The position numbers and the translations under genes are program-made. The notes beneath the pieces were generated by a model. That model was not told the origin of the DNA. It saw only the letters and a list, made by a program, of their open reading frames with translations, and did not search any database. From Spirirestis rafaelensis WJT71-NPBG6 (GTDB taxonomy: Bacteria > Cyanobacteriota > Cyanobacteriia > Cyanobacteriales > Nostocaceae), in contig JAHHID010000025.1 in the NCBI GenBank assembly GCA_019359015.1, forward strand, positions 1 through 42,104: 42,104 nt of DNA. The letters are read 5' to 3'. Below, piece after piece: positions 1 to 42,104 of this stretch (the stretch's first letter is position 1; every line of letters starts with the position of its first letter).

Positions 1-1
1 T

Positions 2-148
2 GTGATGATTCGTGGCGGTCGGGTCAAGGACTTACCAGGCGTGAGATACCACATCATTCGTGGCACCTTAGATACAGCCGGAGTCAAAGACCGCAAGCAA
101 GGTCGTTCCAAATACGGAACTAAGCGTCCGAAAGAAGCGAAAAAATAA
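2..148 (+). CDS. rpsL: 30S ribosomal protein S12, 3' end only
   Basis: The first reading frame in the window encodes the last 48 residues of ribosomal protein S12, a decoding-centre protein of the 30S subunit. Recognisable S12 segments are [17 protein letters not shown], then [20 protein letters not shown] and the basic tail KRPKEAKK before the TAA. The start of the gene lies to the left of the window. It is followed by rpsG, fusA and tuf in the usual str-operon order. Identification rests on these conserved segments and on the operon order. Confidence 0.97.
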
Positions 149-540
149 ATGATAGTTAATTAATCGCTTTTTATGGGATTAATTGCTTCATGAAGTGTAT
201 AGCGCCAAAAAACGGTTAACGTTAGTGTAGACGTAAGGCAGCTTCCTCAAAAGTATGCTCCTTTGCTGGAGGCTTGCTCAGAAACGGCAGCAATCAGAGA
301 TGCTAGCACGTTTTGAGTGAAATCAAGTTAAATTGATAAAGCTTCCACCTACACCTGGTGCGTGCAGGAAGTTTTTAGAATGCTGTCAGCGACAGCAGCA
401 TTTTAATGTTTGATATTAAGGTATATAATGTTGTCGCCTTGTTGTCGCAAGTTTTGGGCAACAAGTTAACTTATTCAGCGTCGCAGCGATCGCATGTAAC
501 GCACATAATCTGGTTCGCAAATCCGAAGTAAGGGTAAAGT
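149..540 (+). other. rpsL-rpsG spacer with stem-loops
   Basis: This 392-base spacer holds no gene. It carries a compact hairpin at 382-396 (GCTGTC-AGC-GACAGC) running into AGCATTTTAATG. A second hairpin at 438-465 has the perfect 7-bp arms CTTGTTG and CAACAAG. A TATAAT hexamer sits at 424-429 between them, without a convincing -35 partner. The spacer is long for a str operon, so an extra promoter or leader for rpsG-fusA-tuf is possible. That is inference. Confidence 0.4.
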
Positions 541-1011
541 ATGTCTCGTCGTGGTGTTATTAAAAAGCGCCCAGTTCCGTCTGACTCAGTGTATAACAGT
601 CGTCTTGTTAGCATGATAATTCGGCGGATAATGCGTCATGGCAAGAAATCACTTGCCGCACGGATTGTTTATGAAGCTTTGAAAACAATTGAGGAACGCA
701 CTGGAGCGAATGCCTTAGAAACCTTTGAAAGAGCAGTGCGGAACGCAACGCCTTTAGTAGAAGTAAAAGCTCGTCGGGTTGGTGGAGCAACCTACCAAGT
801 ACCGATGGAAGTACGCAATGATCGGGGTACCACCCTAGCATTGCGCTGGTTGGTCCAGTTCTCAAGGGCTAGACCCGGACGGACAATGGCAAGCAGACTA
901 GCAAATGAATTAATGGATGCTGCCAACGAAACCGGAAACGCAATTCGCAAGCGCGAAGAAACGCACCGGATGGCTGAAGCTAACAAAGCTTTTGCTCACT
1001 ATCGTTACTAA
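541..1011 (+). CDS. rpsG: 30S ribosomal protein S7
   Basis: Encodes 156 residues, the normal length for bacterial S7, the primary 16S rRNA-binding protein that nucleates assembly of the 30S head. The start [20 protein letters not shown], the central [16 protein letters not shown]-type helix region and the [14 protein letters not shown] segment are typical of cyanobacterial and plastid S7. The ATG follows AAGGGTAAAGT, a weak purine-rich ribosome-binding stretch. It lies between rpsL and fusA in the str operon, with an unusually long spacer upstream that may carry its own promoter or leader. Nothing looks broken. Confidence 0.98.
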
Positions 1012-1192
1012 CAGGCAGATACCTGTCAGAAATGGCAGGATGCCTAAAATACGTAGAGAACCGATATATCGCCAGTAAAAAAGCGATGTATCGTGGATTT
1101 CTATAAAAAAAAGGCGGTTTTCCGTAAAAGTATAGAAACTTAACAAAGTGTAATATACAAGATATCATGGGCGAAAGCTATAGGAGGCAGCT

Positions 1193-3271
1193 GTGGCACG
1201 TACGATCCCACTAGCGAAAGTACGCAACATTGGTATTGCGGCGCATATAGATGCGGGCAAGACAACAACAACAGAGAGAATATTGTTTTACTCTGGAATT
1301 ATTCACAAAATCGGCGAAGTCCATGAAGGAACAGCCGTAACAGACTGGATGGAACAGGAGCGGGAGCGAGGAATTACCATCACTGCCGCTGCGATAACAA
1401 CCAGTTGGAAAGATCATCAAATTAACATTATCGATACACCGGGTCACGTTGACTTCACGATTGAAGTTGAACGGTCGATGCGGGTGTTGGATGGTGTAAT
1501 AGCAGTATTTTGTTCAGTGGGCGGCGTGCAACCGCAGTCAGAGACAGTATGGCGGCAAGCAGACCGTTACAAAGTGCCTCGGATCGCCTTTATCAACAAA
1601 ATGGATCGCACAGGCGCGAACTTTTATCGAGTTCACGACCAGATGCGCGATAGGCTGCGAGCGAATGCGATCGCTATTCAACTGCCCATCGGTGCCGAAA
1701 ACGACTTCAAAGGCATTGTTGACTTAGTGCATATGCGTGCATATATGTACAATAATGACCAGGGAACAGATATCCAAGAAACAGATATCCCCGCCGAAAT
1801 GCAAGAGAAGGCGCAAGAATACCGCGTCAAGCTAGTGGAAGCAGTGTCAGAAACCGATGACAATCTGATGACCAAGTACTTCGAGGGCGAAGAACTGACA
1901 ACAGATGAAATTCGTACGGCACTACGCAAAGGCACAGTCGCAGGTACGATTGTCCCGGTACTATGTGGTTCAGCCTTTAAAAACAAAGGCGTGCAGTTGA
2001 TGTTGGATGCGGTTGTAGATTACCTGCCAGCACCAAGTGAAGTACCACCCATTCAAGGCACACTTTTGAATGGCGATACCGTTGAACGTCGAGCTGATGA
2101 CAACGAACCCCTATCGGCTTTGGCATTCAAGATTATGGCTGACCCTTACGGTCGCCTTACCTTCGTTCGCGTTTATTCTGGGATTCTGAAAAAGGGTAGC
2201 TACGTCCTCAACGCTACCAAGAATAAGAAAGAACGCATTTCCCGTCTGGTCGTTTTGAAAGCAGATGATCGACAAGATGTCGAAGAACTGCGTGCAGGTG
2301 ATTTGGGAGCAGCGTTGGGATTGAAAGACACCTTGACAGGTGACACCATCACTGATGAAGGTTCACCAGTAATTCTGGAATCTTTGTTTATTCCTGAGCC
2401 TGTCATCTCGGTAGCGGTTGAACCCAAAACCAAGAACGACATGGACAAGTTGTCCAAGGCTTTGCAATCACTTTCAGAAGAAGATCCAACCTTCCGGGTT
2501 AACGTTGATCCGGAAACCAACCAAACCGTGATTGCAGGGATGGGAGAGCTACACCTGGAAATTCTTGTAGACCGCATGTTGCGAGAATTTAAGGTGGAAG
2601 CGAATGTCGGTGCGCCGCAAGTAGCTTACCGCGAAACCATCCGTAAAGGTGTCAACAAAGTAGAAGGCAAATTTATCCGTCAGAGTGGTGGTAAAGGTCA
2701 ATACGGTCACGTTGTGATCAATTTGGAACCCGGAGAACCAGGAACAGGCTTTGAATTTGTCTCGAAGATTGTTGGTGGTATCGTCCCGAAAGAGTACATC
2801 GGACCTGCCGAACAGGGAATGAAAGAAAGCTGTGAAAGCGGTGTTCTCGCTGGATATCCATTAATTGATGTCAAAGCAACATTGATTGATGGTTCTTACC
2901 ACGATGTAGACTCCTCGGAAATGGCTTTCAAAATCGCTGGCTCAATGGCGATGAAAGAGGCTGTGATGAAAGCCTCACCCGTACTGTTAGAGCCTATGAT
3001 GAAAGTTGAGGTAGAAGTTCCCGAAAACTACCTTGGAGATGTTATGGGCGACCTCAATTCCCGTCGCGGGCAAATTGAGGGGATGGGATCTGAGCAGGGA
3101 ATTGCCAAAGTAACTGCTAAAGTACCATTAGCAGAAATGTTTGGCTACGCTACTGATATCCGGTCTAAAACCCAAGGTCGGGGCATCTTCTCAATGGAGT
3201 TTAGCCGTTACGAAGAAGTGCCTCGCAACGTGGCTGAGGCAATCATTGCTAAAAGCAAAGGGAACGCTTAA
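1193..3271 (+). CDS. fusA: Translation elongation factor G
   Basis: A 692-residue ribosomal translocase GTPase that moves tRNA and mRNA through the ribosome and acts with RRF in recycling. The N-terminal G domain shows [12 protein letters not shown] (G1), [13 protein letters not shown] (G3) and NKMD (G4). Domains II to V follow with the usual spacing, including GELHLEI and the C-terminal RGQIEGM. Length matches the family. The start is GTG at 1193, chosen because a full AGGAGG lies at 1182-1187 and the protein then begins [15 protein letters not shown] as in homologues. It sits between rpsG and tuf and ends 23 bases before the tuf start, so the two are surely cotranscribed. Confidence 0.98.
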
Positions 3272-3294
3272 TTAGATAAAGGAAACGAGGATTA

Positions 3295-4524
3295 ATGGCA
3301 CGCGCAAAGTTTGAAAGGAATAAACCCCACATAAATATCGGTACTGTTGGACACGTTGACCACGGTAAAACTACGTTAACGGCAGCTATCACCATGACCT
3401 TAGCCGCTAACGGTCAAGCCATCGCTAAGGGTTACGATCAAATCGATAACGCACCCGAAGAAAAGGCACGGGGTATTACAATTAATACCGCTCACGTTGA
3501 GTACGAAACCCAAAATCGTCACTATGCCCACGTGGACTGTCCCGGACACGCTGACTATGTGAAGAACATGATTACCGGTGCGGCACAGATGGATGGAGGC
3601 ATCCTTGTAGTAGCTGCTACCGATGGTCCGATGCCCCAAACTCGCGAACACATTCTGTTAGCAAAGCAGGTGGGTGTACCCAGCTTGGTTGTCTTCTTGA
3701 ACAAAGAAGACTTGATGGATGACCCAGAACTCTTGGAACTAGTAGAACTAGAACTGAGAGAATTGCTCACCAGCTACGATTTCCCTGGTGACGACATCCC
3801 CATTATCAAAGGCTCTGGTCTGCAAGCTCTGGAAGCTATGACCAAGAATCCTAAGACCCAACGCGGTGAAAATGAGTGGGTAGATAAAATCTATGAGTTG
3901 ATGGACTCTGTAGATTCCTTTATCCCCACTCCAGAGCGAGATGTGGATAAGCCTTTCTTGATGGCGATTGAAGACGTATTCTCCATCACAGGTCGCGGTA
4001 CTGTTGCCACAGGTCGGATTGAGCGGGGTATAGTCAAAGTAGGCGATAACGTTGAACTAGTAGGTATCAGAAACACTCGCGCCACTACCGTAACTGGTAT
4101 TGAGATGTTCAAGAAGAGTCTTGACCAAGGTATGGCTGGGGATAACGCCGGTGTACTACTGCGTGGTATTCAGAAAACTGATATTGAACGCGGTATGGTG
4201 TTAGCAAAACCCGGTTCGATTACTCCCCACACCCAATTTGAAGGTGAAGTGTACGTACTTACAGAAAAAGAAGGTGGTCGCAAGACTCCATTTTTCTCTG
4301 GCTATCGTCCTCAATTTTATGTGCGGACAACAGACGTAACCGGCACGATTACAGCATTCACTTCCGATGATGGTAGCGAGGCAGAAATGGTGATGCCAGG
4401 CGATCGCATTAAAATGAGTGTGGAATTAATCAACCCGATCGCTATTGAACAAGGTATGCGCTTCGCTATTCGTGAAGGTGGTCGCACCATCGGTGCGGGT
4501 GTCGTATCTAAAATTCTGAAGTAA
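3295..4524 (+). CDS. tuf: Translation elongation factor Tu
   Basis: A 409-residue GTPase that delivers aminoacyl-tRNA to the ribosomal A site. Visible motifs are [10 protein letters not shown] (G1), [12 protein letters not shown] (switch I), [13 protein letters not shown] (G3) and NKEDLMDD (G4). Domains 2 and 3 follow with [13 protein letters not shown] and the C-terminal [18 protein letters not shown]. The length fits cyanobacterial EF-Tu, which carries a short insertion relative to the E. coli protein. The ATG follows an ACGAGG ribosome-binding site and comes 23 bases after fusA. The gene closes the str operon at a strong terminator. Confidence 0.98.
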
Positions 4525-4549
4525 CACTTCTGTAATTTAATCAAAATAT

Positions 4550-4585
4550 GGAGCAGAGATGGTATAATACCTCTCTGCTCCTTTC
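4550..4585 (+). terminator. Rho-independent terminator after tuf
   Basis: A perfect 10-bp stem (GGAGCAGAGA at 4550-4559 pairing with TCTCTGCTCC at 4572-4581) encloses a second 5-bp stem GGTAT/ATACC, and the hairpin is followed by TTTCTC. It begins 25 bases after the tuf stop and is the likely end of the str operon transcript. Confidence 0.85.
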
Positions 4586-4597
4586 TCTGACCTCAAA

Positions 4598-4790
4598 TTT
4601 AGGGACTAAGGACTAGGCATTAGGGACTAGGAATTACGGATTTCAAGAGGGGAAAAGGGGTGCATAGGAAAGGGGAAAAGCCCAATTGCCTATTACCCCT
4701 TCGCTCCTCGCCAGTCGCTCGAAGTACTGCTTCCCCAGTCCCACCCCAGTCCCGACTCCCCACTCCCCTAATTAATCCGAACCTGGACAA
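4598..4790. repeat. Low-complexity repeat spacer before rpsJ
   Basis: The tuf-rpsJ spacer holds short direct repeats of the GGGACTAGG type (4602-4634) and a C-rich stretch built from CCCAGTCCC and ACTCCCC units (about 4725-4768). These are typical cyanobacterial spacer repeats, not coding. They separate rpsJ from the str operon, so rpsJ may have its own promoter here. Confidence 0.5.
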
Positions 4791-4796
4791 TTAAAG

Positions 4797-5114
4797 ATGG
4801 CAACTCTACAGCAACAAAAAATTAGAATTCGCTTACAGGCTTTTGACCGTCGCTTACTGGATACATCTTGCGAGAAGATTGTAGACACAGCTAACCGGAC
4901 TAACGCTACAGCCATAGGACCGATTCCTTTACCAACAAAACGCAGGATATATTGCCTGCTGCGATCGCCCCACGTCGATAAAGACTCACGGGAACACTTT
5001 GAAACTCGCACCCATCGCCGCATTATTGACATTTATCAACCTTCTTCTAAAACTATTGATGCTTTGATGAAACTTGATTTGCCATCTGGTGTGGACATTG
5101 AAGTTAAATTGTAA
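4797..5114 (+). CDS. rpsJ: 30S ribosomal protein S10
   Basis: A 105-residue S10 protein of the 30S head, the same family as the antitermination factor NusE. The sequence [20 protein letters not shown], the loop [12 protein letters not shown] and the segment [17 protein letters not shown] are diagnostic. In cyanobacteria rpsJ commonly follows tuf instead of opening the S10 operon, and that is the arrangement here. The ATG is preceded only by ACAATTAAAG, a weak ribosome-binding sequence. A terminator at 5213 makes this a short transcription unit. Confidence 0.98.
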
Positions 5115-5138
5115 ATAGTTACTGGTTTGTAGATAGTG

Positions 5139-5190
5139 GTCAGTCGTTGGTGGATGACTGTTAATGGTTAACCATCAACTAACAACTGAC
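5139..5190. repeat. Imperfect inverted repeat after rpsJ
   Basis: The arm at 5139-5156 (GTCAGTCGTTGGTGGATG) pairs imperfectly with 5173-5190 (CATCAACTAACAACTGAC). A relative of the same sequence occurs at 7941-7975 after the DUF1997 gene. It looks like a dispersed spacer repeat, not a regulatory site. Confidence 0.5.
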
Positions 5191-5212
5191 ATTATGTGGT
5201 ATGAATATTTAC

Positions 5213-5247
5213 AAAGCCCTGAATAAATATGTCTCAGGGCTTTTTAT
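5213..5247 (+). terminator. Rho-independent terminator after rpsJ
   Basis: A perfect 10-bp stem (AAAGCCCTGA at 5213-5222 with TCAGGGCTTT at 5234-5243) with an 11-base loop runs into TTTTATTTA. It stands about 100 bases after the rpsJ stop. Confidence 0.85.
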
Positions 5248-5338
5248 TTAGCCAAAAAACAAATGATAGAATGTAAGGAATAAACGGGAAAAGCAAAAAA
5301 TAATATCTTTTAAAGATTAAATTTATACTAAGGCAACA

Positions 5339-5986
5339 ATGACATCTTCTTCTAAAATTGCGGTTCGCGAACTACCTCTGTTCCCGTTACCGGAAGTAGT
5401 TCTATTTCCCACCAGACCGTTACCCCTGCATATTTTTGAATTTCGCTACAGAATCATGATGAACACGATTCTGGACAGTGATCGCAGGTTTGGTGTCTTG
5501 ATGTTCGATCAAGCAAAAGGCGCGATGGCAAATGTTGGCTGCTGTGCGGAAATTATTCATTACCAGCGGCTACCAGATGACCGGATGAAGATGCTAACTT
5601 TAGGGCAACAGAGATTTCGCGTCCTAGAATATGTCAGAGAAAAGCCATATCGTGTTGGTTTAGTTGAGTGGATTGAAGATGAACCGCCAAGCAAGGATTT
5701 ACGACCTTTAGCAACAGATGTAGAACAACTCCTACGAGATGTTGTACGTCTATCATCTAAGTTGACTGAACAAAACATCGAACTGCCAGAAGACTTGCCA
5801 GACTTGCCAATAGAATTATCTTACTGGGTAGCGAGTAACCTTTATGGTGTAGCGCCAGAGCAACAGTTATTGTTAGAAATGCAAGACACTGCCGCTCGCT
5901 TAGAACGCGAAGCTGAAATTTTGACTTCTACTCGCAATCATCTTGCGGCTCGCACTGTTCTCAAAGATACTTTTAATGAGAAATGA
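5339..5986 (+). CDS. Lon-type substrate-binding domain protein
   Basis: A 215-residue protein made up of the N-terminal domain of Lon protease without ATPase or protease parts. The motif LPLFPLPEVVLFPTRPLPLH followed by IFEFRYRIMM is the hallmark of this domain, and residues 10-190 correspond to it. Stand-alone versions are widespread in cyanobacteria, often beside rpsJ, and are thought to bind proteins, but no precise role is known. The start at 5339 has only an A-rich upstream stretch. A terminator separates it from rpsJ, so it probably has its own promoter in 5250-5338. Confidence 0.9.
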   Translation: MTSSSKIAVRELPLFPLPEVVLFPTRPLPLHIFEFRYRIMMNTILDSDRRFGVLMFDQAKGAMANVGCCAEIIHYQRLPDDRMKMLTLGQQRFRVLEYVREKPYRVGLVEWIEDEPPSKDLRPLATDVEQLLRDVVRLSSKLTEQNIELPEDLPDLPIELSYWVASNLYGVAPEQQLLLEMQDTAARLEREAEILTSTRNHLAARTVLKDTFNEK

Positions 5987-6077
5987 TGAGTTAATAGTCA
6001 TTGGTCAAGAGTCAAGAATCAAGCTTGAACAGTTAAAGTATCTTTAGACTATGGACTTTAGACTAATGACTGTTAAG

Positions 6078-6950
6078 TTATATAGCGTTGGCTGGTAGAA
6101 CATTGTAACTACCGAAATTTTTTAATAATTCTGTGTAATTGCTCAATTCAGCTAAAGCAGATTGCATTTTTGGCTCGGTGGAATCTGCTTCTAGATCAAT
6201 AAAAAACAAGTATTCTCCGAGCGATCGCTTCGTAGGGCGAGACTGAATTTTGCTAAGGTTAATATTAAGTTCGGCAAATATTTGTAGGGGTTTGACCAGA
6301 GAACCGGGTGTATTGGCAGGCATACTGAAAGCTAGAGAAGTATGACTAGCACTTGCTGAAGCTATTCGGTAAGCTGTGTCTACTTCAGTTTGACTTACCA
6401 CCAAAAAGCGAGTACAGTTTTCTGGATAGTCGTTAATTCCCCTAGCTAGTATCGGTAAGTTGTACAATTGTGCCGCTCTACTAGAGGAAATTACTGCTGC
6501 CGTTTTGTCGTTTTCTAAGTATTGTAGCGCTTCGGTTGTAGAATTAGTGGGAATCAACTCTACACTAGGCAGAAACTTTTCCAACCATTGCTGACATTGC
6601 GCCAAACCTTGCGGGTGAGAAGAAACTGTTTTAATCTTATTTAAGCTAGTAGCGCAGGAAATTAACGCATGAACAATCGGCATTACCAAGGCCATTTGAA
6701 TTCGCAAAGTTTCCAATTGCCATAGCGAATCGAGCGTCATTGTCACGCTTCCTTCAATAGAATTTTCTACAGGCACAACAGCTAATTGTGCATTATTTTG
6801 AACAACGGCTTGGAGTGATTGGGCAATGCTGGGATAGGGGCACAAATTAGCTTCAATTCCCTTGTTTTTCGCCAGCCAATTGAGATAAAAAAGAGCCGCT
6901 TGTTCGGCGTAAGTGCCAGGTGGTCCTAAATGTGCAATTGATTGATTCAT
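6078..6950 (-). CDS. pheA: Prephenate dehydratase
   Basis: A 290-residue cytoplasmic enzyme that converts prephenate to phenylpyruvate in phenylalanine synthesis. It starts MNQSIAHLGPPGTYAEQAAL, the standard PDT opening. It carries VPVENSIEGSV and the catalytic-site segment NCTRFLVV. A C-terminal ACT domain (about residues 200-285) contains the IQSRPTKRSLGEYLFFIDLE regulatory segment, so feedback inhibition by phenylalanine is expected from the family. There is no chorismate mutase domain, so this is the monofunctional form. It stands alone on the minus strand, convergent with the Lon-domain gene. Confidence 0.96.
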   Translation of the reverse strand: MNQSIAHLGPPGTYAEQAALFYLNWLAKNKGIEANLCPYPSIAQSLQAVVQNNAQLAVVPVENSIEGSVTMTLDSLWQLETLRIQMALVMPIVHALISCATSLNKIKTVSSHPQGLAQCQQWLEKFLPSVELIPTNSTTEALQYLENDKTAAVISSSRAAQLYNLPILARGINDYPENCTRFLVVSQTEVDTAYRIASASASHTSLAFSMPANTPGSLVKPLQIFAELNINLSKIQSRPTKRSLGEYLFFIDLEADSTEPKMQSALAELSNYTELLKNFGSYNVLPANAI

Positions 6951-7322
6951 CGCCTTGAGCCTTTAGTTGCCGCTTATATTCATAACAGATAATAAGGGCG
7001 ATCGCATGAGAACTAACTTCAAATTATTAAACAGATATTGTCACAATTAACTGCTTTCAAGTACGAAATCTCAAGTAAATGTATCAAAACGCAGTATTGT
7101 TGATAAATTAAATCAATAATTCTAACTGGAGTTAGATATTGGGAGACAACATTAAAGGATATACTTAAATAGAGTAGGAAACACTGACTCACCATAACTT
7201 GACCGCGATCGCACGTAAAGCTGCAACTATTAAGGAGTGAAGAATTTATCAAGCAGCTTTGTAATTAGTGATTTATTCGGAAAAATTTAAAATTATTCTA
7301 CTATACGCAGTATCGTTTGCTC
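6951..7322. other. Divergent spacer, pheA / DUF1997 gene
   Basis: An AT-rich 372-base spacer between divergent genes, so it should hold both promoters. It contains two HIP1 octamers and a 16-base inverted repeat at 7131-7146 (TCTAACT-GG-AGTTAGA) that could be an operator. No small gene was convincing; the open frames here have no coding character. Confidence 0.4.
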
Positions 7323-7910
7323 ATGGCTACTAGGTTTACTGCCTCTTTATCGGTTGAAATCGCTGTTCCAGAGCAGCCCATCCCCATTCAACACTACTTG
7401 CGTCAACCCCAACGTTTGGTTAATGCTTTAGTTGACCCAACTCGCATTCAGCAACTTTCTGAAGAAGTATTTCGCTTGAAAATGCGTCCGCTGACTTTTA
7501 TGACACTCAGTATTCAACCGACTGTAGACATGAGAGTGTGGGCAGAATCAAATGGAACTATTTGTTTGCGATCGGTGGGTTGTGAAATTCTTGGTGTTGA
7601 ATATATTAACCAACGTTTTAATCTAAATTTAAAAGGGTATTTGTCTCCTCACGAGCGAGAGGCTGACACTCTCTTAAAAGGAAAAGCTGATTTAGAGGTG
7701 CAGGTTGATTTGCCACCGCCATTTTCCTTCATGCCGACATCAATTTTGGAAGCTACCGGTAATGGTTTACTAAAAAGTGTTTTGATGACAGTTAAACAAA
7801 GATTGTTACATCAATTATTGGCGGATTACCGCCGTTGGGTAATATCACAAACTAAGGAAATAGAACTAGCTGATAACAGTACTGAATTGCCTATACTCGG
7901 TACAGAGTGA
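7323..7910 (+). CDS. DUF1997 family protein
   Basis: About 195 residues, matching the cyanobacterial and plastid DUF1997 family, whose function is unknown. Typical segments are FTASLSVEIAVPEQPIPIQHYL near the start, RPLTFMTLSIQPTVDMRVW in the middle, and PFSFMPTSILEATGNGLL near the C-terminus. I chose the ATG at 7323 over an in-frame TTG two codons upstream because it gives the usual MATRF-type start. No clear ribosome-binding site precedes it. It has no signal peptide or membrane segment. It is convergent with rnhB. Confidence 0.85.
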   Translation: MATRFTASLSVEIAVPEQPIPIQHYLRQPQRLVNALVDPTRIQQLSEEVFRLKMRPLTFMTLSIQPTVDMRVWAESNGTICLRSVGCEILGVEYINQRFNLNLKGYLSPHEREADTLLKGKADLEVQVDLPPPFSFMPTSILEATGNGLLKSVLMTVKQRLLHQLLADYRRWVISQTKEIELADNSTELPILGTE

Positions 7911-7993
7911 TTTTTTTAGTTTTGCAGAGTAATTGTTGCTAGTTGACTTTCAATCGTCAACTAACAACTAACAAATAACAATTAACTCTTTAC

Positions 7994-8662
7994 TCAAAGC
8001 TGAATTTGGCAAGGACGAAATGACCGACGATGCAGCGGTGAAGCACCGTAGTCTTGCAGCGCTGTTAGATGCCGCTGGCTACCATAACCCTTGTTCCGCT
8101 CTAGGTCGTACATGGGGTATTTTGATGCCAGACGCACTACCAAATCGTCACGCCACACTTTGGCAACAATGCTAGCAGAGGCAATGGTAAGCGATCGCTC
8201 GTCGCCTTTGACTATGGTTTGTTGCGGCATTAACAAGTCTTTTACCAACTGATTGCCATCAATCCAACAAAGTGCAGGCTGTACTTTCAGCTTCAGCACA
8301 GCCCGCTTCATGGCTAAAAGTGTTGCCTGCAAAATGTTTATAGAGTCAATTTCGGCTATTGTTGCAAAACCGATTTTCCAGTCTATCGCTAAAGCACAAA
8401 TTTGCTGCGCTAACTGAATTCTTCGAGAACTAGACAGCTTTTTACTATCTTTAATTTTAGCCGCCATCAGAACGGGCATTGCGCTTTTTGGTAGTATCAC
8501 TGCTGCCGCAACTACAGGACCAAATAGCGCACCCCGTCCCACTTCATCTACACCTGCAATCAACCCTTCAATGTCTGAATAGCCAGACAATTCCAGCCAA
8601 ATCGATTCTCCTGGGGATGTTGGCGATCCTAGAGAAACGACAGCTTGCTTTTTCTGTACCAT
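7994..8662 (-). CDS. rnhB: Ribonuclease HII
   Basis: A 222-residue enzyme that cuts the RNA strand of RNA-DNA hybrids, especially at single ribonucleotides in DNA. The active-site motif GVDEVGRGALFGPV is at residues 37-50, with Asp39 and Glu40. Further conserved parts are KDSKKLSS, CWIDGN and the DERSLTIASASIVAKVWRD segment. Length is normal for bacterial RNase HII, with a cyanobacterial N-terminal extension of about 30 residues. It lies 15 bases downstream of the rne stop on the same strand and is surely cotranscribed with rne, placing two RNA-processing nucleases in one unit. Confidence 0.96.
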   Translation of the reverse strand: MVQKKQAVVSLGSPTSPGESIWLELSGYSDIEGLIAGVDEVGRGALFGPVVAAAVILPKSAMPVLMAAKIKDSKKLSSSRRIQLAQQICALAIDWKIGFATIAEIDSINILQATLLAMKRAVLKLKVQPALCWIDGNQLVKDLLMPQQTIVKGDERSLTIASASIVAKVWRDDLVVRLASKYPMYDLERNKGYGSQRHLTALQDYGASPLHRRSFRPCQIQL

Positions 8663-8677
8663 TACGAAACTTCACTT

Positions 8678-10834
8678 TCAGCCATCGTTAGACGCATCGA
8701 GATCCATAGAACCGCGACGGCGACGACGACGTTTGTCAACAGGGGCACTGTTAGCTTCAGTTTCATCCACAATCGTGGCAAAACCCGATGGCTGAGTTGA
8801 ATTCTCGGTAAACAATTCCAGTTGTGGTTCAGGTTGTGGTTCTGGTTGTGGTTCTGGTTGTGGTTCTACTTTTGGCTCAACCTTCTTAATTGGAGTTACT
8901 CCACTACTTACTCTTTCCGGAATACTTACTCTTTCAGGAGCAGTTGATTCGGAAATACTTACTCTTTCGGGAGTGCTTACTTCTGAGGTAAATTCAGGCG
9001 GTGTAGCGGGAGTTTGTCCTGGTGGAGTGACGTTAATAATCACAGACTTGGGATTTTTAACTTCCCGATTCAAGCGCACTAAGGGAGAAATTCCCATCAA
9101 AGCGAAAACATCCTGTTCTTCAGATGTCATTTCTACAGAAACAATCTCCGGTGGTTCTACCACTGGTTTGACTGGTTCGCCCTTAGTGATTTTTATCCGC
9201 TCTGTTCTATCAGTCCAAGGAGCTTTGCTAATGCTAGGCGAGGATATTTCTGGAGTTGCTGGTAGTTCGGGTTCGTTATCAATTTCTAAGTCTGGCTCGT
9301 TGACAAAAGACAGCGGATTGGTAATTAGCCGTGGCTCTTCTTTGCCGTTGCCCCCATTTATACTAATCCGACGACGCCTGCGTACACCACCGCCACGCTT
9401 GTTATCCCCTATCTCTTGATAGCTGGGATGATTTAGATTCAGGGGATTCAATTCCGAGTCAGCATCTAATCCTTCGCCAAATGCATCGTAGCTTTCCCGT
9501 CGATCCGTCAAGCTGGTTGCTGGCAAACGCGGTTCTTTATGGGGCAAAGATACAAAACGCTCTGGTAATTCTGCTGGTGTTGGCAACCTGTTTTCAGTTT
9601 CTCCCGGCAGATGTAGTATATGCCCTAAACCACCACAGGTAGGACAAGTTTGACCAAACAATTCGTAGATGTTTTGCCCTTGACGTTTGCGGGTGAGTTC
9701 TACCAAGCCCAGTTCGGTTAGTTGAGCAATCTGGGGACGAGCTTTGTCTGCTTTGAGAGCTTTGTTGAAATGTTCTAGAACCTGCAATTGATCGCGCCGC
9801 GATTCCATATCGATGAAATCGACAACTATCACCCCAGCAACATTTCGCAGACGTAGCTGGCGGGCAATTTCGGTTGCGGCTTCGCAGTTGGTCCACAGAA
9901 CGGTTTCTCTAGCTGTTGCCGATCGCGTAAATGAACCTGAGTTGACATCTATCACTGTTAATGCTTCTGTTGGCTCAATGATGATGTAGCCTCCAGAAGG
10001 TAGGTCAACTCTTGGTTTGAGAGCCTCGCGAATTGCGGCATTTATGCGGAAGTATTCTAATATCCCAGAGCGATCGCGATGATGGTCAATCAACAATCCT
10101 TGTGGTGTCTGCCCACCACTCCAGTTTTGCAAGTACTGCTTCACCCGCTTCAAACCAGTACTCGAATCAACCACAATCCGATTCACATCCGCGCCATACA
10201 TATCTCGCAGCACGCGCTGAATAAAATCATCGTCTCGATTCAGCAGTGCTGGTGCGCGGGTAGATTGAGCTTCTTGTTGGATTGCTTCCCACTGCTTTTG
10301 CAGCACTTCTAAATCTTCGATAATCGCTTCTTCTGGCTTGCCTTCGGCTTCGGTGCGAACTAGCAAACCCATTCCTGCGGGTTTAATTAAAATCGCCAAC
10401 GCCCGCAACCGGTTACGCTCGTTTTCACTCTTAATCCGACGGGATAAATTTACACCTCGCCCATAAGGCATCAGCACTACATAGCGCCCTGGCAAGGTGA
10501 TATTACCTGTGAGCCTCGGTCCTTTGGTACCTGTTGGCTCTTTCATTACTTGCACCAACACTTTTTGCTGTGGTGTCAGTAGTTCTGTAATTGCCGCTGC
10601 GGTACGCTTCAGCTTTAATGGTCCTAAATCAGTTACATGAATAAAGCCGTTGCGCTCTGGATCTCCTATATTGACAAAAGCCGCATCAATCCCAGGTAAG
10701 ACATTTTCTACCACCCCTAAATAAATATCACCTATTTGGTGATGACCGGTGGCGACTACGAGTTCTTGTATTTGATCTTCGGAAAAGACCGCAGCAATCT
10801 GATGCTGTTCCGCGATTATAATTTGTTTTGGCAT
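8678..10834 (-). CDS. rne: Ribonuclease E/G
   Basis: A 718-residue endoribonuclease, the main initiator of mRNA decay. The catalytic half (about 1-410) contains an S1 RNA-binding domain (about 35-115), the magnesium ligands Asp296 in TVIDVNSGSF and Asp339 in VVDFIDM, and the zinc-link CPTCGG at 397-402 that joins dimers. The rest is low-complexity and basic, as usual for the cyanobacterial enzyme, with a PEPQ tandem run around residue 670. Near the end, residues 702-707 are six arginines. In cyanobacterial RNase E a C-terminal arginine-rich nonapeptide recruits polynucleotide phosphorylase, so this is probably that site. Downstream of the radical SAM gene and 15 bases upstream of rnhB. Confidence 0.97.
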   Translation of the reverse strand: MPKQIIIAEQHQIAAVFSEDQIQELVVATGHHQIGDIYLGVVENVLPGIDAAFVNIGDPERNGFIHVTDLGPLKLKRTAAAITELLTPQQKVLVQVMKEPTGTKGPRLTGNITLPGRYVVLMPYGRGVNLSRRIKSENERNRLRALAILIKPAGMGLLVRTEAEGKPEEAIIEDLEVLQKQWEAIQQEAQSTRAPALLNRDDDFIQRVLRDMYGADVNRIVVDSSTGLKRVKQYLQNWSGGQTPQGLLIDHHRDRSGILEYFRINAAIREALKPRVDLPSGGYIIIEPTEALTVIDVNSGSFTRSATARETVLWTNCEAATEIARQLRLRNVAGVIVVDFIDMESRRDQLQVLEHFNKALKADKARPQIAQLTELGLVELTRKRQGQNIYELFGQTCPTCGGLGHILHLPGETENRLPTPAELPERFVSLPHKEPRLPATSLTDRRESYDAFGEGLDADSELNPLNLNHPSYQEIGDNKRGGGVRRRRRISINGGNGKEEPRLITNPLSFVNEPDLEIDNEPELPATPEISSPSISKAPWTDRTERIKITKGEPVKPVVEPPEIVSVEMTSEEQDVFALMGISPLVRLNREVKNPKSVIINVTPPGQTPATPPEFTSEVSTPERVSISESTAPERVSIPERVSSGVTPIKKVEPKVEPQPEPQPEPQPEPQLELFTENSTQPSGFATIVDETEANSAPVDKRRRRRRGSMDLDASNDG

Positions 10835-11334
10835 TCAATTTCCTCGAAAATTGGCAGCACAAATAGTTCTGGAGTCGGGTTATACCTCTTGCCCCTGCCA
10901 GCCCAAAAATGTGTTGCTGATAATATATATTGCGAATCTAGGCTCAAAGTTAAAGAGCGATTGACTAGGGAGTTGCGTTTACACGCTTGATTATTCGAGA
11001 ACGGCAGCATATTGTTGTAAGCAATTAAATCAACCGTCCGTGGTTGATTTTTGATGCATCGCCATTACCAGCTGGGCATAAGGCATTCAGCAATTGTTTG
11101 AAATAGCATACGAGGAATTGCTGACGGAGGCTGTTATTGATTGCTGATTCACAGCGACATAGCTATAAAAGAGTGTGTTCTTTAATCTGCCTCAGCAAGT
11201 CTTGGATAAAATCCTACAAGTTACACTTCTTTTATCTTTGCTTTCGCCCCGGATTATCAGGGTAGTGAACCAGATTGATCAATGCAGCGCCAGAAAATTC
11301 TCTTCATCTAATTCTAACGCAACCTTGCTAAAAA
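10835..11334 (-). promoter_or_regulatory. Long rne leader region
   Basis: This 500-base stretch on the minus strand, between the radical SAM gene stop and the rne start, holds no convincing gene. It contains a perfect 9-bp hairpin at 11027-11050 (AAATCAACC paired with GGTTGATTT). It also has an 8-bp inverted repeat CAGCAATT (11088-11095) with AATTGCTG (11116-11123). rne genes generally have long structured 5' leaders used for autoregulation, so a leader with a promoter in this spacer is likely by inference. Confidence 0.45.
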
Positions 11335-14070
11335 TCAATTACCATGATCTACTGTATCTTGACAACTACTAGCAAGTTGCCCGCACAGCGATTCTAGTCC
11401 CAAAATTAGCCGATTTCGGTGGATGTGCAGTAATTGAAATTCTACACTTGCCACTTGTTCTAGCATAAACAGGATTTGTTCAGGACGCAACAGCGTACCA
11501 TCATTACGACAGCTACCTACATAACGCAGGATACTTATAGACTCTGCTAGTCGCGTTTTAGTTTCTAATAATTCTATCTCGAATAGGCGATCGCGCAGAT
11601 TTATCACATGAGTCTTGCCTGACTTAGTTTTTTGCTCGTACCAAATCTCATCTTTTGTTTTGATTATATCAATCCACTCTTGCCATTTTGTCGATGGCAT
11701 CTCTTCAAATGCAGCCACGGTAATTAAATACTCCGCAGTCTCCAAAAGTTGGGTAGCGGCACTAGCTTTTAAATCTAATTCTTCCACATTATATATGGGT
11801 ATGTCTGTGGGTAAAGCATCAGCTAACTGTTGGCGGAAAGCGTCTGCTTCAACGAATTGATTTAACTCAAAATCGACAATTTCGCCACTGCTGCTAGCTC
11901 CCAACGCCAAGGCATTTGCCAATGAAATGCGCGGCATCGGATGAAAACCACCAGTAAAAGAAATTGGCAATCCCGCACGTCGCAAGGCTCTATCAAACAA
12001 ACGCAGCAAATCCAAGTGACTTACTAAAGCCATATCGCCTTGCTTGCCAAACCAAACACGCAGCCGTTGTGCCTTAGTGGTGTTAGGTACAAACTCGCCA
12101 GCGAATTCTGGAATTTGCGGTGGGGGAATTACAATATTATGTCCGAAATCGGTACCGCAAACGCCACAGTGAGAACAACTATCAAAAGAACAATCAGGGA
12201 CAATTGCAGCATCTAATGCGCGTTGCAAATCTTCCTTCAGCCAGTTTTTATCAATTCCCGTGTCGATGTGGTCCCAAGGCAGGGGGGCGTCGAGGGAGGG
12301 GAGGGGAATAGGGGGGGAATTCAAAGAAGCTTTTGTTTTATCCTCCTTGCCTCCAAGGAGTCCCGTTGTCTCCAAGGAGTCTCCTTGCCCTCTTGTCTCT
12401 ACTCCAAACAAATTCCATTCGCCATTTTCGACTTGGCGGTATTTCCACAACTTACCAGCTTCGCTGATCGCTTGTTCCCAAGCTTGAAAAGCTTGCTCTA
12501 CATTGTCATACCAGGAATCCATTCCTGCACCCAATTCCCAAGCGCGACGGACTACTTTAGATAAAGTGCGATCGCCTCGCCCAACAAAGTCCTCCATTGC
12601 CGAAATTCGCACATCGGTGAAATTCACCTTTACTGCTTTCATCCGGCGAAATTCTTGCCGTAGTAAATTTTGCTTGCGTTTAAATTCAGCGGTAGAAACT
12701 GAATGCCATTGAAACGGCGTATGCGGTTTAGGAGTAAAGTTAGAAATTGTCAAGTTAAAATTTAAAGTTTTTCTTCCTTTTTCCCAACATTCTCGCTTTA
12801 GCCAGCTTACTGTTTCCGCTATGCCTAAAACATCGGCATCGGTTTCACCCGGTAAGCCAATCATAAAGTATAACTTGATTTTATTCCAACCTTGCTCACT
12901 CGCTGTTTTCACACCGCGCAACAGTTCTTCGTTAGTCAAACCTTTATTTACAATGTCGCGCATTCGCTGGGTTCCCGCTTCTGGGGCGAAGGTTAGACCA
13001 CCTTGGCGCGTACCCCCTAGGATGTTGGCGATATTTTCATCAAATCTATCTACCCGTTGGCTTGGTAGAGTCAAAGAAATATTCTCATTTTTTAAGCGAT
13101 TTTTGATTTCCATCCCTACTGCTGGCAGGGACAAATAATCTGAACAACTCAAGGATAAAAGAGAAAACTCATTATAACCAGTTTCCCGCATTCCTTTGGT
13201 TATTGCTTCTACCACATGCGCTGGTTCTACATCCCGCGCTGGTCGGGTGAGCATTCCTGGTTGACAAAAACGACAACCGCGAGTACAACCGCGCCTAATT
13301 TCAATTGTCAGGCGATCATGTACCGTTTCCATATAAGGAACCAGCCCGGTAGAATATGCGGGTATGGGAGTCGCCACCCGTCGCAAAATTCGTTTTGGCA
13401 CATCTGGGCGCAGAGGATGAACTGAGCCATCTTCTGCCATGTCGTAAAATTGGGGAACATATACGCCTGGTATCTGCGCCAAATCAAGCAACAACTCTTC
13501 TTGGCTTAAGCCAGATGCTTTACCTTCTGACAACACCAAGTTAATTTCTGGTAGTAGTTCCTCGCCATCGCCCAAGGCAATAAAATCGAGGAAGTCGGCG
13601 TAAGGTTCAGGATTTGATGTTGCGGTTTGTCCTCCAGCAAAAATTAAAGGATAATTTCCCTTTAATCTTTCTTGCCAAGTAAGGGGAATCCCAGCCAAAT
13701 CCAACATTTCTAGGATATTGGTTGCGCCTAGTTCATAACTGAGGCTAAAACCTAAAATGTCGAATTCAGTTAGCGATCGCTTTGACTCTACTGCAAACAG
13801 CGGTGTATGCGTTGCCCGTAGTTTTGCTCCCAGATCTGGTGCTGGTAGGTAAGCGCGATCGCATAACGAGCGCGGCTGGGCATTCAAAATGTTATAGAGG
13901 ATGATGTGCCCTAAGTTGGATGCACCGACTTCATATACTTCTGGATAAGTTAATACCCAACGTATTGTCGCCGTATCCCAAGGCTTATGTACTGCACCCA
14001 GTTCGTTACCCAGATAACGAGCTGGCTTTAAAATATCCGATGTAATTAATTTTTCAACTGGAACAGCCAC
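11335..14070 (-). CDS. Radical SAM protein fused to DUF2344
   Basis: A 911-residue fusion. Residues about 40-245 resemble a B12-binding-like N-terminal domain. A radical SAM domain follows with the iron-sulfur motif GCTRGCRFCQPG (Cys262, Cys266, Cys269). A C-terminal DUF2344 domain (from about 665) begins LRVWFGKQGDMALVSHLDLLR. This is the TIGR03960 plus TIGR03936 pair, which in many bacteria are separate genes next to rne or rng; the exact reaction is not known. Between them (about residues 556-593) is a Pro/Ser/Lys-rich linker whose DNA looks like spacer repeat. The start MAVPVEKLITSDILKPARYL is the family's usual start. It is upstream of rne on the same strand. Confidence 0.92.
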   Translation of the reverse strand: MAVPVEKLITSDILKPARYLGNELGAVHKPWDTATIRWVLTYPEVYEVGASNLGHIILYNILNAQPRSLCDRAYLPAPDLGAKLRATHTPLFAVESKRSLTEFDILGFSLSYELGATNILEMLDLAGIPLTWQERLKGNYPLIFAGGQTATSNPEPYADFLDFIALGDGEELLPEINLVLSEGKASGLSQEELLLDLAQIPGVYVPQFYDMAEDGSVHPLRPDVPKRILRRVATPIPAYSTGLVPYMETVHDRLTIEIRRGCTRGCRFCQPGMLTRPARDVEPAHVVEAITKGMRETGYNEFSLLSLSCSDYLSLPAVGMEIKNRLKNENISLTLPSQRVDRFDENIANILGGTRQGGLTFAPEAGTQRMRDIVNKGLTNEELLRGVKTASEQGWNKIKLYFMIGLPGETDADVLGIAETVSWLKRECWEKGRKTLNFNLTISNFTPKPHTPFQWHSVSTAEFKRKQNLLRQEFRRMKAVKVNFTDVRISAMEDFVGRGDRTLSKVVRRAWELGAGMDSWYDNVEQAFQAWEQAISEAGKLWKYRQVENGEWNLFGVETRGQGDSLETTGLLGGKEDKTKASLNSPPIPLPSLDAPLPWDHIDTGIDKNWLKEDLQRALDAAIVPDCSFDSCSHCGVCGTDFGHNIVIPPPQIPEFAGEFVPNTTKAQRLRVWFGKQGDMALVSHLDLLRLFDRALRRAGLPISFTGGFHPMPRISLANALALGASSSGEIVDFELNQFVEADAFRQQLADALPTDIPIYNVEELDLKASAATQLLETAEYLITVAAFEEMPSTKWQEWIDIIKTKDEIWYEQKTKSGKTHVINLRDRLFEIELLETKTRLAESISILRYVGSCRNDGTLLRPEQILFMLEQVASVEFQLLHIHRNRLILGLESLCGQLASSCQDTVDHGN
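12285..12410. repeat. Spacer-like repeat inside a reading frame
   Basis: Within the radical SAM/DUF2344 gene, this stretch is built of short G-rich runs (GGGAGGGGAGGGGAATAGG) and repeated CTCCAAGGAGTC and CTCCTTGCC units, the composition of intergenic filler. It keeps the frame open and encodes the low-complexity interdomain linker. It is probably a repeat that expanded or inserted in frame. Confidence 0.55.
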
Positions 14071-14253
14071 TGTGCTATCTTCTAGCTACTTAAATTCTTA
14101 TACTCTCACCTCCAACCTTAGCATTGATTAGGTTTCTCAACATCGCTTATTTGAAATTAAAACTCTTTTACATCAATGGATAGATGTGGAATAGCATTTT
14201 TTCCCGCATATGTTGTCTAACCTCAGCTTCCGCATTACCCCCTTCAAATTAAG

Positions 14254-14583
14254 TCAGACTGCGGGCAGTTCAACTGTGCCTTCAATTATTTCAAAAACTT
14301 CATCAAGTTGGGTTAATTCAAATATAATTTTTATCGCTGGTGAAACAGTGCAAAGGCTAAACCGCCGTCCTAAACCTTGAGCCAGCTTCAGCGCCGAAAC
14401 TAAAGCCATCAAACCAGCGCTGTCTAAAGATTCCACTGCTGCCAAATCTACAACCAACATAGAAATATCATTTTGTGTCAAGGCTGCTGTCAAGTCTCGC
14501 TCAAATTCTAAGGCGTTTGCTGCATTTAAACAGTTTTGTGGACGAATAACAGCAATTTTTGGAGATTCAAGTACGGCTTGCAT
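14254..14583 (-). CDS. STAS-domain anti-sigma factor antagonist
   Basis: A 109-residue single STAS domain of the SpoIIAA/RsbV type. The motif VDLAAVESLDSAGLMALVSAL contains the usual phospho-acceptor serine (Ser55 in DSAG). By family knowledge such proteins take part in partner-switching with a serine kinase/anti-sigma factor and a PP2C phosphatase; no such partner is seen nearby, so the partners must be elsewhere. The start is supported by AGGATC 8 bases before the ATG on the minus strand. The gene is alone on its strand between the radical SAM gene and a long spacer. Confidence 0.9.
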   Translation of the reverse strand: MQAVLESPKIAVIRPQNCLNAANALEFERDLTAALTQNDISMLVVDLAAVESLDSAGLMALVSALKLAQGLGRRFSLCTVSPAIKIIFELTQLDEVFEIIEGTVELPAV

Positions 14584-15040
14584 TTTTAGATCCTATTAAA
14601 ATTATTCAACTGTAAAGATAGATGTATTTGACCATAAACTCTTTTCTCTCGCATCGACCATTCGTATTACGTCTCTTTGCTGAATCTTTATTACCAGAGC
14701 TTATATGTTTAAAGATTGTCAAAACTATATAAAAAACAGTATTTAAATATACAAAATTTTTACCCTACTTAAAAAACAATCAACATAGACAGCCCTAGGG
14801 TAGATGATTCATCTGTCGTTATCTGGATAGACCCTTGTCAACCAATGAGTCAAGCTGATTGAATCTTTGCTTCAATTATCTCTGTATATCTCTTTTTATG
14901 TTCGCAGATGCTGACTCAACGGCAAACCATGTACCCGACATTGTTGTGATTTAGATCACAGCTAGATGATGAACTAGATCACTTTTTATACCAGACAAGA
15001 CCTTGGATAATTGGTAATAATTACAATTGGTTTATTGTAT
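14584..15040. other. Divergent spacer, STAS gene / small ORF
   Basis: A 457-base AT-rich spacer between divergent genes. The right part holds a perfect CRP-type site at 14945-14960 (listed separately). The rest shows only a CCCTAGGG palindrome around 14793. No additional gene is supported. Confidence 0.4.
14945..14960. promoter_or_regulatory. CRP-type binding site
   Basis: TGTGATTTAGATCACA fits the CRP/SyCRP1 consensus TGTGA-N6-TCACA without mismatch. Its centre is 88 bases upstream of the ATG of the small ORF at 15041. A weaker TGA-N7-ATCAC-like half site follows at about 14970-14982. Position and fit suggest cAMP control of the small ORF, less likely of the divergent STAS gene about 370 bases away. 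Confidence 0.55.
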
Positions 15041-15241
15041 ATGAAAACTCAGTACGCTATTCGTAAGTTAGTAGAAAGAGCGCTTTTTATCAAAAAATTA
15101 ACTCCAGAAATTGAAAATGAAATTAACTTAGAATTAACTCAAACGGGTTATATTTCTGATGTTGATTATGAAGCTTTAGAACTATTAATGGCAGAGATGG
15201 ATGCAGGTAGAATTAAATTGGTTCCTAGCCTTGGACTGTAG
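15041..15241 (+). CDS. Small hypothetical protein
   Basis: Encodes 66 residues starting MKTQYAIRKLVERALFIKKL. I do not recognise a named domain. It is a soluble, mostly helical, Glu/Leu-rich protein with no signal peptide or membrane segment; the pattern LTPEIENEINLELTQTGYIS followed by DVDYEALELLMAEMDAGRIK recalls small conserved cyanobacterial proteins of unknown function. I chose the ATG at 15041, not an upstream in-frame start at 15011, because the upstream ten residues look like spacer. A perfect CRP-type site lies 88 bases upstream, suggesting regulated expression. Confidence 0.65.
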   Translation: MKTQYAIRKLVERALFIKKLTPEIENEINLELTQTGYISDVDYEALELLMAEMDAGRIKLVPSLGL

Positions 15242-15548
15242 TTTTGATTGTTCTGTTTAAATAATTTTTGAATACATTACGTTAATTTGCATTTTTTAGC
15301 GAAACTATCAATTTTGTTTTGTGCATAGATAACACAAATTTGTAGTAAAGGCAGTGCAGGAATAGTGGCAATACCACTGCTGGGATTTTTCTACTAAGTT
15401 AACCTTTGGTTTCTTGGCATAATTTAAGCTGTGAAAAGACCGCTTCCAGATTTTCACTTCTTTCAGTAGTTAATTGCCATGCATGCAGAATATCATTAAC
15501 GCAGATGCGTTACAAACGCGGAAAATTATACAACGTTAAAAAAACTAT
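15242..15548. other. Convergent spacer
   Basis: This 307-base spacer lies between convergent genes. It holds a short hairpin AGTGG-CAATA-CCACT at 15364-15378, followed by a run of five T at 15386-15390. That could be a weak terminator for the small ORF. Nothing else was recognised. Confidence 0.35.
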
Positions 15549-15908
15549 CTAATCTTTATTTTCTGTTTTTTGTTTCTGCGCTTGCCAAATTTGCTGCAAA
15601 AATTGATTGAGTTGCTGTTTAGCGTCTGAATCAGGTTCGTGTTTTGGTTCTTTGGCGAAAATCTGACTCAACAGCGTAATTACTTCTGTGTCTAAAGCGG
15701 GTCGAAATAAGTTTATCGACCAAAGCAGGTCAGAAGCATCTCGAAGGTCAGTTATTACCGGCGGTTCTTCGATGAAAGCAACTAACAGCAAAGGACGCAC
15801 CCAGCACAACTTGCGGGAAACTACGACTTGAATCACTTCTGCATACAGGCGTTTTGTGTCATGCTCTAAAGACACAATTTGTCCCGATTGAAATTGGTTA
15901 ATGTTCAT
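15549..15908 (-). CDS. Conserved hypothetical protein
   Basis: Encodes 119 residues, start MNINQFQSGQIVSLEHDTKR. I recognise no named domain. The N-terminal half is strand-rich (SGQIVSLEHDTKRLYAEVIQ, then VVVSRKLCWVRPLLL), reminiscent of a small beta-barrel, and the C-terminal part is a charged Gln/Lys-rich helix. It has no signal peptide and no clear membrane segment. It is divergent from clpS, from which it is separated by 265 bases of AT-rich spacer with a HIP1 octamer. The gene is probably real because the frame has normal cyanobacterial coding character. Confidence 0.7.
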   Translation of the reverse strand: MNINQFQSGQIVSLEHDTKRLYAEVIQVVVSRKLCWVRPLLLVAFIEEPPVITDLRDASDLLWSINLFRPALDTEVITLLSQIFAKEPKHEPDSDAKQQLNQFLQQIWQAQKQKTENKD

Positions 15909-16173
15909 AATTACGTTACAAGGGTAGCGGCAACGATTGTATTGCTGCTTTCTTCATTTTAAGAGCGTGAAAGTATGGTATCCTAGGAAGATGCTGCAAG
16001 AATAGTGAGTTATCACGCTTGGTAAAAATGGGATGCAATTATCAGACCTAAGCAGCAAAAGTTTTTCATGACCATTTATTTGTGGTTGTATAAGATAGAA
16101 TAGGCAAATAACTGTTAAGCGATCGCGCTTACAGAGACTTTGTTGTAGATAAACCAGAAAAGAGCAAAGAGCC

Positions 16174-16455
16174 GTGTCAGTCGAAACCATTGAGAAGCGT
16201 TCAACAACCCGTAAGCTAGCGCCTCAGTATCGCGTTTTGCTCCATAACGATGACTTCAACCCGATGGAGCATGTGGTGCAGGTGCTAATAACCACAGTGC
16301 CAAACCTTACCCAGCCCCAGGCTGTTAGTATCATGATGGAAGCTCATACAAATGGGCTAGCTTTAGTTATTACTTGTGCTCAGGAACACGCTGAGTTCTA
16401 TTGCGAAACCTTGAAAAATCACGGTTTGACCAGCACAATTGAACCTGACGAATAA
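16174..16455 (+). CDS. clpS: ATP-dependent Clp protease adaptor ClpS
   Basis: A 93-residue adaptor that delivers N-degron substrates to the Clp protease. The core motif YRVLLHNDDFNPMEHVVQVL at residues about 19-38 contains the substrate-contacting NDD and the following helix; the C-terminal half has EAHTNGLALVITCAQEHAEF, as in the family. The start is GTG at 16174; the N-terminus MSVETIEKRSTTRKLAPQYR then resembles other cyanobacterial ClpS. Cyanobacteria usually carry two ClpS paralogues; I cannot say which this is. Its stop is 21 bases before the CPBP protease gene, so the two probably form an operon. Confidence 0.93.
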   Translation: MSVETIEKRSTTRKLAPQYRVLLHNDDFNPMEHVVQVLITTVPNLTQPQAVSIMMEAHTNGLALVITCAQEHAEFYCETLKNHGLTSTIEPDE

Positions 16456-16476
16456 CAATCAACAGGCAAAAGGTTT

Positions 16477-17313
16477 TTGAAAGTTAATTTTCTTCGTGTG
16501 TCTCAATACCCTGCCCCTGTTCGGCTGGGTATATTTATTTTGGCATTGTTGTTGCTGTGGTTGCCTTTAGCTGCGCCGATTCGCTTGTTAATCCGCGATG
16601 ACAATTTGGTAACTATTTTGACAATGCCATTGCTGTATGTAGAGTTTATCTTGCTGCTGCGGGTATGGGGTAAAAAAGTTTACAACCAGCCCCAGATACT
16701 GAGGCATTATGGTTTAGAAAGAACGCCGCAAAATGCAATCGATTTGGTGCGTGGCTTGGCGATTGGGCTAATTAATATTTTGATTTTATTTGCGGTAGAA
16801 GGATTGCTGGGTTGGGTAGTGTGGCAAAAACCCAGTATTATTTTAGTGAAAATTATTTTAGAGGGGTTGATTGTTGCCTTGGCTTATGGATTTGCCGAGG
16901 AATTACTATTTCGGGGATGGCTGTTTGATGAGTTGCAACGCGATTACAATCCTCGTGTGGTAGTTTGGGCAACTGCGCTTATTTTTGCTGTCAGCCACTT
17001 TATTAAACCACTGCCAGAAATTATTCAGACATCGCCACAATTTTTTGGCTTATTACTGCTGGCGTTATTTTTGGTGTGGGCAAAACGCTGGCGTAGAGGG
17101 CGTTTGGGCTTATCGATAGGACTTCACGCTGGTTTACTTTGGGGTTATTACATTATTAATGTTGGGCAATTAACTAAATATTCTGGTGCGGTTCCGGATT
17201 GGGTTACTGGTGTGAACCGAAATCCCTTAGCTGGGTTGATGGGGTTGCTGTTGTTGAGTGCGTTGGCTTTGTGGATGGGGAGGAAATCGAGAGCGATCGC
17301 TCTCATAAGATAA
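16477..17313 (+). CDS. CPBP family intramembrane protease
   Basis: A 278-residue integral membrane protein of the CPBP (CAAX protease and bacteriocin-processing) family. The glutamate motif EELLFRGWLFDEL (Glu141, Glu142, Arg146) and the histidine motif FAVSHF (His174), followed by GLHAGLLWG, are the family's active-site signatures. Several hydrophobic helices are visible, starting at IFILALLLLWLPLAAPIRLL. I chose the TTG start at 16477 because it gives MKVNFLRVSQYPAPVRLG, the family's usual cyanobacterial start, and AGGCAAAAGG precedes it; GTG at 16498 is the alternative. Just downstream of clpS. The substrate is unknown. Confidence 0.88.
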   Translation: MKVNFLRVSQYPAPVRLGIFILALLLLWLPLAAPIRLLIRDDNLVTILTMPLLYVEFILLLRVWGKKVYNQPQILRHYGLERTPQNAIDLVRGLAIGLINILILFAVEGLLGWVVWQKPSIILVKIILEGLIVALAYGFAEELLFRGWLFDELQRDYNPRVVVWATALIFAVSHFIKPLPEIIQTSPQFFGLLLLALFLVWAKRWRRGRLGLSIGLHAGLLWGYYIINVGQLTKYSGAVPDWVTGVNRNPLAGLMGLLLLSALALWMGRKSRAIALIR

Positions 17314-17805
17314 TAAACACAGCACTAGCACATTATTTTATTCGTAGTCAGCGCAAAGAACGCTTATATTTTAGGCACTAAACTGCTTACTACAAGCCGA
17401 AATTTACATTTTATCTGTGACACGCAGCTTTAGTCCTGACAGCTACAAATTTACATGTTCTTCTCTACCCAAAGACAGATTATGATTTACATTAAATTTT
17501 ACCTGTAGCAAAAGCCTTTCAACAAACAGCCAGGATGCCTACCACAAAGGCTTTTTACCACTTTGAATCTTGACTGAATCCTTATGCTACTTGCATAGCA
17601 ACTTACTACCTTTAGCATAGCTAAAACAAAGATATTGGATATAATGCAAACTTTCAATTCCTCCGAGGGCAAGAGGCGTTAAATTCGGGAATGGGCAACA
17701 ATGGCATTGTAGAAGTTAAGTAAGCGCTGCAAATCAAGATAAAGTTTTAAGATTTGTGCCGAACACTTATTAAATAGCTTCTAAAAATTTGGGAGGGAAT
17801 TAACT
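17314..17805. other. Spacer before the pentapeptide gene
   Basis: A 492-base spacer with no gene. It holds a copy of the dispersed element containing CACTAAA-CTGCTTACTACA near 17375, the terminator at 17511, and an upstream region for the pentapeptide gene with GGGAGGG at 17791-17797 as ribosome-binding site. No clear promoter hexamers were found. Confidence 0.4.
17511..17556 (+). terminator. Probable terminator after the CPBP gene
   Basis: Nine-bp arms AAAGCCTTT (17511-17519) and AAAGGCTTT (17546-17554), followed by TT, enclose a 26-base loop. The T-run after the stem is short and the loop long, so efficiency is uncertain. Confidence 0.55.
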
Positions 17806-18246
17806 ATGAGAATTAAATCTTTAGCTGCGGTAGCTTTTTTAAGCGCAATATCTCTGGGTGCTTCCGTTCCCGCTAAAGCTGCAAATCCTGTTCAAGTACA
17901 GCGTTTGCTACAAACTGGAGAATGTTTTAAATGTGATTTAAGCGGAGCAAACCTTAAAGGTGCTCATTTGATTGGTGCAGATTTGCGGAATGCTAATCTC
18001 AAGGGTGCTAATTTAGAAAATGCTAATTTAGAAGGTGCTGATTTAACTGGCGCTAACTTGGACTCTGCTAATTTAAAAGAAGCGTTCGTAAATAGCACGA
18101 CTTTAAATAATGCGAATCTTAGCAATGCTAATTTAAGCAATGCTACCTTATATAGTGCCGAGTTAGAAGGTGCTACTTTGATAGGTGCTAATTTAAGGGG
18201 TGCTGACGTGTTTAATACTAATATCGGCGTAGGTGGCGGTGAGTAA
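17806..18246 (+). CDS. Exported pentapeptide-repeat protein
   Basis: A 146-residue protein with an N-terminal signal peptide (MRIKSLAAVAFLSAISLGAS, probable cleavage after VPAKA). The mature part holds a short head, LLQTGECFKCDLSGANL, and about 18 tandem A(N/D)Lxx pentapeptides (ANLKG, ADLRN, ANLEG, ADLTG and so on). These should fold into a right-handed quadrilateral beta-helix. Secreted pentapeptide proteins of this kind, with two cysteines in the ECFKCDLSG head, are common in cyanobacteria, and their function is unknown. The start is firmly set by GGGAGGG nine bases upstream. It stands alone, convergent with tldE. Confidence 0.9.
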   Translation: MRIKSLAAVAFLSAISLGASVPAKAANPVQVQRLLQTGECFKCDLSGANLKGAHLIGADLRNANLKGANLENANLEGADLTGANLDSANLKEAFVNSTTLNNANLSNANLSNATLYSAELEGATLIGANLRGADVFNTNIGVGGGE

Positions 18247-18319
18247 TGCTAATTTGGGTGATTAGCGATAAGTTAAGAATTAAATTAACTCTTAACTTAT
18301 CAATCCTAACTCCTAAGTG

Positions 18320-19660
18320 TTACTCGCCAGTAATGGACAATTCATCAATCCAAATTCTCGGACAAACGCCTCCGGGTGTCAATTCTGGCTCTTTCTCAAC
18401 ATAAATAATTGATTTGAGAACTTCGAGGAAATCGCCTGCAACTGTTGCTGACTCGATACTAGTTTTTACACCCTTATTGACTAACCAACCATCAAACGGT
18501 AGTGAAAAAGAGCCTTGTAAGGATTTCACTCCCGCATGTAAAGCTTGTAAATCATCGATAAGAATTACATTTTCCGCAGTTTCTAAGTTTAACTCTTGCT
18601 CAGAATTAGCGGCTGCAAATACATGGTAAAAGTTAGGACTGACGCTGACTTTTGCACCAATGCTTGCATTACCTGTAAGATTGGCGTTCATTCTTTTGGC
18701 AGTACCAGCGCTGTGCAGAAAGCCTGTTAAAACGCCATTTTCGATTAGCGAAACTCGACGCGTAGGAGTTCCTTCGCCATCAAAAGCTTCCGCACCAATG
18801 TTAGCTGGATGCAACGCATCATCGCATACAGAAAGCAGTGGGGAGGCGATTTGGTTTCCTAGAGAATCAGGGGTAGATAAACTTTGGTTGTCGAGAATAC
18901 TTTGAGCGTTGAATAAGTTAGAAAAACCACCCAACAAACTCAAGAAAGCTTCTGCCGAAAAAACTACTCGATATTTACCAGTTGTAACTTTTTCATAGTT
19001 CAAATGGCTAATAGTTTTATCTGCGGTTTCTTTGATACAACCATTAATGTCTAGGTTATCTAAACTATGGTTGATTCTAAAAGCACCAGCACTACGCGGT
19101 TTTTTACCTTCTTCTTCGGTTTTGCTGTAAAGGTATATCGATGCTAAAGAGTGAGATTCGGTTCTAATTGCACCATTGCTGTTGAGATAAAACCTGTCAA
19201 TATCTCTTTGCGCTAAACCGTTATAAGGTACTCCTTTAATAGCCGGATGAACTGCTAAAAGTTCTTTTTCGGCTCCTATCAGGCTTTCTATTAGTTGGGA
19301 AACTGGTGCTTGAGCGGCTTTGTCACTCTTATTATTGTCTATCTTGACAGTTGCTTCTGGACTAAAATCAGGGACGTTTTCCTTGACACCGAAGAAACTA
19401 GCTTCGTAGGCAGTTTTTAAAGCTAGTTCGAGTCCTTGTGGATCTACATCTGTGGTGCTGGTGACACCCATTGTATTGTCTTCGTTCCAAACACGAACGG
19501 TCACACCAGACCGATTTGAAGCTTTGACTTGTTTTGGCTCACCTTGATCCACTTGTACGCTGGTTTCATCTACAGTTGAGCCGTAAATGTCAAATTTATT
19601 AATGCCAAGTTTGTTAGCAGTTTCCTTGGCTGAAGTTGCAATTTCGTTGATATTCGGCAT
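18320..19660 (-). CDS. tldE: TldE/PmbA family protein
   Basis: A 446-residue protein, the non-catalytic partner in the TldD-TldE metalloprotease. In known systems the heterodimer degrades or trims unfolded peptides and matures some ribosomal peptides. It begins MPNINEIATSAKETANKLGI and has the family middle and C-terminal segments (AEAFDGEGTPTRRVSLIENG, then VLTGFLHSAGTAKRM) but no HExxxH motif, as expected for TldE. It lies 102 bases downstream of tldD on the same strand, separated by a dispersed repeat; the two surely work together. No strong ribosome-binding site is seen. Confidence 0.93.
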   Translation of the reverse strand: MPNINEIATSAKETANKLGINKFDIYGSTVDETSVQVDQGEPKQVKASNRSGVTVRVWNEDNTMGVTSTTDVDPQGLELALKTAYEASFFGVKENVPDFSPEATVKIDNNKSDKAAQAPVSQLIESLIGAEKELLAVHPAIKGVPYNGLAQRDIDRFYLNSNGAIRTESHSLASIYLYSKTEEEGKKPRSAGAFRINHSLDNLDINGCIKETADKTISHLNYEKVTTGKYRVVFSAEAFLSLLGGFSNLFNAQSILDNQSLSTPDSLGNQIASPLLSVCDDALHPANIGAEAFDGEGTPTRRVSLIENGVLTGFLHSAGTAKRMNANLTGNASIGAKVSVSPNFYHVFAAANSEQELNLETAENVILIDDLQALHAGVKSLQGSFSLPFDGWLVNKGVKTSIESATVAGDFLEVLKSIIYVEKEPELTPGGVCPRIWIDELSITGE

Positions 19661-19707
19661 AGTTAATTCTAGATTCCAAATTCTTCGGAAATTTTGAATA
19701 TTTTGTA

Positions 19708-19752
19708 GTGAGCGCTTTAGGGCTTAAGAAAGCACTAAAGTGCTTACTACGA
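19708..19752. repeat. Dispersed palindromic repeat in tldD-tldE spacer
   Basis: Contains AGCGCTTTAGGGCTTAAG, then GCACTAAAGTGCTTACTACG. Related copies lie at 21498-21520 and near 17370. The units include a short palindrome (CACTAAAGTG) followed by the constant CTTACTAC. It looks like a small dispersed element of this genome. Confidence 0.6.
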
Positions 19753-19762
19753 GTTAGAGAGG

Positions 19763-21235
19763 TTAGCGTCCGCCTACGGTGATAGAATCAACTTTGATGT
19801 GGGGTTGTCCAACTGTGGTGTAAATACTGCCACTGACAGAGCCACAAAAACCGGCAGCTAATGATAAATCTTGGGAACACATGGAAATTTTATTCATAAT
19901 TTCCTTTGCTTCACCGATGAGGATGGCTCCTTTTAATGGCTTGGTAATTTTGCCATTTTCTATTAGATAAGCTTCGTCTACACCAAAGTTAAATTGTCCT
20001 GTGGCGCCTACGCTACCACCACCCATTTTTTTACAGTAAATGCCTTTGTCAATTGAGGCAAATAAATCTTCAGTGCTGTATTCACCGGTAGCTATATAAG
20101 TATTTCGCATCCGGCTAGCAGCTGCATAGGTGTAATTTTGGCGGCGTCCGCTGCCGGTTCTGGGGTGTCCGGTTCGCACTGAACCTGTTCTATCTGCTAA
20201 GAAGTTCTTTAAAACGCCTTTTTCAATTAATAGCGTTCTTTGTGCGGGCATTCCTTCGTCGTCCATGTCAATTGTGCCGAAGGCGTTTTCAGAACGTCCT
20301 TCATCCCATGCTGTGAGACTTTCGTGGGCGATTTTTTCGCCTTTTTTGTCAGCAAAGGGTGTGGTGTTACGTTCAATTTGCGTGGTTTCTAGCAGGTGTC
20401 CGCAGGCTTCGTGGAAAATTACTCCGCCAAAGTGATTCGCCATGATGATGGGGTATGTGCCGGATTCTACGTAATCAGCGTAAAGCATTTTACCGGCTGA
20501 TTCGGCTATTTGCTCGGCGGATTGTTGGTAATCCCAGGTTCTCAGGAAGTTAGCATCGCTGGTATTGCCTGCGCGTTCGGCAATGGAGGTGCGATTTGCA
20601 CCATCAGCGCACAATACGTTAAATCCTACAGACTGAGTGAGGCGAATGTCACGGGCAAATGTACCATCACTAGCAGCGATTAAGACTTCTTGCCAATCGC
20701 GGAAGTAGCTGGCGCGGCGAGATTGAACGTGGCTGGCTTTTGTGTGCAAGTAGGCGGTACCATCAAGGAGGACTTCTCCCATTTCGCGGATGGAGCTACA
20801 TAAAGGTAGCCATTTATCTTTGCCTCTTTTGGTTGCGTAGTCTCTGAGTAGTTCGAGGTTGATTTCTGGGATGAAAGCGTTAGCTCCTGGTAGTTCCAAT
20901 CCTAAGATGGAAAGACCTTTTTCTAATGCGGCTTTCAAACCCGTAAATGAAAGGTTGTTGGTGCTTACGTAGCAGTCGGCTTTGCCACGAAATACTCTCA
21001 CTCCCGCACCAGTAGCCAGACTGGGTGAAATGCTGGTGATGGCATCGTCTTCTGCAAGGCAAGTAATATAGTTGCGACGTTCTAAGAAGAATTCGATGAA
21101 GTCAGCGCCGGCTGCGCGTCCTAGTCCCAGGAGGATTGCCAGGGGAGCTTCCCAGGTTTCATCGAATCGCTCTGGGGTGGAGGTGTATTGCAGGGTGGGG
21201 AGTTGATTGGAGAGAAGTAAGGAGTTTGTTAGCAT
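19763..21235 (-). CDS. tldD: TldD metalloprotease
   Basis: A 490-residue zinc metalloprotease subunit. The zinc motif HEACGH (His275, Glu276, His280) lies in the segment [19 protein letters not shown], and the C-terminal [20 protein letters not shown] supplies the likely cysteine ligand of the family. Length is typical. It is the catalytic partner of the TldE protein encoded just downstream. The upstream spacer is full of dispersed repeats and no clear promoter was found. The start [17 protein letters not shown] is the first ATG; a later start is possible because the first 25 residues are poorly conserved. Confidence 0.95.
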
Positions 21236-21586
21236 GGGTTGCCTTAAAATGCTGGCATTATCAGAGGTTTAACTGAAATATCCTGGTGTGTGTACTCTAG
21301 CAAATTTAAGAAAATGTCCGTGTGAGGTAAGTAGATAGGTGTAGGTAGGGATGGTACTACTGCCGAACAAGTGGAAGAAGTAACGCACCCGAATTTAGCA
21401 TTTAAGTTGGTGCGTTAGGACGATACTCCGTAACGCACCCTACATTTATCTAGTAAATGTTTTTAGTAATTACGCAAGTGTCACAAGGAATCTGAATTAA
21501 GCGCTTAAGCGCTTACTACGTTAGAAAATCACTAGGATGAAAATGGGTATCTATTTAAAATTTTAAAGAAAAAATCTGAAATTAAT
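21236..21586. repeat. Repeat-rich divergent spacer, tldD / GTPase
   Basis: This 351-base spacer between divergent genes holds TAACGCACC at 21381-21389, its inverse GGTGCGTTA at 21409-21417, and TAACGCACCC again at 21431-21440. It also holds a TAAGCGCTTAAGCGCTTACTACG element at 21498-21520. These are dispersed spacer repeats. The two promoters must lie among them but no clear hexamers were found. Confidence 0.6.
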
Positions 21587-23047
21587 ATGAATTCGACGTT
21601 ACCTTTGCCCGATCCTCATGAAAGCGATTCTTCCAGTTGGGAGGAAGAACTTGATAAAGCTATTTTCAGTTTTGAAGATATTCAAGCGGAACTCAATTAT
21701 AAGCAGGCACAAACGGCATTAAGAAGTTTGGTAGCAAAACTTGACCTGACTCCCCAAGAAAAACGCGGGCTAGAAGCGGAAATTGGCGATTTAGAAGTCA
21801 TGTTGGGCAAGTTAGACCGCATGGCGGTGCAAATTGCGGCTTTTGGGATGGTGGGACGCGGTAAGTCTTCGTTACTAAATGCTTTGGTTGGACAATCGGT
21901 GTTTGAAACTGGTCCTTTACACGGTGTCACTCGTGCTGCACAGCGAGTTAATTGGAGTATTACTGAGGAGGCAGTTGGAGAGAACGATCGCACTTTGCGT
22001 GTCACTTTACCTGGAATCGGTCAATCTCAGGTGGAATTGATTGACACTCCTGGTTTAGATGAAGTAGATGGGGAAACTCGCACCGCTTTAGCTGAACAAG
22101 TGGCAAAACAAGCAGATTTAATTCTGTTTGTTATTTCTGGCGACATGACGAAAATAGAACATGAGGCTCTTTCTCAGTTGCGCGAAGCTGGTAAACCGAT
22201 AATTTTGGTGTTTAACAAGGTTGACCAGTATCCAGAAGCCGATCGCATGGCTGTTTACCACAAAGTCCGAGATGAAAGGGTGCGGGAATTACTTTCACCG
22301 CTAGAAATTGTCATGTCAGCCGCATCACCGTTGGTAAAGACAGCGGTTCGACGTGCCGATGGTACTAGGGGGATACAATTGCGTGCAGGTAATGCCCAAG
22401 TTGAAGAATTAAAGCTGAAAATATTAGAGATTTTGCACCGCGAGGGCAAAGCTTTGGTTGCTCTCAATACGATGATTTACGCCGATAATGTGAATGAGCA
22501 GTTGGTGCAGCGAAAATTGATGATTCGCGATCGCGCTGCGAATGAGTTGATTTGGAAAGCGGTAATGACTAAAGCTTTAGCGATCGCTCTCAATCCCGTT
22601 ACAGTGGTGGATATACTGAGCGGTGTAGTAATTGATATTGCTTTAATTCTCGGCTTATCCAAACTCTACGGCATCCCCATGACCGAAACTGGAGCCGTAC
22701 AATTATTAAAAAAAATTGCCCTGGGGATGGGCAGCATTGGTGCTAGCGAACTGGTAGCAACTCTCGGTTTAAGCGGGTTAAAAACTTTACTTGGTATCTC
22801 TGCACCCGTTACAGGTGGCGCTTCTTTCGCTCCTTATGTATCAGTTGCGATAACCCAAGCCGGGGTAACTGGTGTTGCTTCTTACGGAATTGGACAAGTT
22901 ACTAAAGCTTATTTAGCAAATGGGGCAACTTGGGGTTCTGATGGACCCAAAGCAGTTATTAGTAAGATTTTGGCAACCCTTGATGAGACTTCAATTCTCA
23001 ACCGCATCAAGGATGAGTTGCAACAGAAGATGAAGCGAAGAAATTGA
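21587..23047 (+). CDS. Era-like GTPase with DUF697 membrane domain
   Basis: A 486-residue protein. The GTPase domain shows GMVGRGKSSLLNAL (G1, residues 87-100), DTPGLDEVDG (G3, about 150) and FNKVDQ (G4, about 205). The C-terminal third is a hydrophobic DUF697 domain with membrane helices (VVIDIALILGLSKLYGIPM, then the segments before SFAPYVSVAITQAGVTGVAS). Cyanobacteria encode several such proteins, likely inner-membrane GTPases, with no settled function; chloroplast relatives exist. The ATG at 21587 follows an AT-rich stretch with only a weak purine run. It is convergent with the multicopper oxidase gene. Confidence 0.88.
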   Translation: MNSTLPLPDPHESDSSSWEEELDKAIFSFEDIQAELNYKQAQTALRSLVAKLDLTPQEKRGLEAEIGDLEVMLGKLDRMAVQIAAFGMVGRGKSSLLNALVGQSVFETGPLHGVTRAAQRVNWSITEEAVGENDRTLRVTLPGIGQSQVELIDTPGLDEVDGETRTALAEQVAKQADLILFVISGDMTKIEHEALSQLREAGKPIILVFNKVDQYPEADRMAVYHKVRDERVRELLSPLEIVMSAASPLVKTAVRRADGTRGIQLRAGNAQVEELKLKILEILHREGKALVALNTMIYADNVNEQLVQRKLMIRDRAANELIWKAVMTKALAIALNPVTVVDILSGVVIDIALILGLSKLYGIPMTETGAVQLLKKIALGMGSIGASELVATLGLSGLKTLLGISAPVTGGASFAPYVSVAITQAGVTGVASYGIGQVTKAYLANGATWGSDGPKAVISKILATLDETSILNRIKDELQQKMKRRN

Positions 23048-23069
23048 ACGAATTATTGGACTTCTTGCA

Positions 23070-23202
23070 AAAGTACCCGACGACTGAAGTCGCGGCTACA
23101 CGAACTAAGTCCGCCTGCGCGGACTAAAAACGTAAAAAATGGATTTAGCCCACCTACGTGGGCTTTGTTTGTGTAGCCCCACCCTTCTAGGGTGAGGGTA
23201 TT
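23070..23202. repeat. Palindrome-rich dispersed repeat, copy A
   Basis: Contains consecutive small hairpins: GTCCGC-CTGC-GCGGAC at 23109-23124, AGCCCAC-CTAC-GTGGGCT at 23147-23164, and ACCCT-TCT-AGGGT near 23186. They are joined by TTGTTTGTGTAGCCCC. An inverted copy stands at 30103-30220. It separates two convergent genes, and its hairpins may act as terminators in both directions. Confidence 0.65.
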
Positions 23203-23229
23203 TTCGATTTTTGCTGATTGGTCTATTGA

Positions 23230-24723
23230 TTACAAGGCTGGTGCTGGGAGTGGTTTTGCTGGTGCTGACAGCGGATCTATCCCACCTTGCGCGACTTCAA
23301 ACTGACTCATCATGTCGTGGTCTTCGTGAACCATATTATGGCAGTGGTACATGTACTTGCCTATGTTTGGTCTAAACTTGCCAATTATTCTTACCGTCTC
23401 GTTTTCACCAACGTAGAACACATCTTTCATACCACGTTCGTAAGCAAAAGGTGGCTGACCGTTACGGTCGAGAATTTGAGCGTCAATTAGGTGAAGATGA
23501 ACCGGATGAAACCAAAGACCGGAGTTATTATGCAACGTCCAAATCTCGATTTGTTCTAATTCGGGATTAGCATCAACTCGGTTTATGTCCCAAACATTGC
23601 CGTTGATTACCCACAATCGATTAGTGTGCTCAAATGTAAAGTCACGCGATCGCACTGCTGAAGATTCTGGAAAAAATTCAATATTGCGTAGTGTGCTAGG
23701 AATAGAGCTGTTATCGCTCTCTTCACGTACCACATCAAAGCGCATAATCTTATTTGTGTTGCCGGTATTATCATTGTTAGGAAGTCCCAGATTTTGCAAT
23801 ACTACTTGGGTTCCTAAAGGATATTTAGAAAAATCGATTATCAAATCATAGCGCTCTGCCATGCCAATACGCATCTCTTTAGTAGTTACTGGTGCAGACT
23901 TTAATCCAGCATCAGTACCAATTACGATCAAGTCATCACCCGTATCCAGAGCAAGTTTGTAAGACCGGGAAATTGATGCGTTTAACACCCGGAAGCGGTA
24001 CTTGCGGTTTGCTACCTCCATACGGGGATAAGGAACACCGTTGACTGTAATCACATCACCCATCAAACTGTGTTGAGCTTGATCATCAAAAATTAGTGAA
24101 CCGTCAGCCGCGAATTTTTTATCGTGAATGATTAAGGGAACATCATAATCATTCTTGGGAAGTGGCAGATTAAGTTCATTTTCATCTTCGACAATATACA
24201 TTCCCACCAGCCCCATGTATACGTTTCGCGAAGTTTGATGAACTGCGTGGTCATGATACCACATAGTGGCAGCGTTGGTGTTGGGATAGATATAGTCTTT
24301 GTAATATCCTTGAGGAATTAAATCCTCAGCGTAACCATCGTACTGGGGTAGCGATACCATCCCATGCAGGTGAACTACGGTTGGTGTACCAACATCATTA
24401 ATAAAGCGTACAACTGACTGCCGATTTTTACGTTGTCTAATTGTCGGACCGGGAAATGTACCGTTATATCCCCAAATTTCTGTCGTTCGCCCTGGTAACA
24501 TTTCTACAGTAGCTTTCTGTATTCTTATCTGGTAATAATCAGTTGTGGAATCGCTACGTACAGGATTTAACACTGGTGGGGTGCGAAAGGCAAGTGTAAA
24601 CGGTTCGACTCTCTCATCGGTTCTCTGAGCATATCCGCGATGCTGAAATAGTACGGGTAGCATCATAGAACAACCGGCAAAACCTACAAACATCAAGGCT
24701 TCACGTCTGCTAATTTTATTCAT
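23230..24723 (-). CDS. Tat-exported multicopper oxidase
   Basis: A 497-residue multicopper oxidase (CotA/bilirubin oxidase/laccase type) that couples one-electron oxidation of phenols, bilirubin or metal ions to reduction of oxygen to water. The start at 24723 gives MNKISRREALMFVGFAGC, a twin-arginine signal (SRRE) before a hydrophobic stretch, so export to the periplasm is expected; an upstream in-frame ATG at 24783 would bury it. All four copper motifs are present: VHLHGM, MWYHDHAVHQ, FHPVHLHL and HCHNMVHEDHDMM, the last with the axial methionine. It stands alone, divergent from the caspase-WD40 gene, across tandem repeats. Confidence 0.93.
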   Translation of the reverse strand: MNKISRREALMFVGFAGCSMMLPVLFQHRGYAQRTDERVEPFTLAFRTPPVLNPVRSDSTTDYYQIRIQKATVEMLPGRTTEIWGYNGTFPGPTIRQRKNRQSVVRFINDVGTPTVVHLHGMVSLPQYDGYAEDLIPQGYYKDYIYPNTNAATMWYHDHAVHQTSRNVYMGLVGMYIVEDENELNLPLPKNDYDVPLIIHDKKFAADGSLIFDDQAQHSLMGDVITVNGVPYPRMEVANRKYRFRVLNASISRSYKLALDTGDDLIVIGTDAGLKSAPVTTKEMRIGMAERYDLIIDFSKYPLGTQVVLQNLGLPNNDNTGNTNKIMRFDVVREESDNSSIPSTLRNIEFFPESSAVRSRDFTFEHTNRLWVINGNVWDINRVDANPELEQIEIWTLHNNSGLWFHPVHLHLIDAQILDRNGQPPFAYERGMKDVFYVGENETVRIIGKFRPNIGKYMYHCHNMVHEDHDMMSQFEVAQGGIDPLSAPAKPLPAPAL

Positions 24724-24922
24724 GGTAGTGTCCCCTGTCTCAAACGGCAGTACGAACTTTGCTTGTTTGAAAGCAGTCAACAAAGATTTTCTCTATATAA
24801 ATTATGTCAAAAGATATATGACAAGACGCTTAAGTTAATTTAAGTAATAATACTAAGTATTAAGTATGAATTTTTGTATTCGTTTTTCTCAGCAGACAAC
24901 TATGTTGTTTAAAAAAACAGAA

Positions 24923-24951
24923 GCGATACCTACGGTAAGCTACGCTAACGC
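24923..24951. repeat. Dispersed GCGATACC-type repeat
   Basis: GCGATACCTACGGTAAGC followed by TACGCTAACGC resembles the widespread Nostocales spacer repeat of the form GCGATGCCTACGGC...GCTACGC. Identification is from memory of the family, without a search. Confidence 0.5.
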
Positions 24952-24978
24952 TCTCAAAACCCAAAACTTTCAGCTTTA

Positions 24979-25209
24979 AACTCGGAACTTTGTGCTTGGA
25001 ACTCGAAACTTCGTGCTCGGAACTCGGAACTTCGTGCTCAGAACTCGGAACTTCGTGCTCTGAACTCGAAACTTCGTGCTCAGAACTCGAAACTTCGTGC
25101 TCGGAACTCGGAATGTCGTGCTCAGAACTCGAAATGTCGTGCTCAGAACTCGAAACTTCGTGCTCTGAACTCGGAATGTCGTGCTCGGAACTCGAAACTT
25201 CGTGCTTGG
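24979..25209. repeat. 21-bp tandem repeat array, 11 units
   Basis: Eleven contiguous 21-bp units, each beginning AACTCGGAAC or AACTCGAAAC, followed by TTCGTGCTC and a variable dinucleotide (GG, AG or TG). Because 21 is a multiple of three and the units lack stops, three frames stay open and give artificial heptapeptide repeats. The same repeat in the same orientation lies downstream of the caspase-WD40 gene at 29987-30100. Confidence 0.9.
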
Positions 25210-25269
25210 AACTGCAACAACCGAGATCCAAAGGTGAATGATGGTAACAGACAACTCTAATATCTATAG

Positions 25270-28200
25270 ATGGCTCGTTACGCGCTTGTTGTTGGCATTA
25301 CAGATTACAAAAGTCCGATTAACAACCTCACAAAACCAGCTACAGATGCAGAAGCGGTACAACAGGTACTAAAAGCGCATGGTGATTTTGAGGATATTGC
25401 TGTTCTCAAAGGGAAAGTTAGTACAACTAAGTTGGCTGAAGCTTTAAAAACACTTTTGCAACAACAAGCAGTTAAAAACGAAGCTCTAATTTACTTTACA
25501 GGGCATGGCATCACCGTATCTGACAGCTTAGGAGCACAACAAGCATATCTAGCAACCTCTGACTTGACAATTGTCACTCAAGGCAAGGAAATTATTGAAC
25601 AAACAGGCGGGATTAATCTTCTGAGTCTGAACAATTTAATTAGAGACTCCGACCTGAGTAGTCTAGTAGTGCTGTTAGATTGCTGTCATAGCGGTGAATT
25701 TTTAGAACGCAATCTCATCGAAAAAACTCTTACTGCCTTTATTTCACAGCGCGATTACTACTTTATTGCTGCTTGCAGAGGTTTTCAACAAGCCTATGCC
25801 AAAAAAAGCGCACAACACAGTATTTTTACAACAGCTTTGCTGGCTGGTTTGTCACCAGAGAACACTAACGATCGCGGACAGGTGACAGGCGATCGCCTTT
25901 TCGATATACTTGCCACAGAACTCAAAGGTAGTGGACAAGAACCAATCCGCATGGGTTGGGGGCGTTCGATTACTTTAATTACCCACAACAATCAAACACA
26001 AGCTGAAACCTTTGAGGTAAAGGAAGAATGTCCTTACCAAGGTTTAAAAGCATTTGAAGCGGAACAAAAACAGTTTTTCTTTGGACGCCAGCAGGTTATA
26101 AGGACGATTCTGGGGAAACTGGCAGAAAAGCCCTTTGTTTCGATTATTGGCGCTTCCGGGAGTGGTAAATCTTCTGTAGTTCAGGCGGGTTTGGTTCCAG
26201 AATTAGATCGTAGTGTCTGGCAAATTTTACCGCCAATCAAGCCAGGATTTCAGCCTTTGCAGGAATTGCGAGGAGTTCTGAAAGCATTTTTTCCAGGCGC
26301 GAAAAAAGAAAGATTGCTTTGGGAGTTGATTACTCAAGAACCGAATCCTTTACCTGTAATTTTGCAGCATCTCACAGGTGCAGAAAAATTTTTATTGGTA
26401 GTAGATCAGTTTGAGGAACTATTTACTGTTGCAGTTGCTGAAGACAAGCAGAGATTTATTGAATTGCTGACTCAGGTAGTAGAGATGACCGATTCGCGGT
26501 TGAAAGTTGTGATTACCATGCTATCGGATTTTCTCGAACCATGTTTAGACTATCCCTCTTTAAATAAATTGATTGAAAATCAGCTTGTTTTGATGCCGCG
26601 TATCACAGGAGTTGATTTAAAAGAGACAATAACCGAACCAGCTAAACTTCAAGGTCATAGTGTTGAAGAAAGATTAGTACTGAAAATTTTAGAAGATGTT
26701 GGTAAAGAACCGGGATATTTGCCGTTAATGGAGTTTGCTTTAACTAGACTCTGGGAAAAACGCGACCAACAAAAGCATCAACTCACTTTAGAACAGTACG
26801 AAAACTTCCAAGGATTGACAGGAGCGCTGAATTTTCATGCAGAAAATGTTTATTTTTACGAAGATTATCAGCAGGATTCCCCGACTCATGAACGAAATGA
26901 ACAAGAGAAAGACTGGATTAAGCAAATTTTCCTGCGATTAGTGCGAACGGGAGAGGGAGAAAAGGACACCCGACAGCGCCAACCAAAAGCTGAACTATTA
27001 GCCATTGCTGGTAATGACCAAAAACAGCAGCAAGCATTAAGTGAATTGCTAGATGAAGGATTGGTGAAAGGACGTTTGCTGGTTGCTGGCAAAGATGAAC
27101 AAGGAAAAGCTTGGATTGATTTAGCCCATGAAGCTTTAATTGATGGTTGGCAGCGGTTTGCCCAATGGCGACAACAAGACCGAGATTTGCGGCGATTACG
27201 TGATAAATTAGCCGATGCCTTGCGAGAGTGGTTGCACAAAAAAGAAGATGAACAATACCTCATGCCAAGAGGACTGTTAGCAGAGGTGCGGGACAATTGG
27301 GAAAAGTTACAACCTGATTTATCATCGCAGGCTAAAAAGTTTTATCAGTGCAGTGATGCCGATGAAAAAGAACGGAATGCCGAACGGCAATTTGCTCTCA
27401 GAGTCCGCATTGAAGACTTTTTGCAAAAGAAAACAGCAAATATTAAGAAAATACTTCCTGCCCAACCCCTCACAGCTTCGGTTATGGCAATACAAGTCAT
27501 AGGTGAGAATCTGGAGAAAATGCCAGAGCAAATTCTCACTCCAGTTCAGAATAGCCTGCAACAAGCGATAAAGGTCTTAACTCCCTTCCGTGGTCATGAG
27601 GGTGGCGTCATTTCTGTCGCCATTAGCGCGGATGGGCAGACGATTGTCAGTGGGGGTGGTGACGGCACAGTGCGGTTGTGGAATTTCCAAGGTCAGCTTT
27701 TGGCTGAACCCTTCGGTAGTCATCAGGATACGGTCTGGTCTGTCGCCATTAGCGCGGATGGGCAGACGATAGTCAGTGGGGGTGGTGACGGCACAGTGCG
27801 GTTGTGGAATTTCCAAGGTCAGCTTTTGGCTGAACCCTTCCGTGGTCATGAGGGTGGCGTCTATTCTGTCGCCATTAGCGCGGATGGGCAGACGATTGTC
27901 AGTGGGGGTGGTGACGGCACAGTGCGGTTGTGGAATTTCCAAGGTCAGCTTTTGGCTGAACCCTTCGGTGGTCATGAGGGTGGCGTCTATTCTGTCGCCA
28001 TTAGCCCGGATGGGCAGACGATTGTCAGTGGGGGTGAAGACCGCACAGTGCGGTTGTGGAATTTCCAAGGTCAGCTTTTGGCTGAACCCTTCCGTGGTTA
28101 TCAAGGTCAGGTCAATTCTGTCGCCATTAGCCCGGATGGGCAGACGATTGTCAGTGGGGGTTATAACGGCACAGTGCGGTTGTGGAATTTCCAAGGTCAG

Positions 28201-29598
28201 CTTTTGGCTGAACCCTTCGGTGGTCATCGGGGTCAGGTCAATTCTGTCGCCATTAGCCCGGATGGGCAGACGATTGTCAGTGGGGGTTATAACGGCACAG
28301 TGCGGTTGTGGAATTTCCAAGGTCAGCTTTTGGCTGAAGCCTTCGGTGGTCATCGGGGTCAGGTCAATTCTGTCGCCATTAGCCCGGATGGGCAGACGAT
28401 TGTCAGTGGGGGTGGTGACGGCACAGTGCGGTTGTGGAATTTCCAAGGTCAGCTTTTGGCTGAAGCCTTCGGTGGTCATCGGGGTCAGGTCAATTCTGTC
28501 GCCATTAGCGCGGATGGGCAGACGATTGTCAGTGGGGGTGGTGACGGCACAGTGCGGTTGTGGAATTTCCAAGGTCAGCTTTTGGCTGAACCCTTCGGTG
28601 GTCATGAGGGTGGCGTCTATTCTGTCGCCATTAGCGCGGATGGGCAGACGATAGTCAGTGGGGGTGGTGACGGCACAGTGCGGTTGTGGAATTTCCAAGG
28701 TCAGCTTTTGGCTGAACCCTTCGGTGGTCATGAGGGTGGCGTCTATTCTGTCGCCATTAGCGCGGATGGGCAGACGATAGTCAGTGGGGGTGGTGACGGC
28801 ACAGTGCGGTTGTGGAATTTCCAAGGTCAGCTTTTGGCTGAACCCTTCGGTGGTCATGAGGGTGGCGTCTATTCTGTCGCCATTAGCGCGGATGGGCAGA
28901 CGATAGTCAGTGGGGGTGAAGACGGCACAGTGCGGTTGTGGAATTTCCAAGGTCAGCTTTTGGCTGAAGCCTTCGGTGGTCATCGGGGTCAGGTCAATTC
29001 TGTCGCCATTAGCCCGGATGGGCAGACGATTGTCAGTGGGGGTGAAGACGGCACAGTGCGGTTGTGGAATTTCCAAGGTCAGCTTTTGGCTGAACCCTTC
29101 GGTGGTCATGAGGGTGGTGTCAATTCTGTCGCCATTAGCGCGGATGGGCAGACGATTGTCAGTGGGGGTGGTGACGGCACAGTGCGGTTGTGGAATTTCC
29201 AAGGTCAGCTTTTGGCTGAACCCTTCGGTAGTCATCAGGATACGGTCTGGTCTGTCGCCATTAGCCCGGATGGGCAGACGATAGTCAGTGGGGGTTATAA
29301 CGGCAGAGTGCGGTTGTGGAATTTCCAAGGTCAGCTTTTGGCTGAACCCTTCGGTGGTCATCGGGGTCAGGTCAATTCTGTCGCCATTAGCCCGGATGGG
29401 CAGACGATTGTCAGTGGGGGTGAAGACGGCACAGTGCGGTTGTGGCGGGCTGACTGGCGTGCATGGTTGCAAGTCTGTTGCGACAGGTTGCGTTACCATC
29501 CCATCTTCACCAATCCGCAAACAGAGGAAGCAAAAGCCGCTTGCGAAGTCTGCCGTAAATATGTTTGGAGTAAAGAAGAAGTTAAAAGCGGGGATTAA
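25270..29598 (+). CDS. Caspase - STAND NTPase - WD40 protein
   Basis: A 1442-residue signalling protein. Residues 1-240 form a caspase-like C14 peptidase domain with the catalytic histidine in YFTGHG (His79) and cysteine in LLDCCHSG (Cys139 the likely nucleophile). An nSTAND1-type NTPase starts at CPYQGLKAFEAEQKQFFFGR (from 254), with Walker A GASGSGKSS (294-302) and Walker B FLLVVDQFEELF (374-385). A helical region leads to 15 WD40 repeats of exactly 42 residues (775-1392; the last breaks off after VRLW), then a short tail with WLQVCCDRLRYHPIF. The plan is that of NLR-like sensors: propeller binds a trigger, NTPase oligomerises, protease acts. That role is inference. A TAG just before the ATG fixes the frame start. 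All catalytic residues are present. Confidence 0.93.
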   Translation: MARYALVVGITDYKSPINNLTKPATDAEAVQQVLKAHGDFEDIAVLKGKVSTTKLAEALKTLLQQQAVKNEALIYFTGHGITVSDSLGAQQAYLATSDLTIVTQGKEIIEQTGGINLLSLNNLIRDSDLSSLVVLLDCCHSGEFLERNLIEKTLTAFISQRDYYFIAACRGFQQAYAKKSAQHSIFTTALLAGLSPENTNDRGQVTGDRLFDILATELKGSGQEPIRMGWGRSITLITHNNQTQAETFEVKEECPYQGLKAFEAEQKQFFFGRQQVIRTILGKLAEKPFVSIIGASGSGKSSVVQAGLVPELDRSVWQILPPIKPGFQPLQELRGVLKAFFPGAKKERLLWELITQEPNPLPVILQHLTGAEKFLLVVDQFEELFTVAVAEDKQRFIELLTQVVEMTDSRLKVVITMLSDFLEPCLDYPSLNKLIENQLVLMPRITGVDLKETITEPAKLQGHSVEERLVLKILEDVGKEPGYLPLMEFALTRLWEKRDQQKHQLTLEQYENFQGLTGALNFHAENVYFYEDYQQDSPTHERNEQEKDWIKQIFLRLVRTGEGEKDTRQRQPKAELLAIAGNDQKQQQALSELLDEGLVKGRLLVAGKDEQGKAWIDLAHEALIDGWQRFAQWRQQDRDLRRLRDKLADALREWLHKKEDEQYLMPRGLLAEVRDNWEKLQPDLSSQAKKFYQCSDADEKERNAERQFALRVRIEDFLQKKTANIKKILPAQPLTASVMAIQVIGENLEKMPEQILTPVQNSLQQAIKVLTPFRGHEGGVISVAISADGQTIVSGGGDGTVRLWNFQGQLLAEPFGSHQDTVWSVAISADGQTIVSGGGDGTVRLWNFQGQLLAEPFRGHEGGVYSVAISADGQTIVSGGGDGTVRLWNFQGQLLAEPFGGHEGGVYSVAISPDGQTIVSGGEDRTVRLWNFQGQLLAEPFRGYQGQVNSVAISPDGQTIVSGGYNGTVRLWNFQGQLLAEPFGGHRGQVNSVAISPDGQTIVSGGYNGTVRLWNFQGQLLAEAFGGHRGQVNSVAISPDGQTIVSGGGDGTVRLWNFQGQLLAEAFGGHRGQVNSVAISADGQTIVSGGGDGTVRLWNFQGQLLAEPFGGHEGGVYSVAISADGQTIVSGGGDGTVRLWNFQGQLLAEPFGGHEGGVYSVAISADGQTIVSGGGDGTVRLWNFQGQLLAEPFGGHEGGVYSVAISADGQTIVSGGEDGTVRLWNFQGQLLAEAFGGHRGQVNSVAISPDGQTIVSGGEDGTVRLWNFQGQLLAEPFGGHEGGVNSVAISADGQTIVSGGGDGTVRLWNFQGQLLAEPFGSHQDTVWSVAISPDGQTIVSGGYNGRVRLWNFQGQLLAEPFGGHRGQVNSVAISPDGQTIVSGGEDGTVRLWRADWRAWLQVCCDRLRYHPIFTNPQTEEAKAACEVCRKYVWSKEEVKSGD
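27592..29445 (+). repeat. 15 near-identical 126-bp WD40 units
   Basis: Fourteen complete 126-bp units and a fifteenth of 90 bp lie head to tail within the caspase gene. They differ only at a few codons: the turn after GH (HEGGV, HRGQV, HQDTV, YQGQV), Ala or Pro before DGQ, the GGDG/GEDG/GYNG segment, and Pro or Ala before FG. Silent differences are almost confined to one isoleucine codon (ATT or ATA). This is a sign of recent amplification or gene conversion. Confidence 0.95.
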
Positions 29599-29677
29599 TG
29601 AGAAGAAAACAGGATTAATAAACCTCTAAGAGTACTCCAAGTAAAAAAATGCCCAATTGTCCGCAGCGAATGGAGCA

Positions 29678-29726
29678 AAGTGTAGCAAAGCAATCGCAAA
29701 GTCTTTGAGATTGCTTTGCTACACTT
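29678..29726. repeat. Perfect 18-bp inverted repeat
   Basis: Arm AAGTGTAGCAAAGCAATC at 29678-29695 pairs perfectly with 29709-29726. The 13-base loop itself contains CAAA-GTC-TTTG. It stands 80 bases after the caspase-WD40 stop and could serve as a terminator or RNA-stabilising structure, though no T-run follows. Confidence 0.8.
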
Positions 29727-29799
29727 CTCTACGAGACGCTACCGCGAATGTTTCGCTCGCAATGACGGGTTTTGGATCATTTATTTTTTGGAACACTCT

Positions 29800-29933
29800 C
29801 AATACGGTTCGGTTAAGGCAAGAGACGCGATAAATCGCCGTCTCTACAAAAAACTGATTATTGTAAAGACGGCGATTTATCGCGTCTTTGTGATCTATAA
29901 TTTTCATCAAAAAATATTATCCGAACCGTATTG
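29800..29933. mobile_element. MITE-like element with target duplication
   Basis: A 134-bp element bounded by perfect 13-bp terminal inverted repeats CAATACGGTTCGG (29800-29812) and CCGAACCGTATTG (29921-29933). It is flanked on both sides by the direct repeat GGAACACTCT (29790-29799 and 29934-29943), a 10-bp target-site duplication. Inside is a second perfect 21-bp inverted repeat (29823-29843 with 29867-29887) around AGACGCGATAAATCGCC. It has no coding capacity, so it must depend on a transposase elsewhere; the long duplication would suit an IS4-like enzyme, but this is a guess. Confidence 0.8.
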
Positions 29934-29986
29934 GGAACACTCTAATCTCCAATGTTGAGGCTCAAAACTCCCATTTTCACCTTCAG

Positions 29987-30100
29987 AACTCGGAATGTTG
30001 TGCTTGGAACTCGGAATGTCGTGTTTTGAACTCGGAAGTTTGTGTTCGGAACTCGGAAGTTTGTGTTCTGAACTCGGAAGTTTGTGTTCTGAACTCGGAA
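29987..30100. repeat. 21-bp tandem repeat array, second copy
   Basis: Five full 21-bp units and a 9-base partial unit, each starting AACTCGGAA and continuing TGTTGTGCTT or GTTTGTGTTC. They match the array at 24979-25209 in length, phase and orientation, with internal drift. The array stops abruptly at the boundary with the palindrome-rich repeat. Confidence 0.88.
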
Positions 30101-30102
30101 TG

Positions 30103-30220
30103 CCCTCACCCTAGAAGGGTGGGGCTATACAAACGAAGCCTACCTTCGTAGGCTGGTAGAATTTAAGCCTACGAAGGTAGGCTTTGTTCGTATAGCCTCA
30201 GGCTTTAGCCTGAAGGCTAC
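30103..30220. repeat. Palindrome-rich dispersed repeat, copy B
   Basis: Inverted relative of 23070-23202: CCCTCACCCTAGAAGGGTGG, then GGCTATACAAACGAAGCC, are the reverse complement of the copy A end with a few changes. Hairpins AGCCTAC-CTTC-GTAGGCT and AGCCTAC-GAAG-GTAGGCT follow, and then GCCTCAGGCTTTAGCCTGA. It sits between convergent genes. Confidence 0.65.
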
Positions 30221-30289
30221 AAAATTGGGATGCTGTTTTTTGAAGGCACAATTACCGAGATTGAGGGGTAATGTGCCCCAACTCATGAA

Positions 30290-31930
30290 TTACCCTCTAC
30301 TTTTAAAAGAGTTTAACCATTGTTGAACTTGATCGCGGGCAATATCGCGACCACCTAGACCAAAAGCTAGGGCAATGGAAACTGCGATCGCACCTAATAA
30401 AAGTCCAAAGGCTAAGTTGACAATATCACTAGCAACGCCAATTTGTTGCAGTGCCATTGCCGAAACCAAAGCGATAATCGCAATCCGCGCTACTTGAGCC
30501 AAAATCCGTGCTTGGGCATTTCCCGAACTGGAAATGATGCTAAAAGCCAGATTTGCTAAGAACAAACCAACGGCAAATACAATCAATCCAGCCAAAATGC
30601 GCCCGAATATGACTACTATCCCACTTACCAGTGCTGTGAGCGCGGGAATATTCAGGATATTAACCGCAGCTACTGTGGCAAACAGCATCACACCAACTAA
30701 TACAACGATACCAGCAATTTCCGATGGGGTTCGGGCTGGGAGAGGTGCTTCTGTTTCTGCTGGGTATGTGGTGCGTCTGACAGGTGTTGGCAGACCTAAA
30801 ACAGAGAAGATGTTGTTAAACCCGATACTTGTGAGAATGTTGGTAACGAGTTCCGCCACAAATCGCCCGACGAAATAAGCAACAATCAAAATGGCGATCG
30901 CTGTGAAGATCGCAGGTAAGGCATTGAGGATTTGCTGCAACATGGCGATCGCCGGCAAGGAAATCGCGTCAATTCGCAAAGCATTCAGCGAAGCGATCGC
31001 TACCGGAATCAAAATCAACACATAGACAATCGTGCCGATAATCGATGATAAAGATTGTGCCCCCGCAGTAGACGAAAGTCCAAAGCGTCTGCCCAAATCA
31101 TCGATTCCAGTTGCCGCTAATAAATTGGTGACAATCCGTCGCACTATATTAGCCACGAACCAGCCGACAACACCAATCAATACCGCCGCTAAAATATTCG
31201 GCAGAATTGATATAATTTGCGTCACCAGACTTTGTACTGGTTGTAAAGCCTGTTGCAGCCCCAAAGTATCTAAAACTGGGATGAGAAACAGCAAAAAGAT
31301 GAACCAATATAAAGCGTTGCCAATTGTCTCACTCAGAGACAATTGATTTAGATTTGGGACGGCATCTCGTGGTTCTGGGGGATTCAAACGCTCATCTAGC
31401 CGTAAAGCGCTGAGTCCGCGTATAGTTATCAGCTTGACGAGGGTAGCTACTAACCAAGCTATTAAAAGGATGACTCCCGCAGCCACTAACCTTGGTAAGA
31501 ACTGACCAATTTGATTGAGAAAAGAGTTGAGTGGCTGAGAAGCTCCTCCCAAATCTAGGGCGTTCAAAACGGCTACTGCCGTTAACAGCAGCACAGACCA
31601 AAAGACCAAGCCAGAGACAAATTTCTCTACTTGAATAGTATCACTACCAGTCAACCCAGCAGCAATGCGGTTGTCTATTTTGGTGCGATTAAGAACACCC
31701 CGTACTATCGCCGCAGCGATCGCCGCAATCAGCCAGCCTACCAACAAAATCGCTACAGCCCCTAGCAAACGGGGCAGATATGCAACTACCTGTTGGATAC
31801 TTCCTTGTACGTAATTGACTGCATTTGATTGATCTGGTGATAGGGTTGGCGACTGTGCCAAAAAATGCTGCACCCTCATCGACAAACCAAGCTCCATTAC
31901 CTGGGTTATTCCTTGCCAAGTTGTGTTCAT
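30290..31930 (-). CDS. Mechanosensitive channel-like membrane protein
   Basis: A 546-residue integral membrane protein made of repeated TM-helix (PF05552, CmpX-type) units. Each unit has a long hydrophobic helix of the form LPRLLGAVAILLVGWLIAA, LPRLVAAGVILLIAWLVATL, LPNILAAVLIGVVGWFVANI or LPAIFTAIAILIVAYFVGRF, followed by a basic loop. At least four such units are visible, plus a hydrophobic C-terminal part ending AIAVSIALAFGLGGRDIARD, a motif of this family. These proteins are annotated as mechanosensitive ion channels of the small-conductance class, but the canonical MscS beta domain is absent; function is inferred. Convergent with the caspase gene. Confidence 0.85.
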   Translation of the reverse strand: MNTTWQGITQVMELGLSMRVQHFLAQSPTLSPDQSNAVNYVQGSIQQVVAYLPRLLGAVAILLVGWLIAAIAAAIVRGVLNRTKIDNRIAAGLTGSDTIQVEKFVSGLVFWSVLLLTAVAVLNALDLGGASQPLNSFLNQIGQFLPRLVAAGVILLIAWLVATLVKLITIRGLSALRLDERLNPPEPRDAVPNLNQLSLSETIGNALYWFIFLLFLIPVLDTLGLQQALQPVQSLVTQIISILPNILAAVLIGVVGWFVANIVRRIVTNLLAATGIDDLGRRFGLSSTAGAQSLSSIIGTIVYVLILIPVAIASLNALRIDAISLPAIAMLQQILNALPAIFTAIAILIVAYFVGRFVAELVTNILTSIGFNNIFSVLGLPTPVRRTTYPAETEAPLPARTPSEIAGIVVLVGVMLFATVAAVNILNIPALTALVSGIVVIFGRILAGLIVFAVGLFLANLAFSIISSSGNAQARILAQVARIAIIALVSAMALQQIGVASDIVNLAFGLLLGAIAVSIALAFGLGGRDIARDQVQQWLNSFKSRG

Positions 31931-32276
31931 GGTTTTCCCAAATTAAGGTAAACTGTTATTTCAAAAACACGTCAGATTCTTATGGCGTGTATTGTATAGC
32001 ACAAATATACATGCCAGTTAAGTTACCAGTGTTTTGCCTATAAATCTACCAGTAAAATCATATATAGAGTTGATATCAAGAGTATTTTTTTTACTTGCTT
32101 GCTTGACAACTCGTTTGATAAATTACTAGTGCCAAAACAGTAAATTATCACTGATTTTGGTGTAATTGTATATAGTTTTATTTCTAAAGTTGAGTTGGCT
32201 TTAGTATTGATTTAGTGTATTATCAACGCTAAATTTAGCGTTGCTGTAAGTGCGGCAATAGCTTGAAAGATGTAAA
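31931..32276. other. Divergent spacer with a 20-bp palindrome
   Basis: An AT-rich 346-base spacer between divergent genes. The 20-base perfect palindrome CAACGCTAAATTTAGCGTTG lies at 32224-32243, 33 bases before the SRPBCC start codon, where an operator or an mRNA hairpin would sit. No other structure or gene was recognised. Confidence 0.45.
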
Positions 32277-32900
<624 letters not shown>

Positions 32901-32907
32901 ATTTCCC

Positions 32908-33729
32908 TCACCCTCTCGCCATCTGGGTCAGTAACCGTCGAATCACCGGCGCATCTTCAGCATCAGGAACTCTTGTTAAATAACTTTGCAAGTCTTGAGT
33001 AGCTTGGGAGTAAAGACCGAGTTGATAGTAAAGCAAACCGCGATCGCGCAATTCTGAAATCATATCAGGCAATAGCAGCAAAATTTTCTCAACCGCTCCT
33101 AAAGCCTTTTCTATATCCTGCTGTTTCAAATAAATATATTTCAGATTCGTCAGCATCCTCACCAAAAATTGCCGATGGTTCACCGCTACTAAAAATTCCG
33201 GTTGTAGTGCCACGCTTTGTTGATAAATTTGCGAAAGCCTTTCTTGGCAATCTTGGGCAAACATTACTTCACCGTTATTAAACGCATCAACAAAAATTTC
33301 CATATCGGGAATATCTGGACGAATCAAAAAATGTAACGGCATTCCCACCCCCACCATCGGGAAATCAACTCTACGGGCAACTTCTATGTAAACCAGTGCC
33401 AAAGTAATCGGAATTCCCAATCGTCGATCAATCACATCATTAAAAAAGCTATTTCGGGGGTCGTAATAGTCTTTTTTATTTCCTGCAAATCCCAAATCAT
33501 CGTAAAGATACTGATTAATATTTTGAATCACCCGCAAAGGATAACGTCCGATTGGCAAGCGTTTTTTAGCTTCTGCTGCCATTGTATCGAGGGTGTTGAG
33601 GTATTGCTCTACATCAATGTCGGGATATTCTTCTTGTGCTATATATAACGCCGCCTTTGCCAAATCGATATTCTCGTCAGGCTGTTGAATCTCCTGGTAA
33701 AAATTTTGTCGCGCTGACGAGATATTCAT
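32908..33729 (-). CDS. SirB1 family transglutaminase-like/TPR protein
   Basis: A 273-residue protein. The N-terminal two thirds (to about 180) are a SirB1-type transglutaminase-like domain with NQYLYDDLGFAGNKKDYYDP, followed by IDRRLGIPITLALVYIEVAR and MPLHFLIRP. The rest contains TPR-like helices (YIYLKQQDIEKALGAVEKIL and LYYQLGLYSQATQDLQSYL). The family is widespread, with unclear biochemical activity; the usual transglutaminase cysteine position is not obvious here. The start codon at 33729 is the first ATG. It is convergent with the SRPBCC gene across heptamer repeats. Confidence 0.88.
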   Translation of the reverse strand: MNISSARQNFYQEIQQPDENIDLAKAALYIAQEEYPDIDVEQYLNTLDTMAAEAKKRLPIGRYPLRVIQNINQYLYDDLGFAGNKKDYYDPRNSFFNDVIDRRLGIPITLALVYIEVARRVDFPMVGVGMPLHFLIRPDIPDMEIFVDAFNNGEVMFAQDCQERLSQIYQQSVALQPEFLVAVNHRQFLVRMLTNLKYIYLKQQDIEKALGAVEKILLLLPDMISELRDRGLLYYQLGLYSQATQDLQSYLTRVPDAEDAPVIRRLLTQMARG

Positions 33730-33891
33730 ATATCTTATGCTGTGTCAATGTGTAGGATAAAACTAAAGCGCTAAAAATGAAAGTTGTTTTTTGTGCTTAT
33801 CCTTATATTAAAGACAATCAGAAGATTTGGACATCTACCCACACAGCTTTTATCAAGGGCTACTTGACAGCGACCAATAAGCTAACAATTA

Positions 33892-34038
33892 CTAACTTTT
33901 CCTCACTTTCTTTGACAGATCGCGAACAAACTCACGCAGCACATCTGATTTAGTCCTTGAAACCTGCTTGCAGTATGCGTCCAATAAGTCGAGTTCTTCT
34001 TGCGGAATCCTTATTGTTAGCTTCTTTTCGTCTTTCAT
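33892..34038 (-). CDS. Small ribbon-helix-helix protein
   Basis: A 48-residue frame read by eye: it starts MKDEKKLTIRIPQEELDLLD and continues AYCKQVSRTKSDVLREFVRD. KLTIRIPQEELDLLDAYCK is the beta-strand plus first helix of a CopG/Arc-type ribbon-helix-helix DNA-binding fold, and SRTKSDVLREFVRDL is the second helix. It starts 29 bases from tnpB in the opposite direction, so the two share one promoter region, and such a protein could bind there to repress both. Small RHH genes divergent from tnpB also occur in other cyanobacterial elements, to my knowledge. Confidence 0.72.
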   Translation of the reverse strand: MKDEKKLTIRIPQEELDLLDAYCKQVSRTKSDVLREFVRDLSKKVRKS

Positions 34039-34067
34039 TGTCTGTCTATATGCTGTACAATGTAAAT

Positions 34068-35243
34068 ATGCTACTAGGATTTAAGACCGAACTCAAGATT
34101 AACAACAAACAACGCACTCATTTGTTAAAACATTCTGGCGTGGCTCGTCATGCTTGGAATTGGGGACTGGCTTTGACCAAACAAATTCTTGACCACAACA
34201 AAGCAAACCCTGGTTCCAAAATCAAATTTCCTAGTGCTATTGACCTGCATAAATGGTTAGTAGCATTAGTGAAATCTGAAAATGAATGGTACTATGAATG
34301 TTCTAAAAGTACGCCACAGCAAGCATTAATGGCTTTGCGTGAATCTTGGAAACGTTGTTTTAATAAGACTGCTGGTGTTCCAAAGTTCAAGAAAAAAGGT
34401 AGACGCGACTCTTTCACACTTGAAGGCACAGTCAAAATCTTAGGAAACAACAAGATTCAAGTACCTGTGATTGGTGTACTCAAAACCTATGAGCGTTTAC
34501 CACAGATTAAACCAAAATCTGTCACGATTAGCCGTCAAGCTGATAGATGGTTTATCAGTTTTAGGTTTGAAACAAAAACTCAAGACCTAGGCAATGCGGA
34601 TGTTGTCGGCGTTGACTTAGGAGTAAAAGCACTAGCTACTCTGTCTACTGGTGAAGTAATTATAGGTGCGAAGTCCTACAAGAAATACGAAGCCAAGTTA
34701 AGCAGAATGCAGTGGTTGCATCGTCATAAAATCATCGGTTCCGCTAACTGGAAGAAAGCGAGTGTGCAGGTTGCCAGATTGCATAGAAAGATAGCCAACA
34801 TCCGCTCATGTACATTGCACAAGCTCACCACACTGTTAGCCAAGAACCACGGAACAGTAGTGATTGAAGACCTCAATGTATCTGGCATGATGGCTAATCA
34901 TAAAATGGCTAAGGCAATCGCTGACATGAGTTTGTTTGAGTTTCGCCGCCAATTGACTTACAAGTGCGAACTGTATGGTTCAAAGCTGGTAGTAGTTGAC
35001 CGTTGGTTTCCATCCAGCAAAATTTGTTCTCAATGTCGAACAAAGAAAAAGTCACTATCGCTTCAAGAGCGTGTTTTTAAATGTGAACACTGCGGGTTTC
35101 AATGTGACAGAGACTTAAACGCCGCGGTTAATCTCAAAAACGCGGCGAGTCACGCCGTGTCAGCTTGTGGACTGGTGAGTGCCGACACTACCAGGATGAA
35201 GCAAGAAGATTTCAGTTTGTTAGCAAACGTTAGTAAATTATGA
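34068..35243 (+). CDS. tnpB: TnpB RNA-guided nuclease
   Basis: A 391-residue TnpB of IS200/IS605-type elements, the ancestor of Cas12. TnpB proteins are RNA-guided DNA endonucleases that use an RNA from the element's right end. The RuvC-like residues are present: Asp183 in VVGVDLGVKALA, Glu267 in VVIEDLNVSGM and the last aspartate in DRDLNAAVNL (about 349). A zinc ribbon sits between them (Cys320, Cys323, Cys339, Cys342). The ATG at 34068 was chosen because the frame upstream runs antisense over the RHH gene; the protein then begins MLLGFKTELKINNKQRTHLL. No frameshift or lost residue was seen. The guide RNA probably overlaps the 3' end. Confidence 0.9.
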   Translation: MLLGFKTELKINNKQRTHLLKHSGVARHAWNWGLALTKQILDHNKANPGSKIKFPSAIDLHKWLVALVKSENEWYYECSKSTPQQALMALRESWKRCFNKTAGVPKFKKKGRRDSFTLEGTVKILGNNKIQVPVIGVLKTYERLPQIKPKSVTISRQADRWFISFRFETKTQDLGNADVVGVDLGVKALATLSTGEVIIGAKSYKKYEAKLSRMQWLHRHKIIGSANWKKASVQVARLHRKIANIRSCTLHKLTTLLAKNHGTVVIEDLNVSGMMANHKMAKAIADMSLFEFRRQLTYKCELYGSKLVVVDRWFPSSKICSQCRTKKKSLSLQERVFKCEHCGFQCDRDLNAAVNLKNAASHAVSACGLVSADTTRMKQEDFSLLANVSKL

Positions 35244-37213
<1,970 letters not shown>

Positions 37214-37220
37214 ATAAAGG

Positions 37221-37266
37221 CTGAAGTATGAAGTCTGAAGGCTGAAATTCAAACTTCATACTTCAG
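37221..37266. repeat. 13-bp stem-loop between atp genes
   Basis: Perfect 13-bp arms CTGAAGTATGAAG (37221-37233) and CTTCATACTTCAG (37254-37266) with a 20-base loop, in the 81-base spacer between the beta and epsilon genes. It has no T-run, so it is unlikely to be a full terminator; RNA processing or differential expression of the two genes is possible. Confidence 0.7.
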
Positions 37267-37294
37267 GCTTAAGACTTCACACTTTATACTTTTT

Positions 37295-37708
37295 ATGACC
37301 CTAACTGTTCGTGTAATTTCTCCAGATAAAACAGTGTGGGATGCCGCAGCTGAAGAAGTAGTCTTGCCGAGTACTACTGGTCAGCTAGGTATTCTCACAG
37401 GACATGCGCCACTCTTGACCGCTTTGGATACAGGTGTGATGCGAGTGCGTGCGAATAAAAATCAGAATTGGACAGCGATCGCCCTCATGGGTGGTTTTGC
37501 CGAAGTCGAAGAAAACGAAATCACAATTCTGGTTAACGGTGCGGAAAAAGGCGACTCAATTAACCTTGAAGAAGCCCGTGCTGCTTTTAATCAAGCAGAA
37601 GCTCGCGTGAATCAAGTGCAAGCAGAAGACCGGCAAGCACAAATTCAGGCAACACAAGCTTACAAACGCGCTCGCGCACGCTTTCAAGCTGCCGGCGGTA
37701 TGGTGTAA
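37295..37708 (+). CDS. atpC: ATP synthase F1 subunit epsilon
   Basis: A 137-residue subunit (also named atpE in cyanobacteria) that sits in the central stalk and couples and inhibits ATP hydrolysis. [40 protein letters not shown] and [17 protein letters not shown] are family-diagnostic. The C-terminal helical part ([20 protein letters not shown]) is complete. It follows the beta gene by 81 bases containing a 13-bp hairpin and surely belongs to the same transcription unit. A strong terminator follows. Confidence 0.97.
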
Positions 37709-37761
37709 ACATTCAGTCTGCCCAAACTCAAGTTAGGGAATTATATTATTCCCGACAAATC

Positions 37762-37797
37762 AAAACTCCTCCTAAAAACTTTCTAGGAGGAGTTTTC
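37762..37797 (+). terminator. Terminator after the atp operon
   Basis: A perfect 13-bp stem (AAAACTCCTCCTA at 37762-37774, TAGGAGGAGTTTT at 37784-37796) with a 9-base loop. The last four T of the arm act as the T-run, and because the arms begin with four A the hairpin could also stop minus-strand transcripts. Confidence 0.85.
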
Positions 37798-37804
37798 GTA
37801 GTAA

Positions 37805-37912
37805 TCCAGAACAGCGCTTAATTCCGACACCTTAGTGCCCACAGTGATTGTTAGTGGCAGCAGGGACAAGACAATTAAACTTTGGCAGCTTGTAGAATCA
37901 CAAGAAACTTAA
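37805..37912 (+). pseudogene. Relic of a WD40 repeat gene, C-terminal end
   Basis: A short plus-strand frame ends TVIVSGSRDKTIKLW followed by QLVESQET and a TAA at 37910-37912. VSGSxDKTIKLW is the classic last strand of a WD40 repeat. Only about 22 codons are recognisable, with no start codon or upstream repeats. A stop at 37802-37804 closes the frame to the left. It is therefore the tail of a WD40 protein gene whose rest has been lost. It is unlike the repeats of the caspase gene at 25270 (SGGGDGTVRLW), so it derives from another WD40 gene. Confidence 0.65.
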
Positions 37913-37922
37913 TTATGCGATA

Positions 37923-38222
37923 CTAGGCGCTACCTGTGAAGGTAACTTCCGGAAATTTCAGTTGGGCTTCAGCCATTGGACGGTTTCTGCCTTCCTCTTG
38001 CCAGTAGTTGATTACTTCTGTTCCTTTGTTGAGCAACTCAACACGATCAACGTCAGTAATCCAGTGTTTTGACTCTAGCTCTTTTTTTAACTCTTCCCAG
38101 GCGTCATTCCTGGGCCAGAAAAAGTACTTAGTCAAAGGACTTGTGCCTTTGCCGACAACTTGATCGACCGCCAAGGCGACGTTTTCATCCAACCACAAAA
38201 TTTTCAAAATAAACTTGGTCAA
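37923..38222 (-). CDS. ycf65: Ribosomal protein PSRP-3/Ycf65
   Basis: A 99-residue protein of the PSRP-3 (Ycf65) family, first known as a plastid-specific 30S ribosomal protein and conserved in cyanobacteria. The sequence [20 protein letters not shown], the segment [20 protein letters not shown] and the end [18 protein letters not shown] match the family over the whole length. It supports the ribosome in a way specific to cyanobacteria and plastids. It is a single gene on the minus strand, directly beside the WD40 relic. Confidence 0.93.
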
Positions 38223-38393
38223 TCATACCTCCGCTAATTTGTGTGCCATACTCACTAACTCATGCGATCGCTTATTCTAACCCAATTCTTGACAAGTTGA
38301 CTAAATAAGAATGGAAATGGAGATTTTAAAGAGGGGGAAAGGGAAATCCCCAATGCGAGCGTGCCCAATTACCAATCTAAAATCTAAAATTCT

Positions 38394-39173
38394 ATGACTG
38401 AACAAACAAATCCGCTGGTTATTTTCGATATTGATGGTGTGATCCGCGATGTTGGCGGTTCTTATAGACGAGCGCTGGCAGATACTGTAGAGCATTTTAC
38501 CGATTCTGCGTATCGTCCTACACCATTAGATATTGACCAACTGAAGTCTGAAGGCATCTGGAATAACGATTGGGAAGCATCCCAAGAGTTAATTTACCGC
38601 TATTTTCAAAATTCCATACCTCGCGAGCAATTACAACTTGACTACAGTACGATTGTCGCGTTTTTTCAATCGCGTTACCGAGGACCAGACCCCAACAATT
38701 GGACGGGTTATATCTGCGATGAGCCATTATTATTACAGTCTAGCTATTTTGAGCAACTTACATCAGCTGGGATTCGCTGGGGATTTTTTAGCGGTGCTAC
38801 TCGCGCTTCCGCTACCTATGTTTTGCAAAAACGCCTTGGTTTAAAATCGCCTGTACTAGTCGCGATGGAAGATGCACCGGGTAAACCAGACCCTACCGGG
38901 CTTTTCGCGACTGTTCGTCTGTTGGAGCTTGACAAATTACAGCCAGTGATATATGTAGGAGATACGGTAGCAGATATGTACACAGTGGAAAAGGCGCGAA
39001 GTGTTGAGCCTAACCGTACTTGGATTGGTGTAGGTATTTTACCGCCTCATGTACAGGAGACGATAGCGCGTCGTGATGCTTATGGGCAAACATTGCGACA
39101 AGCGGGAGCGACGATAGTTTTGAGCAATGTGCAAGAATTAACACCGATGCAGATTCAGGAATTGTTGCGCTAA
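38394..39173 (+). CDS. HAD-IA family hydrolase (TIGR01548-like)
   Basis: A 259-residue haloacid dehalogenase-type phosphatase. VIFDIDGVIRDVGGSYRRAL carries the catalytic DxD (Asp12, Asp14). FSGATRAS (motif II serine or threonine region), the lysine of PGKPDPTGLF and the acidic VIYVGDTVADM (motif IV) follow in order. The pattern is that of the cyanobacterial TIGR01548 family, whose substrate is unknown. The upstream spacer has only short ATCTAAAAT repeats and no clear ribosome-binding site. All HAD motifs are intact. Confidence 0.9.
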   Translation: MTEQTNPLVIFDIDGVIRDVGGSYRRALADTVEHFTDSAYRPTPLDIDQLKSEGIWNNDWEASQELIYRYFQNSIPREQLQLDYSTIVAFFQSRYRGPDPNNWTGYICDEPLLLQSSYFEQLTSAGIRWGFFSGATRASATYVLQKRLGLKSPVLVAMEDAPGKPDPTGLFATVRLLELDKLQPVIYVGDTVADMYTVEKARSVEPNRTWIGVGILPPHVQETIARRDAYGQTLRQAGATIVLSNVQELTPMQIQELLR

Positions 39174-39290
39174 TGGAAACATAAATAAATTCTGGAGATG
39201 TTTGGATGTGTGACAAAAAAGACTTACGCTAACACCAAAGATTTCTCATAGAAATCTGCATCTACCAAAGATTTTGATTAAGGCGATCGC

Positions 39291-40748
39291 ATGACCAACG
39301 GCGTAATAATGCAATATTTTCATTGGTACATCCCCGATGATGGTAGCCTATGGAATCAACTGAATAAAACGGCTCACGAGTTGGCTAGTGCAGGCTTTAG
39401 CGCTTTATGGTTACCACCAGCTTACAAGGGTAGTGGTGGCGGTAGAGATGTGGGATACGCAGTCTACGATTTATTTGATTTGGGTGAGTTCAATCAAAAA
39501 GGTAGTGTCCGCACAAAATATGGAATACGCGATCAATATCTGACAGCGATTAAAAGCGCTCAAAATGCCGGCATTCAAATTTACGCCGATGTAGTTTTCA
39601 ACCACAAAGATGGTGGAGATGAAACACAACGCATCTCAGCAGAGGAAATGAATTGGGATGACCGCAATCGCCCAAATAGTGACTGGTATCAAATTGAAGC
39701 TTATACCAAGTTCAATTTTTCTGGTCGTGGAGATAAATACTCTAGCATGAAGTGGCATTGGTGGTGCTTTGATACATTATCCTACAATGCAGCTACCAAC
39801 AACACTGATAAACTCTACCGCATCAAGAACAATAACTTTGAGACAGAAGTTAGTCACGAACACGGTAACTATGACTATTTGATGGCGAACGACTTGGATA
39901 TGGGTAACGAGTTCGTGCGCGGTGAGTTGATGTATTGAAGACGTTGGTTTGTTGACACTACAGGTGTAGATGGTTTCCGGATTGATGCTGTCAAACATAT
40001 TCGTTCCAGCTTTTTCCGCGATTGGCTCAACCATCTACGAGTTCATTTTGGCGGGCGAGAATTGTTTAGTGTGGGGGAGTATTGGTCACAAGATATCGAA
40101 GCAATACACGGCTATATTGCTGCTAGTGATGGACGATTATCGTTGTTTGATGTGCCTCTTCACTTCAAGTTTCATCAAGCAAGTCGCCAAGGTAATAGTT
40201 TCGATATGCGATCGCTTTTTGACAGAACTTTAGTTAAGGAACAACCTGCCTTAGCTGTCACCTTTGTGGAAAATCATGATACCCAACCGTGTCAATCGCT
40301 AGAGTCTCCCGTTGAACCTTGGTTTAAGCCTTTGGCGTATGCGCTGATTTTGCTGCGTCGTGAAGGCTATCCTTGCGTTTTTTATGCAGACTATTACGGA
40401 GCGCGATATCATGATAAGGGACGTGATGCAACACTTTATTCTCACCGTTTCTTGATTGACAAGTTCCTGAAAGCGCGTAATGAATACGGTTTTGGCGACC
40501 AACACGATTATTTTGATCATCCGAATACTATCGCTTGGACGCGCTTAGGTGACAGCGAACATCCGGGGGCAATGGCAGTAGTGTTGACTAACGGTGAATC
40601 TGGCAGCAAGTGGATGAATATGTTCCGACCGAATGCAGCTTTTTACGATTCCACCGGACATATTCAGGATATTGTTTATACCAACAGCGACGGATGGGGA
40701 AATTTTTCTTGTCCGGGTGGTTTGGTGTCAGTTTGGTTGCAAAAGTAG
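39291..40748 (+). pseudogene. Alpha-amylase gene broken by an in-frame TGA
   Basis: One frame of 485 codons matches a cytoplasmic alpha-amylase (GH13, no signal peptide), with a TGA at 39936-39938 as codon 216. The left part has ADVVFNH (region I, 99-105); the right part continues at once with RRWFVDTTGVDGFRIDAVKH (nucleophile Asp232), the acid Glu263 in LFSVGEYW and Asp330 in VENHD. All catalytic residues would be present if the stop were read through. Relatives have tryptophan at this place, so TGG has become TGA. The left part could still make a useless 215-residue fragment. The start ATG is preceded by AAGG overlapping a HIP1 site. Sequencing error or recent mutation are both possible. 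Confidence 0.9.
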
Positions 40749-40960
40749 TGCGAAATCGGGAAGGTAAGAAGAAAAATGTAAAAAACTTTTTCTTTTTATC
40801 TTTTTCCTGACTAGCACGATTGCCATCAGTCTCGAACATTAGGCGGACGGTATGCTAAATTTAGTAACCAGGATAGGCAAAATACGATTGCGCTTTCTGG
40901 CTGGCAACATAACTATAACAACTACCAAAAACATGATCGAGATAGAAGTTAAATATTTAA

Positions 40961-41713
40961 TCAACGACGTACAGCATAGACATTGAAGTTATCGAGTGTA
41001 TCAGGCACTAAATTATTTTTTTCGATCGTAATATCAAATCCATAGGTTGTCAGAAGTTTTTGGATTGTATCTACTCTTCCTTCCCTGTCATCAACTTCAA
41101 CAACAACTTGCTTTATTTTGCTCCATTGATTGTGGCTTATACCTTGCAAAACTTCGTATTCTTCACCTTCTACATCTATTTTCAACAAGTCTATTGATAT
41201 AATATTAAACTCATTAATTACAGAAGATAAGGTTTTGACTTCGCTCTTTACTTCTTCGTTTTGAAAAAGGTAGTCCACTATATCTTTGTTTAACACAGCA
41301 TTCATCACCTCCCGCTGTTCTAATTTTTCCAATGGTTTTGTTGTTGAATTGCCAGCCATATTTGGATAAAAAGTAAATAATTTATCAGACTTATTTTCTG
41401 AACTCAAACCATAATTGAATTGAAATATATTAGGAATAGAGTGCATACTAGCATTTGCTTGCAATACATCAAATATTTCTTTTATGGGTTCAAATGCATA
41501 AATTTTTACTTGCTTGTTAAGCATACTTAAAAATAGAGAAAATATTCCAATATTTGCTCCTATATCAAAAATACAATCTCCTTCATTTATAGTGATACCA
41601 TTTTTGATATATTGCTGTTCAGTAAACACTTCAGAAAATATATATTCTGTTTCTTCTTTACCAAGATAGTAACATTCTAAATTATTTGGTAAAATCATTT
41701 TTTTCATGCTCAT
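40961..41713 (-). CDS. FkbM family methyltransferase
   Basis: A 250-residue S-adenosylmethionine-dependent methyltransferase. The SAM-binding motif FDIGANIGIFSLF is at residues about 49-61, YAFEPIKEIFDVLQAN follows, and LLKIDVEGEEYEVLQGI is the FkbM-family signature. Such enzymes methylate hydroxyl groups of natural products, glycans or lipids; the substrate here is unknown. The gene is visibly richer in A and T than the ribosomal and ATP synthase genes and lacks HIP1 sites, suggesting a transferred or accessory gene. It lies downstream of a probable glycosyltransferase fragment on the same strand, so the two may have formed one modification cluster. Confidence 0.9.
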   Translation of the reverse strand: MSMKKMILPNNLECYYLGKEETEYIFSEVFTEQQYIKNGITINEGDCIFDIGANIGIFSLFLSMLNKQVKIYAFEPIKEIFDVLQANASMHSIPNIFQFNYGLSSENKSDKLFTFYPNMAGNSTTKPLEKLEQREVMNAVLNKDIVDYLFQNEEVKSEVKTLSSVINEFNIISIDLLKIDVEGEEYEVLQGISHNQWSKIKQVVVEVDDREGRVDTIQKLLTTYGFDITIEKNNLVPDTLDNFNVYAVRR

Positions 41714-41868
41714 CTTTTAATTAGTCCGTCACATTAAATTACTGTATGGTTTACATTGACAGTGGCTTTTTTCAGATCGATATACAGTTTGAGCTTATTC
41801 TATTGAATTTTTGTTGAGAGTTTCTAAAACGCTACTCAATAATCCTCAAAAATTATTTTTTGTAATGC

Positions 41869-41979
41869 TTAAGAAAGAACTGGCTTAAGCGTAGATACAG
41901 TTTGTTCAATAATATCCGCAGCGCGACTAACACCACCTGCACGGCGAATCGCTTCTTGTAACCTAACTGCATTCTGTTT
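41869..41979 (-). pseudogene. 3' end of a probable glycosyltransferase
   Basis: Reading from 41979 down to a TAA at 41869-41871, the frame gives NAVRLQEAIRRAGGVSRAAD followed by IIEQTVSTLKPVLS. NAxRLQEAIxRAGGVxRAADIIEQ is the usual C-terminal helix of UGT-like (MGT-family) glycosyltransferases. Only about 36 codons are left in the window. At 41980 the sequence changes to the end of an IS200/IS605-type element, so the rest of the gene, if present, is beyond the element outside the window. Identification is from pattern memory and moderate. Confidence 0.5.
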
Positions 41980-42104
41980 TTGACACTCCCACTGCTTGAA
42001 GCAGTGGGATTCTTGTTTCAACCAGTCAACTTACTTAGAGGAGTTTCCCCACCTAAGCAGAGGTTGTTCTGTCCACAAGCTTGAGATTCCGTATGCCCTA
42101 CGGT
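41980..42104 (-). mobile_element. Right end of an IS200/IS605-type element
   Basis: Contains the last codons of a tnpB gene and a subterminal hairpin TCCCACTGC-TTGAA-GCAGTGGGA at 41987-42009, the typical right-end imperfect palindrome recognised by TnpA. On the minus strand the hairpin is followed by GTGTCAA; a TCAA at the right edge is the usual cleavage motif and puts the end at 41980. The element continues beyond the window. Confidence 0.75.
42018..42104 (-). CDS. tnpB: TnpB C-terminal end (partial)
   Basis: Twenty-eight codons and a TGA at 42018-42020 on the minus strand read GHTESQACGQNNLCLGGETP and then LSKLTG. This GHTESxACGQ tail is characteristic of one group of cyanobacterial TnpB proteins, located after the zinc ribbon and last RuvC aspartate. 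The main part of the gene lies to the right of the window, so whether it is intact is unknown. The hairpin immediately beyond the stop fits the right end of the element. Confidence 0.7.
   Translation of the reverse strand, partial: TVGHTESQACGQNNLCLGGETPLSKLTG

What the first reader, a model, noticed from the sequence alone, without database searches (positions are those of the whole stretch)
25270..29598. Caspase-NTPase-WD40 sensor protein with intact catalytic residues
The sequence shows a caspase dyad (His79, Cys139), a complete STAND-type Walker A and B, and 15 WD40 units in one protein. Family knowledge links such architecture to NLR-like signalling, where a variable propeller senses a trigger and the protease executes a response. 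A role in phage defence or programmed cell death is inference. It is the best candidate in the window for an undescribed system.
Basis: partly seen in the sequence, partly recalled or inferred. Interest (0 to 1): 0.75.

Follow-up and report, generated by a model that had tools for sequence, protein, structure and literature searches.

The report
NLR-like caspase sensor missing its partner
A cyanobacterium carries a protein built like our own cell-death and immune sensors (a caspase-like protease, an ATP switch and a fast-changing WD40 sensor ring); such proteins are already known in cyanobacteria, but most relatives of this one have a small partner gene beside it that has been cleanly deleted from this copy.

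Summary
In detail: one 1442-aa ORF (25270-29598) has a C14 caspase domain with His79/Cys139, an nSTAND1 NTPase with Walker A and B, and 15 WD40 units of exactly 42 aa. "Undescribed" is not: cyanobacterial metacaspases with 7-15 WD40 repeats, two with NACHT, were listed in 2010, and near-identical WD40 propellers on STAND proteins are published. Added here: (1) Units are homogenised within each gene, while variation piles up at columns that I equate with the four codons under diversifying selection in fungal HET-D/HET-E receptors (7 of 8 arrays). (2) In 25 of 30 relatives a Trypco1-like gene lies divergently just upstream; in print Trypco1 is tied mainly to trypsins. (3) The window copy lost that gene by a clean 495-bp deletion, and Leu replaces a near-invariant arginine (418) of the ATPase. 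(4) The gene sits at different places in related genomes, with 21-bp repeat tracts on both sides in the window and in Hassallia. Best reading: an NLR-type proteolytic conflict sensor of a known kind, here a partnerless, possibly signalling-impaired copy. Phage defence or cell death is untested inference.

The parts
25270..29598 (+). caspase - nSTAND1 NTPase - WD40 protein, 1442 aa
25270..25929 (+). caspase (C14) domain, residues about 1-220; His79 codon 25504-25506, Cys139 codon 25684-25686
   Evidence: Pfam 3-198; NCBIfam 4-219, below its cut-off; dyad present wherever a relative has a letter there
26032..27252 (+). nSTAND1 NTPase domain, residues 255-661; Walker A at 294, Walker B at 375
26521..26523 (+). 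codon 418: Leu (CTA) where 30 of 32 aligned sequences have Arg (CGA in L040); sensor-1-like position, a label that is recalled
   Evidence: Arg in the 8 of 10 fetched own-genome paralogues in which the motif was found
27253..27579 (+). helical linker between NTPase and WD40 array
   Evidence: predicted helices
27583..29472 (+). 15 WD40 units of 42 aa; codons 8, 26, 10 and 6 of the unit vary most
29449..29595 (+). conserved C-terminal tail
25244..25245 (.). junction of a 495-bp deletion relative to Hassallia L040 9481-9975, which removes the Trypco1 gene and 42 of the 67 bp between the two genes
24979..25213 (.). 21-bp tandem repeat tract upstream; matching tract in L040 before Trypco1
29982..30100 (.). 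21-bp tandem repeat tract downstream; such a tract directly follows the gene in 6 of 9 relatives with downstream DNA
29630..29939 (.). about 310-bp insertion between gene end and downstream tract, absent in the same 6 relatives; inverted repeats, MITE-like by eye only

Best explanation
It is a cyanobacterial NLR-type receptor. The WD40 array (probably two propellers; 14 blades typical, 15 here) binds a variable trigger, the nSTAND1 ATPase switches and oligomerises on ATP, and the N-terminal orthocaspase is thereby brought together and cuts target proteins, stopping or killing the cell. The repeats are kept alike by recombination within the gene, while a few contact residues per blade stay diverse, so specificity can change fast. 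In the family the gene is normally one half of a divergent pair with Trypco1, which I take to be an adaptor or regulator. The window copy is derived and partnerless: Trypco1 and most of the shared intergenic region were deleted, and the ATPase has an unusual Leu at 418, so its signalling is probably altered or disabled although the protease site is intact. Shown here: domains, residues, homogenisation, site-specific variation, partner conservation, deletion, different positions in related genomes. Inferred: oligomerisation, trigger, protease target, outcome, role of Trypco1, effect of Leu418.
For: Domains. His79 in 31 of 31, Cys139 and Lys300 in 32 of 32, Asp379 in 31 of 31 aligned sequences with a letter there, window included. 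Foldseek of the N-terminal model lists MALT1 paracaspase, caspase-9, Orc1/Cdc6, plant NLRs, Apaf-1 and Avs4 among its 50 shown rows. WD40 model: 2ymu and Apaf-1 lead. Columns 8, 10, 26, 28 exceed random column sets in 7 of 8 arrays tested, permutation p 0.0001-0.014, window 0.00035. Nearest unit in the same gene for 104 of 131 units, 11.4 expected. Trypco1-like gene upstream and divergent in 25 of 30 relatives. Deletion junction. N part under purifying selection, dN/dS 0.19-0.38.
Against: No trigger, target or phenotype is known. One array (L041) shows no excess at the four columns (p 0.50), and column 28 is not among the window's eight most variable ones. Units are not independent because recombination copies them, so the p values are descriptive; in the window pN/pS is above 1 outside the four columns too (1.69). 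The N-terminal model has low overall confidence (pTM 0.37) and its fold matches have TM-scores by query length of about 0.16-0.24. dN/dS of the window against relatives (0.24-0.32) shows no relaxed constraint, which speaks against a disabled copy. PADLOC gives a generic caspase model, a repeat-driven HEAT-ARM model and weak P-loop matches.
Confidence: 0.6

Rival explanations
1. The receptor is an allorecognition (kin recognition) sensor, as HET-D/HET-E in Podospora: it senses variants of a conspecific protein when filaments meet or exchange material, rather than a phage.
For: Same unit length (42 aa), within-gene homogenisation and matching variable columns; close homologues are in Nostoc, Hassallia and other Nostocales, filamentous by recalled knowledge. 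PMC10907252 raises kin recognition as an alternative for DGR-diversified conflict systems (passage).
Against: No polymorphic ligand gene was sought; protection against phages is the role shown for bacterial STAND proteins (passage).
Confidence: 0.2
2. The window copy is a dying gene: loss of Trypco1, of most of the intergenic region and of Arg418 mark a pseudogene on the way out.
For: Deletion; Leu418; the other homologue without Arg418, L025, also has no Trypco1 upstream and is only 649 aa, too short for a WD40 array.
Against: Open frame of 1442 codons, conserved catalytic residues, dN/dS 0.24-0.32 against relatives; no window residue departs from a column that is invariant in all 28 other full sequences.
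Confidence: 0.25
3. Housekeeping scaffold or signalling protein without a role in conflict.
For: WD40 proteins often act as scaffolds (recalled); orthocaspases have been linked to oxidative stress and photosynthesis (titles and abstract starts).
Against: Patchy presence (13 of 58 related genomes at E<=1e-80), different genome positions and variation at contact columns.
Confidence: 0.08

Closest known systems
Cyanobacterial beta-family metacaspases with WD40 repeats (cbMC-beta, PMC2853523)
   Same: Caspase p20 plus 7-15 WD40 repeats, two with an annotated NACHT (passages)
   Different: The passages seen give no nSTAND1, no Trypco1 partner and no site-specific variation
WRAP, Npun_R6612 of Nostoc punctiforme (PDB 2YMU)
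   Same: STAND protein with 14 near-identical WD40 blades; best sequence and fold match of the array
   Different: WRAP has 10 point mutations over 14 blades; here blades differ at many contact columns. Its operon partner is a TIR-STAND protein, in other cyanobacteria sometimes with an added caspase
Podospora HET-D/HET-E (HNWD) NLRs
   Same: 42-aa WD40 units homogenised within the gene; positive selection at codons 7, 9, 25, 27 around conserved positions 8 and 26, which I take to be my V9 and D27, so the codons are my columns 8, 10, 26, 28
   Different: HET effector and NACHT in a fungus; repeats are exchanged between paralogues there, whereas no other locus of this genome matched the unit DNA
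Apaf-1 / apoptosome
   Same: STAND ATPase and WD40 sensor controlling a caspase; fold match of the WD40 model
   Different: Apaf-1 recruits caspase-9 through CARD (recalled); here the protease is in the same chain
Avs and other bacterial antiviral STAND proteins
   Same: Effector - STAND - repeat sensor plan; Avs4 among the fold matches
   Different: Other effectors (nucleases) and sensors that bind conserved phage proteins
Trypco1 conflict modules (PMC7159879; PMC10907252)
   Same: Trypco1 neighbour: the L042 protein matches PF19493, E 2e-18. One passage lists Trypco1/2 and trypsin- or caspase-like peptidases together around DGR loci
   Different: Kaur et al. describe Trypco1 beside trypsins and an alpha/beta-hydrolase beside caspases; the divergent pair with a caspase-STAND-WD40 protein is not in the passages seen

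Membership tests
STAND / NLR-type receptor | P-loop STAND NTPase domain with Walker A and B | tested here: met
   PF20703 E 1.8e-104; motifs
STAND / NLR-type receptor | conserved arginine after the strand that follows Walker B (TxR; label recalled) | tested here: not met
   Leu418 in the window; Arg in 30 of 32 aligned sequences
STAND / NLR-type receptor | N-terminal effector and C-terminal repeat sensor in one chain | tested here: met
STAND / NLR-type receptor | nucleotide-dependent oligomerisation | not testable with these tools
   needs purified protein
cyanobacterial WD40 metacaspase (cbMC-beta) | caspase p20 domain with His/Cys dyad plus WD40 repeats | tested here: met
   family described in the passages
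EACC1-caspase system | caspase over the NCBIfam cut-off (140 bits) | tested here: not met
   NF047832 96.1 bits
VMAP / MoxR-vWA ternary system | MoxR ATPase and vWA protein next door | tested here: not met
   none in the Pfam results of the 20 neighbouring window ORFs scanned (45 ORFs of 100 aa or more are listed)
Trypco1-paired module | divergent Trypco1 gene upstream | tested here: not met
   present in 25 of 30 relatives, deleted in the window; the L042 protein finds nothing in the own genome, the family search finds two distant members elsewhere in it
fungal HNWD-like diversifying receptor (works like) | excess variation at the four contact codons of the unit | tested here: met
   7 of 8 arrays tested, window included; not L041; column 28 weak in the window
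fungal HNWD-like diversifying receptor (works like) | repeat exchange between paralogues | tested here: not met
   own-genome search with one unit finds only this gene

The most novel reading that the evidence does not exclude
Trypco1 is the restraint of a caspase-STAND-WD40 death switch (a toxin-antitoxin-like, divergently transcribed pair), and the window is a natural escape: the restraint was deleted and the switch is tolerated only because its ATPase carries Leu at the arginine position. The two aligned sequences of 32 without that arginine (window Leu, L025 Gln) are both among the five of 30 loci (window included, fragment L053 left out) without Trypco1 upstream; chance 0.023, found after the fact.
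Probability: 0.13. Interest if true: 0.72.

Novelty: new variant of a known kind. Interest (0 to 1): 0.45.

Why it matters
It ties a bacterial caspase-STAND-WD40 receptor to the kind of contact-codon diversification that drives fungal self/non-self recognition, and it names a conserved partner (Trypco1) that can be tested. A natural deletion of the partner next to a changed ATPase residue hints at what the partner may do.

Tried and rejected
Fusion of Trypco1 to the receptor: an early reading of several '-' strand loci; rejected when the loci were turned, all 25 hits are divergent and upstream. The residue table was wrong for seven loci for the same reason and is replaced.

Relocation junction cutting off Trypco1: rejected. 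The window keeps the same upstream repeat tract as L040, 58 of the last 60 bases before the junction, so it is an internal deletion.

Gain of Trypco1 in relatives: rejected because it stands in the same place in relatives whose Trypco1 is only 31-51% identical.

Exchange of WD40 units with paralogues: no unit elsewhere in the genome. Nine fetched paralogues have lower within-array identity, mean nt 0.42-0.77 against 0.91.

Inverted repeat in the divergent intergenic region: seen by eye in L040 and L047, weaker in others; not pursued. Papers on Apaf-1 R265: six listings, none opened.

Phage and plasmid collections: no close homologue; in plasmids all 168 records are under 60% identity, best of the 15 rows shown 37%; in phages 3 records match the STAND part only. 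Profile search of PDB sequences with the N part at E<=0.01: only three UvrA P-loop matches.

Dropped before counting: L054-L057 (Nocardia, caspase only, 26-27%), L022 (same contig as L040), L046 (contig starts inside the gene; no upstream DNA). L053 (fragment) counts as a miss in the 25 of 30 but is left out of the count of 30 loci with the arginine. One search used 8 of 12 arrays (L040, L044, L046, L049 left out: few or irregular readable units) and dropped the last unit of each except in L041; the unit reader missed some units (L043 13 of 14, L049 10 of 14, L041 8 of 9, L040 4 of 6). One search scored at most 17 candidates a genome.

Full report
What is there. The ORF at 25270-29598 (+) encodes 1442 aa. 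Pfam gives Peptidase_C14 at residues 3-198, nSTAND1 at 255-661 and WD40 with 15 stretches. His79 (FTGHG) and Cys139 (DCCHSG), Walker A (GASGSGKS, 294) and Walker B (LLVVDQF, 375) are present, and the 15 WD40 units are spaced by exactly 42 aa. The DNA is a 126-bp tandem array with 94% matches. I take the large antisense ORFs over the array to be by-products of the repeat.

Relatives. A scan of genome contigs returned 18 loci: 14 in Nostoc, Hassallia, Roholtiella and Mastigocoleus by record title, and 4 in Nocardia with a 26-27% caspase match only, which I left out. In the family search 14 of 59 genomes, the own one included, have a match at E<=1e-80, that is 13 of 58 relatives. In the aligned N parts of 32 sequences (window included) His79, Cys139, Lys300, Asp379, Glu382 and Glu383 are invariant wherever there is a letter. 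dN/dS among the ten closest N parts is 0.19-0.38, and 0.24-0.32 for the window against the others. The own genome holds 15 Peptidase_C14 matches and 23 nSTAND1 matches, 18 over the cut-off, so this gene is one of many such proteins.

The sensor. In arrays without a gap or contig end the unit number is 15 (window, L042), 14 (L043, L045, L047, L049, L050), 13 (L048) and 5 (L044). L046, cut at its 5' end, has 6; L040 has a run of N; L041 and L052 end in the array. Five of nine own-genome paralogues examined also have 14. Fourteen blades make two seven-bladed propellers in WRAP (passages of PMC6805158 and PMC9218822). The window's 15 would allow 7+8, as in Apaf-1 (blade numbers recalled); an Apaf-1 structure has the higher TM-score for the model (0.48 against 0.36 for 2ymu), 2ymu the better E-value, and the model itself has pTM 0.52. 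Published work warns that short-read assemblies omit or create such repeats (passages of PMC12222747), so I do not lean on the number 15.

Homogenisation and hot columns. Mean identity between units is 91% in DNA in the window, 0.42-0.77 in nine own-genome paralogues. For 104 of 131 units from 12 arrays the nearest unit lies in the same gene (11.4 expected); in 4 it is the unit of the same rank in another gene. In the window columns 8, 26, 10 and 6 vary most; column 28 is not among its first eight. In Podospora, codons 7, 9, 25 and 27 are under strong positive selection around the conserved positions 8 and 26 (passage of PMC1805685). I take these conserved positions to be my V9 and D27, from the wording and not from an alignment, which makes the fungal codons my columns 8, 10, 26 and 28. 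These four columns exceed random sets of four in 7 of 8 arrays (p 0.0001-0.014; window 0.00035), not in L041 (p 0.50). Diversity at hotspot sites of highly repetitive WD40 proteins is known in general (passage of PMC5587647); the match to the fungal codons in this caspase family is what I add. Units are not independent, and in the window pN/pS is 1.69 outside the four columns too, so this is a description, not a formal selection test.

The partner. In 25 of 30 relatives with upstream DNA a match to the L042 Trypco1 protein (PF19493, E 2e-18) starts 1-313 bp upstream on the other strand, 66-67 bp in nine close loci; the match is partial in L052 and in a few distant loci. The matches were found by tblastn and not each checked with the Pfam model. 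Of the five without it, L033, L037 and L039 have divergent ORFs that look alike by eye, L025 has an unrelated gene, and L053 is a fragment. Kaur et al. describe Trypco1/2 next to trypsins and alpha/beta-hydrolases next to caspases (passages of PMC7159879). PMC10907252 lists Trypco1/2 adapters and trypsin- or caspase-like peptidases together around some DGR loci (passage), so nearness of Trypco1 to caspases as such is in print. Two searches for the name found only these two relevant papers; the divergent pair with a caspase-STAND-WD40 protein is not in the passages I saw. Figures and supplements were not read.

The window lost it. The window and L040 share the end of the upstream 21-bp tract (58 of 60 bases), then the window jumps across 495 bp (L040 9481-9975), which hold Trypco1 (9556-9933) and 42 of the 67 intergenic bases, and continues 25 bp before the ATG. 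The L042 Trypco1 protein finds nothing in the own genome. The family search finds two distant members there: one directly before a paralogue on C75 that begins like a trypsin (my reading, with weak serine-protease matches) and one on C40; the same search does find the Hassallia gene. In the window residue 418 is Leu (CTA) against Arg (CGA) in L040; Arg stands in 30 of 32 aligned sequences (L053 doubtful), Gln in L025, and Arg in the 8 of 10 fetched own-genome paralogues in which the motif was found. That this is the STAND sensor-1 arginine is recalled from the motif, not tested. Both sequences without Arg lack Trypco1 upstream (found after the fact, 0.023).

Position. Of 29 other window ORFs compared with the 14 loci, matches were only the repeat ORF, a 33% TnpB piece in L043 and orf17806 in L051. 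At the window's site G001 has 1.6 kb instead of 7.3 kb between the flanking genes. G004 has there a stretch of about 180 bp that matches both window tracts at 76-81%, although the strict motif scan did not flag it; the G002 contig begins inside a tract. At the Hassallia site the own genome has about 100 bp instead of 6 kb, without a tract. Tracts lie on both sides of the gene in the window and in L040, and a downstream tract follows the gene directly in 6 of 9 relatives. Recombination between tracts would explain the moves; this is inference. The repeat also occurs on five other contigs of the own genome (up to 3 mismatches).

Structure. The N-terminal model (13 sequences, pTM 0.37, mean pLDDT 72.8) finds MALT1, caspases, Orc1/Cdc6, plant NLRs, Apaf-1 and Avs4 with good E-values but low TM-scores, which agrees with caspase plus STAND. 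A profile search of PDB sequences finds no close solved relative.

Verdict. An NLR-type protease receptor of a known cyanobacterial kind, with a diversifying sensor and a conserved Trypco1 partner that this copy has lost. How it works in the cell is inference.

Noticed in passing
L041 5058-8249; L042 14842-18669; L048 5048-8353; L050 5228-8416: Near the intact receptor lies a paralogue that lost the caspase core and the P-loop (about 30 N-terminal residues run straight into the Walker B region) but keeps the rest of STAND and a WD40 array (11-14 units by a simple motif; 18 and 14 Pfam stretches in L042 and L041). Frames open, dN/dS 0.31-0.41. Possible sensor-only decoy or regulator.
   Followed up: partly
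L041, L042, L047, L048, L050, L052, about 0.3-0.8 kb from Trypco1: A conserved 157-aa gene stands on the far side of Trypco1 in 6 loci; the L042 copy has no Pfam or NCBIfam match.
   Followed up: partly
own genome contig C40, L140 5053-5352: A second, distant Trypco1 lies about 1 kb from a SWI2/SNF2-type helicase that matches PADLOC ZorD, DpdE and DrmD models.
   Followed up: partly
window 33857-35247: TnpB (IS605 OrfB) element; in G001, G002 and G004 the flanks are nearly contiguous, so it looks like a recent insertion.
   Followed up: partly
window 23230-24783: Multicopper oxidase gene; no blastn match at the same site in G001 and G004.
   Followed up: no
L044 1024-1336: About 246 extra bases with matching inverted ends inside the Trypco1/receptor intergenic region.
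   Followed up: no
L033, L037, L039 upstream: Relatives without Trypco1 have a different divergent gene instead, similar to each other by eye.
   Followed up: no
L108 2841-6983 (own genome contig C9): Another STAND-WD40 paralogue with 14 units, at least two identical in DNA (maximum identity 1.00).
   Followed up: no
window 32731-32855: Tandem array of the 7-mer AGGAGTC, about 18 copies.
   Followed up: no
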